This document shows, one piece after another, positions 1 to 64,000 of a DNA stretch of 64,000 bases. The notes below the pieces were generated by a model. The model saw only the letters and a program-made list of their open reading frames with translations, ran no database searches and had not been told where the DNA came from. The stretch is from Chloroflexota bacterium (GTDB lineage: Bacteria; Chloroflexota; Anaerolineae; Anaerolineales; UBA4823), in NCBI GenBank assembly GCA_029265355.1, contig JAJUJL010000020.1:1-64000 (forward strand). The letters are read 5' to 3'. The translations under genes were made by a program, and so were the position numbers. Every line of letters begins with the position of its first letter. Positions within the stretch are counted from its first letter, which is position 1.

Positions 1-5
1 AATGG

Positions 6-1001
6 ATGAGTTTATCGCTTTCCCTCCATTGCCAGGGCAGTAAGAAAGAGCAGAGGAATGCGATCAAGATCGCTCGACCTCTGCCCTGGCAACGGAGAGC
101 TTGTGCACACTGGGCATATCATGAAAGGAATGAAGGCACGTTTCTCAGCAGCTACAGCTACTATGGCTGGCAAGAAACCGTCCCGGTGCTGGACGAAGAC
201 GTCTTCCAGGGAGCGCGGCTGAAACAGATGACCACGGTTGGCAACCTGCAGTACCCGAACCTGCAAGACCTGAGCTACCTGTACGACGAAGCGGGCAACG
301 TGGTGCGCATCCTGGACGCCGCCAACAGCAACCAGAAGCAGTGCTTCGCGTATGACGCCTTGGACCGGCTGACGCAGGCGACGACCTACAACGTATTGCT
401 AGCACGAGGACCATTAGCTGATGCCTATGTCACGATGCTTGGCGTGGTTCCGGCGCGTTTCTTGACCCAGCCAGATACGTTTGAACTGCTCACGCTATTG
501 AGTTCTATGTTTTTACATGGCGGCTGGGTACATCTCATTAGCAATATGCTTGCCCTCTATATATTTGGCGATAATGTGGAAGACCGCATGGGCAGTGGTC
601 GCTACCTGCTGTTTTACTTGCTTTGCGGCCTGGTTGCCGCAGTTGTCCACGTTGCATTCAACCCGAACTCGCTCATCCCCACCATCGGGGCAAGCGGCGC
701 TATCAGCGGGGTATTGGCAGCTTACCTGGTGCTTTTCCCTGCCTCGCGAGTGATTACATTGGTGCCGATGTTCATTTTGCCCTGGTTTGTTGAAATACCG
801 GCGGTGTTCTACCTTGGATTCTGGTTTATCTCGCAGTTGTTCAATGGGGTGCTTACGGTGATGACAGGGGTGCAGGCTTTTGGAGGCGTCGCCTGGTGGG
901 CGCACGTTGGCGGTTTTCTGGCAGGCCTTGCGTTGGTGCGCCTGTTTGTATCGCGGCGTTACGTTCGTCGCGTCTATGTTGACGAGTTTTACCCATGGTA
1001 A
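6..1001 (+). CDS. Rhomboid-family intramembrane serine protease, 5'-truncated and fused to an Rhs fragment
   Basis: The reading frame is a chimera. Residues from about 131 onward are a rhomboid protease core: the HGGW-x-H motif (171-176), the GASG motif with the catalytic Ser230, and the catalytic His300 in AHVGG near the end, with hydrophobic segments between them. Rhomboids cleave membrane proteins within the bilayer. The catalytic dyad is intact, but the first membrane helix and the family's usual N terminus are missing. They are replaced by about 90 residues with YD-repeat (Rhs) character and some 40 residues of no recognisable origin. The junction lies near base 390. A functional protein is doubtful without TM1, and no convincing ribosome binding site precedes base 6. 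It is most likely the product of a deletion or rearrangement, or an assembly join. Confidence 0.75.
   Translation: MSLSLSLHCQGSKKEQRNAIKIARPLPWQRRACAHWAYHERNEGTFLSSYSYYGWQETVPVLDEDVFQGARLKQMTTVGNLQYPNLQDLSYLYDEAGNVVRILDAANSNQKQCFAYDALDRLTQATTYNVLLARGPLADAYVTMLGVVPARFLTQPDTFELLTLLSSMFLHGGWVHLISNMLALYIFGDNVEDRMGSGRYLLFYLLCGLVAAVVHVAFNPNSLIPTIGASGAISGVLAAYLVLFPASRVITLVPMFILPWFVEIPAVFYLGFWFISQLFNGVLTVMTGVQAFGGVAWWAHVGGFLAGLALVRLFVSRRYVRRVYVDEFYPW
24..97. repeat. Imperfect inverted repeat (17-bp arms) inside the Rhs-rhomboid chimera
   Basis: The arms at 24-40 and 81-97 are complementary with one mismatch (core TTGCCAGGGCAG against CTGCCCTGGCAA). Inside them is a second short palindrome, GCGATCAAGATCGC, at 60-73. 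The structure would fold into a long hairpin and lies where the chimeric frame stops looking like any protein family. It could be a mobile-element end or a relic terminator. Confidence 0.5.
136..390 (+). pseudogene. Rhs/YD-repeat protein fragment
   Basis: In the same frame as the downstream rhomboid there is a stretch typical of Rhs proteins: YDEAGNVVRILD, followed after a dozen residues by YDALDRLTQATTYN, which fits the YD-repeat pattern (YDxxGN...YDxLxRL). Rhs/YD proteins are normally over a thousand residues long and are secreted or surface-bound. Only about 85 residues remain here, with no toxin tip or start, so this is a remnant. Its abrupt switch into rhomboid sequence marks a recombination junction. 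Confidence 0.6.
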
Positions 1002-1002
1002 C

Positions 1003-1060
1003 GAAGTAAACCGCTATAAGCATCGAGAAAAACCCGGTGATGAGAATGGCGGTTTACTCC
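1003..1060. repeat. Inverted-repeat element, copy 1 (arms GAAGTAAACCGC, 34-nt spacer)
   Basis: The left arm GAAGTAAACCGC (1003-1014) and right arm GCGGTTTACTCC (1049-1060) pair at 11 of 12 positions across a 34-nt spacer. The same arms with the same 34-nt spacing occur at 38411-38468, with mostly different spacer sequence. This suggests a dispersed, structure-conserved element. It lies directly after the rhomboid stop codon. Confidence 0.55.
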
Positions 1061-1139
1061 AGGGTTTCGCCGGTTTTCAGCAGCATTCTGGTTAAATCCC
1101 CTCCGGCGAAGCCTCGAGAAATCTAAAATCACAAGCAGG

Positions 1140-1778
1140 ATGACGATGGACTTTCTCTCATTGTTTTGGATGTTCTTTATTATTTCATCCTTGCAGCCGA
1201 TTATTCGCCAGAAGATGCTGGAATCGGCTCGGTTGCGTCTGCTTGCTCGCCTGGAACGAGAGAGAAACAGCCGCGTCATTGCCTTGATTCACCGGCAGGA
1301 AACGATGAGTCTATTGGGATTCCCGCTCATTCGCTATATTGATATCGACGACTCCGAGGCGATCTAACGAGCGATCAAGATGACCGATGCTGATGTGCCG
1401 ATTGATTTGATTGTTCATATACCCGGGGGATTGGTGCTGGCAGCCGGGCAGTTTGCGCATGCTTTGAAGGAGCATAAAGCCAGGGTGACTGTGTTTGTGC
1501 CGCATTACGCCATGTCCGGCGGCACTTTGATCGCCTTGGCTGCCGATGAAATTATTATGGATCCCAATGCTGTCTTAGGGCCGGTGGATCCTCAACTCGG
1601 CCAGCAACCCGCCGCCTCCATACTGAAAGTGCTTGAACGGAAACCTATCGAAGAGATCGAAGACACCACGCTGATCATGGCGCTCTATCCTCAAACTGCA
1701 CAGCGGCGCCCGTCGGTGGAGTACATTCCCGCGCCACGTTCGCGTGAGGCAGAGCGGCCGATGGGTAACCGAAAGTGA
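1140..1778 (+). pseudogene. ClpP/SppA-like serine dehydrogenase proteinase (SDH_sah) family, disrupted
   Basis: The two parts of this gene lie in one frame separated by a single TAA at 1365-1367. The upstream 75 residues carry an N-terminal membrane anchor and a conserved stretch ending ETMSLLGFPLIRYIDIDDSEAI. The downstream part continues the crotonase/ClpP-like fold, with HIPGG, PHYAMSGGT (probable nucleophile Ser) and AADEIIMDPNAVLGPVDPQ. One base change (for example TTA to TAA) would explain the stop. The last 30 or so residues do not look like the family and the usual C-terminal third is absent, so the 3' end is also damaged. Expected function of the intact family: a membrane-anchored serine protease for membrane-protein quality control. 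I regard it as a pseudogene. Confidence 0.75.
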
Positions 1779-1910
1779 AAGCGGTCAGTCACCAGGAATG
1801 AGTTGCAAGGCGCGTTCGCCGATTTTTTCGAAAGCAGCCTCACCTTGATGGTCAACCTCTGTGCTTTTCGTGATACTTTCGCACGGCCGCGTGTTGGGCG
1901 CCCCATCTTG

Positions 1911-1939
1911 TTGACACGCCTCTCTGTGGACGGTACAAT
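1911..1939 (+). promoter_or_regulatory. Consensus promoter for pcrA; leaderless start
   Basis: TTGACA (1911-1916), a 17-bp spacer and TACAAT (1934-1939) form a near-perfect sigma-70 promoter. The pcrA ATG begins only 8 nt after the -10 box, so transcription would start at or next to the start codon. No Shine-Dalgarno sequence fits in between. Confidence 0.8.
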
Positions 1940-1947
1940 CTTGGGGT

Positions 1948-4119
1948 ATGAATCTCCTCGAAGGCCTCAACCCCCAACAGCAGCAAGCCGTCTCTGCCGG
2001 CACCGGCCCAATCCTGGTGCTTGCCGGGCCGGGCTCGGGCAAGACGCGCGTCCTCACCCACCGCATCGCCTACCTGATCGGCGTGCTGGGCGTGCGCCCG
2101 TACAATATCCTGGCGGTGACCTTCACCAACAAGGCGGCCCGCGAGATGGAGCAGCGCGTGGTGCATCTGCTGGGGGAGAATACGCGCGGGTTGATGCTGG
2201 GCACTTTCCATGCTACCTGCGCCCGTTTGTTGCGGCGCGAGGCCGAGCACCTGCCCTTCGATAGCAGTTTTGTGATCTACGACGCTGATGACCAGGTTTC
2301 GCTGGTCAAAACGGCGCTGCGCGAGTTGAACCTGGACGAGAAGCAATACCGCCCGCAGGGCATCCACGCGCTGATTTCCAATGCCAAGAATGAGCTGATC
2401 CTGCCGGACGACTACCCGGTGCAGACCTACCGAGATGAGGTGGTCTCGCGCGTCTATCGCCGCTACCAGGAGCTGCTGCTGGCGAGCAACGCCCTGGATT
2501 TCGACGACCTGTTGTTGTGGACGGCGCTGCTGCTGGAGCAGAACCCGGCGGTGCGCGAGCGCTATGCACGGCGCTTCGAGCACGTGCTGGTGGATGAGTT
2601 CCAGGATACCAACCAGGCGCAGTACAGCCTGCTCAAGCACCTGGCTTCCTTCCACCGCAATTTGTATGTCGTCGGGGATACCGATCAATCGATCTACGGC
2701 TGGCGCGGGGCGGATTATCGCAATGTGCTGCGTTTCCAGAAGGATTTCGATGACGCCCAGGTGATCCTGCTCGAGCAGAACTACCGCTCGGTGCAGTCGA
2801 TCCTGGACGTGGCGACGGCGGTGATCGACCGCAACCCGTACCGAACGCCCAAGCGCCTGTTCACCGAGCGCGGCGCAGGGCAAAAGATCACGCTGTACGA
2901 AGCCTACGACGACCGCAACGAGGCCGAATACGTGGTGGAGACGATCGCTGCGCTGGTCGCCCGTGGCCAGTCTCGCCCCGGCGATTTCGCCGTGATGTAC
3001 CGCACCAACGCTCAATCCCGCCTGCTGGAAGAAGCTTTCCTGCGCAACAACCTGCCCTACCGGTTGGTGGGGGCGCAGCGCTTCTATGGGCGACGAGAAG
3101 TAAAGGATGTGATCGCCTACCTGCGCCTGGTGCACAACCCCAGCGACGAGGTCAGCCTGACGCGCGTGATCAATACGCCGGCGCGCGGCATTGGCAACAA
3201 GACCTACCTGGAGCTGCGCACCGAAGCGCAAAAGCTGCGCTTGAGTTCCGGCGCGCTGCTGCTGAAGATGGTGGAAAAGCCAGGTTTGCCGCAGCTCAAA
3301 GCGATGGGCCGGCGGGCGGCAGATGCGCTGTCGAAATTCGGCGAGATGCTGGCGCGCTGGCGGGCGGTCAAGGATGAAACCTCGCCGTTGGAACTGATCG
3401 ACCGCATCCTGCTGGAGGTGGATTACCGTGCTTACATCGACGACGGTACGGAGGAGGGCCGCGATCGCTGGGAGAACGTGCAGGAGCTGCGCCGCCTGGC
3501 ATCCGAGTACCAGGAGCAGGGACTGACCCCTTTCCTGGAACAGCTTGCGCTGGTATCGGACCAGGATACGGTGGAGACCAATGGCAATGCGCCCACCCTG
3601 TTGACGCTGCACGCTGCCAAGGGGCTGGAATTTCCGGTGGTGTTCATCGTTGGTTTAAACGACGGCACGCTGCCGCACGCCCGTTCGTTCGACGATCCGG
3701 ACGCCATGGCAGAAGAGCGGCGCTTATTGTATGTAGGTATCACCCGGGCCAAGGACCGCCTGTTCCTGGTATATTCGCAGTTCCGTTCGCAGTTCGGCTA
3801 CCAGGAGGCGGTGGAGCCATCGCGATTTTTGGAAGATGTGCCCGAGGCGCTGGTCGATTCGCCGCAGCTTTCCCGCTCGCGACCCACCAGCCCGTATGCC
3901 AGCGACGCCGTGCGCTGGCAAGCGCCGGGACGGGGTTCGGCACCCGTGGTGCAGCAGCGCTACCACCCAGGGATGCATGTACGACATCCGGTTTGGGAGG
4001 ACGGCATGGTTTTGAACAGCCGCATCCAGGATGACGACGAAATCCTGGATATCTTTTTCGAGAAGGTGGGCCTGAAGCGCGTGGCCGCCTCGCTGGCTCG
4101 CCTGGAAATCCGGCAGTAA
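1948..4119 (+). CDS. pcrA: ATP-dependent DNA helicase, UvrD/PcrA type
   Basis: This is a superfamily 1A helicase that unwinds DNA 3' to 5' during repair and displaces proteins from DNA. All motifs are present in order: Walker A AGPGSGKT (26-33), motif II VDEFQDT (about 215), QNYRS (about 277), LLTLHAAKGLEF (about 551) and the arginine-finger motif LLYVGITRAKDR (about 593). The C terminus (from about 670) has the small Tudor-like segment typical of PcrA (HPGMHVRHPVWEDG). At 723 residues the length is normal. The start is fixed by the family N terminus (LNPQQQQAV) and by the promoter immediately upstream. It is transcribed on its own, upstream of tsaE, which has a separate -10 box. Confidence 0.95.
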   Translation: MNLLEGLNPQQQQAVSAGTGPILVLAGPGSGKTRVLTHRIAYLIGVLGVRPYNILAVTFTNKAAREMEQRVVHLLGENTRGLMLGTFHATCARLLRREAEHLPFDSSFVIYDADDQVSLVKTALRELNLDEKQYRPQGIHALISNAKNELILPDDYPVQTYRDEVVSRVYRRYQELLLASNALDFDDLLLWTALLLEQNPAVRERYARRFEHVLVDEFQDTNQAQYSLLKHLASFHRNLYVVGDTDQSIYGWRGADYRNVLRFQKDFDDAQVILLEQNYRSVQSILDVATAVIDRNPYRTPKRLFTERGAGQKITLYEAYDDRNEAEYVVETIAALVARGQSRPGDFAVMYRTNAQSRLLEEAFLRNNLPYRLVGAQRFYGRREVKDVIAYLRLVHNPSDEVSLTRVINTPARGIGNKTYLELRTEAQKLRLSSGALLLKMVEKPGLPQLKAMGRRAADALSKFGEMLARWRAVKDETSPLELIDRILLEVDYRAYIDDGTEEGRDRWENVQELRRLASEYQEQGLTPFLEQLALVSDQDTVETNGNAPTLLTLHAAKGLEFPVVFIVGLNDGTLPHARSFDDPDAMAEERRLLYVGITRAKDRLFLVYSQFRSQFGYQEAVEPSRFLEDVPEALVDSPQLSRSRPTSPYASDAVRWQAPGRGSAPVVQQRYHPGMHVRHPVWEDGMVLNSRIQDDDEILDIFFEKVGLKRVAASLARLEIRQ

Positions 4120-4147
4120 TTGCGCTCCGTGAAGCGGTGGCGCGTTG

Positions 4148-4153
4148 TATAAT
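4148..4153 (+). promoter_or_regulatory. -10 box for tsaE, leaderless arrangement
   Basis: A perfect TATAAT lies 10 nt before the tsaE ATG. No good -35 hexamer is visible at 16-18 bp. The distance leaves essentially no 5' UTR, as for pcrA. Confidence 0.55.
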
Positions 4154-4163
4154 CCCTGGTGCC

Positions 4164-4661
4164 ATGCCCATACTCGACTCGCATTCTTTGGAGGTGATCA
4201 GCCGCAGCCCCGAGCAAACCCGGCGGGTGGGCATGCGCCTGGGCGCGCTGCTGCAACCCGGGGATACGATCTGCCTGATTGGCGACCTGGGCGCCGGCAA
4301 GACCACCCTGGTGCAGGGTATGGCGACCGGCTGGGGATCGCTGGACGCGGTTTCAAGTCCGACATTCGTGCTGGTGAATGTCTACCGCGGAGGGGGCGGT
4401 AGGCGCCTTTACCATCTGGACGCTTACCGCATTGCTTCGGCGGCCGAGGCGGAAGACCTGGGTCTGGAAGATATGCTTGCGCAAGGGGCGCTGGTGGTGG
4501 AATGGGCGGACCGCATCGACCGGGCGCTGCCCAGGGAGAATCTCGTGATCCGCATGCGCCTGGTGGATGATCACCAGCGCGACCTGGTGATCACGGCGGC
4601 AGGCAAGCGCTACCAGAAGCTGTTGGATGAGTTGCGGCAGCAGATTTACGGGGTGCGCTGA
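4164..4661 (+). CDS. tsaE: tRNA threonylcarbamoyladenosine biosynthesis ATPase TsaE
   Basis: TsaE is the P-loop ATPase of the TsaB-TsaD-TsaE complex that makes t6A37 in ANN-decoding tRNAs. The protein of 165 residues shows the expected P-loop GDLGAGKTT (about 40-48), SSPTFVLVN and the conserved VEWADRI. I chose the ATG at 4164 because it gives the family's normal length and follows a TATAAT box at the right distance for a leaderless message. An in-frame ATG 9 codons upstream would overlap the -10 region. Its stop overlaps the tsaB start by one base (TGATG), so the two are co-translated. Confidence 0.93.
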   Translation: MPILDSHSLEVISRSPEQTRRVGMRLGALLQPGDTICLIGDLGAGKTTLVQGMATGWGSLDAVSSPTFVLVNVYRGGGGRRLYHLDAYRIASAAEAEDLGLEDMLAQGALVVEWADRIDRALPRENLVIRMRLVDDHQRDLVITAAGKRYQKLLDELRQQIYGVR

Positions 4662-5332
4662 TGCTGCTGGCGATCGACACTTCCACGCGTCGGGTTGGGC
4701 TGGCGCTGTACGATGGCGAGCAGGTGCTGGCGGAGCAGGTGTGGAGTAGCCAGGATTTCCACACCGTGGAGCTGGGGCCGGCGGTGCGCGACATGTTGGC
4801 GCGCCAGGGGCTCAAGCCGGCGTCTTTGTCTGCGCTGGGCGTGGCGCTCGGACCGGGGTCGTTCACGGGGTTGCGCATTGGGCTGGCGTTGGCAAAAGGC
4901 ATCGCGCTGGCAAATCACCTGCCGTTGGTGGGCATTCCCACGCTGGATATCCTGGCAGCGGCTCAGCCGGTGGATGAGAGCCTGGAACTGGCGGCGGTGC
5001 TGTCGGCAGGGCGCGGGCGGCTGGCGGTGGGCTGGTACCGGGCGCAGGACGGCGCCTGGCAATCTTATGCCCCGCTGGAGGCGATGACCGCGCTCGAGCT
5101 CAATCAGCGCATCCGTGTGCCGACGCTGGTTTGCGGCGAGCTGAATGCTGCTGAGCAGCGCTTGCTGCGCCGCCGCCGCAGATACGTGGTGCTGGCTTCG
5201 CCAGCGCGCTCGCTGCGACGGCCCTCCTTCCTGGCAGAACTAGCCTGGAAGCGCTGGCAGGCTGGAGATGTGGACGACCCGGCTACACTGGCGCCGCAGT
5301 ATTTGCATTACAACGATCCGATCCCCGATTGA
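4661..5332 (+). CDS. tsaB: tRNA threonylcarbamoyladenosine biosynthesis protein TsaB
   Basis: TsaB is the non-catalytic partner of TsaD in t6A synthesis, with an ASKHA fold. The N terminus LLAIDTSTRRVGLALYDG and the block LGPGSFTGLRIGLALAKGIA (about 63-83) are diagnostic. It has 223 residues, normal for the family. It overlaps tsaE by one base and is followed by rimI, giving the common tsaE-tsaB-rimI operon. TsaD is not in this window. Confidence 0.93.
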   Translation: MLLAIDTSTRRVGLALYDGEQVLAEQVWSSQDFHTVELGPAVRDMLARQGLKPASLSALGVALGPGSFTGLRIGLALAKGIALANHLPLVGIPTLDILAAAQPVDESLELAAVLSAGRGRLAVGWYRAQDGAWQSYAPLEAMTALELNQRIRVPTLVCGELNAAEQRLLRRRRRYVVLASPARSLRRPSFLAELAWKRWQAGDVDDPATLAPQYLHYNDPIPD

Positions 5333-5352
5333 TCCCACGAGAGCTGCCCCGA

Positions 5353-5931
5353 ATGTCTACTTCGCCAATCACACAGGTGACCATCCGGCGCATGCAGGTC
5401 AATGACCTGGAGCAGGTGCGCGCCATCGACCGCCTGTCTTTCAGCTTGCCGTGGCCCGAAAAGGCCTATGAGATCGAACTGCGCGAAAACCAGAACTCGA
5501 TCCCGCTGGTGGCAGAGAAGGCTGCGCCGGGCAGCGAACCGCTGGTGGTTGGCGTGGTGGTGGCCTGGATGGTATTGGATGAGGTGCACATCGCCACCCT
5601 ATCGGTGCATCCCGAACATCGTGGGCAGGGCATCAGCCGGGCGCTGCTGGCGCACGCCATCGAAGAAGGCCTGCAACGCGGCGCTGTCCTGGCGACGCTG
5701 GAGGTGCGCGCCGGCAACCTGACAGCTCAGGCTCTCTACCAGCGCTTTGGTTTCAAGGTGGTGGGCGACCGGCCGCGCTATTACCAGGATAACCAGGAAG
5801 ACGCCCTGATCATGACCGTGAATCTGATGGAGGAAAGACTGCCAGGCGTGAGCTACCTGGAATGGCTCCGCCAGCGCGGTTACGAACAAGAAGCGGGCGC
5901 CAGTCCGGCAGATTCTTCGCCTCGCTCGTGA
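5353..5931 (+). CDS. rimI: GNAT acetyltransferase, RimI-like (ribosomal protein S18 N-alpha-acetyltransferase)
   Basis: The protein is a GNAT N-acetyltransferase of about 192 residues. The acetyl-CoA binding loop VHPEHRGQGISRALL starts near residue 86, and the conserved NLTAQALYQRFGFKVVGDRPRYY block follows. RimI acetylates the N terminus of ribosomal protein S18 in E. coli, and its genes are commonly linked to tsaB. The ATG at 5353 gives a normal N terminus. A TTG at 5329 overlapping the tsaB stop would add eight residues and cannot be excluded. The last 20 residues are Ala/Ser/Pro-rich and not conserved. Confidence 0.88.
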   Translation: MSTSPITQVTIRRMQVNDLEQVRAIDRLSFSLPWPEKAYEIELRENQNSIPLVAEKAAPGSEPLVVGVVVAWMVLDEVHIATLSVHPEHRGQGISRALLAHAIEEGLQRGAVLATLEVRAGNLTAQALYQRFGFKVVGDRPRYYQDNQEDALIMTVNLMEERLPGVSYLEWLRQRGYEQEAGASPADSSPRS

Positions 5932-5965
5932 GAAGCTGCCCCCTCGCTGCGAGCCGCTCTCTGGC

Positions 5966-6032
5966 GAAGCAGTCTCCCTTCTCGGCGGGAGATTGCTTCA
6001 CCCGGCAAAAAGCGCCGGGTTCGCAATGACAG
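5966..6032. repeat. Structured intergenic repeat (double hairpin ending CGCAATGACAG)
   Basis: Arms GAAGCAGTCTCCC (5966-5978) and GGGAGATTGCTTC (5987-5999) pair with one mismatch. A second hairpin, ACCCGGC/GCCGGGT, and the tail TTCGCAATGACAG follow. Repeats built from 'GTCATTGCGA...GAAGCAATCTC' are familiar intergenic elements in many bacterial genomes. A shorter related piece seems present near 37011-37089. It fills the gap between rimI and the glycosylase gene and may also act as a transcription stop. Confidence 0.55.
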
Positions 6033-6054
6033 TCAGTTCAATATGAAGGAGACA

Positions 6055-6690
6055 ATGTTGGACTCAAAGGAAGCTTTAGATCAGATTGCGAAAGAAGTCT
6101 CGGTATGCACGCGCTGCATACTCAGCCACTCGCGCAAGAATGCTGTTCCCGGCGAGGGTCCGGCGCAGGCAGATATCATGCTGATCGGAGAAGGGCCGGG
6201 ATTCCATGAGAATGAGCAGGGGCGGCCTTTCGTCGGTGCGGCCGGGCGTTTCCTGGAAGAGCTGTTGGCGATGAACCACCTGAAACGCACGGATGTATTC
6301 ATCACCAATGTGGTCAAATGTCGCCCTCCCGGCAACCGCGACCCTGAAGCCAGCGAGCTGCAGGCGTGCAACGATTACCTGGAGCGCCAGATCCAGGCAA
6401 TCAACCCCAAAGTGATCGTCACCCTGGGGCGATTTTCGATGGCTAAATTTTTGCCAAACGCCCGCATCAGCGCGGTGCATGGGCAAGCCACCTGGGTGAA
6501 AGGTCGCCTGGTCGTGCCGATGTACCACCCGGCAGCCGCGCTACACCAGGGCTCGCTGCGCCCGGTGTTGGAGAAAGATTTCTCGCAGCTTCTCGAGCTG
6601 ATCAGAAAAGCCAAGGAAGCTGCCAAACCTAAAGATGAAGGTCAAAATACTCCTGGCAAGGATGAGCCGAAACAATTGTCTCTGTTTTAA
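6055..6690 (+). CDS. Uracil-DNA glycosylase, family 4 (iron-sulfur)
   Basis: This enzyme removes uracil from DNA to start base-excision repair. The protein has the family-4 motif GEGPGFHENEQGRPFVGAAG and the later segment HPAAALHQGSL. Four cysteines placed to bind a [4Fe-4S] cluster are visible: Cys18, Cys21, Cys89 (KCRPPGNRDP) and Cys105 (ACNDYL). The ATG at 6055 is preferred to one at 6043 because AAGGAG sits 4-9 bases upstream of it. At 211 residues it is a normal size; the Lys-rich tail is not conserved. Confidence 0.93.
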   Translation: MLDSKEALDQIAKEVSVCTRCILSHSRKNAVPGEGPAQADIMLIGEGPGFHENEQGRPFVGAAGRFLEELLAMNHLKRTDVFITNVVKCRPPGNRDPEASELQACNDYLERQIQAINPKVIVTLGRFSMAKFLPNARISAVHGQATWVKGRLVVPMYHPAAALHQGSLRPVLEKDFSQLLELIRKAKEAAKPKDEGQNTPGKDEPKQLSLF

Positions 6691-6904
6691 GCAAAAACGC
6701 GGCGCGCTGTGCAGGATATGTGATGTCGCTGGGAGTGAAGTGAAGCCGCCTCCTGGCAGGCCTGGAAATTGCTTCCGTGGTCACCTTCACAAAACAGCGC
6801 CTGGTGCTGCGGAGTGAATAACATCTCAATAAAGGTGTACGCTGGACAGGTGGTTCCTGAGCAGCATGACACCCATGTCTTTGATAGATTGACGAAGAGG
6901 TAAA

Positions 6905-8227
6905 ATGAGCAACCAGTATCATGACCAATTGATTGGAAAATTTCAGGATAAATCAGCCAGGGTCGCCATCCTGGGATTGGGCTATGTGGGGCTGCCGTTG
7001 GCGGTGGTTTTTGCGGACGCTGGCTTCCATGTGATTGGCATCGACCCGGACCAGCGCAAGGTGGATAGCATCCAACGCGGGGTCAGCCATATCCAGGATG
7101 TGCCCACTGCGCAGGTGAAGCGTTTGCGCGAGCAGGGCCTGCTGGAGGCGACCGCCGATTTTTCGGTCTTGAAGCAAGCGGATGCGGTCAGCATCTGCGT
7201 GCCAACCCCGCTGCGCAAGACGGGCGATCCGGACCTGTCGTACATCTTGAGCGCCACCGAGGAATTGCAGAAATACATGCATCCTGGGATGGTGGTGGTG
7301 CTGGAGTCGACCACTTACCCTGGGACGACGCGCGAGATCTTACTGCCCATGCTGGGCCAGGAGGTGGGGCTGGAGATCGGCCAGGATTTCTTCCTGGCGT
7401 TTTCGCCGGAGCGGGTGGACCCAGGCCGTGAGGACTGGACAACGATCAATACGCCCAAGGTGATGGGCGGCATCACCCCCGGCTGCACCGAGGTGGCAGT
7501 GGCCTGGTATTCGCAGGCGCTGCAGAGGGTCGTGCCGGTCTCTTCAGCCGAGGTGGCTGAGATGGCCAAGCTGCTGGAGAACACCTTCCGCATGATCAAC
7601 ATCGGCCTGGTGAATGAGATGGCCATCATGTGCGACCGCCTGGGCGTGGATGTTTGGGAAGTGATCGACGCCGCGGCCACCAAGCCATTCGGCTTTATGA
7701 AGTTTACGCCCGGTCCAGGGCTGGGCGGTCACTGCATTCCCATCGATCCTCTGTACCTGTCCTGGAAGCTGCGCGCCATCAACTACACGGCGCGTTTTAT
7801 CGAGCTGGCCTCGGAGATCAATACGGGCATGCCGCGCTACGTGGTGCAGAAGGTGCAGGACGCGCTCAACGAACGGGGCAAGGCGCTGAAGGGCAGCCGC
7901 TTGCTGGTGCTAGGGGCGGCCTACAAGCCGGATATCGACGATGTGCGCGAATCGCCGGCGCTGGATGTGATCGGTTTACTGCGCCAGAAAGGGGCGCAGG
8001 TGTACTACCACGATCCGTATATCCCGCGGCTGAAGCACGATACCTGGGAGATGGAGAGCGTGACGGATCTGCCTGCGATGGTAAAGCAGGTGGATGGTGT
8101 GGTGATCGTGACCAACCATTCCAGCTATGATTACCCGGCCATCCTGGAAGCGGCGGCGCTGATCGTCGATACGCGCAACGCGCTGGGCAAATCTGGCAAG
8201 GACAATCCCAAGGTGGTGCGCCTGTAA
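6905..8227 (+). CDS. Nucleotide-sugar dehydrogenase (UDP-N-acetylglucosamine/mannosamine 6-dehydrogenase, WbpA/WecC-like)
   Basis: The enzyme oxidises the C6 hydroxyl of a UDP-sugar to the uronic acid in two NAD+-dependent steps, supplying charged sugars for a surface polysaccharide. Visible features are the N-terminal Rossmann motif GLGYVGLPLA (near 24-33), FSPERVDPG, and the catalytic GGHCIPIDP with Cys277. The C-terminal UDP-binding domain contains LGAAYKPDIDDVRESPALD. At 440 residues it fits the WbpA/WecC branch better than plain UDP-glucose dehydrogenases; the exact substrate is inferred. It opens the polysaccharide gene cluster that runs to about 14.7 kb. Confidence 0.9.
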   Translation: MSNQYHDQLIGKFQDKSARVAILGLGYVGLPLAVVFADAGFHVIGIDPDQRKVDSIQRGVSHIQDVPTAQVKRLREQGLLEATADFSVLKQADAVSICVPTPLRKTGDPDLSYILSATEELQKYMHPGMVVVLESTTYPGTTREILLPMLGQEVGLEIGQDFFLAFSPERVDPGREDWTTINTPKVMGGITPGCTEVAVAWYSQALQRVVPVSSAEVAEMAKLLENTFRMINIGLVNEMAIMCDRLGVDVWEVIDAAATKPFGFMKFTPGPGLGGHCIPIDPLYLSWKLRAINYTARFIELASEINTGMPRYVVQKVQDALNERGKALKGSRLLVLGAAYKPDIDDVRESPALDVIGLLRQKGAQVYYHDPYIPRLKHDTWEMESVTDLPAMVKQVDGVVIVTNHSSYDYPAILEAAALIVDTRNALGKSGKDNPKVVRL

Positions 8228-8331
8228 TTGGGTGCAGGCTGCAGGCGCTCCGAGAAAGACCATAGTTGGGGGTGATAGGGATGCGAAGCATCTCTCATTG
8301 CCCCCAAACCCTGAACTGGTAGGAGAGATGG

Positions 8332-9312
8332 ATGGCAAATTACCTGGTCACCGGGGCGGCAGGATTTATTGCGTCCAGGGTAGTGGAGTTGCTGCTGGCA
8401 GATGGGCACACCGTCACGGGATTGGATAATCTGAACGACGCCTACGACGTGCGCGTCAAGCACTACCGACTGCAGCGGCTGGCGGCGCAGGCGGGTTTTC
8501 GCTTCCACCGCCTGGATATCTCCGACAAAGCCGCGCTGGAGGACGAGCCAGGGCTATGGGCCGAGCCTTTCGATGGGGTGATCAACCTGGCGGCCCGGGC
8601 TGGTGTGCGCCAGTCGGTGGAAAATCCCTGGGTGTACGTGGACACCAACCTGACCGGCACGCTCAATTTGCTGGAGATGTGCCAGCGGCGCGGCATAGCC
8701 AAGTTCATCCTGGCTTCCACCTCCAGTGTGTATGGCTCGGATGCGCCGCTGCCCACACCGGAAGAAGCCGACAGCAATCACCCGCTGCAGTCATACGCGG
8801 CCACCAAAAAAGCGGCCGAGGTGATGTGCCACGCCTACCACCACCTGTATGGGCTGGATGTGACTGTCTTTCGTTATTTCACGGTTTACGGCCCAGCCGG
8901 GCGCCCGGATATGAGCCTGTTTCGCTTTACGAAGTGGATTTGCGAGGGACTTCCGCTGCGTCTCAACGGGGATGGAGAGCAATCGCGCGGTTTCACCTAC
9001 GTGGACGATATCGCTCGGGGGACGATCGCCGGGCTGAAGCCGTTGGGGTACGAGATTATCAACCTGGGCGGGCACGAGAATGTCAAGATCAACGAGTTGA
9101 TTGCCCGCCTGGAGCAGATGCTGGGCAAGAAGGCCGAGATCGTGCGCTTCCCGGCGCACCCGGCGGATATGCTGGCCAACTGGGCAGATACCAGCAAGGC
9201 GCGCCGCCTGTTGGGCTGGACGCCACAGGTGTCGCTGGAGGAGGGGGTTCGCGCGCTGGTGGATTGGTACCTGGCAGAGCGCGACTGGGCCAGCCAGATC
9301 AACATGGATTAG
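8332..9312 (+). CDS. NAD-dependent epimerase/dehydratase, UDP-glucuronate 4-epimerase-like
   Basis: This short-chain dehydrogenase-type epimerase has the NAD-binding motif TGAAGFIAS near the N terminus, STSSVYGS, and the catalytic pair Tyr155-x3-Lys159 in SYAATKKAAE. The block RYFTVYGPAGRPDMSLFRFT resembles UDP-glucuronate 4-epimerases, which make UDP-galacturonate. Given the dehydrogenase just upstream, the pair probably converts a UDP-hexose (or N-acetylhexosamine) into a 4-epimerised uronic acid. The protein has 326 residues. Substrate assignment is inference. Confidence 0.87.
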   Translation: MANYLVTGAAGFIASRVVELLLADGHTVTGLDNLNDAYDVRVKHYRLQRLAAQAGFRFHRLDISDKAALEDEPGLWAEPFDGVINLAARAGVRQSVENPWVYVDTNLTGTLNLLEMCQRRGIAKFILASTSSVYGSDAPLPTPEEADSNHPLQSYAATKKAAEVMCHAYHHLYGLDVTVFRYFTVYGPAGRPDMSLFRFTKWICEGLPLRLNGDGEQSRGFTYVDDIARGTIAGLKPLGYEIINLGGHENVKINELIARLEQMLGKKAEIVRFPAHPADMLANWADTSKARRLLGWTPQVSLEEGVRALVDWYLAERDWASQINMD

Positions 9313-9318
9313 CGCTCC

Positions 9319-10728
9319 ATGCAACCCAGGCCCAACCGGCTCAGGCAGGCATTTGCGCGGCTGCTGGAAAACCCACTCATGCGGCGGGTCATCCGCAATT
9401 CTGGCTATTTGTTTGGTTCGACGGGCATCTCGGCTGCCATCGGTATGCTGCAGGGCATCCTGGCGGCGCGGCTGTTGGGCGTGGCGGGTTATGGCATTTT
9501 GGGGGCGATCACCCTGTTCACCAGCGTGGTCAACAGGTTCGCCTCTTTTCGGATGAGCGAACTGGTGATCAAGTATGTGGGGCAGTTCCACGAGCAGAAT
9601 GATCCGCAGCGGGCGGCGGCGGTCTTCAAGGCTGCCGCGCTGGTGGAGATGACCGCTTCGTTTGTCGCCTATGGGCTGGTGCTGGCGCTGGCGCCGCTGG
9701 GGGCGCGCTTCCTGGCGAAAGACCCGGCGACGGCGCAGTGGTTTGCGGTGTATGGCCTGATTGTGTTGGCCAACCTGGTTGCAGAAAGCTCGACTGGCAT
9801 GCTGCTGATCTTCGATCGTTTCCGGCGCATGGGCCTGCTGAATGTGATCCAGAGCGCCTTCACCCTGGCAGTGATTGCCGGGGTGTACTTCAGCCAGGGG
9901 GGCATGCTGGGCATCCTGGTGGCGTATTTATTGGGAAAGACCTTTGGCGCGCTGAGCCTGACAGCGGCGGCCTTGCTGGAAGCCCGGCGGCGTTGGGGGG
10001 GTGACTGGTGGCGGGCGCCCTTGCGATTGCTGCGCCCGTATCGCCGGGAGCTGGTGCACTTTGCGGTCAGCACCAATATCAGCGCCTCGTTGAGCCTGGT
10101 CAATAAGGACAGCGAGCTGCTGTGGGTGCTGTTGCTGCGCAACCCGCTGGAAGGTGGCTACTATAAGCTGGCGCTGGCGCTGGCCAACGTGGTGCAGATG
10201 CCAGTGGCGCCGCTGCCCCAGGCCACCTACCCGGAGCTGTCGCGTGAGGCGGCGCGCGGCCAGTGGCGCAACGTGCGCTATATCCTGCGCCAGGGGGCAA
10301 TCCTGGCAGGCGTTTATTCACTGGCGGCGACTGCCGGGTTGGTGCTGCTGGGTCGGCCGCTGATCACCTATCTCTACACGCCAGCATTCTTACCATCCTA
10401 CCCGGCCCTGCTGCTCATCCTGGCTGGCTTGCTGGTGGCCAACACGTTTTATTGGCAGCGCACGGCGCTGCTGGCGGTCGGGCTGCCGGCTTTTCCTACC
10501 AAAGTGAACACGGTGCTGGCAGGGCTGAAAGTGACAGGCACATTGCTTCTGGTGCCGGTCTACGGTTACCTGGCAAACGCTGCCCTGCTGGCTGGTTCGT
10601 ACATCCTCGGCGTGTCAGTGTCGGTGTGGCGGCTGCTGCTGGAGTTGAAACGCAAAGAGCGAGCGGCGCTGGCAGCGCAAGAGCATCGAGAAGAGGTGGT
10701 TGGGGTGTCGAAGGACGGGCAGGCATGA
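9319..10728 (+). CDS. Polysaccharide flippase, Wzx/MATE-like (oligosaccharide transporter)
   Basis: The protein is an integral membrane protein of 469 residues with about 12-14 hydrophobic segments. The N-terminal block around FGSTGISAAIGMLQGILAARLLGVAGYG is typical of Wzx-type lipid-linked oligosaccharide flippases (polysaccharide_synt family). It would move undecaprenyl-linked repeat units across the membrane. The start lies 6 bases after the epimerase stop, and its own stop overlaps the next gene by ATGA. This supports one tightly coupled unit with the glycosyltransferases downstream. Confidence 0.88.
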   Translation: MQPRPNRLRQAFARLLENPLMRRVIRNSGYLFGSTGISAAIGMLQGILAARLLGVAGYGILGAITLFTSVVNRFASFRMSELVIKYVGQFHEQNDPQRAAAVFKAAALVEMTASFVAYGLVLALAPLGARFLAKDPATAQWFAVYGLIVLANLVAESSTGMLLIFDRFRRMGLLNVIQSAFTLAVIAGVYFSQGGMLGILVAYLLGKTFGALSLTAAALLEARRRWGGDWWRAPLRLLRPYRRELVHFAVSTNISASLSLVNKDSELLWVLLLRNPLEGGYYKLALALANVVQMPVAPLPQATYPELSREAARGQWRNVRYILRQGAILAGVYSLAATAGLVLLGRPLITYLYTPAFLPSYPALLLILAGLLVANTFYWQRTALLAVGLPAFPTKVNTVLAGLKVTGTLLLVPVYGYLANAALLAGSYILGVSVSVWRLLLELKRKERAALAAQEHREEVVGVSKDGQA

Positions 10729-11900
10729 CGCGGGTGGCGTATGTGATTGCCTCGCTGCAGCAGCCGGGTGGCTGGCGCAGCCATGCCCTGGCGTTCGTGG
10801 GGGCAATGCGCAAGCACATCGAGCCCATCCTGTTGGTCAGCCAGGCGGACCTGCCCGAAGCGCGCCGCCTATTCCCTGCGGATGTCATCTTTCCGTTGCC
10901 GGGTACGCAGCAGGCAGCGCTGCACAGCCCGCGCGGCTGGCCGTTGCTGTGGTCCACCTACCGCACGATTGGCGGCCTGGCGCTGCCGGAGGTGGACCTG
11001 GTGCATTCCCTGGAAGCTTACCCCACTGGGCTGGTGGGTAGCTGGCTGGTGGCGCGCGTGCGCTCCAAAGGGCGCGGCGCTGCTCCGCACATTCTGACCG
11101 TGCACGGCACCTACGGGGTGATTTGGCGCAGTCGCCGCCTGGATCATGCCGCCTACCGCGGCGTACTGCGCCGGGCGGCGATGGTCTGTCCGGTCTCGCA
11201 CGGCACCGCCCGGCAGATGCTGCGCTATTACGCCACCGAGCTGAAGCCGGAAAAGCTGCACCCGATCCTGAATGGCAACGACTTCGCCAGGCGTGTGCCA
11301 GCAAGCGCGGCGCTGCAGCGTTCCATCCCCCAAAGCCCGCTGCTGCTCACGGTGGGCGATCTGAAGCCGCGCAAGGGGCTGCACCTCTCCCTGGCGGCGT
11401 TCCAGCAGGTGCAGGCTGCCATGCCCCAGGCCAGCTATTGGATCGTGGGCCGGGCAGGGGACGATCATTACGCTCGACACCTGGGGCAAATTGTGGAGCG
11501 TTTGGGCCTCAGAAACGTGCGTTTCTGGGGAGCGATCAGCGATGAACAGCTCGAGCAGTGCTATCGCCAGGCCTCCATCTTTGTGTTGACGCCCGAACAA
11601 CAGGGGGATCAGTTCGAAGGTTTTGGCCTGGTTTACCTGGAGGCTGGGGCTTACGGGCTGCCGGTGGTGGCGACGCGCAGCGGCGGCGTGCCGGATGCAG
11701 TGCGGGATGGCGAAACCGGCATCCTGGCAGACGAAGGCGATGTGAACGGCATTGCTCAGGCCATTTTGCGCCTGGCGCAAAATCCCGGCCTGCAGCGCCA
11801 GATGGGGCTTGCCAACCGGCGCTGGGCCGAGACGCTCACCTGGGAGCGCACGGCAGATGAACAGATTCAGTGTTACCAGGAGGTGCTGCAAGCGGTATGA
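10725..11900 (+). CDS. Glycosyltransferase family 4
   Basis: This is a GT-B fold retaining glycosyltransferase of 391 residues. The C-terminal donor domain has LLTVGDLKPRKGLHLSLAAF and the EX7E motif in FEGFGLVYLEAGAYG, followed by GLPVVATRSGGVPDAV. The ATG at 10725 overlaps the preceding TGA by four bases (ATGA); a longer in-frame extension upstream only reads through the flippase gene in another frame. It probably adds a sugar to the repeat unit of the surface polysaccharide. The sugar is unknown. Confidence 0.88.
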   Translation: MTRVAYVIASLQQPGGWRSHALAFVGAMRKHIEPILLVSQADLPEARRLFPADVIFPLPGTQQAALHSPRGWPLLWSTYRTIGGLALPEVDLVHSLEAYPTGLVGSWLVARVRSKGRGAAPHILTVHGTYGVIWRSRRLDHAAYRGVLRRAAMVCPVSHGTARQMLRYYATELKPEKLHPILNGNDFARRVPASAALQRSIPQSPLLLTVGDLKPRKGLHLSLAAFQQVQAAMPQASYWIVGRAGDDHYARHLGQIVERLGLRNVRFWGAISDEQLEQCYRQASIFVLTPEQQGDQFEGFGLVYLEAGAYGLPVVATRSGGVPDAVRDGETGILADEGDVNGIAQAILRLAQNPGLQRQMGLANRRWAETLTWERTADEQIQCYQEVLQAV

Positions 11901-13057
11901 AGATCGCCCTGGTGGCGCCCAGCGACATTCCATCCCGGCGGGCAAACAGCGTGCAGGTGATGAAGATGGCGCAGGCGATGATCGCCTGCGGGCACGCAGT
12001 GCGCGTTGCGGCGCCCCTGAGCCAGGCCTGGGCCAGCGGTGCGCCGCCGCAGTGGGGAGAGCTGGCGAAGCTGTACGGGCTGCGCCAGTCGTTCGAGATA
12101 AGCTGGCTGCCGGCGCGCCCTGCGCTGCGCGGCTACGGATACGGGCTGGCGGCGCTTGGCTGGGCGCGCCGCTGGGGAGCGGATGTGCTCTACACGCGCC
12201 TGCCACAGGCGGCGGCCTTGGGCAGCCTGAGCGGCATGCCCACCGTGCTGGAAGCGCACGATCTGCCGGCGGGTAAAACCGGGCCGCTGTTGTTTCGCCT
12301 TTTCCTGTCCGGCAGGGGGGCGCGGCGTCTGGTAGCGATCACCCAGGCGCTGGCAGATGACCTGGCGAAGCACTACCGCTTGCCGCAAAGAGCAGGTTTC
12401 GTTGTCGTGGCGCCAGATGGCGTCGACCTGGAGCGCTTTGCACAGCTTCCCGAGCCAGCCGAAGCGCGGCGCAGGCTGCGCTCACAGGCAGGGTTGGCGC
12501 TGCGCGAACAGGTGTTCACTGCCGGTTACAGCGGGCACCTGTACGCCGGTCGCGGCGTCGAGCTGATTTTGCAGATGGCCCAGGCGCTGCCGGAGGTGCA
12601 GTTCCTGCTGGCGGGCGGCGAACCCGAGCAGGTGCAGCGTTTACGGCAGCAAGCTGCCTCGCTGGCGCTGAACAACCTGGTGGCGGTGGGCTTCGTCGAT
12701 AACCAGGCGCTGCCGCTGTACCAGGCGGCCTGCGATGTGCTGCTGATGCCTTATCAAAAACAGGTGGCGGGCTCGTCCGGTGGTAACATTGCCCCGTACT
12801 TGAGCCCGATGAAATTGTTCGAGTACCTGGCTTGCGGGCGACCGATCCTGTCCAGCGATCTGCCCGTGCTGGCGGAAGTGCTGCATGCGGGCAACAGCAT
12901 CCGCCTGCCAGCGGAGCAACCCGGCGCCTGGGTGCAGGCGCTGCAAGCGCTGCAGAGCGACCCGCAAAAATGCGCCACGTTGGCGGCCCAAGGGCGCAAA
13001 GACGCACTGCAGTATTCCTGGAAGGCGCGCTGCCGGCGCATTTTCGAGGCTATATGA
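11897..13057 (+). CDS. Glycosyltransferase (GT4-like)
   Basis: The protein (386 residues) starts MKIALVAPSDIPSRRANSVQVMKMA, typical of a GT-B N-terminal domain. It contains FTAGYSGHLYAGRGVELIL at the linker to the donor domain, and SPMKLFEYLACGRPILSSDLPVL in place of a strict EX7E region. The start overlaps the previous stop by ATGA. Its role is the same pathway as the upstream transferase. It looks closest to GT4 enzymes; donor and acceptor are unknown. Confidence 0.85.
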   Translation: MKIALVAPSDIPSRRANSVQVMKMAQAMIACGHAVRVAAPLSQAWASGAPPQWGELAKLYGLRQSFEISWLPARPALRGYGYGLAALGWARRWGADVLYTRLPQAAALGSLSGMPTVLEAHDLPAGKTGPLLFRLFLSGRGARRLVAITQALADDLAKHYRLPQRAGFVVVAPDGVDLERFAQLPEPAEARRRLRSQAGLALREQVFTAGYSGHLYAGRGVELILQMAQALPEVQFLLAGGEPEQVQRLRQQAASLALNNLVAVGFVDNQALPLYQAACDVLLMPYQKQVAGSSGGNIAPYLSPMKLFEYLACGRPILSSDLPVLAEVLHAGNSIRLPAEQPGAWVQALQALQSDPQKCATLAAQGRKDALQYSWKARCRRIFEAI

Positions 13058-14700
13058 GAAACAGCGATAGGAAGGCGGAACACCCCACGCGTGAGGGACT
13101 CCCTGGCAAGCTGCGCCCGCGTTTGAGCGGCGGGTTGGCAGCCGGTATCTTGCTGACGATACTGCTTGCCGGCTTGATGGCGCGAGTTTCTTCTGGCTAC
13201 CAGAACCTGGCGCAGTTCCCGGCTTTCCTGGCGATGCTGGGTGTGGCGGGAGGCTTGCTGCTGCTGTGCTGGTGGGTCTTGCGCGGGGAAAGATTGCCTT
13301 CCTGGCTGCTGGGGTTGACTTTTGCCGCCTTGGTCCTGCGCATCGGCGCGGGGATCATCTGGTATGTGGCGCTGCCGGCCGTGGGCTATGGTTCAGACCC
13401 GGAACGCGGCGGTTATGTGATGGCCGACGCCTATGAGCGTGACCAGGCTGCCTGGGAGCTGGGCAGCTCGGATAAACTGCTGGGGCGAGCGTTCCAGGGC
13501 ATCTATCGCAAAGCGGACCAGTACGGTGGGCTGCTGTTCCTTTCAGCGCTGGTGTATCGAACAGTGGGGAGCGAGACGCATGCGCCGCTGCTGGTGGTGG
13601 TGCTGAGCGCGGCCGCCTCTTCGCTGGCGGTGCTGTTTTTGTACGCCTTCGCTGCCCGCCTGTGGGATCAGGGCGTGGCTGCCATTGCTGCGCTGGCCCT
13701 GGCGCTCTACCCGGAGGCGGTGCTCTTGGGCAGCTCGCAGATGCGCGAAGCCTACCTGGTGACGCTGGTGATCATGGCATTCTATGGGCTGGCAGGCTTA
13801 TGGAAGAAATACCGCTGGCAAGATGTGGCGTGGGTGTTGTTGGCGGTTGGCTTGAGCCTGTTCTTCTCACCGCCCTTCGCCGCTCTGCTGGTGGCGATGC
13901 TAGCGATCCAGGCAGCCGCCCAGGCGGGCAGCAGGCTGGCGGCGAGCGGGCGCCGGCGCCTGTTCTGGTTGGGCCTGGCAGGAGCGGGGCTGCTGGCGGC
14001 GATCGGTTTGTGGTTGAGCCTGCGCAGCCTGGCGCCGGAAGGCGTGCAGGGACCGATGGAGGTGCTTTCGTGGTGGGCGCGGCGCTCGGCCACTTACCAG
14101 CTCTACCTCAACGAGCGCGCCTCGGGCTGGTTTCAAAAGATCTTCGACAGCACGCCGGATTGGGTGCACATCCCCCTGCTGGTGGGCTACGGCATCTTCC
14201 AGCCGTTCTTACCAGCGGCGCTCAGCGATGTGACCGGGGCAGCCATCTGGAGGGGAATTGCCCTTTGGCGCGCCCTGGGTTGGAGCATCTTGCTGCCGTT
14301 CCTGGTGTACGCACCGACGCTGGCGCTGCGGCGCAAGCAAGCGCGCCAGGCTGGCGTCTTCCTGCTGAGCTTGTTGGTTTGGGCTGTGATCTTGATCGCT
14401 TCCTATCGCAGCGCCGGCGACCAGTGGGACAACCCCCGCTACCGGGCGGCGTTCGCCGCGCTGCAGATCGGGCTGGCGGCGTGGTCGCTGGTGGAGTGGC
14501 AGCGCAGCCGCGACCCCTGGCTGCGGCGGGCGCTGGTCGGGCTGGCGATCATCCTCGCCTGGTTCTTACCGTGGTACCTGCGCCGCTACGTGTACCTGCC
14601 CTGGCCGATTGAAGACCCGTTCAAGATATTGGGGATGGGTATCTGCAGCGCGGGGCTGTATTTGCTGGCGGATTGGGCGAGACAGGCGCGACCCAGATGA
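13054..14700 (+). CDS. Polytopic membrane protein, GT39/ArnT-like (candidate lipid-linked sugar transferase)
   Basis: A membrane protein of 548 residues with about 11-13 hydrophobic helices. Near residues 110-130 there is an acidic extracytoplasmic loop (GSDPERGG...DAYERDQAAWELG). Helices follow in a pattern like dolichyl- or undecaprenyl-phosphate-sugar mannosyltransferases, with ALYPEAVLLGSSQMREAYL resembling the conserved YP...RE region. It starts at an ATGA overlap and closes the polysaccharide cluster. O-antigen polymerase or ligase is a possible alternative. Confidence 0.7.
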   Translation: MRNSDRKAEHPTREGLPGKLRPRLSGGLAAGILLTILLAGLMARVSSGYQNLAQFPAFLAMLGVAGGLLLLCWWVLRGERLPSWLLGLTFAALVLRIGAGIIWYVALPAVGYGSDPERGGYVMADAYERDQAAWELGSSDKLLGRAFQGIYRKADQYGGLLFLSALVYRTVGSETHAPLLVVVLSAAASSLAVLFLYAFAARLWDQGVAAIAALALALYPEAVLLGSSQMREAYLVTLVIMAFYGLAGLWKKYRWQDVAWVLLAVGLSLFFSPPFAALLVAMLAIQAAAQAGSRLAASGRRRLFWLGLAGAGLLAAIGLWLSLRSLAPEGVQGPMEVLSWWARRSATYQLYLNERASGWFQKIFDSTPDWVHIPLLVGYGIFQPFLPAALSDVTGAAIWRGIALWRALGWSILLPFLVYAPTLALRRKQARQAGVFLLSLLVWAVILIASYRSAGDQWDNPRYRAAFAALQIGLAAWSLVEWQRSRDPWLRRALVGLAIILAWFLPWYLRRYVYLPWPIEDPFKILGMGICSAGLYLLADWARQARPR

Positions 14701-14721
14701 GTGTGATAAAAGACAAAATTT

Positions 14722-14796
14722 CACCGCGAAGGCGGAAAGACGCAAAGAGAAAAAGATCAACGCAAAGTTCACCAAGGAGGCACAAAGATCACAAAG
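14722..14796. repeat. Degenerate direct repeat of the CACC(G)CGAAGGCG...CAAAG type
   Basis: Two related units of about 26 bases, at 14722-14747 and 14770-14796, share a CACC...AGG(C/A)GG...AAAGA...CAAAG pattern. Similar A-rich 'ACCGCGAAGGCGCAAAGACGC' strings are common intergenic repeats in many genomes, in my experience. It marks the left border of the AT-rich island. No convincing gene lies between 14701 and 15031. Confidence 0.4.
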
Positions 14797-15031
14797 TTTT
14801 ATTGCTTATATCCACAGAGCTTTGGAGCATCCGAAAATAGAACAAGACTTTACGACTTTGTTAAGCTTTGGAAAAATAAAGGCGAGATATTGACAGAGAA
14901 TGAAATAAATGCTAGTGTATTTTAGGTGTGTTGCTATGGACCTATAAAAAGTGGTATTGAACTGCAGGGGAATAACGAATAAATCCCACAATACGGCCTT
15001 TTTCACAAATAGAAATGATAACGGGGAATCT

Positions 15032-15673
15032 ATGAGAGCACAACAAAATCATCGACAAAGACAGTTGGGGGCGCTACTTATTATTGTCGGTATTGCTTTC
15101 CTATCCATATTTTTATATGAATGGGTAAACGAACTACATGGACCATTATTTATAAGACTGCTATCGGGTTATTCTATTCCGCAAACATCAGCTTACAATT
15201 CTCCGGTCACCCAATCTGATCTTGTTATTGTAGCCTTTATTGAAGATATTGCTTATACATTGAGATCGATACCTCCATCGGTGAAGGTCATTTCCATAAA
15301 CAATATCCAAGATAATCATCCGAACGCGGTTGTACTCAGTAGAGAATTCCTCCTTTCAGCTCACCAAGACCACCAACTAAGAACTGACCTGGTAAATCTC
15401 GTAGAAAATCAAGTTGTCATTATGGCTAAAGATGTTACCGTGCGAGAGCTAGTAGAGGCGTTAAATATAGATGATCCTGGAGGTACATCAATCGTTGGTG
15501 GAAGCTATCTTTATTCCCATATAATAGGTTTCAATAATGGAAAATATAGCACGGGTGGAGTTGAAAAGAATGAATATACACAAACCCTTGAAGGCGAAAA
15601 TCGTGCCATTATTGCTGTCGCGACAAACGAGCTTGAACATGTTCGAGAGTTTACCTCATCACACTCAAAATAG
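15032..15673 (+). CDS. Membrane-anchored protein of unknown function, AT-rich island paralog A
   Basis: I do not recognise this family. The protein (213 residues) has a short basic N terminus, one membrane anchor (LGALLIIVGIAFLSIFLYEWV, about 12-32) and an extracytoplasmic domain. The soluble part is clearly related to the next gene: both have a strand ending in (E/D)DIA/AS..L.S.P, then (V)LSREF/YL, DL..L.E..V.I...D.T..EL.EAL.I, a GG-Y-Y motif and ENRAI. GGGGAA before the ATG at 15032 supports the start. The region is markedly richer in A+T than its neighbours, with codon use to match, which suggests horizontal acquisition. Confidence 0.6.
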   Translation: MRAQQNHRQRQLGALLIIVGIAFLSIFLYEWVNELHGPLFIRLLSGYSIPQTSAYNSPVTQSDLVIVAFIEDIAYTLRSIPPSVKVISINNIQDNHPNAVVLSREFLLSAHQDHQLRTDLVNLVENQVVIMAKDVTVRELVEALNIDDPGGTSIVGGSYLYSHIIGFNNGKYSTGGVEKNEYTQTLEGENRAIIAVATNELEHVREFTSSHSK

Positions 15674-15769
15674 TTATTGACACTCTAGTTTCTGCGGTGG
15701 GGAAAGCTTCTTGCACTTCGTGAGCCACGTAATATGATCTAATCTTCACCTATACGAAAGGGGATTATT

Positions 15770-15844
15770 ATGAAAACAGGAATTTATTTCTGGTTAAGGA
15801 TTGTCATGATTATAGTTGTTGTGCTAGCAGGTGTCGGATTTTAG
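15770..15844 (+). pseudogene. Signal-anchor exon-like fragment of paralog B, ended by in-frame TAG
   Basis: An ATG at 15770, preceded by AAAGGGGA, opens 24 codons ending in a TAG at 15842-15844. They encode a hydrophobic helix (YFWLRIVMIIVVVLAGVGF). The frame continues after the TAG, without another stop, into the next coding region. The helix corresponds in position to the membrane anchor of paralog A. So the original gene very probably started here and was cut from its anchor by one nonsense codon (or by a sequencing error). Confidence 0.6.
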
Positions 15845-15859
15845 TTCATACTTAATAAA

Positions 15860-17149
15860 GTGACTGTCGCAAACTCGGCGGTTTCATCTTACCCTCCTCC
15901 TGCGAGTCAACCCGCACAATTTGAGACTATTGCTGCTTATCCACCACCTTTACAATCTGTTAACGCTGAATCTGATGGCATTATTACTAACTTTACTATT
16001 GCTGTGTTGGTTGATGATGCATCACTTATATTACAATCAGTGCCTGCTTATGCTGAAATATTATCACGCCAGGCAGCGTTGTATAAAGGTGTCGATGCGA
16101 TCATCCTTAGTAGAGAATACATCCGATTATCGGAATATAACGAACAAAAGCATTCTGATCTCTCCAGATTAGCGGAATCAGGGGTAACCATTATAGTAAC
16201 CGGGGACGCTACCTTTACAGAATTGGGAGACGCTCTTGGCATCTTTATACCTGAACAGAAAGTGGAGGGGGGATGGTATATATATAAAAGCTATACACAG
16301 TTACCTAATGGTATCCCAGTAATAGGCGGAATAATTGTTTCAGATAACAATCAAGATGAGAACAGAGCAATTCTTGAGTGGGTTAAGATCACGCGAAGTA
16401 ACATTGAAGTATCCATACCCGAACAAGATCTTTCGGATAATCTCCCTGTGGGATTGAATGTGGATTTGACAGCATCTAATGATCTTCTGAATCATCAAGA
16501 GGCTTTGCCCTCGTCACAAATATCTACCCTCTCCAACCATTTCGTATATCTACCATCAGCTCTTAACTCTCCACCATATTGGGATAATAATCTATCGATT
16601 CGTGAAAATGTATGGATCGACTGTCCATATGGTTATTATCATGATCTAGTTAAGCCTTGGGAATTGATTGGAGACCATTCAGGGAGCGAGGATTATTTTA
16701 GCTTCGAATTTCATCAGCAAACCAAAGCAGGAAAGAGCTATTGTAGTAATTCCGCTTACCAAATCGAGAATGTCCATACTCAATCCGATCTGTCATTGAA
16801 TTTGGTTCCTGGACAACTTATAGAATATAGCCCAACCACTACTACAGGTACAACGTATGCAGAAGTACATTTGGGCGCAACAGATATCGGGTTATCCTGG
16901 GGATTTCAGACAGAAAATGTATCAGTAATTGATTACAATGACTATGATACTGATACTGCAGCATGGCAAATTGATTATGTATGGAACTCCACACCTGCAG
17001 AATATACGTACGAAAGTATACCCGGCGCTACTTTTACGTTATCTGAATCGTGGGATCCTTACATGGATAGATGGGTAACTATTCGAGTGAAATCGTGCTG
17101 GTTATGTAACACTGTGCAATTTCAAAGGCATTACATTTATGTTTGGTAA
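15860..17149 (+). CDS. Extracytoplasmic-type protein of unknown function, AT-rich island paralog B
   Basis: This 429-residue frame begins at a GTG just after the TAG described above; there is no good ribosome binding site for it. After a Pro/Ser-rich linker it repeats the domain of paralog A (about 40-175, with DAIILSREYI, TELGDALGIFIPE and ENRAI). It then adds a second domain of about 200 residues, preceded by VYLPSALNSPPY and rich in Tyr, Trp, Ser and Thr, with paired cysteines. The composition suggests secretion, but the anchor is upstream of the TAG, so the gene as read would make an unsecreted protein unless the stop is suppressed. Function unknown. High A+T as for paralog A. Confidence 0.55.
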   Translation: MTVANSAVSSYPPPASQPAQFETIAAYPPPLQSVNAESDGIITNFTIAVLVDDASLILQSVPAYAEILSRQAALYKGVDAIILSREYIRLSEYNEQKHSDLSRLAESGVTIIVTGDATFTELGDALGIFIPEQKVEGGWYIYKSYTQLPNGIPVIGGIIVSDNNQDENRAILEWVKITRSNIEVSIPEQDLSDNLPVGLNVDLTASNDLLNHQEALPSSQISTLSNHFVYLPSALNSPPYWDNNLSIRENVWIDCPYGYYHDLVKPWELIGDHSGSEDYFSFEFHQQTKAGKSYCSNSAYQIENVHTQSDLSLNLVPGQLIEYSPTTTTGTTYAEVHLGATDIGLSWGFQTENVSVIDYNDYDTDTAAWQIDYVWNSTPAEYTYESIPGATFTLSESWDPYMDRWVTIRVKSCWLCNTVQFQRHYIYVW

Positions 17150-17277
17150 ATTCCACTCGTAATGCATCATCGTTCCAGGTAAGTTCCAGGGTGATGATTA
17201 TGTTTCAGTGAATATTACTCTATTGAGTGTAAAGATTTACATTTGTCAATCCTTGATTGGTTTGCTTGTAACACTAT

Positions 17278-17315
17278 AAGTCTGGTCGAAAAGCTCGCTC
17301 TTTTCGACCAGACTT
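17278..17315. terminator. Perfect 16-bp stem hairpin, bidirectional terminator candidate
   Basis: Arms AAGTCTGGTCGAAAAG and CTTTTCGACCAGACTT are perfectly complementary around a 6-nt loop. The hairpin stands between the right end of the AT-rich island and the guaA 3' fragment transcribed toward it. The rest of 17150-17351 shows no gene. Confidence 0.65.
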
Positions 17316-17351
17316 CTGAGTTATTTCTAAGCCTCTTGGCGCTGTGAGCTT

Positions 17352-17470
17352 TTACTCCCACTCGATGATCCCTGGCGGCTCGCTGGTTATGTCGTTCACC
17401 ACCCGGTTGACGCCCTGCACCTCGTTGACGACGCGGCTGACTAGACGCGCCAGAAGGTCGTGTGGCATTC
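17352..17470 (-). pseudogene. Second, diverged 3' end of guaA (fragment)
   Basis: About 40 codons encode [37 protein letters not shown] followed by a stop. This matches the C terminus of the intact GMP synthase ending at 18074 in the same orientation. By eye the two are about 83% identical over 120 bases, with many differences at third codon positions. Upstream of the match the similarity ends abruptly. A free 3' end of guaA beside an intact guaA is what a site-specific integrative element leaves when it inserts at the guaA 3' end and supplies its own replacement end. Confidence 0.8.
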
Positions 17471-17595
17471 GCGCCGCATGCGCAGCCGCCCGGCGCCAGC
17501 TAGCTTCAGTTTGTGAGCAATAACCGGATGGTATAATCACTCATCAAAGTGGCGAATCAGTGTTCAGCATTACTGCATTTTTGGGGAGACCAGGA

Positions 17596-17814
17596 ATGAA
17601 CAATTTGAGCGTACTACGGGAAAGCAGAGATGCCCTTCAGCTTGAGGAAATCTTACTGTTGCGGGCGCTTCCCATTCAGGAAGGCATTCATCAGTAGCTG
17701 CAGTTGCAATCAGCGTTTGAATGGCAGCTCCAACAAACCGCGCCCTTGTTTGAGAAGGAACGCCGGGTAGCCCTGGCAGAGCTGCAAGCCCGGCTCCAGC
17801 GGTTGAAAGATTGA
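17596..17814 (+). pseudogene. Small helical protein gene broken by in-frame TAG
   Basis: An ATG at 17596 opens a 72-codon frame with one TAG at 17695-17697. The two parts read MNNLSVLRESRDALQLEEIL... and LQLQSAFEWQLQQTAPLFE..., a strongly helical, Gln/Leu/Glu-rich composition. The stop could derive from a Trp codon (TGG to TAG). A TATAAT box lies at 17532-17537. A second short frame starting MENLLQGEINDKI follows at 17825 and ends within the tandem repeat. The layout resembles a decayed two-gene unit such as a toxin-antitoxin or nucleotidyltransferase pair, but that is a guess. Confidence 0.45.
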
Positions 17815-17906
17815 CGTACGCCGCATGGAGAATTTGCTGCAGGGGGAAATCAACGATAAGATTCTCTTCGAGTTGAGTTTTCTTTTGCAGCCTCCCGGGG
17901 CGGTAA

Positions 17907-18058
17907 GCAGGGCGACCTGTGCGTGCCAGAGCAGACGCGGGTAGGCCGGTTATTTGGGGCAGAACGCGATTGAGGTATAGACAGGCAGGGCGACCCGTGC
18001 TTGCCAGAGCAGGCGCGGGTAAGCCGGTTATCTGGGGCAGAGCGCGATTGAGGTAAAG
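17907..18058. repeat. Imperfect tandem duplication, 78-bp period
   Basis: Two copies (from 17907 and from 17985) share GCAGGGCGACC.GTGC.TGCCAGAGCAG.CGCGGGTA.GCCGGTTAT.TGGGGCAGA.CGCGATTGAGGTA in pieces, with few differences. It ends just before the guaA stop codon and carries no credible gene. Confidence 0.75.
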
Positions 18059-18073
18059 TCGCGTGGGTCGCCC

Positions 18074-19633
18074 CTACTCCCACTCGATGGTGCCGGGGGG
18101 CTTGCTGGTGATGTCGTAGACGACGCGGTTGATGCCCTGGACTTCGTTGACGATGCGGCTGGCAAGGCGCGCCAGCAGGTCGTGGGGCAGGCGCGCCCAA
18201 TCGGCGGTCATGAAATCTTCGGTGGTCACGGCGCGCAGGGCGATGGCTTCTTGGTAGGTGCGCTTGTCGCCCATCACGCCGACCGAGCGCACTGGCAGCA
18301 GCACAGCAAAGGCCTGGGCGGTGCCATGCAGTTCTTCGCCGCGTCGGCCCATGCGCAGCAGCCCGGCGGCAGACAGTTCCTCGGTCAGGATGGCGTCGGC
18401 GAGGCGCAGACGCTCTAGCCGCTCGGGGGTGACCTCTCCCAAACAGCGCACTGCCAGGCCAGGGCCGGGGAAGGGCTGGCGCCAGACCAGCCCGGCGGGC
18501 AGCCCCAGGGCCTCGCCAACGGCGCGCACTTCATCTTTGAATAAATAGCGCAGCGGCTCGACCAGCTCAAACTCCATCCTCTCGGGCAGCCCGCCGACGT
18601 TGTGATGGCTCTTGATGCGCTGCGCCTGGGCGCGGTCGGGTGCTGAGGATTCGACCACGTCGGGATAAATGGTGCCCTGCACCAGGTAACGCGGCTTACC
18701 CAGGTGGCGCGCCTGGCGCTCGAAGATGCGAATGAACAATTCGCCAATGATGCGGCGCTTGGTTTCCGGCTCGGTCACGCCGCGCAGGGCGGTCATGAAC
18801 TGATCCACGGCGTCCACCACCACCAGCTCGACGCCCAGGTTGTTCTGCAAGGCGCGACGCACCTGGGCAGCCTCCCCCAGGCGCAGCAAGCCGGTATCGA
18901 CGAAGACGGCCACCAACTGGTCGCCCACAGCGCGCTGCACCATGGCGGTGGCGACGCTGGAATCAACCCCGCCGCTGACCGCGCTGAGCACGCGCTCACC
19001 GCCCACTTGCTGGCGGATGCGAGCAACGGTCTGCTGGATGATCGACTCGGGCGTCCACTCTGGCTTTGCCTGGCAAATATCCCATGCAAAGCGGCGCAAA
19101 ATCTCGATGCCCTGCGGGGTGTGGTGGACTTCGGGGTGGAACTGCACGCCGTAATAATTGCGGGAGAGGTCGCCCATGGCGGCGATGGGAGAGTTTTGGC
19201 TGCTTGCCAGGGGCTGAAAGCCAGGAGGCGGCGCTTCGATGCGGTCGCCATGCGACATCCACACCTGCTGGCTGCCGGCTGGCAGGAGCGGGTTCTCCAG
19301 GCTGGTCTGCAGCAGGGCGTGCCCGTACTCGCGCTCCTGCGAGGCGGCCACGCGCCCGCCCAGGGCGTGTGTCAGCACCTGCATGCCGTAGCAGATGCCC
19401 AGCACCGGCAAGCCGCTGTTCAGTACGTAGCCAGGTAGGAAAGGCGCATCCGGCTCATAGACGGAAGCTGGCCCTCCAGAGAGGATGAAGCCGCGCGGCT
19501 GCAGCGCCAACACCTGCTCGGCGGTTGCATCCCAGGGGAAGATTTCGCAATAGACTTGCACTTCGCGGATGCGCCGGGCGATGAGCTGGGTGTACTGCGA
19601 GCCGAAATCCAGGATGGCGATCGAGTCGGTCAT
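18074..19633 (-). CDS. guaA: GMP synthase (glutamine-hydrolysing)
   Basis: GuaA converts XMP to GMP using glutamine. The N-terminal class I amidotransferase has the nucleophile Cys81 in LGICYGMQ and the FHPEVHHT His/Glu pair. The ATP-pyrophosphatase domain has the loop SGGVDSSVA near residue 230, and the C-terminal dimerisation domain ends in the conserved IEWE. I use the ATG at 19633 ([16 protein letters not shown]). A GTG at 19654, overlapping the xpt stop as GTGA, would add seven residues and is also plausible. The gene forms an xpt-guaA purine operon. Its 3' end is duplicated at 17352-17470. Confidence 0.96.
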
Positions 19634-19650
19634 GGCGGGTGCAGCAGCTT

Positions 19651-20223
19651 TCACTCTTCGAACAGGATCTGGTCGCCTTCCATGGAGCGAATGCGCGCCA
19701 GGGCTTCGATCGGCACACCCAGGTGAGTAAGCGCTTGCCGCCCGCCTTCGAAGGTCTTTTCGATCAGCGCGCCGATGCCAACGATGACCGCCCCAGCGGT
19801 TTGAGCCAGGCGCACCAACCCCAGGATGGTGGCGCCGCTTGCCAGGAAATCGTCAATGATCAGCACCCGCTCACCGCCCGACAGGTATTCCGGCGAGACG
19901 ATCAGCTCGACCATGCGGCCTTTGGTGTGGGAGGGCGAGAGCGTCAGGAAGACCTGGTCCGGCATGGTGATGGGCTTGTGCTTGCGGGCGTAAACCACCG
20001 GCAGGTTCAAGTGCAGGGCGGTGGTGACGGCGGGCGCGATGCCCGAGATCTCCGCAGTCAGCACTTTGGTAGCGCCGACATGCTGGAAGCGGCGGGCCAG
20101 CTCTTTGCCGCACTCGTCCATCAACCGGGGATCGACTTGATGATTGATGAAGCCATCCACTTTGAGGATGCCGTTGCCCAGGTTTTTGCCCTGCGCCAGG
20201 ATACGATCTTTGAGGATTTGCAT
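19651..20223 (-). CDS. xpt: Xanthine phosphoribosyltransferase
   Basis: The enzyme salvages xanthine to XMP, the substrate of GuaA encoded next to it. The 190-residue protein shows the PRPP-binding signature [13 protein letters not shown] and the N-terminal pattern [12 protein letters not shown] characteristic of Xpt. AGGAGG stands just upstream of the ATG. Its stop overlaps or nearly touches the guaA start, so the two genes are translated from one message. A TAGAAT box about 45 bases upstream (minus strand) is a candidate -10. No purine riboswitch fold was recognised in the short leader. Confidence 0.93.
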
Positions 20224-20354
20224 GCCAACCTCCTGAAGCTGTTTGTGGTAAGCGTTCAGCCTGACAGGGGTATTCTACCAGCACAAGGCGAAAGACCCCA
20301 AGGGTTTGGGCTGGCGTTTGAGGGCTGGTAGCGGATGGGTCAGGGCAGATGTGT

Positions 20355-20360
20355 TAGAAT
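20355..20360 (+). promoter_or_regulatory. -10 box for maf, leaderless arrangement
   Basis: TAGAAT lies 6 nt before the GTG start of maf. A -35 match is weak. It is one of several genes in the window with no room for a leader. Confidence 0.45.
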
Positions 20361-20366
20361 CGCTGC

Positions 20367-21095
20367 GTGCGTTTACTTTTAGCTTCTAATTCGCCTCGTC
20401 GGCGACAATTGATCGCCCTGGGGGGCTGGGATTTCAGCATCCAGGCGGTAGAGATAGATGAGCAGCCATGGAGCGGGGAAGACCCGCGCCAATACGTGCT
20501 GCGCCTGGCGCAGGGCAAGGCCCAGGCCGCCCTGGAAGCATTGGGTGCGGATGCAGGCGCAGATGACTGCCTGTTAATTGCGGCGGACACCACCGTGGTG
20601 GATAACGGTGAAATCCTGGGAAAACCGGCTGACCCGGCGGAGGCGCGCGCCATGCTGGAGCGCCTGCGTGGCCGCACCCACCAAGTGTTGACTGCCCTGG
20701 CGGTGGTGCGCCTGCCCACCGAAGAGCTTGCCCAGAATGCCCAGGCGCAGCCTGGGCATTCGCAGGCGCGCCCCGGCGATTGGCGCATAGAGAGCGATCT
20801 TTGCGTCACGGACGTGCCGATGCGCCAGTACAGCGCAGCCGAATTGGAGCACTATATCGCCAGCGGCGATCCAATGGATAAAGCCGGCGCTTATGCCATC
20901 CAACACCGGGGCTTTCATCCCGTGGAAAGCCTGCAAGGCTGCTACGCCAACGTGGTTGGCTTGCCTTTGTGCCATTTGCTGCGCACCTTGCGGAAGCTTG
21001 GCGTCGACTCCCAAGCTGATCTACCGGCGGCTTGCCAGGCATCCTTAGAATACAACTGTCCAGTCTACCAGCAGGTCTTGGACGGTGAAATTTAA
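20367..21095 (+). CDS. maf: Maf family nucleoside triphosphate pyrophosphatase
   Basis: Maf proteins hydrolyse non-canonical or canonical NTPs to NMPs and pyrophosphate, and have been linked to septum control. The N terminus LLLASNSPRRRQLI and the block IAADTTVV...ILGKP are diagnostic, as is GAYAIQHRGFHPVESLQGCYANVVGLP. At 242 residues it is longer than usual because of an insert around 118-145 (QNAQAQPGHSQARPGD). The start is GTG, directly after a TAGAAT box. The penicillin-binding protein gene starts four bases after its stop. Confidence 0.9.
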   Translation: MRLLLASNSPRRRQLIALGGWDFSIQAVEIDEQPWSGEDPRQYVLRLAQGKAQAALEALGADAGADDCLLIAADTTVVDNGEILGKPADPAEARAMLERLRGRTHQVLTALAVVRLPTEELAQNAQAQPGHSQARPGDWRIESDLCVTDVPMRQYSAAELEHYIASGDPMDKAGAYAIQHRGFHPVESLQGCYANVVGLPLCHLLRTLRKLGVDSQADLPAACQASLEYNCPVYQQVLDGEI

Positions 21096-21098
21096 CCG

Positions 21099-23330
21099 AT
21101 GATGAATAAAAAAATCTGGTATCTACTGGTTTCCATTCTGATCATAGCCATTTCCCTGCAGGCTTGCTCGCAGTCGACTCCTGCGCCGACGCCCACGCCC
21201 ACGGCAACGCAGCCTGAGGAGTTGAAATCACCAGCGGCGCGCACTACCAGCGTGCCAGACGCCCGCCTGGCAGCTCAAGCTTACCTGGATGCCTGGGTGG
21301 CTGAAGATTATCCTGGCATGTATGGTATGCTGACATCTTTGAGCCAGGCTGCCATCAGCGCCGAGGATTTTGAGAAATTCTATCGCAGCATTGCCAACGA
21401 AGCTGCTTTGAGCAGCATCCAATATGCCATCCTGTCTTCCCTGGTGATGAATCCCACCAGCGCGCAGGTGGGCTACCGAGTGACGCTGAGCAGTATTTTG
21501 GTCGGCGACCTGGAGCGGGAAACGGTGATGCAGCTCACGCTGGAGCGAGGCCAGTGGCGCGTGCAGTGGGATGAAACCCTGGTGATGCCTGAACTGGCAA
21601 ATGGCAACTACCTGGGTATGGAACGCTATATCCCGGCGCGCGCCAACATCTACGATCGCTTTGGGCATGCATTGGTAGCGCCCGCCGATGCCACCGCCAT
21701 CGGCCTGCGCCCGGCCTTGATCGATGAAGAGCAGGTGGACGCGCTGTATGCCGTGCTGACCCGCCTGACCGGCATGAGCGCCGATGAAATCCAGGCCACC
21801 TACGCCGATTTTCCACCCGGGGCAGACTGGTATGTGCCGCTTGGTGAAGCGCCTGCCAGCGAGGTGGAGACGCGCTTTGGCGATTTGTCCGGTTTCAGCG
21901 GCCTGGTGTTGAATTACAGCCGCTGGCGCTATTACTTCGGCGGGGGCGTGGCTGCCCACCTGCTGGGCTATGTCAGCCCAATCCAGGCGGGACAGGAAGA
22001 CCAATACCTTCGCCAGGGTTATCGCATCGATGAGCGCGTTGGCCAGTCCGGCCTGGAAGCATGGGGAGAAAAATACCTGTCTGGGACGCGTGGCGGTGCG
22101 CTGTACCTGTTCAACAGCCAGAACCAGATCGTGACCAAGCTGGCAGAAAAACAGGCTGGGCCGGCGGAGGCGATTTACACCACCCTGGACCGAGATTTCC
22201 AGGCCCAGGTGCAGCGGGCGATCGAGGGCTTTCGCGGCGCGATCGTGGTGCTGGAACGAGACACTGGCCGGGTGCTGGCCATGGCCTCATCGCCCACCTT
22301 CGATCCCAATGCCTTCGAACCGAATAACTACAACTACTCGGCGCAACTGGCGGAGATTTATGAAAATCCCTACAACCCGCTGGTCAACCGGGCCACGCAG
22401 GGGCAATACCCGTTGGGTTCGGTGTTCAAGATTATTACCATGGCCGCCGCATTGGAAAGCGGACGCTTTACACCGGAAAGCACCTACCAATGCGGCTATT
22501 TCTTCACCGAGCTGCCGGGTTTGCAGTTGAACGACTGGACCTATGATCACTACCTGGAAGATGGAGAGACCATCCCCAGCGGCTTGTTGACCCTGCCCGA
22601 GGGACTGATCCGCTCTTGCAACCCGTGGTTCTGGCACATTGGACTGGATTTGTACGTCAATGACCTGACCACAGCCGTTTCCGAAATGGCGCGCGGCTTT
22701 GGGCTGGGCAAGCCGACCGGCATCGAGGGGGTGGAAGAAGAAGCTGGCAATATCCCCGACCCGGGCAGCGAGGTGGATGCCACCAACCTGGCGATCGGGC
22801 AGGGCGATACGCTGGTGACGCCGCTGCAGGTGGCGGCCTTCACGGCGGCGCTGGGCAATGGCGGCACCCTTTACCGCCCTCAGGTGATCGAAAAGATCCA
22901 ACCGCCCGAGGGCGCGCCGCGCTTCGAATTCAAGCCACAGGTAAACGGCACGCTGCCGATCAGCCCCGAGACGCTGAAAGTGATCCAGGAGGCCATGCGC
23001 GGCGTGGTCGCCAGCCGGAACCCGTTCGGCACGGCCTGGCACCGTTTCACCGGGCTGGATATTCCCGTCGCTGGCAAAACCGGCACCGCCCAGTCCGGCT
23101 CGGGTCGCCCGCATGCCTGGTTTGCTGGCTACACCTTTGCCGAGCGCGAGAACCAGCCCGATATTGCCATTGCGGTGGTTGTCGAAAACATCGGCGAAGG
23201 TTCCGACTATGCCGCCCCCATCTTCCGGCGGGTGGTGGAGCTGTATTTCTATGATCGTCCTGCCAAGCTGTACCCGTGGGAGTCGTCATTTTACGTGGTG
23301 GCGACGCCGGAACCGGAGAATAACCCGTAA
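21099..23330 (+). CDS. Class B penicillin-binding protein (lipoprotein, MecA_N/NTF2-like plus transpeptidase)
   Basis: A 743-residue peptidoglycan transpeptidase. A signal peptide ends in the lipobox-like ISLQAC, and a Pro/Thr linker follows. Then comes an NTF2-like domain (about 55-160) as in MecA/PBP3-type enzymes, a PBP dimerisation domain and the transpeptidase domain. The active-site motifs are Ser441-VFK, Ser506-CN and Lys660-TG (KTGTAQ). It cross-links cell wall on the outer face of the membrane. The MecA-like N domain is common in naturally low-affinity PBPs, but resistance cannot be inferred. A second ATG one codon downstream is an equally good start. Confidence 0.92.
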   Translation: MMNKKIWYLLVSILIIAISLQACSQSTPAPTPTPTATQPEELKSPAARTTSVPDARLAAQAYLDAWVAEDYPGMYGMLTSLSQAAISAEDFEKFYRSIANEAALSSIQYAILSSLVMNPTSAQVGYRVTLSSILVGDLERETVMQLTLERGQWRVQWDETLVMPELANGNYLGMERYIPARANIYDRFGHALVAPADATAIGLRPALIDEEQVDALYAVLTRLTGMSADEIQATYADFPPGADWYVPLGEAPASEVETRFGDLSGFSGLVLNYSRWRYYFGGGVAAHLLGYVSPIQAGQEDQYLRQGYRIDERVGQSGLEAWGEKYLSGTRGGALYLFNSQNQIVTKLAEKQAGPAEAIYTTLDRDFQAQVQRAIEGFRGAIVVLERDTGRVLAMASSPTFDPNAFEPNNYNYSAQLAEIYENPYNPLVNRATQGQYPLGSVFKIITMAAALESGRFTPESTYQCGYFFTELPGLQLNDWTYDHYLEDGETIPSGLLTLPEGLIRSCNPWFWHIGLDLYVNDLTTAVSEMARGFGLGKPTGIEGVEEEAGNIPDPGSEVDATNLAIGQGDTLVTPLQVAAFTAALGNGGTLYRPQVIEKIQPPEGAPRFEFKPQVNGTLPISPETLKVIQEAMRGVVASRNPFGTAWHRFTGLDIPVAGKTGTAQSGSGRPHAWFAGYTFAERENQPDIAIAVVVENIGEGSDYAAPIFRRVVELYFYDRPAKLYPWESSFYVVATPEPENNP

Positions 23331-23346
23331 CGTGTGAGCATCCATC

Positions 23347-24255
23347 GTGCGCGGCCTGATCATTCGCTCCCAGTCCGGATTTTATACCGTCGAAACCAGC
23401 CAGGGCAATCGCGTCTGTCGCCTGCGCGGGCGCTTGAAAAAAGGACCGCGCCAGGGAGACGTGGCAGCCATTGGCGATTGGGTGCAAATCACGCCCGAAG
23501 GCCAGTCGCGCGGCATGATCGAGGCGGTCGAGCCGCGCCGCCACGTGATTTCGCGCATGGCGCCCACCCCGCGCGGCGAATACGAGCAAATCTTAATCGC
23601 TAACCCCGACCAGGCTGTTTTTGTGTTTGCCTGCGCCGAACCTGAGCCGCGCTTTGGTATGTTGGACCGTTTCCTGGTGATCGCTGAACGGCAACACCTG
23701 CCAGCGTTGATCGTCGCCAATAAAGCCGACCTGGTGGGTATGGCGAAAGCCGAGGCCTGTTTCCAGCGCTATGCGGATATCGGTTATCCCGTGCTGGTCA
23801 CCTCGGCAAGCCTGGGTTGGGGGTTGGAGGCGTTGGGCGAGCGACTGGCTGGGAAAATCTCTGCCCTGACTGGCCCATCTGGCGTGGGGAAATCCAGCTT
23901 GTTGAACCGAATTATTCCCGGCCTGGACTTGGAGGCGCGGGAGGTGAGCCAGGCGACCAGCAAAGGAAGGCATACGACCGTAGTGCGCGAGCTGCACCGC
24001 CTGCCGCAAGGGGGGTATGTCGCCGATACGCCCGGCCTGAAAGCCCTGGCTTTGTGGGACATCAACCCTGAAGAGCTGGACGCCTATTTTCCTGAGCTGC
24101 GCCAACGGGTGGCGCAGTGCGAATTCAGCGACTGCAGCCACCAGCACGAGCCGGGCTGCGCAGTGCTCAAGGCGCTGCAGGCAGGCGAAATTCACCCGGA
24201 ACGCTATCAGTCTTACCTGCGCATCCGGCTGGGTGAAAAAGAGCTGGCTGGTTAA
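23347..24255 (+). CDS. rsgA: Ribosome small subunit-dependent GTPase A
   Basis: RsgA is a circularly permuted GTPase that helps 30S subunit maturation. Its order here is normal for the family: OB-fold (about 1-65), G4 motif NKADL (about 120), G1 loop GPSGVGKSS (near 178) and DTPGL (G3). The C-terminal zinc-binding segment has the Cys/His cluster (CEFSDCSHQHEPGC). It has 302 residues and a GTG start. Its stop lies 25 bases before the next gene, an ABC ATPase. Confidence 0.94.
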   Translation: MRGLIIRSQSGFYTVETSQGNRVCRLRGRLKKGPRQGDVAAIGDWVQITPEGQSRGMIEAVEPRRHVISRMAPTPRGEYEQILIANPDQAVFVFACAEPEPRFGMLDRFLVIAERQHLPALIVANKADLVGMAKAEACFQRYADIGYPVLVTSASLGWGLEALGERLAGKISALTGPSGVGKSSLLNRIIPGLDLEAREVSQATSKGRHTTVVRELHRLPQGGYVADTPGLKALALWDINPEELDAYFPELRQRVAQCEFSDCSHQHEPGCAVLKALQAGEIHPERYQSYLRIRLGEKELAG

Positions 24256-24280
24256 CCGACATTACCCGTCAGCGCGAGCG

Positions 24281-25255
24281 ATGGTCACCGCCGAGAACCT
24301 TGCCCCTGTTCTGCAAGTCGATCGATTGAGCTATTATATCCCCTTGTGGCGCGGCTACCTGGTGCGGCAGCCGGCCGGTGCGCTGCGCATTTTGGATAGC
24401 ACCAGCTTTGAGCTTTATTCGGGCGAGATGCTGGTGCTGGTGGGCGAGTCTGGCAGCGGCAAATCCAGCCTGGCGAAAACGATCCTGCACCTGGCATCGC
24501 CAGGATTTGGGCGGGTTATGTACCGCGGGCAGGACCTGGCTCAGTTGCGGGGGGAATCGCTGCGCGCTGTGCGGCGCAAATTGCAGCTCGTATTTCAAGA
24601 CGCGCGCGCTGCGCTGAATCCGATCATGCCAGCCAGAGAGGTCCTGGCAGAGGCCCTGGCGCCTGGCGAACGGATAAGGCCAAATGAGCGAATATTGGAG
24701 CTGGCGGAGCTGGTTGAATTTTCACCGGCGCTGCTTTCCTGCACTCCCGGAGCGCTGAGCGATGAACAATGCCGGCGGCTGGGATTGGCGCGCGCCCTGG
24801 CGGCTGAGCCCGAAGTGATTGTCTATGATGCGCCAGTACGACCTGACGCAGACCAGGCGGGGTTGGGTATGCTGCGCTTGCTAAGAAGCCTTCAGAGCAG
24901 TCTTTCCTTGAGTTGTCTGTTCCTCGACCGCTCTCCCAGCCCGGCTTACCGGTACGCCGACCGCGTCGGGGTGATGTATGCGGGCAGGCTGATCGAGCTG
25001 GCGCCGCAAGAAGAACTCTCAAGACATCCCTTGCACCCTTACAGCCAGGCGCTGTTGGCAGCCACGCCAGGTATACGCGGGCTGCCGGGTGACAAGGTAT
25101 TGCGCCTGCCGGGCGAATCGCCCAGGCCGGGCAACCTGCCGGGCGGCTGCCGCTTTCACCCCCGCTGCCGCTATGTCCAACCGGTATGCCTGGAAGCCGA
25201 CGCTGAATGGCGCCAGGCGTCGCCGGGGCATTGGGTAGCCTGTCACATGGTATGA
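24281..25255 (+). CDS. Oligopeptide-type ABC ATPase with degenerate catalytic motifs
   Basis: The 324-residue protein has the general shape of OppF/DppF: Walker A GESGSGKSS, a Q-loop (VFQD) and the C-terminal extension [17 protein letters not shown]. However, the signature is ALSDEQCRRLGLARALA instead of LSGGQ, and Walker B is VIVYDAPV, with Ala where the catalytic Glu should be. The switch His is also lost (FLDRSPS where the intact in-window OppF has FIAHNLS). The D-loop is changed too. It therefore probably binds ATP but hydrolyses it poorly, if at all. No second ATPase is encoded beside it. It overlaps the following permease by ATGA. Confidence 0.85.
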   Translation: MVTAENLAPVLQVDRLSYYIPLWRGYLVRQPAGALRILDSTSFELYSGEMLVLVGESGSGKSSLAKTILHLASPGFGRVMYRGQDLAQLRGESLRAVRRKLQLVFQDARAALNPIMPAREVLAEALAPGERIRPNERILELAELVEFSPALLSCTPGALSDEQCRRLGLARALAAEPEVIVYDAPVRPDADQAGLGMLRLLRSLQSSLSLSCLFLDRSPSPAYRYADRVGVMYAGRLIELAPQEELSRHPLHPYSQALLAATPGIRGLPGDKVLRLPGESPRPGNLPGGCRFHPRCRYVQPVCLEADAEWRQASPGHWVACHMV

Positions 25256-26082
25256 GCGCCTTTATTTTTCGCAGGGCGGTGTGGCTGCTGCCCATCATGC
25301 TGGTGGTCGTGCCCAGCGCTTGCCTGCTGTTGCAGGTATCTCCCTCTACGCTGTGTGATGGACGTGGGCTGGTTTTACCTGCCAGTCATTCCCTGTTTGC
25401 TGCGCCTGAAAATGGCTCGGGCTGGCAAAGCCCGGTGGGAAACTCTATCCGCCTGATGCTGGTGGGGGCGGCGCTGGGGCTGGGTCTGGGTTTCCCCATG
25501 GGTTTGCTGGCGGCCCTCGGGCGGGGGAATTGGCTGGACAAATCCATTCAAGCGCTGTGCAGCCTGTTCATTTCCCTGCCAGGGTTGGTGTTGGCGGGGT
25601 TGGTGCTGGGTGTTATGGCCTGGATGGGGAAAGCAGGCGCAACGCCGGATTGGGAAAAGCCGGCTGCCTGGCTGGCGCCCGCGCTGGTCACCGGCAGCGG
25701 GTTGCTGGGTTTTACCGCCCGGATTGTGAATGAGGCGCTGCTGCAGGCGCTGGGCCAGGATTATGCGCTTGCCGCCAGGGCGAAGGGTTTGACAGAACGG
25801 GAGATGGTCATCCGCCACCTGCTCAGAAATACCTGGATTACGGTGACCAACAGGTTGACGCCAGCTCTGACCAGTCTGGTGCTTGGCTCTTGGCTGGTAG
25901 AGGCGGTGTTTGGCTATCCGGGCATGGGGCGGCTGTTCGTGCAGGCGATTTTACAGGGCGAGCGTGAACTGGTCTGGAGCGGTGTGATCATCTATGCCTT
26001 CCTGGCAGCACTGGCCGGCCTGGTAGCGGATGTCCTGGCCGCCGCGCTCGAACCGCGCTTGCGAGAGGAGCGGCAGCGATGA
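25252..26082 (+). CDS. ABC transporter permease, DppB/OppB-like, short form
   Basis: An inner-membrane permease of 276 residues with about six helices. The EAA loop that contacts the ATPase is recognisable (EALLQALGQDYALAARAKGL...RHLL), and the C-terminal FGYPGMGRLF...ALEPRLR block is typical of the DppB family. It is shorter than usual (about 305-330), mostly for lack of the extracytoplasmic segment after the first helix. It starts at an ATGA overlap with the ATPase and ends in an ATGA overlap with the second permease, so the three form one unit. Confidence 0.85.
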   Translation: MSAFIFRRAVWLLPIMLVVVPSACLLLQVSPSTLCDGRGLVLPASHSLFAAPENGSGWQSPVGNSIRLMLVGAALGLGLGFPMGLLAALGRGNWLDKSIQALCSLFISLPGLVLAGLVLGVMAWMGKAGATPDWEKPAAWLAPALVTGSGLLGFTARIVNEALLQALGQDYALAARAKGLTEREMVIRHLLRNTWITVTNRLTPALTSLVLGSWLVEAVFGYPGMGRLFVQAILQGERELVWSGVIIYAFLAALAGLVADVLAAALEPRLREERQR

Positions 26083-27026
26083 GTGCTACGCCGGCGCTGG
26101 CGCGCCCACCAGCCGGCTCGAGCGAGCCTGGCGGATGTTCCACGACGAGCTTCGGGCGGCAGATGTGGGCGCGCCTGGTCACGCGCCAGGCGTTTTGGTT
26201 GGCGCTGCTGGTGTTGGTGGGGTTCGTGTGCCTGGCGTTGCTGGCGCCGTGGCTTACTCCCCGCCAGGAGCCGGCGCAGGCAGGTGGGCAGAGCAAAGGC
26301 GCATTTGTCGCCAGCGCCGGCGATGCGTGGATGAGGGTAGCAGGTCGCGCCATCTACGCCGCCCGGGTATCGGTCTTGTTCAACCTGTTCGCGGCAGGCA
26401 GCGCGCTGCTGCTGGGCGCTGCGTTGGGTATATTAGCAGGCTGGCATGGCGGCCGGGCAGACACCGTCCTGGCGCGCCTGCTGGAGCTGGTGGAGGCCTT
26501 CCCAGATTTGCTGCTCCTGGTTACGATCATGGCTGCCTGGCGAATGATGGCAGTGGGCAAATCTGCCGGCGGCCTGGTGTATTTATTCCTGGCCCTTGCA
26601 CTGGTGTACAGCGTGAACGCAGCTCGCCTGGCGCGCGCCTGCACCCTTGAAATCAAGGAATCAGCCTTTGTGCTGGCGGCGCGCAATCTTGGTCTGAGCG
26701 ATGGGCGTATTTTTCGTCGCCATGTGCTGCCGGTGACACTGGCGCGTTTGCTGCCTGCGGTGGCTTTCCAAATACAGGCGGTTGTGATCGCCGAAACTGC
26801 GCTCAGCTACCTGGGCCTGGGTTTGAAGCCAGGCGCATCAACCCTGAATTATTTCTTCACCAGTTGGGGAGCAATGCTGTTTGAAGGGCAGCTCGTCGTG
26901 ATGGAACAGCCTCTGGCTCTGCTGGTTCCGGCGACCTGCCTGGCGCTGTTGCTGCTGGCGCTGGCGGCGCTGGGGGTTGGGTTGCAGAAATCGATTCAGG
27001 GCGGCTCAACCACTCGAACCCCTTGA
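26079..27026 (+). CDS. ABC transporter permease, DppC/OppC-like, lacking the GTDxxGRD motif
   Basis: A 315-residue permease with about six helices and a clear EAA loop (ESAFVLAARNLGLSDGRIFRRHVLP). The C-terminal ETALSYLGLGLKP...WGAML is also typical. The DppC hallmark (H-LGTDxxGRDxxSR, present in the intact paralog at 33865 as YLGTDNIGRDYFSR) is replaced by AFVASAGDAWMRVAGR. It partners the upstream short permease. Motif loss in both this protein and the ATPase suggests the transporter has diverged as a set. Confidence 0.85.
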   Translation: MSATPALARPPAGSSEPGGCSTTSFGRQMWARLVTRQAFWLALLVLVGFVCLALLAPWLTPRQEPAQAGGQSKGAFVASAGDAWMRVAGRAIYAARVSVLFNLFAAGSALLLGAALGILAGWHGGRADTVLARLLELVEAFPDLLLLVTIMAAWRMMAVGKSAGGLVYLFLALALVYSVNAARLARACTLEIKESAFVLAARNLGLSDGRIFRRHVLPVTLARLLPAVAFQIQAVVIAETALSYLGLGLKPGASTLNYFFTSWGAMLFEGQLVVMEQPLALLVPATCLALLLLALAALGVGLQKSIQGGSTTRTP

Positions 27027-27103
27027 CGATCTTCTTCAAAACCAGTTGAACCAACTCGGGGTCTAATATGGTAATATACTTGTAGTGGTAGAACGAGGGA
27101 TAG

Positions 27104-27685
27104 ATGAGCGCAGTGAGTGATCAAGAGTTGGTTACGCAGCTTCAGCAGGGCAGTCTGGAGGCGCTGGGGGCGTTGTACGATCGCCACCAGCGACTGGTGT
27201 TCCGCACCGCGCTGGCCATCACCGGCGATGGGCAAGCTGCGGATGATCTGCTGCAAGACGTGTTTTTACGCTTGCACCGTTTTGCCGCCAACATCGACCC
27301 GCTGCGCCCCCTGGAGCCCTGGCTTTACCGCATGACGGCAAATTTATCCTATGATTGGGTGAAGCGCCGCAACCGCTGGCCGCAGCCCATCGAGGACCTG
27401 GCAGATTGGTTCTCGGGAGCGGGCCGCAACCTGCCGGATGAGACGATCGAGCAATTGGATGAGTGGGCGCTGGTGCAGCGGGCCGTTTCCAGCCTGCCAT
27501 TGAGCCAGCGTGTGGTGGTGGTGCTATATTACCTGAACGACCTCTCGTTGCAGGAAATTGCTGAGATCCTGCAAGTGCCGGTCGGGACGGTGAAATCGCG
27601 CTTGCACTATGGACGCATCGCCTTGAAACACAAGCTCGGGTTTTACGAGGAAAGTGTGCCGGATTGGAATTATGACAAATCGTAA
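27104..27685 (+). CDS. ECF-type RNA polymerase sigma factor
   Basis: A group 4 sigma-70 factor of 193 residues with regions 2 and 4 only. Region 2 has LYDRHQRLVFRTAL and LLQDVFLRLHRF...PWLYRMTANLSYDWVKRR. Region 4 has SLPLSQRVVVVLYYLNDLSLQEIAEIL and VGTVKSRLHYGRIALK, the helix-turn-helix that reads the -35 element. Such factors answer envelope or stress signals. The next gene overlaps its 3' end by 14 bases and encodes a short putative membrane protein, the position in which an anti-sigma factor is often found. Confidence 0.92.
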   Translation: MSAVSDQELVTQLQQGSLEALGALYDRHQRLVFRTALAITGDGQAADDLLQDVFLRLHRFAANIDPLRPLEPWLYRMTANLSYDWVKRRNRWPQPIEDLADWFSGAGRNLPDETIEQLDEWALVQRAVSSLPLSQRVVVVLYYLNDLSLQEIAEILQVPVGTVKSRLHYGRIALKHKLGFYEESVPDWNYDKS

Positions 27686-27971
27686 ATTCGTGGAGCGTCG
27701 AGATTACTTCGACGACTATATCGGTTATGGGCTAAAAATTGGCGCAGGGCGATATGTGGCGAGCAGCACAGGGCGGGCGCGGCTGCTGAGAATAGCCCGA
27801 GCATCGGCGCGCAGCTCTACGTTCTCGGGACAATCCTCGATTTGGGAGCGATTGCGACAAAGATTGCGCGCTGAGCCGGTTGACCCAGTGCCTGGTGGAT
27901 TGATTGTCTTTGGTTTTGCCTGGATTTGGGCTTTTCACCTCACAACGTCACCGATGAGCAACGTGCGCTGA
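27672..27971 (+). CDS. Small putative membrane protein coupled to ECF sigma gene
   Basis: This 99-residue frame overlaps the end of the sigma gene by 14 bases. It is basic in the middle (RLLRIARASARSS...WERLRQRLR) and has one hydrophobic segment near the C terminus (GGLIVFGFAWIWAFHL). I do not recognise it. Position suggests an anti-sigma or membrane tether, but there is no zinc-binding HxxxCxxC motif, and the family cannot be named. A hairpin terminator follows it. Confidence 0.5.
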   Translation: MTNRKFVERRDYFDDYIGYGLKIGAGRYVASSTGRARLLRIARASARSSTFSGQSSIWERLRQRLRAEPVDPVPGGLIVFGFAWIWAFHLTTSPMSNVR

Positions 27972-27996
27972 TGACCTGGGGCGATATGGTATTATT

Positions 27997-28045
27997 GCGG
28001 GCGCAGGCGTCCCTCAAGTGAGCGCTGGCGCCCGCCACTATTTTT
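27997..28045 (+). terminator. Rho-independent terminator after the sigma factor unit
   Basis: Arms GCGGGCGCAGGCG (27997-28009) and CGCTGGCGCCCGC (28023-28035) pair at 11 of 13 positions around a 13-nt loop, followed by CACTATTTTT. Confidence 0.65.
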
Positions 28046-28067
28046 AAGGGATGATCACTTCTTGCCA

Positions 28068-30014
28068 ATGAATCTGCCTTTACGAACAAGTTACTTGAGG
28101 ATCGGCCTGGGCTGCCTGGCGCTCTTGATGGGGCTGTTGGTCGGGTGCCGCCCGCAGCCTTCTCCGCAGCCGGAACAACCGCCGACGGAATCTCCCACGT
28201 TGCCCGCCCCCACGGCGACGCCCACGCCAGAACCAGAACCGAGCTTGCTGACGGTGTGCCTGGGGCAGGAACCATCGCCATTTCTCTACCTGGATCACAG
28301 CAGCGCGGCCCGCGCCGTGCGTCAGGCGATCTATGATGGCCCCACCGATCGCATTGGCTATGTGCTACAGCCCGTCATTTTGCAGGAGATCCCCAGCCTG
28401 GCGAATGGGGCAGCGCGCCTGGAACCTATACCGGTGGGCGTGGGCGATGTGATCGTGGATGCCAATGGAGAGCTGGCGGCGCTGGATGTTGGCGTGCGCT
28501 ACCGGCCTGCGGGTTGCCTGGAAGATGCTTGCGCTCAGGTGTATGCCGGTGAGCAGGGCGTGCAGCTAGATCAATTGACGGTGCGTTTTCAACTGCGTGA
28601 AGGTCTTTCCTGGTCGGACGGGCAGCCGCTGACTGCCAGCGATTCGGTTTTTGCCTATCGCCTGGCGCAGGAGTGGTTCCCACGTTTGCAAGCCGACCTG
28701 CTGCGGCGGACCATATCTTACAATGCGCTCGATGTGTACACGATCGAGTGGAAGGGACTCCCCGGCTACCTGGAGCCGCAGTACCAGACGATTTTCTTTT
28801 CGCCGTTGCCCGAGCATGTGCTGGCAAGCATCCCAGCGGCAGAGCTGGCGACCGCTGCCACGCTCCAACAGGCCACACTCGGTTGGGGGCCGTATGTCGT
28901 GCAGGATTGGATTGCCGGCGACCATATCACGCTGAGCCGCAATCCTCGCTACTGGCGTGCGGCGCAGGGCTTGCCGGCATTCGAGACCCTGGTTTTTCGT
29001 TTTGTGGACAGCCCACAATCGGCGCTGGAGGCGTTGCTTGCCGGTGAATGCGACATCGTGGATGAGTCGGCCAACCTGGACAGCAGCCTGTCGGAGGTGC
29101 TGCGCCTGCGCGACGCTGGCCAGCTCCAGGCCGCCATCAGCCCGCGCGGTGGCTGGGAGCAGGCGCTGGTGGGAATTGCCCCGGCAGACCCGGCGCGGCC
29201 GGCGCTGTTTGCTTCCCGAGAGATGCGCCAGGCGTTAGCGCTGTGCATGGATCGCCAACGCATCGTGTCCGAGGTGCTGCTCGGGCAGACGACCGTGATG
29301 AACAGCTATGTGACCCCAGGACACGCATTAGAAAATCCGGAGGTGGCTGTTTACGGGTTTGATCCCCAGGGCGGGGCGGCGCTGTTGGAAGCTGCCGGCT
29401 GGAGCGACGCCGACAACGATCCGGCCACACTGCGCCTCAGCCGCTCGGTTACTGGCCTGGCGGATGGCAGCGAGCTGCGGGTGAGGTTGCTGGTTGCGCA
29501 AGATGACGAACGTGAACGAGCGGCGGCGATCGTCGCTGAATCGCTGGCTGGATGTGGCATGGCGGTCGATCTGCAGGTGATTCCCGGCGCAGAGCTGCTG
29601 GCGCCTGGTCCCCAGGGGGTCGTCTTTGGGCGGAATTTCGACCTGGCGCTGTTTGGCTGGGCGCAGAGCGTGGAGCCGCCTTGCGGGTTGTACCTGTCTG
29701 CTCAAATTCCTGGCCCTGAGCAAAACGCCTCCATGGGGTGGGGCGGCGCCAACGCCGGCGGTTACCAGAGCGAGGCTTTCGATCAAGCCTGCCGACAGGC
29801 GCGCTTGAACCTGGCAGATGCGCCAGCTTACCTGCAGGGGCAGCGCGCGGCGCAGGCGGTGTTTGCCCAGGATTTGCCGGCCATCCCCTTGTACACACGG
29901 CTGCGAGTGACAGCCGCTCGAGCGGGGGTGTGCAATTTGCAAGTGGACGCCTCAACAACTGCGCCGCTGTGGAACCTGGAAGATATTTTTGTGAGCCAGC
30001 GCTGTGATGAATAA
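28068..30014 (+). CDS. ABC transporter solute-binding lipoprotein, family 5 (oligopeptide-type), canonical domain order
   Basis: A lipoprotein of about 648 residues; the signal peptide ends in LLVGC with lipidated Cys27, then a Pro/Thr/Glu-rich linker. The mature protein follows the normal family-5 order: TVCLGQEPSPF (about 60), LTVRFQLREGLSWSDGQPLT (about 170), GWGPYVVQDWIAGD (about 272), AGECDIVDE (about 324), MRQALALCMDR (about 386), VYGFDPQGGAALLEAAGW (about 428) and LPAIPLYTRLRV (about 603). It probably supplies ligand to the degenerate transporter at 24.3-27.0 kb. The ATG at 28068 is preferred to a TTG two codons upstream. Confidence 0.87.
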   Translation: MNLPLRTSYLRIGLGCLALLMGLLVGCRPQPSPQPEQPPTESPTLPAPTATPTPEPEPSLLTVCLGQEPSPFLYLDHSSAARAVRQAIYDGPTDRIGYVLQPVILQEIPSLANGAARLEPIPVGVGDVIVDANGELAALDVGVRYRPAGCLEDACAQVYAGEQGVQLDQLTVRFQLREGLSWSDGQPLTASDSVFAYRLAQEWFPRLQADLLRRTISYNALDVYTIEWKGLPGYLEPQYQTIFFSPLPEHVLASIPAAELATAATLQQATLGWGPYVVQDWIAGDHITLSRNPRYWRAAQGLPAFETLVFRFVDSPQSALEALLAGECDIVDESANLDSSLSEVLRLRDAGQLQAAISPRGGWEQALVGIAPADPARPALFASREMRQALALCMDRQRIVSEVLLGQTTVMNSYVTPGHALENPEVAVYGFDPQGGAALLEAAGWSDADNDPATLRLSRSVTGLADGSELRVRLLVAQDDERERAAAIVAESLAGCGMAVDLQVIPGAELLAPGPQGVVFGRNFDLALFGWAQSVEPPCGLYLSAQIPGPEQNASMGWGGANAGGYQSEAFDQACRQARLNLADAPAYLQGQRAAQAVFAQDLPAIPLYTRLRVTAARAGVCNLQVDASTTAPLWNLEDIFVSQRCDE

Positions 30015-30066
30015 CTTTATGTTACAGTTGGATGAATCTACGCGCCTTTCATTGTTGCTGTATCGC

Positions 30067-30094
30067 TTGACCTTTGCTAAAATTATGGTATAAA
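30067..30094 (+). promoter_or_regulatory. Promoter of the Opp operon
   Basis: TTGACC (30067-30072), a 16-bp spacer and TATAAA (30089-30094) fit a sigma-70 promoter. The first gene starts at 30382, leaving a leader of about 280 bases. Confidence 0.6.
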
Positions 30095-30100
30095 TTCACC

Positions 30101-30381
30101 TGATTTGCATGACATACCCGAATGCAATTTGCTCAAAGGTTTTGGTTTGAACCAAAAGTCCTTTCCAGTCGTATCCTATATTGGAATGCTGCATATCTAT
30201 AGGTCAAGAGTTAAGAGCAGATCCTATTCGTGGCTCGATCCAAAGAATAGGTTGTGTAACCTATGGAAGGAGGTGGTTACGAGCGCAGGAATTGGCATGT
30301 TTTGTGTTTAATGGCTTGCAGTTGAAGAAAGCCACCGCATCTCAGTACGTCAGAAAAACATTGCAAGGAGGAGAATTACCC
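30101..30381 (+). other. Long, structured 5' leader of the Opp operon
   Basis: No gene is evident. Short inverted repeats are visible: TTTTGGTT/AACCAAAA (about 30138-30158), CCTATTC/GAATAGG (about 30223-30252) and GTAACC/GGTTAC flanking a strong AAGGAGGT (about 30257-30281) that has no well-placed start codon. The true ribosome binding site, AAGGAGGAG, is at about 30365. The leader may be regulatory, but no known riboswitch class was recognised. Confidence 0.35.
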
Positions 30382-32325
30382 ATGAATACTCGTTCACGAA
30401 TTTTGGCAGTGCTCAGCCTGGTGCTGGTTGCAGCCTTTGTGTTGAGCGCCTGCCAGCCGGTCACCACCACTGTCGAGGTTGTCAAGACCGTGGAAGTGCC
30501 GGTTGAGAAGCAAGTGGAAGTCGTCAAGACCCAAGAAGTGACCGTGGTCGAGACCCAGGTGGTTGAAGTGGAGAAAGAGCCGTTCACCACGCCGCACCCG
30601 ATCCTGGGCGACCTGCGTGTCCGCCAGGCAATTGCCCACTGCACCAATAAGCTCGAGCTGGTGCAATCTGTGTACCCGCTGATCTCGCCCGAAGAGCAGG
30701 CTAACCTGGTGATGAACACCTTCATCCCGCGCAGCTCCTGGGCTTACGCCGGCGATGAAAACGTGACCATCTACGAGTTCGATCCCGAGAAGGGCAAGGC
30801 TCTGCTGGAGGAAGCTGGCTGGACCCTGCCCGAAGGCGCAGATTTCCGCACCAATGCCAACGGCGAGGAGCTCTCGCTGAAATTCACCACCACTTCTGCT
30901 GCATTCCGCCAGACCTGGGCGGCTGTGTTCGAGCAGCAGATGGCTACCTGCGGCATCCGCATCGTGCGGCTGCACGCCCCGGCCTCCTGGTGGTTCGGCG
31001 ATACGACCGGCCTGGCGCGCCGCGACTTCGAACTGGGCGCTTTCGCCTGGGTTGGCCAGGCAGATCCCGGCGGCGAGACGCTGTGGGCTTGCGACCAAAT
31101 CCCCCTGCCCTCCAATGGCTGGGCGGGCCAGAACTACATGGGCTGGTGCAATGAAAAGGCCAGCGTGGGTATCAAGAACGCCAACAACACCCTGGTCAAG
31201 GAAGAGCGCATCAAGTGGTACCGCGATGTGCAGCAGGCTTACACTGAAGATGTGCCAGCCATCCCGCTCTTCAACCGCACCGAGACCTTCTCGACTCGCG
31301 CCGACCTGACTGGCTTCGCCCCTACCCCGGGTGAAGAGTACTATGTGTACAACATTGGCGAGTGGGAAGTGCCCGGCTCTGACACCATCGTGATTGGCTT
31401 CACTCAGGAACCGGCTTCACTGTACAGCTTTGTCGAGAGCGCCTTCGTGTCGGCTCTGCCGAACATGATCATTGGCAACCAGCGCGGCTACACCACGCTC
31501 AACTATGACTTCCAGGCTACCTACCTGAAGCAAATGCCCACCATCGAGAACGGTGGCGCAGTCAACAACGATGTCGAGGTCAAAGAAGGCGACAAAGTGG
31601 TTGACAGCGGCGGCAACATCGTCGACCTGGCGGCCGGCGTCAAGGTGAAGAATGCGGCGGGCGAGGAAGTCGAGTTCACCGGCGGCACCGTCACCATGAA
31701 GCAACTGGTCATCACCTTCGAGTACCTGGACACGCTCAAGTGGCCGGATGGCTCCCCAGTGACCCAGGAAGACATCGAGCTGTGGGTGAAGGTGCAGTGC
31801 GACCGCGAATCCGGCGCCACCTCCTTCATCCTCTGCGACAAGACGGCTGGCTGGACGTTCGATGGCCTGAAAGCCACTCGCACGCTGCTGCCCGGTGCAC
31901 AGGATCCCCTGTACTTCACCTATGAGCCTGGCTTTGCACCCGCCAACCGCGTGTTGTCCGACGGGCGCCTGCTGAAGGATGTGCCCGCCAAGGATTGGCC
32001 GACCCTGCCGGAAGTTGCTGAATCTCCGTGGGGCGTAGGCCCGTACATGGTCAAGGAATGGGTCAAGGGCGAGAAGCTGGTCTTCGAGGCTCATCCCTAC
32101 TGGTACGGCGGCACTCCCAAGACGCCCAATATCGTGATCGCGTTCGTTACTCCTGAAAACGCCGAAGCGCAACTGCTCGGTGGGCAGGTGGACGTGTTGG
32201 GCTCTGAAACCCTGGCTGGCCTGACCCAGACCCTGGTGGATGCCGAAACTGCAGGTGATGTGATCAACTATGTTATCCCCGGCGCGACCTGGGAGCACAT
32301 TGACTTTGCGCTGTTCGTGAAGTAA
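30382..32325 (+). CDS. ABC solute-binding lipoprotein, family 5, with circularly permuted halves
   Basis: A lipoprotein of 647 residues with signal peptide and lipidated Cys24 (LSAC), then a Val/Glu-rich linker (about 28-66). Its landmarks occur in the reverse half order compared with the neighbour at 28068. First come C-half motifs: RVRQAIAHCTNK (about 80), IYEFDPEKGKALLEEAGW (about 130), FELGAFAWV (about 216) and VPAIPLFNRTETFS (about 291). Then come N-half motifs: DTIVIGFTQEPASLY (about 334), LKWPDGSPVTQEDIELW (about 452), WGVGPYMVKEWVKGE (about 550) and LLGGQVDVLGSE (about 598). It ends at WEHIDFALFVK, which normally leads into RVRQAI. The total length matches the unpermuted relative. AAGGAGGAG precedes the ATG. 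It is the binding protein of the Opp operon downstream. Confidence 0.9.
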   Translation: MNTRSRILAVLSLVLVAAFVLSACQPVTTTVEVVKTVEVPVEKQVEVVKTQEVTVVETQVVEVEKEPFTTPHPILGDLRVRQAIAHCTNKLELVQSVYPLISPEEQANLVMNTFIPRSSWAYAGDENVTIYEFDPEKGKALLEEAGWTLPEGADFRTNANGEELSLKFTTTSAAFRQTWAAVFEQQMATCGIRIVRLHAPASWWFGDTTGLARRDFELGAFAWVGQADPGGETLWACDQIPLPSNGWAGQNYMGWCNEKASVGIKNANNTLVKEERIKWYRDVQQAYTEDVPAIPLFNRTETFSTRADLTGFAPTPGEEYYVYNIGEWEVPGSDTIVIGFTQEPASLYSFVESAFVSALPNMIIGNQRGYTTLNYDFQATYLKQMPTIENGGAVNNDVEVKEGDKVVDSGGNIVDLAAGVKVKNAAGEEVEFTGGTVTMKQLVITFEYLDTLKWPDGSPVTQEDIELWVKVQCDRESGATSFILCDKTAGWTFDGLKATRTLLPGAQDPLYFTYEPGFAPANRVLSDGRLLKDVPAKDWPTLPEVAESPWGVGPYMVKEWVKGEKLVFEAHPYWYGGTPKTPNIVIAFVTPENAEAQLLGGQVDVLGSETLAGLTQTLVDAETAGDVINYVIPGATWEHIDFALFVK

Positions 32326-32347
32326 TCACGAGCAGAGCCTGAACTGC

Positions 32348-32381
32348 ACAGGGCAGGCTCGGGTTTTCCGGCCTGCCCTGT
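32348..32381. terminator. Hairpin after the permuted binding-protein gene
   Basis: Arms ACAGGGCAGGC and GCCTGCCCTGT are perfectly paired around a 12-nt loop. There is no T-tract on the plus strand, so it may cause attenuation or protect the 3' end of the abundant binding-protein message. The rest of 32382-32647 holds no gene I can support. Confidence 0.55.
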
Positions 32382-32647
32382 CTGTAAAAAACCGAACGCA
32401 CAGAGTGTCAAAAAGTCGGGGCTGCCTCACGTCTGGTTTATTTGTGTATTAGGTTAACCCGGTGCGCGTGCTAAAGGATGGTTTCACTACGCAGGCCACG
32501 CACGAGAATATCATCCTGAGAGCCAATTCTGCGGATCGGCCAGCGAAGGACTCGATCAGAATGATAGCTCAAAGAAGTGAGCCTGTCAGGCAAATAGTCT
32601 GCCAGGCGCCCGGCAGCCAGGCAGAACAGCTTAAGGGTTAGCAAACT

Positions 32648-33847
32648 ATGACGGGATATCTCATTCGCCGGTTGATTCAAATGGTTGCAGTCGTGTTCAT
32701 CTCGGCTGCGGCTACCTATGCGCTGCTGAACTTTGCGCCGGGCGGCCCGATGTCTGGCCTGCGCCAGATCCAGCAGTCCGCCACCTTCCGCATCACCGAA
32801 GAAGATATCGAGCGCATTCGCGCCTATTTTGAGCTGGACCTGTACCTGCCGGTGCGCTTCTCGCGCTGGTTGATCGGCCAGCCGCGCGGCCGCCTGATCA
32901 TCGGGGATTATGAGTACTTCTCCAATGTGCCCATCGGCTGCAGCAAACCCATCGAGCAGACTTTCGAGCTGGAGAACGGCACCTTTGAAACGCGCACGGT
33001 GGGTTGCGAGAGGTACGTTTACCTGATCGACCTGGAGGGCCGGCGGAGCAGCAGAGGCGTGCTGCTCGGCGACTTTGGCGCTTCCTGGCGCTTGAACCGC
33101 GACCGCCCGGTTTCCGATTTGATCATCAGCCGCCTGCCCAAGACGCTGCAGTTGATGGGGTTATCCATCCTGGTTTCATTGTTACTGGGGGTGCCATTGG
33201 GCATCATCTCGGCGGTGAAGCAATATTCAAAATTTGATTATTTTGTCACCACGCTGGCCTTCTTTGGCTCATCGATGCCCACCTTCTTCTTTGGGCTGCT
33301 GATGATCTTGTCGTTCTCCATCATCCCTAAGGGCCTGGGCTGGTTCTACCTGCCCCCTGGCAGCTCGGAGGCGGTGCGCAACTACCTGGTGCCGGGGTTG
33401 GGCAACGTGGAAGCCGGCTCGACGCTGGACCGCTTCCTGCACCTGCTGATGCCGGCGGCGGTGCTGGCGATGGTGTCGGTGGCTGGCTGGAGCCGCTACG
33501 TGCGCGCCAGCATGCTGGATGTGCTGCGCCAGGACTACGTGCGCACGGCGCGCGCCAAGGGTCTGATCGAGCGCGTGGTGATTATCAAGCACGCCCTGCG
33601 CAACGCGCTGATCCCCTTCGTGACCATCGCGGTGTTCACCATCCCGGCTTTGTTCGGCGGGGCGATCATCACCGAGTCGATTTTCTCCTGGCCAGGCATG
33701 GGGCGCCTGTACATCCTGGCCTTGGGCGATTATGACTACCCGGTGGCAATGGCGCTCTTGCTGATCACCGCGGTGCTGACGGTGTTTGCCACCCTGCTGC
33801 AGGATGTGCTGTACACCATCGTCGACCCGCGCATTCGCTTCAGTTAA
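32648..33847 (+). CDS. Oligopeptide ABC transporter permease OppB/DppB-like
   Basis: A 399-residue permease starting MTGYLIRRLIQMVAVVFIS, the standard DppB N terminus. The EAA loop (DVLRQDYVRTARAKGLIERVVIIKHALRNAL) and FSWPGMGRLYILALGDYDYPV...VDPRIRFS are canonical. It is about 70 residues longer than usual. The extra extracytoplasmic region between helices 1 and 2 holds two cysteines in IGCSKPIEQTFELENG...TVGCERYVY, possibly a disulfide. This insert may be adapted to the unusual binding protein encoded before it. Confidence 0.92.
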   Translation: MTGYLIRRLIQMVAVVFISAAATYALLNFAPGGPMSGLRQIQQSATFRITEEDIERIRAYFELDLYLPVRFSRWLIGQPRGRLIIGDYEYFSNVPIGCSKPIEQTFELENGTFETRTVGCERYVYLIDLEGRRSSRGVLLGDFGASWRLNRDRPVSDLIISRLPKTLQLMGLSILVSLLLGVPLGIISAVKQYSKFDYFVTTLAFFGSSMPTFFFGLLMILSFSIIPKGLGWFYLPPGSSEAVRNYLVPGLGNVEAGSTLDRFLHLLMPAAVLAMVSVAGWSRYVRASMLDVLRQDYVRTARAKGLIERVVIIKHALRNALIPFVTIAVFTIPALFGGAIITESIFSWPGMGRLYILALGDYDYPVAMALLLITAVLTVFATLLQDVLYTIVDPRIRFS

Positions 33848-33864
33848 TGGTGGGAGTCTGATCT

Positions 33865-34866
33865 ATGGCTAGTACTACTGCACCCGTTGAACTGCTGGCT
33901 GGCGACGCCATCACCACGCCGGAGGAAAAGCCCTGGCAGGTCATCCTGCGCCGTTTCAAAAAGCACCGCCTGGCGGTGGTTTCCACGGTTGTGATGGCGA
34001 TTATTTTCCTGGTTTCGATCTTTGCTCAGCAAATTGCGCCTTTCGAGCCAGAAGAGCTGACCGTGGGGAACTATTTCTTGCCTGCTGGCAGCGTGCAAGA
34101 AAGCACCGGGCGGGTGCACTACCTGGGCACAGATAATATCGGCCGTGATTATTTTTCACGCCTGATCTACGCCGGACGAATTTCGCTGACCGTTGCGGTG
34201 ACTTCGGTGATCGTCTCAACCCTGATTGGCGTGGCGGTGGGTGCCTATTCTGGCTACTATGGCGGCTGGGTGGATTCGCTCTTGATGCGCTTTGTTGAGT
34301 TCATGCTGACCATCCCATTTTTGCCGCTGCTGTTGATCCTGTCCTCGATGCTGCTGCGCAATGAAAACCTGATCCCCATACCGGAACCGGTTTTACGCGT
34401 GGCTGGGCAGATCATGCTGCTCAGCACCCGCGATGCGCGCCAGGCGGTGGTGATCATCATTGTGCTGGCTGGCACGGGCTGGTTGACTTCAGCCCGCCTG
34501 ATGCGCGGTATGGTGCTCTCGCTGCGCGGCCAGACTTTTGCCGAGGCTGCCCAGGCGCTGGGCGCTTCTAACGCCCGCATCATCTTCACACACATGATCC
34601 CCAATGCCATGGCGCCGATCATCGTGGAGGCTACGCTGGCCCTGGCTGGCTATATCATTGCCGAGGCCGCGCTGTCCTTCCTGGGCTTTGGCATCCAGGA
34701 CCCGGTGCCAACCTGGGGCAATATGCTCGCGGCCACGCAAGGTTTCATGTTCGATCGTCCCTGGTTGCCGCTCATCCCGGGTTTCCCGATTTTCCTGTGC
34801 TCGCTGGCTTTCAACTTCATTGGCGATGGCCTGCGCGACGCGCTGGATCCGCGCTTGAAGATGTAA
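33865..34866 (+). CDS. Oligopeptide ABC transporter permease OppC/DppC-like
   Basis: A 333-residue permease with the OppC_N segment (about 25-70) and the hallmark YLGTDNIGRDYFSRLIYAGRISL. The EAA loop (TFAEAAQALGASNARIIFTHMIPNAMAPI) and AEAALSFLGFGIQDPVPTWGNML follow. Between helices there is an extra stretch (LLRNENLIPIPEPVLRVAGQIM) not usual in short family members. It pairs with OppB to form the channel and sits 17 bases downstream of it. Confidence 0.93.
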   Translation: MASTTAPVELLAGDAITTPEEKPWQVILRRFKKHRLAVVSTVVMAIIFLVSIFAQQIAPFEPEELTVGNYFLPAGSVQESTGRVHYLGTDNIGRDYFSRLIYAGRISLTVAVTSVIVSTLIGVAVGAYSGYYGGWVDSLLMRFVEFMLTIPFLPLLLILSSMLLRNENLIPIPEPVLRVAGQIMLLSTRDARQAVVIIIVLAGTGWLTSARLMRGMVLSLRGQTFAEAAQALGASNARIIFTHMIPNAMAPIIVEATLALAGYIIAEAALSFLGFGIQDPVPTWGNMLAATQGFMFDRPWLPLIPGFPIFLCSLAFNFIGDGLRDALDPRLKM

Positions 34867-34925
34867 TTGATTTTACACGGCGTACTCGCCGGATAAACCG
34901 ATGCAATTATTTTGAGAGGTACTCC

Positions 34926-35975
34926 TTGACACAACCTGCGACCAAAAACAAACCATTGCTGGAAGTCAAAAACCTCAAGACCTACTTCTTCACCGAAGAT
35001 GGCGTGGTGAAGGCGGTGGACGGGGTGGATTTCACCGTGGGGCATGGCGAAGTGCTCGGCCTGGTGGGAGAATCCGGCTGCGGCAAGAGCGTGACCTCGC
35101 TCTCGATCATGCGCCTGATCAGCGTGCCGGGCAAAGTGGTGGAAGGCGAAATCTATTTCGATGGCGTCAACCTGCTGGAGCTGCCAGAATCCGAGATGGT
35201 GCACATGCGCGGCAACCGCATGTCGATGATCTTCCAGCAGCCGCAGTCCAGCTTGAACCCAGTCTTCAAAGTCGGTGACCAGGTGGCAGAAGTGCTGCAG
35301 ATCCATCAGAAGATGCCCAAGCAGCAGGCCTGGGAAAAGGCGGTCGAACTGCTCAAGCTGGTGGGCATACCGGATGCCGAGAACAAGGCGCATGCTTTTC
35401 CCCATGAAATGTCTGGCGGCCAGGCGCAGCGCGTCATGATCGCCATGGCGCTGGCGCTCAACCCACAGCTCTTGATTGCCGATGAGCCGACGACGGCGCT
35501 GGATGTGACCATCCAGGCGCAGATCCTGGACTTGATGCGCGGCTTGCGCTCTACGATGAACACGGCCGTGATCCTGATCACGCATGACCTGGGCGTGATT
35601 GCCGAGATGGCAGACCGGGTTGCGGTGATGTACGCCGGGCGGATTGTTGAGCAGTCGCCGGTGCGGACGCTGTTCGAGCAACCGCTGCACCCTTACACCC
35701 AAGGCTTGATTGCTTCCATCCCAATTCTCGGCGTGGTGAAAGACGAACTGGAGGTGATTCCCGGCTCGGTGCCAAACCTGATCAATCTGCCGCCGGGATG
35801 CCAGTTTGCGCCGCGCTGCCGCGCGCGCCTGGAGCACAACCTGGAGATCTGCACCTCGGTCGAGCCGGAGTTGCAAATGGTTACCTCGGACCACAAAGTG
35901 CGCTGCTGGTTATATCATAGCCTGCCGGACAAGGGCCACCAGGCGCCGCTTGCTCAGTTAGTCCAGGTTTCGTGA
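34926..35975 (+). CDS. Oligopeptide ABC transporter ATPase OppD/DppD-like
   Basis: A 349-residue ATPase with intact motifs: Walker [10 protein letters not shown]-loop [10 protein letters not shown], signature [15 protein letters not shown], Walker [13 protein letters not shown] and switch His in LITHDLGV. The C-terminal OppD extension includes [21 protein letters not shown], a likely Fe-S or structural cysteine cluster. The start is TTG at 34926 ([16 protein letters not shown]), with GAGAGG upstream; reading further upstream only re-enters the permease gene in another frame. It is the hydrolysing partner of the next gene. Confidence 0.92.
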
Positions 35976-35983
35976 GGTATACG

Positions 35984-37000
35984 ATGAGCTATCAAATGGC
36001 AACAAAAACAAAGGACCGCGATGGAAAAAGCGGTGAATGGGACCTGGTGCAGGTAAAGAACCTGGTGAAATATTTTCCGGTGCGCGGCGGTGTCTTGCAG
36101 AAGGTCATCGCCAATGTGCAGGCGGTGGATAACGTCAGCTTCACCATCCGGGAAGGTGAGACAGTTGGCCTGGTGGGCGAATCGGGCTGCGGGAAAACCA
36201 CGGTTGGGCGGACGATGCTGCGTTTGATCGAAGCCACCTCTGGAGAGGTGCTGTTCAACGGTGTGGATGTTTTGAAGCTGCGCGGCCGCGAGCTGAAGCA
36301 GATGCGGCGCAATATGCAGATCATCTTTCAAGACCCATACGCATCGTTGGACCCACGCACACCGATCGGCGAATCGGTGGCTGAAGGGCTGCACATTCAC
36401 AATGTGGGCAACCCCAAAGAGCGCTATGGGGTGGTGATCGAAATGCTGCGCAAGGTGGGGCTGGAGGAATACCATGCCCGCCGCTACCCGCACGAGTTTT
36501 CTGGCGGGCAGCGCCAACGCATTGGCATCGCCCGCGCCCTGGCCTTGCGCCCGAAGTTCATCATCGCCGATGAGCCTGTCTCGGCGCTGGATGTGTCGAT
36601 CCAGTCGCAGGTGCTGAATATTTTGCGCGAGCTGCAACGTGAGTTCGGGTTGACCTACCTGTTTATCGCCCACAACCTGAGCGTGGTTGAGCACATTTCG
36701 GACCGCGTGGCGGTGATGTACCTGGGCAAAATCGTAGAGTTCGCAAACCGAGATGAGCTTTTCCGCAACCCGCTGCACCCTTACACGCAGGCGTTGATGT
36801 CGGCGATCCCGATTCCAGATCCGACTTTGAAGCGCGAGCGCATCATCCTGCAAGGCGACGTGCCCAGCCCATTGAATCCGCCCAAGGGATGCCGCTTCCA
36901 CCCGCGCTGCCCGGTGGCGATGGATCATTGCTCAGTGCAAGAACCGCCGTATATTGAAGTCAGCAAGGACCATTTTGTGGCATGCTGGCTGGTGCAGTAG
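35984..37000 (+). CDS. Oligopeptide ABC transporter ATPase OppF/DppF-like
   Basis: A 338-residue ATPase with Walker [21 protein letters not shown], signature [15 protein letters not shown], Walker [13 protein letters not shown] and switch His in LFIAHNLSV. The C-terminal [17 protein letters not shown] cluster is present. It heterodimerises with the preceding ATPase. The ATG at 35984 has GAGG seven bases upstream; a GTG at 35972 overlapping the previous stop is an alternative start. It is the last gene of the operon; a terminator follows at 37139. Confidence 0.93.
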
Positions 37001-37010
37001 CAGAGCGAGA

Positions 37011-37089
37011 AGATTGCTTCAATCGCTGTGTGAAGCCTTGCTTTGCCAGCTCTTCTTTAGAAACTGTGCTGTCACTGCGAGCGAAGCGG
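37011..37089. repeat. Degenerate intergenic repeat related to the element at 5966
   Basis: The stretch begins AGATTGCTTC and ends TGTCACTGCGAGCGAAGCGG, echoing (with changes) the AGATTGCTTC and TGTCATTGCGA parts of the double-hairpin element near 6 kb. Between them is unrelated sequence. The match is short, so confidence is low. Confidence 0.3.
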
Positions 37090-37138
37090 TTAGCCGGCTG
37101 GCATGCAGTCGGGTGGTTTCTTGTGAGAATTATTTTAC

Positions 37139-37171
37139 GGGGCTGATCGCCCAAACGATCAGCCCCAATAT
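37139..37171 (+). terminator. Rho-independent terminator of the Opp operon
   Basis: A perfect 11-bp stem GGGGCTGATCG/CGATCAGCCCC with a 6-nt loop is followed by AATATTTTTG. Confidence 0.85.
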
Positions 37172-37217
37172 TTTTGTTAGGCGCAATCTTGTCGGTTTTT
37201 CTGGCTGCGGGGCGTGA

Positions 37218-37223
37218 TACAAT
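37218..37223 (+). promoter_or_regulatory. -10 box for the response-regulator gene, leaderless arrangement
   Basis: TACAAT lies 9 nt before the ATG at 37233, again leaving no Shine-Dalgarno. No good -35 element is seen at standard spacing. Confidence 0.5.
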
Positions 37224-37232
37224 CAAGTCGCT

Positions 37233-38357
37233 ATGGCGGCCCATCGCATATTAATCGTGGATGATCACCGCGAGGTGCGGCGCCTGATCCGGCTGGCCCT
37301 GGAAGGACGCCAGAACGGCTATCAAGTGCTGGATGTGCCTTCCGGCGAGGAAGCGCTCTTGATCAGTACCCGCCAGCCGGTGGACCTGCTGCTGGCGGAC
37401 GTGCGCCTGGCGGGGATGTCGGGGATCGAGTTGGCGCGCAAGATGCGGGCGCGCCACCCGGAGATGCAGGTGATCTTGATCAGCGGCATTCCTCGCGATG
37501 AAATCCAGCAAGAAATCGACCAATTGAGCGCCGATGGCTTCTACCCCAAGCCGCTGGATTTGAGCCGGCTGGCGGAAGATATTGAGCGCCTGCTGCGCGA
37601 GGGTCGGCGAACGCCCCGGGTTGACGAGAGCCTGGCGCCAGGTAAATCGGTCATTGCGCTGGAGCCGACGGCGAAACCAGAAGAGCAGCCTGGTTTGCCG
37701 CCTTTGGTAGCGCAGGCTCTCACCCCGCAAAAAGCGTTAGAGACCCTGCTGCAGCAGAGCGGCGTCGCCAGCCTGCTGCTGTTGGATGGTCACGGTCAAC
37801 TGCTGGCGCAGGCCAACCGTCGCGGCGCCAGCGATCCGCCAGCGGTAGTGCAAGCGCAGATGGAAGCATTTGCCCGTTTCGTCCGCACGTTGGGGGCAGA
37901 TACCGCGCAGGATTTTGTGCGCCTGTGGGGGAGCAGTTTTTCGCTGTGCCTGGTGCGCCGGGACGACCTGACCTTGATTGCCCTGCTGTTCGAGAACAGC
38001 GATGATGAGCAACGCCTGGCGCTTTCGCGCCGCTTTGCCGAGGCAGCTCAAAGCCTGTGGCACCTGTTGGTTCCAGGGGAGCCGAGGGCAGCGGAGCAGG
38101 AAGCCGAGATGGAGAGCGCTCCCGCAGCGCCAGCGGTCGACACCGCCGCGCAGGCGCCACGAGAGGCGCAGGAAACTGATCAGCAAGTGGACCTGCTTGC
38201 CGCGCTGTTGACAAACAGCGGGCAGATCGACCTGGATACTGGCGAGCTGAACAATTTCTGGGAGAACGCCGTCGAAGACGCCGGCGAAATACCCACCAAT
38301 GGCTCAGCGATCAGCTACGACCAGGCATTAAACCTGGGCCTGGCTCCTGAAGACTAG
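37233..38357 (+). CDS. Response regulator with C-terminal roadblock/LC7-like domain
   Basis: The N-terminal receiver domain (about 4-120) has the acidic pair Asp10-Asp11, phospho-acceptor Asp56 (LLADVRLAGMSG) and Lys106 (FYPKPL). It is followed by a linker and a second domain (about 165-275: SLLLLDGHGQLLAQANRRGA...FSLCLVRRDDLTLIALLFENSDDEQRLA). The second domain has the pattern of roadblock/LC7 proteins, which regulate small Ras-like GTPases such as MglA in bacteria. There is no DNA-binding domain. The acidic C-terminal tail (FWENAVEDAGE) is not recognised. The histidine kinase partner is not in the window. Domain 2 assignment is by pattern only. Confidence 0.75.
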   Translation: MAAHRILIVDDHREVRRLIRLALEGRQNGYQVLDVPSGEEALLISTRQPVDLLLADVRLAGMSGIELARKMRARHPEMQVILISGIPRDEIQQEIDQLSADGFYPKPLDLSRLAEDIERLLREGRRTPRVDESLAPGKSVIALEPTAKPEEQPGLPPLVAQALTPQKALETLLQQSGVASLLLLDGHGQLLAQANRRGASDPPAVVQAQMEAFARFVRTLGADTAQDFVRLWGSSFSLCLVRRDDLTLIALLFENSDDEQRLALSRRFAEAAQSLWHLLVPGEPRAAEQEAEMESAPAAPAVDTAAQAPREAQETDQQVDLLAALLTNSGQIDLDTGELNNFWENAVEDAGEIPTNGSAISYDQALNLGLAPED

Positions 38358-38410
38358 GTGTTTCGCAAGAAGCATTTTTACAAGAATGCCGATGAACACC
38401 GGCGGACCCT

Positions 38411-38468
38411 GAAGTAAACCGCGGCGATGATCGCCGACCTGCTTTGGATACTTTCGGCGGTTTACTTA
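38411..38468. repeat. Inverted-repeat element, copy 2 (arms GAAGTAAACCGC, 34-nt spacer)
   Basis: The arms GAAGTAAACCGC (38411-38422) and GCGGTTTACTTA (38457-38468) repeat those at 1003-1060 with the same spacing. The spacers agree at only about a third of positions. It lies between the response regulator and the tRNA-Gln promoter. The remainder of 38358-38480 has no gene. Confidence 0.55.
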
Positions 38469-38480
38469 GCTCAGGAAGTA

Positions 38481-38510
38481 TTGCCAGCCCTGCGCCGCTT
38501 ATGTTACAAT
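38481..38510 (+). promoter_or_regulatory. Promoter of tRNA-Gln
   Basis: TTGCCA (38481-38486), an 18-bp spacer and TACAAT (38505-38510) precede the tRNA by 47 bases. A small hairpin, AAACCCG...CGGGTTT (about 38525-38552), lies in the leader and may be removed in processing. Confidence 0.6.
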
Positions 38511-38557
38511 ACATCCCGCTCGGTAAACCCGTTACCCGGGTTGAGCGGGTTTTGTTT

Positions 38558-38628
38558 TGGGGCGTGGTGCAATGGTAGCACAGCGGACTTTGGATCCGTT
38601 TATCCTGGTTCGAATCCGGGCGCCCCAG
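38558..38628 (+). tRNA. tRNA-Gln (anticodon TTG)
   Basis: A complete cloverleaf can be drawn: acceptor TGGGGCG/CGCCCCA, D stem GTGC/GCAC, and anticodon stem GCGGA/TCCGT with loop CTTTGGA giving anticodon TTG. The T arm is CCTGG-TTCGAAT-CCGGG. The 5' U-A first pair is common in bacterial tRNA-Gln. The discriminator is G; CCA is not encoded. Confidence 0.95.
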
Positions 38629-38805
38629 CCTGATGGTATGCGCCAGGTAACAGTTCGTGGAAGACGAAGACCCTCTTAAGCACAAGAGCATATTCCTCCA
38701 AGAAGACGGGCCTCGCCGGATGCAGGTGAAACGGGCGGGTGCTCGTTCTTTTTGTGAGCCTTGCGCATTGAACTGCGCTGGAGACGATAAACGACGAGGT
38801 TGAGC

Positions 38806-40158
38806 ATGAAAACAACTGCGGTAATATTAGCGGCTGGTTTGGGTACGCGCATGCGTTCCAGGCTGCCCAAGGTGCTGCACCCACTGGCAGGCAAACCCAT
38901 GCTGCAATATATCCTGGATGTGGTAAATAGCGTTACGGACACGAAACCCGTGCTGGTTGTGGGGCACGGGGCTGAGCAAGTGCAAAAAGTGATTGGCGAT
39001 GCAGCTCGCTATGTATTGCAAGAACCGCAATTGGGCACCGGTCATGCTGTGATGCAGGCGCAGGCGGCCTTGCAAGATGGCACCGAGCTGGTTTTGGTGG
39101 CGACGGCGGACATGCCGTTGCTCAGCCAACAAACGGTGCGTCAGTTGGTGGAGGCCCAGGCCAACCACATCGGGCCTATCTCGATGCTGACCGTGATGTC
39201 CCAGGATCCGCGCGGTTTTGGGCGTATCGTGCGCGATGCACAGGGCAATATCCAGGCGATCGTGGAAGAGAGCCAGGCCAGTCCCGAACAGCTTCAAATA
39301 CATGAGCTGAACACCGGGGTGTATTGCTTCCGCGCCGATTGGTTGTGGGAATCTTTGCCCCGTATTCCACTTTCCCCCAAAGGGGAGTACTTCCTCACCG
39401 ACCTGGTAGCCATTGCAGCGGCCGAAGGTCAACCGGTGCGTTCCTTTATCATTTCTGATCCCGTCGAGGGCATCGGTGTCAACAATCGGGTGCACCTGTC
39501 AGAAGTCGAAGCTATCCTGCGGCGGCGGATCAACCAGCACTGGATGCTCTCTGGCGTGACGCTGGTCGATCCGGCATCGACCTATATTGACGCCGGTGTG
39601 GAAATCGGCATGGACACGGTGATCTGGCCGAATACTTACTTGCAAGGTAAGACCGTCATCGGAGAAGACTGCCAGATTGGACCCAACACTGTACTTCGCG
39701 ATACGCAGGTGGGGAACGGTTGTAAGCTTGTCGCAGTGGTTGCCGACCGCGCCCGGCTGGAAGACCGCGTGGAAGCTGGTCCATTTGCGCGGCTGCGCAA
39801 GGGCGCCCACCTGGCGGAAGGTGTGCACATGGGCAATTTTGGCGAGGTGAAGAACTCTTACCTTGGGCCAGGGACAAAGATGGGGCATTTCTCTTACATC
39901 GGGGATGCCCAAGTTGGCGCCGATGTGAATATTGGCGCTGGCACGATCACCTGCAACTATGATGGCGAGCGGAAACATCCCACCGAGATCGGCGCCAACG
40001 CCTTCATTGGCAGCGACACCATGCTGGTGGCGCCGGTTAAGATTGGCGAGGGGGCGCGCACCGGCGCAGGGGCGGTGGTGACCAAAGATGTGCCCAATGA
40101 TACGTTGGCGGTGGGTATGCCCGCGCGAGCCATCAAGAAGTTAGGAAAGCGTGACTGA
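38806..40158 (+). CDS. glmU: Bifunctional UDP-N-acetylglucosamine pyrophosphorylase / glucosamine-1-phosphate N-acetyltransferase
   Basis: GlmU makes UDP-GlcNAc for peptidoglycan and surface glycans. The N-terminal uridyltransferase has AAGLGTRMRSRLPKVLHPLAGKP at residues 9-31 (in pieces LAAGLGTRMRS and LPKVLHPL), ATADMPLL and LNTGVYCF. The C-terminal half is a left-handed beta-helix of hexapeptide repeats with acetyltransferase residues in GAGTITCNYDG and the KDVPNDTLAVGMPAR end. It has 450 residues, close to the usual length. The ATG at 38806 is preferred over an upstream TTG. Its stop overlaps the next gene's GTG start. Confidence 0.95.
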   Translation: MKTTAVILAAGLGTRMRSRLPKVLHPLAGKPMLQYILDVVNSVTDTKPVLVVGHGAEQVQKVIGDAARYVLQEPQLGTGHAVMQAQAALQDGTELVLVATADMPLLSQQTVRQLVEAQANHIGPISMLTVMSQDPRGFGRIVRDAQGNIQAIVEESQASPEQLQIHELNTGVYCFRADWLWESLPRIPLSPKGEYFLTDLVAIAAAEGQPVRSFIISDPVEGIGVNNRVHLSEVEAILRRRINQHWMLSGVTLVDPASTYIDAGVEIGMDTVIWPNTYLQGKTVIGEDCQIGPNTVLRDTQVGNGCKLVAVVADRARLEDRVEAGPFARLRKGAHLAEGVHMGNFGEVKNSYLGPGTKMGHFSYIGDAQVGADVNIGAGTITCNYDGERKHPTEIGANAFIGSDTMLVAPVKIGEGARTGAGAVVTKDVPNDTLAVGMPARAIKKLGKRD

Positions 40159-41446
40159 AACACAAGCCATTCTCATTGCCCTGTTCGTGCTGGCGGCGCT
40201 CGACCTGCTTACGGTGGTCGTGCGCCTGGGGCTGCTCAATGCCAGCCTGCCTCGCCTGTTAGCGCAGAGAGAGCGCAATCCACTGCAAGTCAACCGCACG
40301 ATACGCTTGCTGCAGTCTTTGCCCAGGACGCAAGCTGGTTTAAACATGGCGCGGTTGCTGTGGCGCTTTCTGATCGCGGCTTTGCTGGTGAGGTACACTT
40401 CGAGCCTGGCGATTCATCAAGACTGGTGGCAGTTTTTGCTGGTTGTGATGTTGGCCGCTTTTGTGCTGTTTTGGGCTGAATGGGCGCTGAGCTTAGTGGC
40501 GCTCAAGTCGCCAGAGACCTGGGCTATTCGCATGACGCCGGTGGCCAGTGTGATGATCCTGGCGATGAGTCCTTTCACGGCGCTGCCCCTTTTGGTTTCT
40601 GGGGATGTTTCACGCACCTCCGAGTCTTCCAGCCAGCCCTATATGACCGAAGATGATCTGAAGATCATGGTGGACACCGGGCAGGAAGAGGGTTTGCTGG
40701 AGGTTGGCGAGAGACGCATGATTCACCGCATTTTTGACCTGGGGGAAACACTGGCGCGTGAGATCATGGTGCCGCGCATCGATGTGATGGCTTTGGATGT
40801 GCAAACGCCGCTCGAGGAAGCCCTGGATGCGCTGCTGCGCTCCGGTTACTCGCGGGTGCCGGTGTTCGATGAAACGGTCGATAACGTGTTGGGGCTGCTT
40901 TATGCCAAAGATCTGCTGCGCGTGTGGCGCGAGGGGGGTACACTGCAGGATCTGAAAAACCTGTTGCGCCCGGCATACTTCGTCCCGGAGGCTAAGAAAG
41001 TGGATGAGCTGTTGGCGGAGATGCAGAGCCAGCGCATTCACATGGCGGTGGTGGTGGATGAGTACGGCGGCGTCGCTGGCCTGGTGACCCTGGAGGACAT
41101 TGTCGAGGAGATCGTGGGCGAGATCGTGGATGAATTCGACCTGGCAGAGGAATCTCCGTATGAAACCCTGGCTGAAGGCGAGTTCATGTTCTTGGGCCGC
41201 ATCGACCTGGACGATTTCAACGAGATTGTTGCCAGCAACCTGCCCAAGGAAGAAGCCGATACGCTGGGGGGATACATTTATAGCCGCCTGGGTCATGTTC
41301 CCTCGCCTGGCGAGGTCGTGGAAGTCGAAAATTTACGTTTGACGGTGGAGCAGGTCAGCGGGCGGCGCATTCGCAAGGTGCGCGTCCAATGGTTGCCGGG
41401 CGCGACACAGAATCAGGAAAACGGCAAGCATGTTGACAATGACTGA
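40151..41446 (+). CDS. CNNM/CBS-domain protein, HlyC/CorC family
   Basis: A 431-residue membrane protein with an N-terminal CNNM transmembrane region (about four helices). A pair of CBS domains follows (about 215-335, with REIMVPRIDVMALDVQTPLEEAL and YSRVPVFDETVDNVLGLLYAKDLL), and then a CorC_HlyC C-terminal domain (LGRIDLDDFNEIV...DTLGGYIYSRLGHVP). Relatives affect Mg2+/Co2+ efflux. The GTG start overlaps glmU by eight bases, and the 3' end overlaps cdd. All three are probably on one message. Confidence 0.92.
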   Translation: MTETQAILIALFVLAALDLLTVVVRLGLLNASLPRLLAQRERNPLQVNRTIRLLQSLPRTQAGLNMARLLWRFLIAALLVRYTSSLAIHQDWWQFLLVVMLAAFVLFWAEWALSLVALKSPETWAIRMTPVASVMILAMSPFTALPLLVSGDVSRTSESSSQPYMTEDDLKIMVDTGQEEGLLEVGERRMIHRIFDLGETLAREIMVPRIDVMALDVQTPLEEALDALLRSGYSRVPVFDETVDNVLGLLYAKDLLRVWREGGTLQDLKNLLRPAYFVPEAKKVDELLAEMQSQRIHMAVVVDEYGGVAGLVTLEDIVEEIVGEIVDEFDLAEESPYETLAEGEFMFLGRIDLDDFNEIVASNLPKEEADTLGGYIYSRLGHVPSPGEVVEVENLRLTVEQVSGRRIRKVRVQWLPGATQNQENGKHVDND

Positions 41447-41837
41447 AAAACACAGCCTGATCGAGGCGGCCATACAGGCCAGGCGGCTGGCGTATGCGCC
41501 CTATTCCAAATACCCGGTGGGGGCAGCCTTGCTGACAGCCTCGGGCAAAATATACAGCGGTGTCAATATCGAGAACGCGGCTTACCCGGTGACGATCTGC
41601 GCTGAGCGCGTGGCGGTGTTCAAGGCGGTATCCGAGGGTGAGAAACAATTCAAGGCTATTGCGGTGGTGACTGAGAACGGCGGCACGCCATGCGGTTCCT
41701 GCCGGCAGGTGATTGCAGAGTTTGGATTGGGCACGCTCATCCTGGTGGCAAATGCACGGGGGGAGTTGCTGCGCGAAGGAACGGCGGCAGATTTCCTGCC
41801 GGGCGCCTTCCGGCCCGAAGACCTGCCAGGTAGTTGA
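41430..41837 (+). CDS. cdd: Cytidine deaminase
   Basis: The enzyme deaminates cytidine and deoxycytidine to uridines. The 135-residue protein has the zinc site CAERVA (Cys plus catalytic Glu) and PCGSCRQV (two Cys), plus the substrate region NIENAAYP. It overlaps the end of the CNNM gene by 17 bases. A second ATG three codons later (TEKHSLIEAA) may be the true start. The next gene is convergent. Confidence 0.93.
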   Translation: MLTMTEKHSLIEAAIQARRLAYAPYSKYPVGAALLTASGKIYSGVNIENAAYPVTICAERVAVFKAVSEGEKQFKAIAVVTENGGTPCGSCRQVIAEFGLGTLILVANARGELLREGTAADFLPGAFRPEDLPGS

Positions 41838-41850
41838 GAAAGGAGCTGGC

Positions 41851-43035
41851 TTACCAGTTGGGGGCTGGTGTGGCAGTCACCAGCAGGCGCTGCACGATCC
41901 AGCCGTTGGCTCCGTCCGGGCCGATGACCCGCACCCAGGTGATACCATTCAAGGTGATGATGCCAGGCAGCACTTGCAGGCGTGTCCCCTCGAAATAGCT
42001 GCGGATGACCACGCCGCCGGGCTCGTCGCGCAGCACCGCCCCTTTTCCATCGTTGGTAGAGATGATGGCGTAAACCGGTGTTGGGCTGGGGGTGGGGGTT
42101 TCAGTGGGGGGCGCGGGGGTATCAGTGATGGTGGGCGTCAGGGAGGGCGTGGGCGTCTCTGTCGGCGGTACGGGTGTCAGAGTTGGCGTGGGGGTGAGCG
42201 TGACGGTAGGCGTAGCGGAGGGGATGGGCGTGGGTAAGGCGATTTGCCCGCCGACCACGGCCCCCGCTCCACCGAGACCAATCAATAGGATGATCCCAAC
42301 CAGCGCAACTGCCCCGCCAAAAGTATAGCCCAGCATCGTCAGTGGGCGCAAGCCAAGGATAGCCAACGTGAGCGCGCCCAGCAAGGCACTCCACGCCAGG
42401 TGGATGGCAAAGATGACCAGGCCGTCCGGGAAGAGGTGCTGGAAGCCGCTGCCCAGGCCGAAACCGGCGATAGAGAGCGGCAGGTAAAGCTGGTAAGCCA
42501 GGGCCACGCTGGGCACCGCCGGGCTGTGCTCGCTGCGCGTCATGGCGGCAGCCGTGAAGATAGCGCCAACGGCCAGGACGACGAAGTTGGACCAGGAGAT
42601 TTGGGCGTTGAGATACGCCTGTTCCAGGTTGACCGGTTGCCGGTAGGCAGTCAACGCACCGCCAAGGTAGCCTATTCCAAACACCAGCCCGCCCCCGATG
42701 AGCAACCCAACCATGCTGCGCAAGAAGAAACGTCCCGAGCCGATTACAGTCCCCAACGCCAGGCCGACCACCGGCGCCATCATCGGCGCGACGATGGCGG
42801 CTAACACCAGCAGGGCGGGGAGATTGAGAACAATCCCTGCGCAGAAGATCACCCCGGACAGTATCGAAAACAAGAAAAAATCAAAAGAGGGGGAGGCGCG
42901 ATGCGCGACCTGCGCCAGGAAGCCAGCGCGTTCATCAGCATCCATGGGCGCCAGGAGGCGGCGCGCCCGGCGTTTGCGCGCCGGCGGCATGCTTTGTGGG
43001 TCATCGGGGAATATTTCGGCTTGTGGCAGGCTCAT
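41851..43035 (-). CDS. DUF389 membrane protein with Thr/Pro linker and C-terminal SH3-like domain
   Basis: The protein of 394 residues starts with a basic cytoplasmic region. It continues as a DUF389-type membrane domain (about 50-250: LSGVIFCAGIVLNLPALLVLAAIVAPMMAPVVGLALGT is the typical block) with six or seven helices. Next comes a linker of Thr-Pro repeats (about 255-325: TPTPTLTPVPPTETPTPS), then a compact C-terminal domain (YAIISTNDGKGAVLRDEP...WVRVIGPDGANGWIVQRLL) resembling bacterial SH3. The SH3 unit would lie outside the membrane and may touch the cell wall. Function of DUF389 is unknown. Its start overlaps the HAD gene stop by four bases. Confidence 0.8.
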   Translation of the reverse strand: MSLPQAEIFPDDPQSMPPARKRRARRLLAPMDADERAGFLAQVAHRASPSFDFFLFSILSGVIFCAGIVLNLPALLVLAAIVAPMMAPVVGLALGTVIGSGRFFLRSMVGLLIGGGLVFGIGYLGGALTAYRQPVNLEQAYLNAQISWSNFVVLAVGAIFTAAAMTRSEHSPAVPSVALAYQLYLPLSIAGFGLGSGFQHLFPDGLVIFAIHLAWSALLGALTLAILGLRPLTMLGYTFGGAVALVGIILLIGLGGAGAVVGGQIALPTPIPSATPTVTLTPTPTLTPVPPTETPTPSLTPTITDTPAPPTETPTPSPTPVYAIISTNDGKGAVLRDEPGGVVIRSYFEGTRLQVLPGIITLNGITWVRVIGPDGANGWIVQRLLVTATPAPNW

Positions 43036-43502
43036 TTGCGTAACGTGGCGACAATGCGCAAGGGTTTTTCCAGCAATTCCAGGGCGGAAAAGATATCTGG
43101 CGCCAGGATATCGGCTGCCAGGACGGATTCGATCGCTGTTCCCTCTCGGGAAAGGATGCAGATGCCCAGGGCAGCCGATTGCAGCATGCCAGCATCATTA
43201 GCGCCTTGCCCAATGGCGATCACCCGCTCTGCGCCTAAGTTGCTGATGTAAGCGGCCTTTTGCTCCCTTTCCTGTCCCGGGGTAATGCGAACCGCGTTCA
43301 GGCCGAGCTGCTGATCGATGATCGCCTGGCGACCATGGGTATCCGCGGTGAGCACGTGTATGGTGAGGCGATCTTTGAAGCTGCGCAGCGTCCGGGCGAC
43401 TCCCTCGATGAGCTGCCCGTCAATGGCCAGAGTGCCGCTGACATCGCAGACCAGGTGCTCCAGTTGAACGATGCCGCGCCCGGGGATGTTTAACTCGATC
43501 AT
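43032..43502 (-). CDS. HAD-superfamily hydrolase, soluble P-type-ATPase-like, with DxS motif
   Basis: A 156-residue single-domain HAD protein. Motif I is CDVSGTLA, where the first Asp (nucleophile) is kept but the usual second Asp is Ser. Motif II is LTADTHG, and the acidic motif IV is QGANDAGML. This matches the short 'soluble P-type ATPase' HAD group more than true phosphatases. The start at 43502 (MIELNIPGRG) is fixed by a TATAAT box six bases upstream. The substrate is unknown. It is co-transcribed with the DUF389 gene. Confidence 0.82.
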   Translation of the reverse strand: MIELNIPGRGIVQLEHLVCDVSGTLAIDGQLIEGVARTLRSFKDRLTIHVLTADTHGRQAIIDQQLGLNAVRITPGQEREQKAAYISNLGAERVIAIGQGANDAGMLQSAALGICILSREGTAIESVLAADILAPDIFSALELLEKPLRIVATLRK

Positions 43503-43508
43503 GAGCCA

Positions 43509-43536
43509 ATTATAATACGTCAGTTTGGGATAACAA
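43509..43536 (-). promoter_or_regulatory. Promoter of the HAD gene, leaderless arrangement
   Basis: Read on the minus strand, TTGTTA, a 16-bp spacer and TATAAT (43514-43509) stand six bases before the ATG. There is no leader and no Shine-Dalgarno sequence. Confidence 0.65.
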
Positions 43537-43555
43537 GGAAAGCGGTTTATTGGAT

Positions 43556-43588
43556 GTTGTTTTGGGCGGCGAAGCTGCCCAAAACAAC
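43556..43588. promoter_or_regulatory. Perfect 12-bp inverted repeat between divergent genes
   Basis: GTTGTTTTGGGC and GCCCAAAACAAC flank a 9-nt centre. The location, between the HAD promoter and a TATAAT box (43616-43621) of the BMP-like lipoprotein gene, makes an operator more likely than a terminator. Confidence 0.4.
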
Positions 43589-43669
43589 CCCCCAACCTTT
43601 ATCCCGTGCTCACGCTATAATAGTAAAATAGATCGGTGCTGTGAGCAGAGAAGGAAGAGCTGGTAGGTG

Positions 43670-44761
43670 ATGGATATTTTTGTTGCCAAACGTTTATTGG
43701 GACAGGCGCTGATCGGGGGTTTGCTGATGGCGCTGGTAGGGTTCGGTTTATTTGCCTGCGGGCCGGTGGTGCAACCGACCGCGATAGATCCTTCCCCAAC
43801 TGCAGCGGTGTTGGCTGCGACGGATACGCCTGCGCCTCAACCCAAGCCAACGCCCACTTCCATAACACCCCTGGCGATCTTGCTGGCGCCGTCGGGCGCA
43901 GAACCTGCGCTTGTGGAGGCCTTGCTCCCCGCGCTGGAAGCCCGCGCCTCTCAAGCTGGGATGCGCCTCGAATCGCGCCAGGCGCTTTCGCCGGGCGAGT
44001 TACTGCCCGAAGTTCGCCTGGTGGTGAGCCTGCCGCCAGCGGCGAACCTGGCGGAACTGGCGGCTGCTGCTCCGCAGACACAGTTCATTGCGCTCAGCTC
44101 CTCAGGTCTGCAAGCGGCTGAGAATTTGAGTGTCATCCAACTCCCTGGCAACGATGTCGAGCAGAGTGCATTTATCGCCGGATATTTAGCCGGGGCATTG
44201 GCGGAAGATTGGCGAATCGGGCTCTTGCTGGCGCAGGGAGATCCACAGAGCGCAGCGCTGCGAACGGCGTATGATAACGGCCTGGCATTTTTGTGTGGTC
44301 TATGCTTACCGGTTTACCCACCCTTCCCGCTCTCAGGGTATCCTATCGTGATCGAATTGGCTGACCCTGCCGACCAGGGTGCGTGGGAGGTTGCCATTGG
44401 GGAATTGCGCACCTGGGATGTGCAAGTGGTTTATGTCGCCGCTTCAGCAGCCAGCCCAGCGCTTTACCAGGCGTTGGCGCAGGCTGATTTCCAGATGATT
44501 GGCATTGGCGCTCCCCCCCAGGGTGTGCAGGCGCATTGGGTGGCTTCGCTGGGGGGCCAGGACGTAATACCGATCCTGGACCAGGCCTGGGATACTGCAA
44601 CCAATGGGCAACCAGGCCGGTCTTACCAGGCAGGATTGGCGCTTACCCATATCAACCCGGAGCTGCTCAGTCCTGGTCGGCAGCAGTGGGTCGAGCAAAT
44701 GTTGGCAGACCTGGCCGCCGGGTATATAGACATAGGCGCTGCCACTGGCGCACAACCGTGA
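43670..44761 (+). CDS. BMP-family-like substrate-binding lipoprotein (divergent)
   Basis: A predicted lipoprotein of 363 residues: a signal peptide with FGLFACG lipobox, a Pro/Thr linker (to about 60), then a periplasmic-binding fold. The pattern LSVIQLPGNDVEQSAFIAGYLAGALAEDWRIGLLLAQGD resembles the BMP (basic membrane protein, nucleoside-binding) family, as in VFNTQEAAFLAGYVAAG of the next gene. It is more divergent and has an odd CGLCLPVYPPFPL segment. It may be a second binding protein for the nucleoside transporter downstream. An ATG at 43670 or a GTG one codon before it can serve as start. Confidence 0.72.
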   Translation: MDIFVAKRLLGQALIGGLLMALVGFGLFACGPVVQPTAIDPSPTAAVLAATDTPAPQPKPTPTSITPLAILLAPSGAEPALVEALLPALEARASQAGMRLESRQALSPGELLPEVRLVVSLPPAANLAELAAAAPQTQFIALSSSGLQAAENLSVIQLPGNDVEQSAFIAGYLAGALAEDWRIGLLLAQGDPQSAALRTAYDNGLAFLCGLCLPVYPPFPLSGYPIVIELADPADQGAWEVAIGELRTWDVQVVYVAASAASPALYQALAQADFQMIGIGAPPQGVQAHWVASLGGQDVIPILDQAWDTATNGQPGRSYQAGLALTHINPELLSPGRQQWVEQMLADLAAGYIDIGAATGAQP

Positions 44762-44800
44762 TTTCGGGTAGCTGGTGGTCAAACATAAGGTAAAATCACA

Positions 44801-44829
44801 TTGTGTGAACTTGCTGTTCATGCTACACT
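44801..44829 (+). promoter_or_regulatory. Promoter of the nucleoside transporter operon
   Basis: TTGTGT (44801-44806), a 17-bp spacer and TACACT (44824-44829) lie about 165 bases before the binding-protein ATG. The leader contains an extra AGGAGG with no usable spacing to a start codon. The rest of 44762-44994 has no gene. Confidence 0.5.
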
Positions 44830-44994
44830 ATATTTGTGACGGCTCCACCGCCAGGATATGGTCGGGGAGCATACGATTGAAGAAATGTGAAGCCACAGAA
44901 ATAGGAGGATGAAACTATCCGGACAACACGCTCAGAAACCCTTCCCATTCAATCGATTTTGTCGCAACACTTTCTCTATAGGAGGAGAATCTCT

Positions 44995-46038
44995 ATGACT
45001 AAAAAGCTCTATACTTTGGTAGCCATCTTTGTCGTGGCCACCATGCTGTTGGCAGCTTGCGCGCCGGCAGCTGCCCCAGCTACCCCTGAGAAAAAATTCC
45101 TGGCCTGCCAGGTGACCGACACCGGCGGCATCGATGACAAATCCTTCAATGCGACCGCCTGGAAAGGCGTCCAGGATGCCATGTCTCAGCTTGGCATTGA
45201 CGGTAAATACCTGGAGTCGCAGCAGCAAACCGATTACGAGAAGAACATCAACCTGTTCATCGAAGAAGGCTGCGATATCATCATCACCGTGGGTTTCCTT
45301 TTGGGTGATGCCACCAAGGCAATGGCAGAGGCCAACCCGGACCAGAAGTTCTCCATCGTGGACTTCGCTTATGATCCCACGATCCCGAACGTGTTGGGCC
45401 AGGTGTTCAACACCCAGGAAGCGGCTTTCCTGGCGGGCTACGTGGCAGCAGGCGTCTCCAAGACCGGTAAGGTCGGCACCTTTGGTGGGATCCAGATCCC
45501 GCCCGTGACCGTTTTCATGGATGGCTTCTACCTGGGCGTGCAGCACTACAACAGCGTGAAAGGCACCAACGTGCAGGTATTGGGTTGGGATCCCGCAGCT
45601 CAAACCGGCCTTTTCACCGGCAACTTCGAGAGCACGGATGACGGGCGCAAGATGGGCGAATCGCTGATGGATGAAGGCGCCGATGTGATCATGCCGGTTG
45701 CTGGCCCGGTTGGCCTGGGCACTGCTGCCGCAGCCATGGAACGCGGCGGCGTCTACATCGTGGGTGTGGACAACGACTGGTACCTGACCGCTCCTGAGTA
45801 CAAGTCCATCATCCTGACTTCTGTCTTGAAGAACATGGACATCACCACGCTGAATGCCATCAAGTCTGCTAAAGAAGGCACCTTCCAGGGTGGTGTGACG
45901 GTGGGTACGCTGGAGAACGGCGGTGTAGGCCTGGCTCCCTTCCACGATCTGGACTCGATCGTCCCCGCGGATGTCAAGAGCGAGCTGGAAGGTGTGAAGA
46001 AGGCTATCATTGCTGGCGAGCTGAAAGCCACCCCGTAA
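44995..46038 (+). CDS. BMP-family nucleoside-binding lipoprotein (NupN/BmpA-like)
   Basis: A 347-residue lipoprotein with lipobox LLAACAP. The mature protein has the BMP signature: DTGGIDDKSFNATAWKGVQDA, QTDYEKNINLFIEEGCDIIITVGF, FSIVDFAYDP, AAFLAGYVAAG and GADVIMPVAGPVGLGTAAAA. These proteins bind purine nucleosides for an ABC importer. AGGAGGAG precedes the ATG at 44995. A strong hairpin between this gene and the ATPase gene probably raises the level of binding protein relative to the membrane components. Confidence 0.92.
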   Translation: MTKKLYTLVAIFVVATMLLAACAPAAAPATPEKKFLACQVTDTGGIDDKSFNATAWKGVQDAMSQLGIDGKYLESQQQTDYEKNINLFIEEGCDIIITVGFLLGDATKAMAEANPDQKFSIVDFAYDPTIPNVLGQVFNTQEAAFLAGYVAAGVSKTGKVGTFGGIQIPPVTVFMDGFYLGVQHYNSVKGTNVQVLGWDPAAQTGLFTGNFESTDDGRKMGESLMDEGADVIMPVAGPVGLGTAAAAMERGGVYIVGVDNDWYLTAPEYKSIILTSVLKNMDITTLNAIKSAKEGTFQGGVTVGTLENGGVGLAPFHDLDSIVPADVKSELEGVKKAIIAGELKATP

Positions 46039-46080
46039 CCGGGGAGTACGAAGTCTCTCGTATCGCATAGTGTAAAAAAA

Positions 46081-46109
46081 TGGAGCTGGAACCTTTCCAG
46101 CTCCATTTT
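46081..46109 (+). terminator. Intra-operon hairpin terminator/attenuator
   Basis: A perfect 10-bp stem TGGAGCTGGA/TCCAGCTCCA with a 5-nt loop is followed by TTTTA. It lies 17 bases before the ATPase start, so it likely stops most transcripts after the binding-protein gene. Confidence 0.8.
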
Positions 46110-46125
46110 AAAAACAGGATGTGCA

Positions 46126-47646
46126 ATGACACCGATTCTGGAGTTGCGCGGAATAACCAAACAATTTCCAGGGGTTTTGGCAAACGACCACATTGACCTG
46201 ACCCTGGAAGCCGGCGAGATCCACGCATTGTTGGGTGAAAATGGCGCCGGGAAGACCACCTTGATGAATATTCTATACGGGCTGTACCTGCCGGATGAGG
46301 GCGAGATCGTGGTGCGTGGCAAACGCATCGTTACGCGCTCGCCGAACGACGCTATCGCCGCCGGTATCGGCATGGTGCACCAGCATTTCATGTTGATACC
46401 CGTCTTTACGGTTACCGAAAATGTGATGCTGGGACAGGAATCAATGCGCGCTGGGGTGTTCCTGGACCGGGAGGCGGCAGCTCGGCGGGTGCGCGAGATT
46501 TCAGACCTGTATAAGCTCGAAGTGGACCCACACGCCTATGTAAAGGATCTTCCGGTGGGTGTGCAGCAACGGGTCGAGATTATCAAGCTGCTCTACCGCC
46601 AGGCCGATATCTTGATCCTGGACGAGCCCACCGCCGTGCTGACGCCCCAAGAAGCGGATGAGATGTTCAAGATCTTGCGCTCCCTGGTCGAGCAGGGCAA
46701 ATCGATCATCTTCATTACCCACAAATTGCGCGAGGTGCTGGAAATTGCCGATCGCATCACGGTCATCCGGCGTGGCAAGGTGATTGGCACGACCACGGTG
46801 GCTGAGGCAGACCAAAACACACTGGCAGAGATGATGGTGGGGCGCGAAGTGCAACTCTCGTTGGACAAGGGACCCGCCAAGCCTGGCGATACGGTGCTGG
46901 AAGTGACGAACCTGATGGTGTTGGACGAGCGCAAGCAGCTTGCGGTGGATGGCGTGAGTTTCCAGGTGCGGGCAGGCGAGGTCTTGGGCGTGGCTGGTGT
47001 GCAAGGCAACGGACAGACCGAGCTGGTGGAAGCGCTGACTGGGATGCGCAAGCCGCTCAGCGGCTCGATCCGGCTGTTAGGACAGGAGATCAGCCAGGCC
47101 ACGCCGCGCAAAATCACCGAAATGGGCGTGGCGCATGTTCCCGAAGATCGCCAGCAGGATGGGTTGGTGCTATCGTTCCCGATTTCAGACAACCTGGTGT
47201 TGAATACTTACTATCAGGAACCTTACGCTCGTGGGGCGGTGCTGCAGGAAAAGCCTATCCTGGAGAATGCCCAGCGCTTGATCAAAGAGTTCGATATCCG
47301 CACACCCAGCGCCTTGACCAATGCGGGTTCGCTCTCTGGCGGCAACCAGCAGAAGGTGATCGTGGCGCGTGAATTTTCTCGCCCGATCAAGCTGCTGGTT
47401 GCCTCCCAACCCACGCGCGGGTTGGATGTTGGTTCGGTGGAATATATCCACCGCCGCATCCTGGAGAAGCGCGACAGCGGTTGCGCGGTGGTGTTGGTCT
47501 CATCCGAACTGGATGAGATTATGGAGCTCTCTGATCGCATCGTGGTGATGTACCGCGGCCAGATCGTGGGTGAGGTGCCAGCAGAAAAAGCCACCAAAGA
47601 GGGCATTGGCTTGCTGATGGCAGGCATGCACGCCAACCTGGCGTGA
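46126..47646 (+). CDS. Nucleoside/sugar ABC transporter ATPase with two nucleotide-binding domains (NupO/YufO-like)
   Basis: The 506-residue protein has tandem ATPase domains. The first is complete: GENGAGKTT, GVQQRVEIIKLLYR at the signature position and ILILDEPTAVLTP. The second has the altered Walker A GVQGNGQTE, SLSGGNQQKVIVAREF, and LLVASQPTRGLDVGS, where Asp-Glu is replaced by Ser-Gln. This asymmetry is normal for the NupO/YufO branch, in which one site is non-hydrolytic. It energises uptake through the two permeases that follow. Confidence 0.93.
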   Translation: MTPILELRGITKQFPGVLANDHIDLTLEAGEIHALLGENGAGKTTLMNILYGLYLPDEGEIVVRGKRIVTRSPNDAIAAGIGMVHQHFMLIPVFTVTENVMLGQESMRAGVFLDREAAARRVREISDLYKLEVDPHAYVKDLPVGVQQRVEIIKLLYRQADILILDEPTAVLTPQEADEMFKILRSLVEQGKSIIFITHKLREVLEIADRITVIRRGKVIGTTTVAEADQNTLAEMMVGREVQLSLDKGPAKPGDTVLEVTNLMVLDERKQLAVDGVSFQVRAGEVLGVAGVQGNGQTELVEALTGMRKPLSGSIRLLGQEISQATPRKITEMGVAHVPEDRQQDGLVLSFPISDNLVLNTYYQEPYARGAVLQEKPILENAQRLIKEFDIRTPSALTNAGSLSGGNQQKVIVAREFSRPIKLLVASQPTRGLDVGSVEYIHRRILEKRDSGCAVVLVSSELDEIMELSDRIVVMYRGQIVGEVPAEKATKEGIGLLMAGMHANLA

Positions 47647-47689
47647 GGCGGCCCAGCATGCTGCACCGAGATTTTGAAGGGATGGCATT

Positions 47690-48985
47690 ATGACGGATGA
47701 CAACACATCTCCCCAGTCCGAAGATAATGGCAGGAAGGCCGGACAGATTTTGTTGGAAGAACTGGCAAGTAAGCCGAGGCAGCGAGGGAGCTTTTGGCGC
47801 AGGACTGCCCAGGGGTTGGTAGTTCCGCTGCTGGCAATTTTCAGCGGGCTGGTATTGGGCGGCGTCATCATTATTTTGACGACCGAGGCGGTCTACGCTG
47901 GCTTTGCGCAATCGCCGCTAGCAGGCCTGTCTGAAGCCTGGAAGGCGGTCAGCCAGGCGTATTCGGCCTTGTTCGCAGGCTCTTTTGGCGATCCAGCGCG
48001 CATCCTATCCGCGCTGCAGAGTGGGGACGCGCTGGCGATCCGCCGGGCGTTCAACCCGTTCTTCGAAAGCCTGGTGGCTTCCACGCCATATATTTTCGCT
48101 GGGCTGGCAGTCGCGCTGGGTTTCCGCACCGGGCTGTTCAACATCGGCGCGGAGGGGCAAATCTTTGTTGGGGCCATCTTTGCTGCGTATGTGGGTTACG
48201 CCATCACCGGGGTGCCAGCGGTTATCCACATCCCGCTGGCGTTGCTGGCTGGCGCATTGGGCGGCGGACTGTGGGGCTTCATCCCCGGCTGGCTGAAAGC
48301 CAAGGTCGGCGGGCACGAGGTGATCAATACGATCATGATGAACTACATCGCCTTCCGCCTGAGCGACTGGCTGCTCAGCGGCCCCATGAAGCGCCCGGAC
48401 TCTTTCAACCCGGTCAGCCCAACCATCCAGGAAACGGCGATGCTGCCCAGGTTCTTTGACAATCCGATTCGCTTCCACCTGGGATTTTTCATCGCCTTGG
48501 GGGTGGCCTGGTTGGTGTATTGGTTCCTGTTCAAGACACGTTGGGGATTTGACCTGCGCACCGTGGGCGCCAACCCCAACGCCGCCAAATATGCGGGCAT
48601 GAATATTACGATGAGCACCGTGTTGGCGATGTCCCTTTCTGGGGCGCTGGCAGGTCTGGCGGGTACCAACGAGGTCTTGGGACTCAACCATAACCTGGCA
48701 ATGGCGTTCTCCTCTGGGTATGGTTTCGACAGCATTGCCCTGGCACTGTTGGGCAAAAGCCACCCGCTGGGCGTGGTGCTGGCTTCGCTGTTATTTGGAA
48801 CGCTGCGCAATGGCGCCGGACGGATGCAGGTGGTGACCAATATTCCTATTGATATCATTTCGGTGTTGCAGGCGATGATCCTGGCATTCATCGCCGCGCC
48901 GGCGATTATTCGCACGGTGTATCGCTTGCGCCAACCGGAAGAACACGAGGAAGGCGTCTTTGTACGCAGTTGGGGAGGCGGTTAA
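47690..48985 (+). CDS. Nucleoside ABC transporter permease (NupP/YufP-like)
   Basis: A BPD_transp_2-type permease of 431 residues with about ten helices. There is a cytoplasmic N-terminal stretch of about 45 residues, then typical blocks YIFAGLAVALGFRTGLFNIGAEGQIFVGA and HEVINTIMMNYIA. ALSGALAGLAGTNEVLG and FDSIALALLGKSHPLGVVLASLLFG follow. It is one half of the channel; the second permease begins three bases after its stop. Confidence 0.93.
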   Translation: MTDDNTSPQSEDNGRKAGQILLEELASKPRQRGSFWRRTAQGLVVPLLAIFSGLVLGGVIIILTTEAVYAGFAQSPLAGLSEAWKAVSQAYSALFAGSFGDPARILSALQSGDALAIRRAFNPFFESLVASTPYIFAGLAVALGFRTGLFNIGAEGQIFVGAIFAAYVGYAITGVPAVIHIPLALLAGALGGGLWGFIPGWLKAKVGGHEVINTIMMNYIAFRLSDWLLSGPMKRPDSFNPVSPTIQETAMLPRFFDNPIRFHLGFFIALGVAWLVYWFLFKTRWGFDLRTVGANPNAAKYAGMNITMSTVLAMSLSGALAGLAGTNEVLGLNHNLAMAFSSGYGFDSIALALLGKSHPLGVVLASLLFGTLRNGAGRMQVVTNIPIDIISVLQAMILAFIAAPAIIRTVYRLRQPEEHEEGVFVRSWGGG

Positions 48986-48988
48986 AGC

Positions 48989-50260
48989 ATGGCAACCACA
49001 ACCTTGAGACGAGAGATCGAAGTCGTATCTCCAACGCGCCAACGTGTGATGGGCGTGATTTTCCTGATCATCGGGGCTGCCATCTGGCTGCTTTTCAGCC
49101 GTTCGGTGCAGACCGGGCAGGTGACCACTTTCGTGCTCACGCCGGGCGGTATCGATATGAGCGTGCCAGATTGGAAGCTGCCTAGCCTGGCGACGCTGAA
49201 TGTGCTGGCTGCCGCTTGCGCTTTCCTGGGCGCTTTCCAACTGGCGCGGGCGCGCGGCTTTGGCAAACGCACCAACCTGGTGCTGGGGATTGTCTCCGGA
49301 TTTTTTATCTTTGGCTTCCTGACCTGGGCGGCGGCTGGTCAATCGCTCAACCTGGCAGGCTTGCTAAACAGTTCCTTGCTCAAAGCCGTGCCGCTGACCC
49401 TGGGCGCCATGTCTGGCATCCTGTGCGAGCGCGCCGGTGTGGTCAACATTGCCATCGAGGGCATGATGCTGGCAGGCGCCATGGTCGGGGCGTTGATAGG
49501 CAGCCTGACAGGCAGCCTGTTGGCAGGTTTGCTAACCGCCGTTCTGACCGGCGCTTTGATGGGCCTGGTGCATGCGGTGCTATCGATCAAGTACAAGACC
49601 GACCAGATCATCTCGGGAACGGTGATCAACATCTTCTCGATTGGCATCACTTCGTATATCTCGGCCAAGTTCCTGCAGGTGTACCAGGATCTGAACAACC
49701 CGGGCATTTATGCCAACTGGGATATCCCGTTGATCTCGCGCATTCCCATCCTCGGTCCGATCCTGTTCTCGAACAATCTGTTCGTGTATGCCATGTTGAT
49801 ATTTATGATCGCCCTGCACATCGCCCTGTTCTACACGCGCTGGGGGCTGCGGCTGCGCTCTGTGGGGGAGCATCCCAAGGCAGCCGACACGCTGGGCATC
49901 AACGTGTATCGCACCCGCTACATGGCGGTAATCCTGGGCGGGATGATGGCGGGCTTTGGTGGGGCGTACTTTACGCTGGGCTCGGTGGGGCGCTTCGATG
50001 AAGTGATGACCGCCGGGCGCGGTTTCATCAGCCTGGCGGCGATGATCTTTGGCAATTGGACTCCGTTTGGCTCTTTTGGCGCGGGTTTACTGTTTGGCTT
50101 TGCCGATTCGCTGGCCTCCAAGCTGGCGATCCTGGGTGTGAAGATTCCATCCCAGTTCCTGCTGATGGCGCCTTACGTGGCGACCATGATTGTGCTGGCG
50201 GGTGTGGTGGGGCGCAGCCAGGCCCCGGCGGCAGACGGCCAGCCATACGAAAAAGAATAA
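48989..50260 (+). CDS. Nucleoside ABC transporter permease (NupQ/YufQ-like)
   Basis: A 423-residue BPD_transp_2 permease with about ten helices: TLGAMSGILCERAGVVNIAIEGMML, YKTDQIISGTVINIFSIGITSYI, RTRYMAVILGGMMAGFGGAYFTLG and GRGFISLAAMIFGNWTPFG are the family blocks. The first 120 residues contain two extra helices not found in the shortest relatives. It forms the heterodimeric channel with the preceding permease and closes the operon. Confidence 0.93.
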   Translation: MATTTLRREIEVVSPTRQRVMGVIFLIIGAAIWLLFSRSVQTGQVTTFVLTPGGIDMSVPDWKLPSLATLNVLAAACAFLGAFQLARARGFGKRTNLVLGIVSGFFIFGFLTWAAAGQSLNLAGLLNSSLLKAVPLTLGAMSGILCERAGVVNIAIEGMMLAGAMVGALIGSLTGSLLAGLLTAVLTGALMGLVHAVLSIKYKTDQIISGTVINIFSIGITSYISAKFLQVYQDLNNPGIYANWDIPLISRIPILGPILFSNNLFVYAMLIFMIALHIALFYTRWGLRLRSVGEHPKAADTLGINVYRTRYMAVILGGMMAGFGGAYFTLGSVGRFDEVMTAGRGFISLAAMIFGNWTPFGSFGAGLLFGFADSLASKLAILGVKIPSQFLLMAPYVATMIVLAGVVGRSQAPAADGQPYEKE

Positions 50261-50370
50261 CCCTCGCTGCACGACGCATAACCGGGTGACAAGCCGTGCA
50301 CAGCATGGCTTGTCACCTTTGATATATACCTCCAAATTTGATCAACTGCTTAAACCCTACCGTTGTGGTA

Positions 50371-50376
50371 TATAAT
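50371..50376 (+). promoter_or_regulatory. -10 box for the metal ATPase gene, leaderless arrangement
   Basis: TATAAT ends six bases before the ATG at 50383. This supports that ATG over an in-frame one at 50338, which would start upstream of the promoter element. Confidence 0.55.
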
Positions 50377-50382
50377 CGATTT

Positions 50383-52512
50383 ATGTCGGTGTCGAAAACG
50401 ATCGAAATACCGGTGCGCGGCATGGACTGCGCCGAGTGCACCATGCACGTGCAGCACGCCATTTCCACTCTGCCCGGGGTGGTTAAAGTCGAGGTTTTCC
50501 TGGCAAGCGAGAAGGCGGTGGTCCAGCTCGACCCGCGCCAGGTGGATGTGCAGGCTATTCACCGGGCCGTGCAGGGGGCAGGTTACTCGGTGGCGGCTGA
50601 ATTTTTAGAAGAAGCAAAGACCCGGCAGGCTGCGCAAGCTTATACGCGAAAAATATTGACTTTCCTGGGCATGGTCTTTGGCGCAGTGCTGTTCGTGATC
50701 ATCGCTGGGGAATGGCTGGGGCTGTTCGAGGCAATAACGAGCCGCATCCCCTGGCCGGTGGGACTGGCGCTGGTGCTGCTGGGCGGCTATCCGGTATTTA
50801 TCAACGTGATCCGAGCGACGATGCGCCGCCAGGTGGTTTCACACACCTTGATGACGCTGGGCGTGATCGCTGCGCTGGCGGTGGGTGAGTGGGCAACAGC
50901 AGCGGTGGTGGTGTTTTTCATGCGCGTAGGCGACTATGCCGAGCGCTTCACCGCCGAGCGCGCCCGGCGGGCGGTGCGTGATCTGACCGCCATGGCGCCA
51001 CAAACGGCGCGTGTCGAGCGGCAAGGACAGGAGCTGGAGCTGCCGGTCGAGCAGGTGCAGGTGGGCGAGGTGGTGGTGGTGCGCCCGGGCGAGAGCATTC
51101 CGGTGGATGGCGAGGTGATCAGCGGGCAGGCGACCGTGAACCAGGCGTCCATCACCGGCGAAGCGATGCCGGTGGAAGCCGGGCCGGGGGCGCGGGTGTT
51201 TGCCGCCACGCTGGTGAGCCTGGGCAGCCTGCGAGTGCGCACTGTTCAGGTGGGCCGGGATACGACGTTTGGCAAGGTGATCCGCCTGGTAGAAGAAGCC
51301 GAAGCGCATCGCGCGGAAGTGCAGCGCGTAGCGGACCGCTTCTCGGCCTGGTATCTGCCAGTGGTGGCGAGCATTGCAGGGTTGACCTTTCTGCTGCGAC
51401 GTGATCCGCTGGCGACAGCCGCAGTGCTGGTGGTGGCGTGCTCGTGCGCCTTTGCTCTGGCGACGCCGATTGCCATGCTGGCTTCGATCGGGGCAGCCGC
51501 GCAGCGTGGGCTGATGATCAAAGGGGGAAAGTACCTGGAAGCGCTGGCAGAGGCGGATGTGCTGTTGATCGATAAAACAGGCACACTGACCTTGGGCAAG
51601 CCGCGCCTCGCAGCGGTGCTCTCCTTCGATGGGGCAGGGGCAACGGCGGAGTCGGAAGCCCGGCTGCTGCGGTTGGCGGCTTCGGCGGAGCGCTACTCTG
51701 AGCATCCACTGGCGCAGGCGGTAAGAGAGGCGGCTGCTGCGCGTGGCCTGGCGCTGCAAGAGCCGCACGATTTCCAGGCGTTGCCTGGACTGGGCGTGCA
51801 AGCGCAGGTGGATGGCGTACGCGTGCAGGTAGGCAGCCGGCGCATGATGCCGGAGGGGGAGCCGCAAGCGATCGCGGCGCGAGCGGTTGTGGCCCAGGCA
51901 GAGGCGCTGCAAGCTGCTGGAAAGTCGCTCCTGTGGGTGGCGGTGGACGGACAAATAGCAGGAGTGCTGGCGGCCGAGGATACCCTGCGCCCTGAAGTGC
52001 CGCAGGCCATCCAGGCGCTGGGGGCGCTGGGAATCAAGCAGGTGGAGCTGCTGACCGGCGACCACGCGGGTGCTGCCGCGGCGCTGGCGGGCAACCTGGG
52101 CATCCCTTACCGGGCGGGGTTGCTGCCGCAGGACAAGATTGCGATCGTGCGCCAATACCAGTCGCAGGGTCACAAGGTGGTGATGGTGGGAGATGGGGTC
52201 AATGACGCCCCAGCGTTGGCGCAGGCAGATGTGGGCATGGCTATGGGCGCAGCAGGCAGCCAGGTGGCGATCGAAGCGGCGCATATCGCCTTGATGCGCG
52301 AGGATTGGGCGCTGGTGCCGGAAGTGCTGCGCATTGCCCACAGAACCATGAGGGTGGTAAAGATGAATATTGCCTTCACGGCGATTTACAACCTGGCAGG
52401 TTTGAGCCTGGCAGCGCTGGGCTTCCTTCCGCCCATCCTGGCGGCGGCGGCGCAGTCGCTGCCGGATTTGGGGATACTGGCGAATTCATCCCGGCTGCTG
52501 AAGCAGAAATAG
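50383..52512 (+). CDS. Heavy-metal-transporting P1B-type ATPase with CSC motif
   Basis: A 709-residue metal pump. The N-terminal HMA domain has Cys16-x2-Cys19 in GMDCAEC. The actuator domain has SITGEAMPVE. The phosphorylation site is Asp397 in DKTGTLT, followed by SEHPLAQA (the HP locus) and GDGVNDAPAL. The metal-site motif in the sixth helix is ACSCAFALATP (Cys353-Ser354-Cys355) where most members have CPC, CPH or SPC. GMDCAEC is a feature often seen in Zn/Cd/Pb exporters, but the CSC site makes the specificity uncertain. The gene stands alone between the nucleoside operon and a convergent peptidase gene. Confidence 0.9.
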   Translation: MSVSKTIEIPVRGMDCAECTMHVQHAISTLPGVVKVEVFLASEKAVVQLDPRQVDVQAIHRAVQGAGYSVAAEFLEEAKTRQAAQAYTRKILTFLGMVFGAVLFVIIAGEWLGLFEAITSRIPWPVGLALVLLGGYPVFINVIRATMRRQVVSHTLMTLGVIAALAVGEWATAAVVVFFMRVGDYAERFTAERARRAVRDLTAMAPQTARVERQGQELELPVEQVQVGEVVVVRPGESIPVDGEVISGQATVNQASITGEAMPVEAGPGARVFAATLVSLGSLRVRTVQVGRDTTFGKVIRLVEEAEAHRAEVQRVADRFSAWYLPVVASIAGLTFLLRRDPLATAAVLVVACSCAFALATPIAMLASIGAAAQRGLMIKGGKYLEALAEADVLLIDKTGTLTLGKPRLAAVLSFDGAGATAESEARLLRLAASAERYSEHPLAQAVREAAAARGLALQEPHDFQALPGLGVQAQVDGVRVQVGSRRMMPEGEPQAIAARAVVAQAEALQAAGKSLLWVAVDGQIAGVLAAEDTLRPEVPQAIQALGALGIKQVELLTGDHAGAAAALAGNLGIPYRAGLLPQDKIAIVRQYQSQGHKVVMVGDGVNDAPALAQADVGMAMGAAGSQVAIEAAHIALMREDWALVPEVLRIAHRTMRVVKMNIAFTAIYNLAGLSLAALGFLPPILAAAAQSLPDLGILANSSRLLKQK

Positions 52513-52609
52513 GGACAGAGCACCCGGCAAGATCTCCTGTTTGCGAAAGGTGATGATCCAGCCAGAGGCTCTGCCCGCCGCCCGTATCCTGAATGGCTGC
52601 GCGGGCGGG

Positions 52610-52667
52610 TCAGGCATTTGCCCGGGTGAGCAGGTCTTTTTGCGGAAGGGTTGTGGCAAATGCCTGA
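52610..52667. terminator. 13-bp inverted repeat with 32-nt loop between convergent genes
   Basis: TCAGGCATTTGCC (52610-52622) and GGCAAATGCCTGA (52655-52667) pair perfectly. Lying just beyond the stop codons of convergent genes, it could end transcription from both sides. The long loop resembles the arms-and-spacer design at 1003 and 38411 but the arms are different. Confidence 0.5.
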
Positions 52668-52670
52668 TCT

Positions 52671-54875
52671 CTACTGCCTCTCCACAGCCGGAAGATAAAG
52701 CAGATAGCCCACGCGTATGCTGCTGGAGATCGTCTTGACGTGGGCATTATTCCCTGTGATCCAGATCGAGAGTGTGGGCTCTTCAACCAGCCCAGATACA
52801 CCCACTTCCGGTATTTGCGTGTGGATGAGAGTGCCGCTGCTCTGCCCTGCGCCCAAGGTCAGCGTGGTGGTTATGCCGCCTGTATCCAGGTTGGACCAAC
52901 CCTGCACACTATTCAGCATGAGCGAGAAGGTTGCGCTGACCAGCGAGGTATTGGTGAAGGGCAGCGTATAGGTGAGGGTCTCGCCGGGCCAGGCAAGCAA
53001 GTCGATACCCTGAGAAACCTCATAAGTGACGATGGGGGTGCTGAGTGGGATGCCTGGCGTAAGCGGCACTTCCTGGCTGTAGGCGCTGTACTGATCGTTG
53101 AGTAAGCTGCCAACGGCCTGGGGAGATAAAGCCAGGACGAGCTGCACCTGGCGGATATCGCCGGAATTCATCGCCGGAAACGCCCAGGCAACCGAATCGC
53201 CCGTAAAGGTGTAAGGCAGGGTGGCGGTGATAAAGCTGGTTCCAATGGGCAGCACATTGCTGATGATGATGTTGTGGGTAGGTGTATAAAAACTGGTGTA
53301 CCTGAGTTCCAGGGTATAGGTGATTGTCTGTCCGGGGATAATTTGCGGCGGATTGGCGGAGGCAGTCAGGTTGAAAAACGGAGGAATATCCTGCAGCGCT
53401 TCCAATGCGTCGATGCGCCCATAGCCATAGGTGTTGTTGGGCACGGCAGAGCCGGGCACTGTGCCGCAGTTTTGGGTGGTGGTGCGCGGCACGGCAGAGC
53501 CCGTGATGATGCTTTCCAGCAGATCCACCTGTCCGGCCAGGTGAGGGGCTGCGGAGATGAGCAACCCAGCCAGCCCAGCGACGTGTGGGGCCGCCATGCT
53601 GGTGCCGTTCATAGTTGTGTAGGTGTTGTTGAGATAGCTGGAGCGCACGCTGACGCCCGGCGCAGAAATATCTGGTTTGAGGCGGTTGCTGCTATCCGCG
53701 GTCACCGGGCCGCGGCTGCTGAAGGAGGCAATCAGGTCGCCCGAGTCAGTCGCGCCCACGGTGAAGGAGGCGTCGTAAATGGCAATGGGCTGGGCGATGG
53801 TGCTGCAGGTGGGGCCGGAATTGCCAGCAGAGCTGACGGTGAGGATGCCAGCGGCGCGCACGTTTTCGACCACGGTTTTGAGGATATTGACATCGCTGCA
53901 GCCTTCCGCCGCCGGGCAGCCCCAGGAGTTGTTGATCACGTCCGGCGCCAGGTCGGGGCGCGGGTTCTGCCCGTTGAGATCGGTGGGAGCAATAAACCAT
54001 TGGAAGCATTCGCTGTAGCTGGCAGGGCTGCCCCATCCCTGCTCCATGTTGCGGCAGCCGATCCAGCGCGCCCCGGGGGCCATGCCAATCTGGTTGCTGC
54101 CGCCATCGTCGCCCACCATGGTGCCCATGGTGTGTGTGCCGTGACCGTGATCGTCGCATGGCACCGGTGAATCAAAGCCGCAGGGGTTGCCAGGGGTGGT
54201 GAAGGAGCTGTCTTCGTGAATGGCGTCGTGCCAGTTATAGTTGTGATCGGCGGCGGCGCCGTCCCAGCCGCGGTACTGCTGTACCAGGGCGGTGTGATCC
54301 CAATCGTAGCCGGTGTCTTGCCCGGCAATAACCGCTCCCTGCCCAGTGTAGCCGGCAGCCCAGACCTGCTCAGCACGCACTTTGAGGATGTTCCACTCGA
54401 TGGCCTCCAGCGCTTCAACCTGCGAGGTCGGCGGCTGCGGTAGGGCCTGCTGCACCCAGGGATTGGCGTAGATGTGAGCCACGTCCTGGCGTTGGGCCAG
54501 CGCCTGCACCAGGCTTGCGTCGCCGCGCACCCACAGCATGTTGGCAACCCAATAGGCGCGGTGCGGCACGTGGCGGGCGCGCAGCTCTGCTAACAAGGGA
54601 CCTTGCGTCCGGGCGGCGGTGCGGGTGAGCTGTTGGTAAACGTAGGCGCCCTTCTCGACCTTGCTGGGCAGCTTTGCCGCGCTGGAGAGGTCGGCCTGCT
54701 CGCTCAAGAGCACCAGGAATTCGGTCTCACCCTGGGCGGCGGTTTGCTGCACCCAGGCATCTACCTTGGATTGCCAGGGCGCAGCCGGCGCGGCGGGGGC
54801 GGCGGCAGGCCCGGCGATGCTGAGCAGCGCCAGAATGACAAACAAGTGGAAAAACCAGCGGCAGGGGCGGCGCAT
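52671..54875 (-). CDS. Secreted subtilisin-family serine peptidase (S8)
   Basis: A 734-residue secreted protease. There is a signal peptide (first 25-30 residues), an I9-like propeptide region (about 35-150) and the S8 catalytic domain with the triad Asp187 (AGQDTGYDWDH), His245 (HGHGTH) and Ser426 (NGTSMAAP). The oxyanion Asn is probably in SSAGNSGP. After about residue 490 there are two DUF11-like beta domains (TYTLELRYTSFYTPTHNIIISNVLPIG and ETLTYTLPFTNTSLVSATFSL). The protein ends in YLLYLPAVERQ, a YLP-type tail. It probably degrades external protein for peptide uptake, which fits the peptide transporters in this window. Confidence 0.92.
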   Translation of the reverse strand: MRRPCRWFFHLFVILALLSIAGPAAAPAAPAAPWQSKVDAWVQQTAAQGETEFLVLLSEQADLSSAAKLPSKVEKGAYVYQQLTRTAARTQGPLLAELRARHVPHRAYWVANMLWVRGDASLVQALAQRQDVAHIYANPWVQQALPQPPTSQVEALEAIEWNILKVRAEQVWAAGYTGQGAVIAGQDTGYDWDHTALVQQYRGWDGAAADHNYNWHDAIHEDSSFTTPGNPCGFDSPVPCDDHGHGTHTMGTMVGDDGGSNQIGMAPGARWIGCRNMEQGWGSPASYSECFQWFIAPTDLNGQNPRPDLAPDVINNSWGCPAAEGCSDVNILKTVVENVRAAGILTVSSAGNSGPTCSTIAQPIAIYDASFTVGATDSGDLIASFSSRGPVTADSSNRLKPDISAPGVSVRSSYLNNTYTTMNGTSMAAPHVAGLAGLLISAAPHLAGQVDLLESIITGSAVPRTTTQNCGTVPGSAVPNNTYGYGRIDALEALQDIPPFFNLTASANPPQIIPGQTITYTLELRYTSFYTPTHNIIISNVLPIGTSFITATLPYTFTGDSVAWAFPAMNSGDIRQVQLVLALSPQAVGSLLNDQYSAYSQEVPLTPGIPLSTPIVTYEVSQGIDLLAWPGETLTYTLPFTNTSLVSATFSLMLNSVQGWSNLDTGGITTTLTLGAGQSSGTLIHTQIPEVGVSGLVEEPTLSIWITGNNAHVKTISSSIRVGYLLYLPAVERQ

Positions 54876-54887
54876 GGGGGGCGACCC

Positions 54888-55412
54888 TCAGCCTTCAGCC
54901 AGGGCTTTGACCAGTTCGCGGCAGAAATCGGGGATGTCTGCCACAACACGGCCCCACACCAGGTTGCCATCTCGGAAAGCGGGCGCATCTACCCACTCGG
55001 CGCCAGCGTTGATCATGTCGTCTTTGATGCCGACCGAGCCGGTGGCTTTGCGGCCGCGCACGATGCCGGCGGAGGCCAGCACCCAGCCAGCGTGGCAGAT
55101 CGAACCGACGATCTTGCCCTGCTGGTGGACGCCACGCACCAGGTTGAGCACTTCGGGGTAGCGTCGCAGCTTGTCGGGCGCCCAGCCGCCGGGCACCACC
55201 AGGGCGTCGAAATCGTCTGGGCTGACTTCGGAAGCAGCCACGTCGGACCTGGCTTCCAGGCAGGCCTTTCCGCGGAAGGTTTTGCCTTTGACGCCGCTGA
55301 CGACCGTGACACGGGCGCCTTCTTCGCGCAGGCGCATCACCGGAACCCAGAACTCCAGGTCTTCGAAGCCTTCTTCGACCAGGTATGCGATGTGTTTGCC
55401 AGTCAGTTTCAT
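54888..55412 (-). CDS. DJ-1/PfpI family protein
   Basis: A 174-residue member of the PfpI group. The nucleophile elbow is SICHAGW with Cys106, with Glu in EEGFEDLEF near the N terminus and VVPGGWAPDKLR in the middle. Relatives are described as cysteine peptidases, deglycases or chaperones, and the activity cannot be chosen from sequence. It lies between murJ and the subtilisin gene on the same strand, 10 bases from murJ's stop. Confidence 0.9.
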   Translation of the reverse strand: MKLTGKHIAYLVEEGFEDLEFWVPVMRLREEGARVTVVSGVKGKTFRGKACLEARSDVAASEVSPDDFDALVVPGGWAPDKLRRYPEVLNLVRGVHQQGKIVGSICHAGWVLASAGIVRGRKATGSVGIKDDMINAGAEWVDAPAFRDGNLVWGRVVADIPDFCRELVKALAEG

Positions 55413-55422
55413 GAGATTTCTC

Positions 55423-56958
55423 CTATAGCTTCAGGATCAGTTTGATATCTCGCCAGACGAAGGGCAGCGCGGCCAGCGCTCCGGCGGCCATGGCTGCCAG
55501 GGCCGAAGCAGCTTGCAGCAGCGGGCGATCGGGCATGAAGGGCAGGTTCATCAGGAGCAAGGCCAACGCCCCGCCCAGCAGCGCCGCTAGCAAGGCGCGC
55601 AGGAAGGACTCGCGCACTGCCAATAAACCGGGCACATGCCGGTTGAGCAAGAAGAGCAGCAGCAGCGCTTCTCCGGTGAAGGCCAGGGAGTTTGCCAGGG
55701 CGATACCGGGCGCGCCTAGCCAACGGGAGAGTGCGACAGCAAAGACGATGTAAGCCAGGGCATTCAGGGCAGCGGCAAAGAGTGGTGTACGAGCATCCTG
55801 GCGGGCATAGAAGGAGCGGGCGGCAATTTCCAGCAGCGAGTGCCCGGCCAGCCCGAGCAGGTAGGCGCGCGTCGCCCACACCACGCGCGAGATGCCCTCC
55901 GCATCGAAGCCAAAGACCACCTCCACCAACGGCGGCAGCGTCACTGCCAGCAAGGCAGCGATGGGCAGGGTGAGCGCCAGCAGGGCGCGAATGGCATTGT
56001 TGACGCTGTCGCGATAGGCCTCGATATGGCCGCGCGCCATGTGCTCTGCCAGGGTGGGCAGCAGAGCGATTGCCAGGGCGGTGCCGATCATGGTTTCTGG
56101 CACCTGCATGATGAACCAGCCATAGTTGAGGGCCGTGACGGCGCCCTCGCCCAGGCGGGAGGCGATATTGTCGCGGGCGATGAAGAAGAGCTGCAGGAAG
56201 AACATGGTCAGCAGGCGCGGCCCCATCAAAGCCAACACCTGGCGCACACCAGGTGTGCTCAGGCCGAGGGAAGCCGTCCAGCGGAAGCGGTAGCGCAGCA
56301 AGCCGGGCACCTGGATCAGCAGGTGCAGCAGCGCGCCGATGATCACTCCGTAAACCAAGCCGTGGATGCCCAGATCATAAGCGGGCAATTTAAGCGGACC
56401 GAGCGAAAGCCCTTCCGGTCGCGCCAGCACCAGCACACCGAAGATTTGCCCCAGGTCGTAGAAACCAGGCGCCATGGCGGGCAGCAGGAAGTGCTGGTTG
56501 GCCTGCAGACCAGCCATGAACAGCCCGCTGATCGAGAAAATCAGGATCGCTAGCAGATCCAGGCGCATCAATTCGATGGTTAGCTCGAACTGCTCAGGGG
56601 GAAAGCCGGGGGCAATGACGTTACGCACCAGCGGGCCGGCGAAGATGGCGATCAGCACCGCCAGGGCGGCGGTGACCAGGAAGGCCAGGTTGAGAATGCG
56701 GGCAAAAAGCTGCCAGGCATCGGCCCGTCCACGTTGTTGAAGGTACTCAGAGAGCACAGGGATGAGCGCCACGCCCAGCGCTCCGCCGGAGATGAGCGCC
56801 GAGAGCAGGTCAGGAATATTGTTGGCAGCGTTGAAGACGTCGATCTCGTAGGTCAGGCCGAACTGGCGAGCGATCAGCGTGGTGCGCACAAAACCCAGTA
56901 CCTTGTCCAGGCCGAAGAATATGGCAACGATGAGCGATGAGCGGGCGACGTGTTTCAT
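55423..56958 (-). CDS. murJ: Lipid II flippase MurJ
   Basis: A MviN/MurJ-type membrane protein of about 511 residues with 14 hydrophobic segments. The N-terminal block KVLGFVRTTLIARQFGLTYEIDVFNAANNIPDLL is typical. Further blocks are ALGVALIPVLSEYL, LNYGWFIMQVPETMIGTALAIALLPTLAEH and ARSFYARQDARTPLFAA. It flips lipid II across the membrane for peptidoglycan synthesis. The ATG at 56958 gives the usual N terminus; the frame is open further upstream but that part is not conserved. A TATACT box (minus strand, 56983-56978) stands 19 bases before it. Confidence 0.93.
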   Translation of the reverse strand: MKHVARSSLIVAIFFGLDKVLGFVRTTLIARQFGLTYEIDVFNAANNIPDLLSALISGGALGVALIPVLSEYLQQRGRADAWQLFARILNLAFLVTAALAVLIAIFAGPLVRNVIAPGFPPEQFELTIELMRLDLLAILIFSISGLFMAGLQANQHFLLPAMAPGFYDLGQIFGVLVLARPEGLSLGPLKLPAYDLGIHGLVYGVIIGALLHLLIQVPGLLRYRFRWTASLGLSTPGVRQVLALMGPRLLTMFFLQLFFIARDNIASRLGEGAVTALNYGWFIMQVPETMIGTALAIALLPTLAEHMARGHIEAYRDSVNNAIRALLALTLPIAALLAVTLPPLVEVVFGFDAEGISRVVWATRAYLLGLAGHSLLEIAARSFYARQDARTPLFAAALNALAYIVFAVALSRWLGAPGIALANSLAFTGEALLLLFLLNRHVPGLLAVRESFLRALLAALLGGALALLLMNLPFMPDRPLLQAASALAAMAAGALAALPFVWRDIKLILKL

Positions 56959-57046
56959 GGTTTTCTTTACAGGGGCAAGTATAGCACGAGAGCGTGCTGG
57001 TGTGTTTGTGTGCAAGGCTGCTGCTTGCAAACACACCAATGGTATA

Positions 57047-57075
57047 TTGACTTTTGCATGTAAATTTGTAAGAAT
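57047..57075 (+). promoter_or_regulatory. Promoter for the 684-residue unknown gene
   Basis: TTGACT (57047-57052), a 17-bp spacer and AAGAAT (57070-57075) lie in the divergent region opposite murJ. A good AAAGGAGA ribosome binding site precedes the ATG at 57129. Confidence 0.5.
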
Positions 57076-57128
57076 ATTGTAAGTGGACAGTTCATGTCTG
57101 TTTTCCGCATTCACAAAGGAGAAAAAGT

Positions 57129-59183
57129 ATGGCTAAGGCAGTTCGGAAAGAAGAAATACTCGATCCCGACAAGAGGCCATTGACCAAGATGCAGGCGGGT
57201 CGCCTGGCAGGACTGACAGGCGTGGAGGCAAAGGAATTTGCTGGCAAAGTAGTGGCTGAATTGAGCGAGCGGTTCAAGTGGCAGCTCGATGTGAGCCTGT
57301 TTTTGTTTCGCCGGGTGTGCGGGCAGGTGGTCAAGCGCGACCCGGTCACCGGCAGGGTTTACCCGGTGCCGTTTGCTACGGTACACGTGGAGGATACCGA
57401 CTGCAATCTGCTGGGCTATTTTCCCGCCGGCTGGCACTGGGGCTGGTACTTCCCGCTGTCTTGCCGTCGGGAGGAGATTGCCACGGTGGTCACAGATGAG
57501 TGCGGGCGCTTCTGCGTGTACATCCCGCGCTTCGACATCGATTGGATCTTGAAATTCCGCAAGGAGCGCATCTGCTTCCCGGATATTTTCATCCGCCCCA
57601 ACCTGCGCGAGCTGCTGGAAGACCTGAAGATCTGGCCGGAGCCGCCGGTGATCCGGCGCCCGTTCCCCGAGCCGGATCCGATCCCATTCCTGCTGAATGA
57701 TGGCGGGTTACGGCTGCGGCGCATCGAGGAAGCCGCCGGGCCGCAGGTGGCGGGCAGGCTGGCTGCCATCCAGGCGACGGCGATGCTGGGTGCGGCGACG
57801 GGCGATGCAGGGCGCATGCTGGAAGCCAGGGCCTTCACCCAGCCGGTGGCGCCGCCGCTGCCAGCGCAGATGCAGCGCATGCCAGGCAGGGAGGTGGCTC
57901 AAGAGCTTTTGCTGCGCTACAATCTGGAGCCAAAACTGCTGGAGCGCTTTAATCCCGAATACTATATCGGCCCCTTCCGCCGCTGCTGGGATGTGCTGGT
58001 GCCAGAGTGGGTGCCGCTGCTGGATGTGCCCGACATCACTTTCCGGGTGACGCAGGATGTGGATGGCGATGGCGACCAGGAAGTGATTTACTCGGAGAGT
58101 TTCTTCGACGTGCGCTGGGATTCTGGGTCGATCCCGGATGTGACCCTGGAGGCGTCGCAGATCGCCCTGGCAGGCCTGACCTGCGACTCGCCGGAGGTGC
58201 CGTGCCAGGAGCCGATGATCGTGCTGGCAGGCAAAATGCCGCTGCACAACCTGCCGGCGCCCGCCGATCCTTACCACGACAACACCACCGGCTATGCCCG
58301 GCGCACGAATCGCCCGCACCCTTCGGGCGACCTGGTGGACCCACTGCCCAACCCGCTGGCGTCATCGCCGATGGCGGGCACCTTCCCGGTGCTGGGCTGC
58401 AACCAGATGGAGGGGGCGGTCTATTACCGCCTGATGTATGCTTACCGCGCCCCGGGCGGGGCCAGCTTCAGCGCGCCGGTGCCGTTCGTGAACGTTTCCT
58501 GGTCGCTGTACCGTTGGGTGGGCAGCCCCGGTCACCTGGAGATCCTGCATGTCACCCCAGACGCCAACGGCTGGTACAGCATCCTCAACCCGGCGGATAT
58601 GTGGCTGCCGCAGAACATTTTGCTTAACTGGCCTTCGGGGAACTACCAGGACGGCACCTATCGCATCAGCATGCAGATGGGCAATGCCGCCAAAGCGGTG
58701 ATTCACACCACGCCGGAGCTGGCGGTGTACATCGACAATTCATCGCCCTCCACCTCACGTTTCACCGGGCTGGCCTGGCGGCGGGTGGGCGACATCGCCT
58801 GGACGGAGCTGGGGCTGGTGTGCCCGGTGGTGAGGCGCAACCCCGGCGAGGATATCGAATTCCGGGTGGATTACATCGCTGCAGCGGCGCACCTGCGCTC
58901 CTTTGTGCTGAGCGCCGGCGGCTGCGGCGGCGGAGGGATCAACCTGGTCTCGCCGCTGAGCACGGCGCAGCATTGGCACACGAATGCGCTGGATAATTCG
59001 GTCGCGGGCAGCGCCATCTACCGCCTGCCGGGCAGTTCGCTGCCGGGAGCGTACAGCTTTCACCTGCATGTGGACAGCCGGGCCTTCAACCCCGATGACG
59101 CCAACGGGCTGACCAGCGATTGGAATTACGATCCAACGCACATCTGGGTCAATCGCCAGTTAGCGGTGGCGGTGGTGGAGTAG
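57129..59183 (+). CDS. Protein of unknown function with N-terminal transthyretin-like and C-terminal beta-rich domains
   Basis: I do not recognise this 684-residue protein. It has no signal peptide or membrane segment. Residues 1-55 are helical (KMQAGRLAGLTGVEAKEFAGKV). Residues about 60-145 look like a transthyretin/carboxypeptidase-regulatory beta-sandwich (CGQVVKRDPVTGRVYPVPFATVHVEDTDC...VTDECGRFCVYIPRFDIDW). A Trp/Pro/Arg-rich middle follows. At about 312 there is DVDGDGDQEV, a calcium-loop-like stretch. The C-terminal third has Ig-like strands and a GGCGGGG turn. Cysteines occur in pairs throughout. It could be a structural or surface component exported by a non-Sec route, or a cytoplasmic scaffold; neither can be shown. 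It has its own promoter and terminator. Confidence 0.75.
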   Translation: MAKAVRKEEILDPDKRPLTKMQAGRLAGLTGVEAKEFAGKVVAELSERFKWQLDVSLFLFRRVCGQVVKRDPVTGRVYPVPFATVHVEDTDCNLLGYFPAGWHWGWYFPLSCRREEIATVVTDECGRFCVYIPRFDIDWILKFRKERICFPDIFIRPNLRELLEDLKIWPEPPVIRRPFPEPDPIPFLLNDGGLRLRRIEEAAGPQVAGRLAAIQATAMLGAATGDAGRMLEARAFTQPVAPPLPAQMQRMPGREVAQELLLRYNLEPKLLERFNPEYYIGPFRRCWDVLVPEWVPLLDVPDITFRVTQDVDGDGDQEVIYSESFFDVRWDSGSIPDVTLEASQIALAGLTCDSPEVPCQEPMIVLAGKMPLHNLPAPADPYHDNTTGYARRTNRPHPSGDLVDPLPNPLASSPMAGTFPVLGCNQMEGAVYYRLMYAYRAPGGASFSAPVPFVNVSWSLYRWVGSPGHLEILHVTPDANGWYSILNPADMWLPQNILLNWPSGNYQDGTYRISMQMGNAAKAVIHTTPELAVYIDNSSPSTSRFTGLAWRRVGDIAWTELGLVCPVVRRNPGEDIEFRVDYIAAAAHLRSFVLSAGGCGGGGINLVSPLSTAQHWHTNALDNSVAGSAIYRLPGSSLPGAYSFHLHVDSRAFNPDDANGLTSDWNYDPTHIWVNRQLAVAVVE

Positions 59184-59210
59184 ACCCGACCCCCCTCCGA
59201 CCTGCGGTCA

Positions 59211-59243
59211 CCTCCCCCATTTTGCTCAGCAAAATGGGGGAGG
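59211..59243. terminator. Strong hairpin after the unknown gene
   Basis: CCTCCCCCATTTTGC and GCAAAATGGGGGAGG are perfectly complementary around a tiny loop. It closes the transcription unit upstream of the tRNA genes. Confidence 0.7.
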
Positions 59244-59301
59244 AAGGCGATGCATTTCGGGGTTAGGAGGAGTCAAATATGGTACAATGCCGCTTGATGA
59301 T

Positions 59302-59392
<91 letters not shown>

Positions 59393-59419
59393 ATGTGGTA
59401 GAATTTTGACGCTGTGTTG

Positions 59420-59510
59420 GGGAAGGTGCCAGAGAGGCCGATTGGGCTCGCCTGCTAAGTGAGTGCTGGGCTTTTAAACTCAGCCGTGGGTTCGAATCCC
59501 ACCCTTCCCG
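59420..59510 (+). tRNA. tRNA-Ser (anticodon GCT)
   Basis: The acceptor GGGAAGG pairs with CCTTCCC, and the anticodon loop CTGCTAA gives GCT, decoding AGC/AGU. There is a long variable arm, and the T arm is GTGGG-TTCGAAT-CCCAC. TAGAAT at 59399-59404 may be its own -10 box. CCA is not encoded. Confidence 0.94.
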
Positions 59511-59524
59511 CACGAATCCAGGAT

Positions 59525-59554
59525 CACAAACCCGCTGAAAAATGCGGGTTTGTG
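59525..59554 (+). terminator. Terminator of the tRNA-Ser pair
   Basis: A perfect 11-bp stem CACAAACCCGC/GCGGGTTTGTG with an 8-nt loop follows the second tRNA. Confidence 0.75.
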
Positions 59555-59890
59555 CGTTTAAGAGGGCGGAAGGAACGATCCTTTTGTTATGGATTGATGG
59601 TGGTGAGCGCGAAAAGACCCCGGCTCTCTCGCCTGGGGGTTCCCAGGAGGCGGGATATGAAATGGTGGGTAGAAAATCCAGCGGCGAAGCAGTTCGGTGT
59701 AGAATTATGAAAATCTGGCGCGTTTTTAATCGCGGGTCAGGTTCAAATCCCACACTGAGGAGGCTCTATGCCTACCTCAAACCGGGCGAATCATCTACGA
59801 TGAGGCAATAGTGGAAGTCTGTATCATTGATAATAGTTGGCCCGCCCGAGGGACATGAAAGGTTAGCGTCCAAATCGAGGGAAGGTAGTA
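59555..59890. other. Gene-free stretch with a possible tRNA remnant
   Basis: No protein gene is supported. Around 59720-59755 the string GGTTCAAATCCCACAC looks like the 3' half of a T arm, but its stem does not pair and no anticodon arm is visible; it may be a decayed tRNA. A GATAAT at about 59829-59834 may serve the next gene. Confidence 0.3.
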
Positions 59891-60325
59891 ATGGCAAGCG
59901 ACACCCCGCGTATAGTCTCCGTTATTGGCATCAACTTGCTCGAAGCCATCGTTCAATTCGTTGAGATGCTTGAGTCCACCAAACTTGTTGAACCAGGCGA
60001 AGTACAAGCAGGACCGCAAGAAAATGGCTTTTCCTGTGCGATCGTTACCCTTTGCGCATTAGTTATGGAGTCTGCCATCAACCGCACACGTTACGTTCGT
60101 GGGGAAATTTGTGACGACGATTCGGTAGATAAATATTTCAGAAAAGTCACTTTACACGCTGAACTCGCAGAGGATATTGACGAAGTAGTGGCGGTTCGTG
60201 ATGCAATCGTCCATAACCACTTATGGGAAGCTGATATCTACTGGGATGAAAAAACAAACTCAAGTTTAGGTCCCCACCCAAACTACTCGAGGGCTTTGGC
60301 AACAAGCGACAGCGCAGGACTATGA
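59891..60325 (+). CDS. HEPN-domain protein (putative ribonuclease/toxin)
   Basis: A helical 144-residue protein. The segment LAEDIDEVVAVRDAIVHNHLWE contains Arg103-x4-His108, the Rx4-6H signature of HEPN nucleases, and an earlier helix pair (FSCAIVTLCALVMESAINRTRYVRG) fits the four-helix bundle. HEPN proteins are frequent in toxin-antitoxin and antiphage systems. GAGGGAAGG stands before the ATG. The stop overlaps the start of the next small gene as ATGA, so the two are coupled. Base composition is nearer to even than that of the GC-rich neighbours, which suggests acquired DNA. The exact HEPN subfamily is not clear. Confidence 0.6.
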   Translation: MASDTPRIVSVIGINLLEAIVQFVEMLESTKLVEPGEVQAGPQENGFSCAIVTLCALVMESAINRTRYVRGEICDDDSVDKYFRKVTLHAELAEDIDEVVAVRDAIVHNHLWEADIYWDEKTNSSLGPHPNYSRALATSDSAGL

Positions 60326-60552
60326 ATCCTAGGACGCGGTTATCTAATAGACTCGAGCTCAATCTCTTTCCAATTAGAATATGGAGACGAGATGCATATG
60401 AGTCATTGAGAGTGGTTACGCTTGCGCTTGAGGCACTTGAAGCAAAGAATGCCAGCTACTTCCCTGTTGCCAGCCAACAGTTTAAGTTTCGTGGCGAAAT
60501 GACTACTCTCAAAAAAATCGTTGATGCGCTACCTGAGCTAAAGGCGGTCTAA
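60322..60552 (+). CDS. Small protein coupled to the HEPN gene
   Basis: This 76-residue, mainly helical protein starts in an ATGA overlap with the HEPN gene. It contains RRDAYESLRVVTLALEALEAKNASYFPVASQQFKFRG and a Lys-rich end (TTLKKIVDALPELK). It has no nucleotidyltransferase (GSx10DxD) motif, so it is not the usual MNT antitoxin. It may be a cognate partner or antitoxin by position alone. I checked whether it is a frameshifted tail of the HEPN protein; the clean ATGA overlap argues against this but does not exclude it. Confidence 0.45.
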   Translation: MNPRTRLSNRLELNLFPIRIWRRDAYESLRVVTLALEALEAKNASYFPVASQQFKFRGEMTTLKKIVDALPELKAV

Positions 60553-60832
60553 TAGATTGCTAACCAGAAACGTGACCAAAGATCCTTGGACAGTGAAAGA
60601 TGCACTGGCGCTGATGACGATAGGCACGCGCCGCGTTTTTGGGCATTTACCAGGCTGCTGGTTTTCCCGTTTCGATGGCGAGTACACGCTCTCGCCCATC
60701 GTTGGCTTGCTTCGCCGCGTTCAACATATCGGCGCCTTACGCATCTTGGATAAACTATCGTATATAAGATCTTGTTTACCGACCTTGAACCAGGCAACCG
60801 TCTAGAAATCCGGATGGTAGAGGAGCTCAGGC
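60553..60832. other. Stretch without a supported gene
   Basis: Open frames of about 80 codons exist on both strands but neither has a ribosome binding site or recognisable sequence. A TATATAAG at about 60764 might be a -10 element for the reductase gene that follows. Confidence 0.4.
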
Positions 60833-61426
<594 letters not shown>

Positions 61427-61490
61427 AGGACAGGCAAATATCACCTGGGGTGTTGACCAGGCAGGCGAAGGCGCTCCCGGCGCCAGGCAG

Positions 61491-61519
61491 TTGTGACGAA
61501 AATGTTGCCGTACTATAAT
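61491..61519 (+). promoter_or_regulatory. Promoter for the nitroreductase-like gene
   Basis: TTGTGA (61491-61496), a 17-bp spacer and TATAAT (61514-61519) form a good sigma-70 promoter about 80 bases before the ATG. Confidence 0.65.
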
Positions 61520-61598
61520 TAAGGCGTCCTCAAATAAGGCTTTTCCGTGCAAGGATTTTCTGGCCTGGCCCTGACCGGCTCTCAGGAAAAGACGACCA

Positions 61599-61991
61599 AT
61601 GAAGCAAGCTGTGCTGGATCGCATCCGGGTGCTCAATAAACATGTGACCAATAAGCTGCTGATTCACCTGTGCGGCAAGGGTTTCGGCCATTTTGCTATC
61701 TTGAGCCATACCGGTCGCAAAAGCGGCAGAATCTATCGCATCCCAATCATTGCCGAGCCGCTGGATGATGGGTTCGTGATCGCGCTGACCTACGGCAAGA
61801 AGGTGGACTGGTATGAGAACGTGCGGGCGAAAGGGGGCTGCTCGCTGCGCTGGAAGAACAGGGATTATGAGCTGGTAAATCCGCATTTCGTGGATAAAGA
61901 GGTGGGGGTGATGGCTTTCCCACCGATGTTTCGATCGCCGCTGAAGAGACTGGGGATCGAGTACTTTTTGAAATTGGAAGTTCGCCGATAG
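61599..61991 (+). CDS. Deazaflavin-dependent nitroreductase-family protein (DUF385/Ddn-like)
   Basis: The 130-residue protein has the split beta-barrel pattern of the Ddn/DUF385 family: HFAILSHTGRKSGRIYRIPII, GFVIALTYGKKVDWYENVRAKGG and YELVNPHFVD. Relatives reduce substrates with F420H2, or in some cases bind other flavins. No F420 biosynthesis gene is in the window. It is somewhat shorter than mycobacterial Ddn but complete at both ends. Confidence 0.85.
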   Translation: MKQAVLDRIRVLNKHVTNKLLIHLCGKGFGHFAILSHTGRKSGRIYRIPIIAEPLDDGFVIALTYGKKVDWYENVRAKGGCSLRWKNRDYELVNPHFVDKEVGVMAFPPMFRSPLKRLGIEYFLKLEVRR

Positions 61992-62002
61992 CTGCCCGGC
62001 GA

Positions 62003-62257
62003 GTGCGAGGCGGGCAGCCGTTGAAAAGGCGCGCCGCTGGCAAACCGGAGCAACTAGTGGCGCACATCGTTGATGGCGCGGTAGAGATATTTTTCAACCA
62101 GCATGGGCTGTTGCGCCAGGCGTACATTCGGGATGAAACCGTGACTATCGCCCAATTGCTGAACCAGGTGATCAGCCAGACTGGCGAAAATATCGTCATC
62201 CGCCGTTTTCTCCGCTGGGAGATTTGCCCGGATGGGGAGGCGAGGATAGTATCTTGA
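62003..62257 (+). CDS. Hypothetical small protein
   Basis: An 84-residue frame beginning with GTG, 11 bases after the preceding gene. The central part (EQLVAHIVDGAVEIFFNQHGLLRQAYIRDETVTIAQLLNQVISQTGENIVIRRFLRW) has a protein-like composition with predicted alternating strands and helices. There is no known motif and no strong ribosome binding site. The opposite strand is also open, so coding status is uncertain. Confidence 0.35.
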   Translation: MRGGQPLKRRAAGKPEQLVAHIVDGAVEIFFNQHGLLRQAYIRDETVTIAQLLNQVISQTGENIVIRRFLRWEICPDGEARIVS

Positions 62258-62303
62258 CGGTCGAGGGGGCGAGCAGCGGGCATTAGCGCCCGGCAGGCTG
62301 TTG

Positions 62304-62981
62304 TTAGAAACCGCGACTGGTATAGGGCATCACCACTCTTTCGACCAACTCGATCAAATCGTCGCGCACGCGCGTCAGGTGTTCGCGCATTTGCCGCTCA
62401 GCGGCCTCGCCATCGCCAGCTATCACGCTTTGCACAAAAGCCTCGTGCTCGCCGATGGAGGTCTTTGTCCTGCCCTGGAGGGCGACGTAACCCAGGCGCA
62501 GGCGATGCCATTGGTCGTTCAAGTTTTCGATGATGCGCTCGGCGCGCTCGTTGTTTGCCATCAAGAATAAGATGTTGTGCAGGTGAATGTCGGATTTCAA
62601 CCAGAGATCCGGATCCTTGATTTCGGCAGCTTTCTTCATATCGTCCAACGCTTCGAGCAGGTCGGCGCGCAACCTCTGATCCTGGCAGGCTGCGGCCTTG
62701 CGCACCAACATACCTTCGATGGCGATTTTTAGCTCGAAGATCTCGTGGATATCTTCCAGGTCGAGTGTATAGACCTGCCAGCCTTTGCGGGCTTCGTTGA
62801 CCAGTAAACCTTCTTTCTCCAGGCGCTGAAAAGCTTCGCGCACCGGAGTGCGGCTGATGCCCAGTTTCTCGGCAATCTGGGCGTCGGTGATGTATTCGCC
62901 GGGTTTGAAGCCCAGGTTGATAATTTGGTTGTGCACATAATCATAGGCTTGCTGCTGGAAGGTGGATGTTTCTCTATTCAT
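62304..62981 (-). CDS. GntR-family transcriptional regulator, FadR/FCD subfamily
   Basis: A 225-residue repressor. The N-terminal winged helix (about 8-75) has GEYITDAQIAEKLGISRTPVREAFQRLEKEGLL, the canonical GntR recognition region. The C-terminal FCD domain carries likely metal-binding residues (Asp and His in KSDIHLHNILF, His in IGEHEAFVQSV, His in REHLTRV) and binds a small carboxylate or sugar-acid effector in relatives. It is divergent from the transketolase gene, whose promoter region holds two matching palindromes, so it likely controls that gene and itself. Confidence 0.92.
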   Translation of the reverse strand: MNRETSTFQQQAYDYVHNQIINLGFKPGEYITDAQIAEKLGISRTPVREAFQRLEKEGLLVNEARKGWQVYTLDLEDIHEIFELKIAIEGMLVRKAAACQDQRLRADLLEALDDMKKAAEIKDPDLWLKSDIHLHNILFLMANNERAERIIENLNDQWHRLRLGYVALQGRTKTSIGEHEAFVQSVIAGDGEAAERQMREHLTRVRDDLIELVERVVMPYTSRGF

Positions 62982-63102
62982 AGGGTGCTCCTGTATGGAA
63001 GTCTTCGGTGTTTGCTCGCTTTACTTGTGGGGTAGGCGCAGTCATAACCCTCCAGACTTCCTGACTATTTTAACATAGTTTGAATGTTTAATTCGGGTTA
63101 TT

Positions 63103-63146
63103 TTGTATACAATACTATTGACTTATTGTATACAATTTTGTATAAT
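63103..63146 (+). promoter_or_regulatory. Transketolase promoter with two TTGTATACAA operators
   Basis: TTGACT (63118-63123), a 17-bp spacer and TATAAT (63141-63146) form a consensus promoter. Identical palindromes TTGTATACAA lie at 63103-63112 and 63126-63135, the second inside the spacer. Their centres are 23 bases apart. A half-site TTGTATAAT overlaps the -10 box. TTGTATACAA-like palindromes are typical of FCD-type GntR regulators, so the adjacent regulator is the natural candidate. Confidence 0.75.
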
Positions 63147-63219
63147 ATCTCATACAATGGATTGAATTATCGGGAGGCGTTTTGCTTTTTTCGATATTCG
63201 GAATTTTGACGAGGGCGCG

Positions 63220-64000
63220 ATGCAATTACCTGTCGAAAAGTTGACTCAGCTTGAAACGGTCGCTTACCAGATTCGCCGGCTGAGCGTTGAGATGATCACC
63301 TATGGCAAATGGGGCCATATTGGGGGTTCATTCTCGATGGCTGAGATCCTGGCGGTGTTGTATTTTCATGTGATGAAGGTGGATGCGGAAAATCCTGAAT
63401 GGGAGCACCGTGATCGTTTGGTGCTTTCCAAGGCGCATGGTTCGCCGGCGTTGTATGCGGCGCTGGCCCTGCGTGGCTTTTACCCGTTGGAAAAGGTTTA
63501 CAGTTACTGCGAGCTGGGTGGTTTCGAAGGACATACCGATATGGCGCGCACACCCGGGCTGGAATCGTCGGGTGGTCCGCTGGGCATGGGCTTATCGGTG
63601 GCGGTGGGTATGGCGCTCGGGATGCGCTTCAAAGACAATCCACGCGGCAGAGTTTTTTGCATCCTGGGGGATGGGGAGTGCAACGAGGGCAACGTCTGGG
63701 AGGCCGCCATGTCTGCGGCGCATTACCACCTGGATAACCTGATCGCTGTGGTGGACTACAACAAGGTGATGGCCAAGGGCTTTGTGTGGGACGAGATGGC
63801 GATCGAGCCCTTGGCCGAGAAATGGCGCGCATTTGGCTGGGAGGTGATCGAAGTGGATGGGCACGATATACCTGCCCTGGTGGAGGCTTTTTACCGGGCG
63901 CGCTGGATTTTGCCGCGTGGGAAACCTGTGGTGGTGATTGCGCACACGGTCAAGGGCAAAGGAGTAGAGATGGCTGAATTCAATTATCGCTGGCACACAC
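63220..64000 (+). CDS. Transketolase, N-terminal subunit (cut by window end)
   Basis: The first 260 residues of a thiamine-diphosphate enzyme. Visible are GKWGHIGGSFSMAEILAVLYF (first TPP-contact region), LSKAHGSPALYAAL, SSGGPLGMGLSVAVGMALG and the TPP/Mg motif GDGECNEGNVWEAAMSAAHYHLDNLIAVVDYN. This pattern fits split transketolases in which N and C halves are separate genes; the end is outside the window, so a full-length enzyme is not excluded. GAGGGCG before the ATG is a weak ribosome binding site. It is regulated by the palindromes upstream, which suggests substrate-inducible sugar metabolism. Confidence 0.9.
   Translation, partial: MQLPVEKLTQLETVAYQIRRLSVEMITYGKWGHIGGSFSMAEILAVLYFHVMKVDAENPEWEHRDRLVLSKAHGSPALYAALALRGFYPLEKVYSYCELGGFEGHTDMARTPGLESSGGPLGMGLSVAVGMALGMRFKDNPRGRVFCILGDGECNEGNVWEAAMSAAHYHLDNLIAVVDYNKVMAKGFVWDEMAIEPLAEKWRAFGWEVIEVDGHDIPALVEAFYRARWILPRGKPVVVIAHTVKGKGVEMAEFNYRWHT

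Follow-up and report, generated by a model that had tools for sequence, protein, structure and literature searches.

The window, by which we mean the whole 64,000-nucleotide stretch of DNA that was analysed, contains on its forward strand at 30382–32325 a single open frame of 647 amino acids whose translation, Pfam and BLAST matches and structural model mark it as a family-5 solute-binding lipoprotein with permuted halves. The parts of this gene, the importer genes behind it and the canonical gene in front of it all lie on the same strand. A Shine-Dalgarno-like sequence read directly from the DNA, AAGGAGGAG, spans 30365–30373 and ends 8 bases 5' of the ATG at 30382. The signal peptide (30382–30453) ends in the lipobox LSA-C24, and A23 and C24 are at least 90% conserved when 59 permuted proteins are aligned, which agrees with the first-pass annotation of an intact signal peptide and lipobox; the invariant residues of this alignment are spread along the chain. 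A linker rich in Val, Glu, Lys and Thr follows (residues 25–67, 30454–30582), most of which is disordered in the AlphaFold2 model, with residues 23–62 at pLDDT below 50. Next comes the half that is C-terminal in canonical relatives (residues 68–330, 30583–31371, assigned by structural match to 2d5w and by BLAST), and after it the canonical N-terminal half (residues 333–647, 31378–32322, assigned by its fold when predicted alone and by matches to 1xoc and 2d5w). The join between the old C terminus and the old N terminus, which had been claimed to lie near residue 333, is put by the alignments and by the spacing from W328 to the QEP motif at residues 328–336 (31363–31389). The chain closes with a strand at residues 627–642 (32260–32307) that we read, from the full model, as a hinge strand.

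A canonical-order family-5 binding lipoprotein, identified by sequence, Pfam and BLAST, is encoded directly upstream at 28068–30014. At 648 amino acids it is of nearly equal length to the permuted protein, as had been noted, and the gap between the two genes is 367 bases instead of the roughly 400 first given. Downstream of the permuted gene lie permease B (BPD_transp_1, its extracellular loop in the scoop region being long and containing two cysteines; 32648–33847), permease C (OppC_N and BPD_transp_1; 33865–34866), ATPase D (ABC_tran and oligo_HPY; 34896–35975, start provisional) and ATPase F (ABC_tran and oligo_HPY; 35972–37000). Two permeases and two oligo_HPY ATPases thus stand in one operon with the binding protein, the Opp/Dpp-type BCDF arrangement, and the permuted gene is at its head, as originally proposed. 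A second, diverged ABC importer set lies directly upstream at 24041–27026, and its identity to the corresponding proteins of the permuted operon is 36% for the ATPase and about 28% for the permeases; the set is possibly the partner of the canonical protein encoded at 28068. An ECF-type sigma factor gene (27104–27685) sits between permease genes and the canonical gene.

The proposed order, C-half before N-half, was recovered by BLAST, by Pfam and by sequence comparison with the PDB. In BLAST, residues 80–312 of the permuted protein match residues 386–624 of the upstream canonical protein (28% identity, E = 6e-22) and residues 331–639 match its residues 56–365 (26% identity, E = 1e-21); because the two blocks are cross-matched, the order of the halves is reversed. 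Family membership is clear from the SBP_bac_5 profile (PF00496; E = 4.9e-37, 128.3 bits against a curated cut-off of 32.4), and the match is split into two stretches, the better of which aligns protein residues 52–235 with profile positions 190–358, while the upstream canonical protein gives a single stretch over profile positions 14–356. Since Pfam reports only a split match, such a half order is easily overlooked. Among solved structures, residues 322–582 of 2d5w align with residues 75–330 of the query and 2d5w residues 211–311 with query residues 553–645, and solved family-5 chains were matched through one half or the other both with the single sequence and with a profile of the 59 permuted proteins. 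The N-to-C half order canonical for SBP_bac_5 is not found, which makes this a permuted variant, and with both halves homologous to canonical halves, their order swapped and the old termini joined, it has the features of a circular permutant.

An AlphaFold2 model computed from 59 permuted sequences and no templates has a mean pLDDT of 88.5 and a pTM of 0.80. Residues 68–338 of this model align with 2d5w residues 311–593 with a Z-score of 25.1 over 260 residues and an rmsd of 3.3 (VIA-align), and the best Foldseek row, order-dependent and so spanning one half, covers 256 columns with a TM-score of 0.31. Folded alone, the N-half reached a pTM of 0.86, and its best matches begin at residue 21 in 1xoc (Z 20.6) and at residue 5 in 2d5w (Z 20.4). 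The latter alignment ran past the expected border to residue 363 of 2d5w, presumably because the loose tail of the solo model was being fitted. The family-5 fold of both lobes is in this way predicted, with Z-scores of 20–25 for the halves against 2d5w and 1xoc; the first-pass annotation had made its reading depend on such a fold, and both halves are confident and match the same canonical chains, in comparisons that follow sequence order. The full model has a confident strand of 16 residues at 627–642; in the solo N-half model this strand is absent and residues 635–647 have pLDDT below 50. In the models, therefore, the C-terminal strand is formed only with both halves present, as expected of a hinge strand between two lobes.

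The positions of the breaks were compared in a set of 116 permuted ORFs, in which, because the collections overlap, the window ORF appears three times and some genomes appear twice. The EHxD motif was found in 115 of these ORFs, and in 112 of those the chain ends 6 residues past it. The old C-terminal tryptophan (W328 here) stands 12–15 residues N-terminal of the QEP motif in 114 of 116, and 108 have a lipobox-like motif ahead of the C-half; several of the eight ORFs lacking it start at a contig end or a frame break. On this evidence from the sequences, the old termini are fused with almost no linker and the breakpoints are nearly fixed. In the canonical relatives at loci L107, L109 and L111 the halves come N then C and the loop from the WEHxD strand to the VRQA helix is intact (L107, which ends at the contig end, reads WEHLDFNLNVPSATNKDKQNLSEPHFALGDVRVRQA in this region), so the permutation cut falls within that loop. 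The earlier placement of the break in one loop stands, but the new C-terminal strand, which had been set before the hinge strand, is, as we read it, itself that strand, and the cut comes in the loop after it. If the domain names of OppA/DppA are applied here, domain III comes first and the I-II-I lobe second, and the old termini meet in domain I. With the chain opened where domains I and III adjoin, in the loop behind the first hinge strand, each lobe would then be contiguous. Judging by the models and by the OppA/DppA domain borders, a single covalent crossover would be left instead of two, the second hinge strand would rejoin non-covalently as the new C terminus, and the lipid anchor with its flexible linker would lead into the C-lobe, on its hinge side, and not into the N-lobe.

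The same half order occurs far more generally than could be seen when a search for it elsewhere was first proposed. A second permuted copy in the same genome is 39% identical. Near-full-length colinear matches were found in 19 of 101 related genomes, the window's own included, plus one partial match at a contig edge. In a genome_contigs scan with one genome per species, the best 80 matches corresponded to 78 loci, which carry at least 65 permuted ORFs with both halves above 200 bits and nearly identical breakpoints. Among these best 80 matches the permuted loci are titled Chloroflexota save two, L058 (Singulisphaera) and L104 (Gracilibacteria). Those two proteins share 96% and 75% identity with permuted proteins from the window's phylum, so they are not taken as spread beyond Chloroflexota and are probably mislabelled or misbinned. 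The matches listed include Anaerolineales, Caldilineaceae, Thermoflexales, Roseiflexaceae, Chloroflexaceae and Oscillochloris, and among named strains Bellilinea caldifistulae GOMI-1 and Candidatus Chloroploca asiatica B7-9. Of 400 genomes drawn evenly from the phylum, again with the window's own, 43 carry the permuted gene, part of them in the window's class and the remainder in families f36 and f72 outside it; five are single-contig genomes with an intact gene (G048, G219, G235, G267 and G432). The gene lies in two frames in G334 (C1:2870419–2872342) and G358 (C70:4550–6515) and has an internal stop in G444; in G334, also a single-contig genome, the two frames correspond to profile positions 3–443 and 444–645. 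A search of 299 genomes from the phylum to which G107, the genome with the Neoroseomonas locus L114, belongs gave one match passing E = 1e-40, which covers the C-half only and lies in a canonical-order frame; four candidates per genome were scored in the rows listed. Of 528 matching plasmid records none has one place covering 80%, and two of the 15 plasmid matches listed, from different genera, were checked and are of canonical order. The search of viral contigs returned no relative.

The trees were built from 42 permuted and 47 canonical rows, selected by thinning from 114 and 67, which gives 89 rows for the N-half and, with L107 and two repeats of L108 added, 92 for the C-half. The 42 permuted rows form one clade in each, with SH-aLRT support of 99 (C-half) and 100 (N-half), and in careful trees built from 30 rows, including 12 permuted ones, the clade has 100/100 for each half. 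Because the permuted proteins fall into one clade for each half, a single permutation event is enough. The upstream canonical gene at 28068–30014, considered as a direct parent, was set aside since both half trees place it in a different canonical clade. L107, L109 and L111 have the best-scoring canonical C-halves in the set, and L109 and L111 join the permuted clade in the careful C-half tree (94/87, not starred). It is possible, though we think it unlikely, that the protein is a chimaera whose C-half and N-half come from different neighbouring canonical paralogues, brought together by a deletion across a tandem pair. Tandem canonical pairs and canonical–permuted pairs do exist, and the C-half groups with L107, L109 and L111 (SH-aLRT 99) while the N-half tree sets L111 among other canonical proteins (82). 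The N-half data, however, do not reject a clade of the permuted proteins with L109 and L111 (p-AU 0.21), and a concatenated tree of 84 rows again gives the permuted clade, with canonical L111 and then L109 nearest to it, the supports of these forks being unprinted. Most simply, the permuted proteins would descend from a single event in an L109-like parent.

As to the route, a canonical protein heads the closely related operons L180 and L181 and tandem canonical pairs occur (L179), which makes duplication and fusion plausible: the gene would have been duplicated in place, the C-half of the first copy fused to the N-half of the second, and the outer halves lost. No N-C-N or C-N-C intermediate was found among 198 loci, the sole odd pattern being a tandem C-C protein. 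In this protein, encoded by a frame of 769 residues in an Anaerolineae MAG (L108:5248–7554), a permuted-type C-half occurs twice in tandem, a WEHID(F/L)NL strand comes after each copy, and no N-half is recognisable; the C-half tree groups both C-lobes within the permuted clade.

Permease genes B and C are the next recognised same-strand genes in 55 of 67 permuted loci; among loci with 3 kb or more of downstream sequence, the figure is 51 of 54. By this test L074, L076 and L082 have no BC genes, and each of these assemblies has, by title, another permuted locus. Compared with its closest relative, L011, the permuted gene has a dN of 0.19 and a dS of 0.85 (NG86; dN/dS about 0.22), values that indicate purifying selection. 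Operon context and purifying selection together lead us to take the permuted protein as a working component, most likely the binding lipoprotein of its BCDF importer, in which it would bind an oligopeptide-class substrate between its two lobes and pass it on to BCDF, in the manner of other cluster-C proteins. That the protein no longer takes part in transport, being a structural or sensory lipoprotein that stands beside the operon, is improbable. This reading would fit the second copy of the same genome (G000:C35:21949–23892; L002, L197), for which no B, C, D or F relatives were found in the 18 kb examined, and the three loci without downstream BC, and the canonical binding protein that adjoins the operon in 18 of 67 permuted loci could do the transport work there. 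Against it, 34 of the 51 BC-followed loci show no canonical protein beside the operon, contig ends permitting, the low dN/dS and the invariant residues along the chain speak for a constrained protein, and in L180 and L181 the same first place is taken by a canonical binding protein. Some permuted copies may nevertheless do something other than serve BCDF transport. An artefact of assembly or annotation, whether a pair of half genes or a wrongly joined contig, has practically no probability left: nothing but the odd half order speaks for it, and the single open frame with its own ribosome-binding sequence and the same arrangement in at least 65 named loci and the five single-contig genomes exclude the assembly error that had been raised as a concern. 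The product of 30382–32325 is, in our judgement, very probably a naturally circularly permuted family-5 lipoprotein belonging to a conserved Chloroflexota family, probably of single origin.

In E. coli, a scoop motif of DppB between TM1 and helix 3 binds the cleft between the lobes of DppA, whose peptide-contact residues are R383 and D436 (PMC12136057). The corresponding loops of the B proteins directly behind permuted genes are 102–119 residues long (211 in one case) and contain two cysteines by eye, against 50–86 residues in the 11 further B proteins that were listed for these loci. A long scoop loop as the signature of a permuted partner was dropped, since the canonical-headed L180 and L181 have long loops too, by eye longer still. 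On the earlier suggestion that the permutation could alter peptide entry into the cleft or docking on the permease, the one observation bearing on it is this loop length, which is not peculiar to permuted proteins. Very large insertions between TM1 and the next helix are seen in the B proteins at L054:2245–3795 (211 residues measured) and, similarly large by eye, at L180:3425–4969 and L181:10206–11735.

Family-5 binding proteins are among the commonest and best-studied transport proteins, and here a very common protein design has been rewired by nature. Their two-lobed fold is a model case of evolution by duplication and segment swapping, and a conserved natural permutant opens a test of whether the hinge needs two covalent crossovers and of whether the site of the lipid anchor bears on docking. 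Segment swapping has been held necessary for hinge motion in this fold (PMC9815098). We regard it as an evenly balanced proposition that a family with a single crossover and a hinge-side anchor makes the double-crossover hallmark dispensable and that its docking geometry or opening mode may differ. Permuted proteins may hide in other families too, and native termini at the hinge could suit sensor design. Among the matches listed from open-licence papers (PMC9815098, PMC10601554 and PMC12136057 among them) there was no natural permuted family-5 binding protein, the permuted proteins met there being engineered ones and biosensors; the terms tried are absent from the main text of a Chloroflexus proteome paper (PMC9316378).

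The nearest solved protein by sequence and fold is 2d5w from Thermus thermophilus, with AppA of Bacillus subtilis (1xoc) also close. The permuted protein shares with cluster-C SBP_bac_5 proteins both halves, the lobe folds, lipoprotein-type export and a place at the head of an Opp/Dpp-type operon, and differs from them in the order of the halves. From the models and the canonical topology, it would also differ in having its termini at the hinge, whereas the canonical ones are in the N-lobe, and one covalent crossover where canonical proteins have two. Two precedents come from other binding-protein classes, the engineered permuted halves of the Thermotoga ribose-binding protein (PMC9815098) and the domain dislocation between type I and type II PBPs (Fukami-Kobayashi 1999, as cited in PMC9815098); they have in common with the present case a two-lobed fold rearranged around the crossover. 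The Thermotoga constructs, however, are single lobes made in the laboratory, and the dislocation exchanged elements between lobes, whereas the protein described here is a natural one, permuted as a whole.
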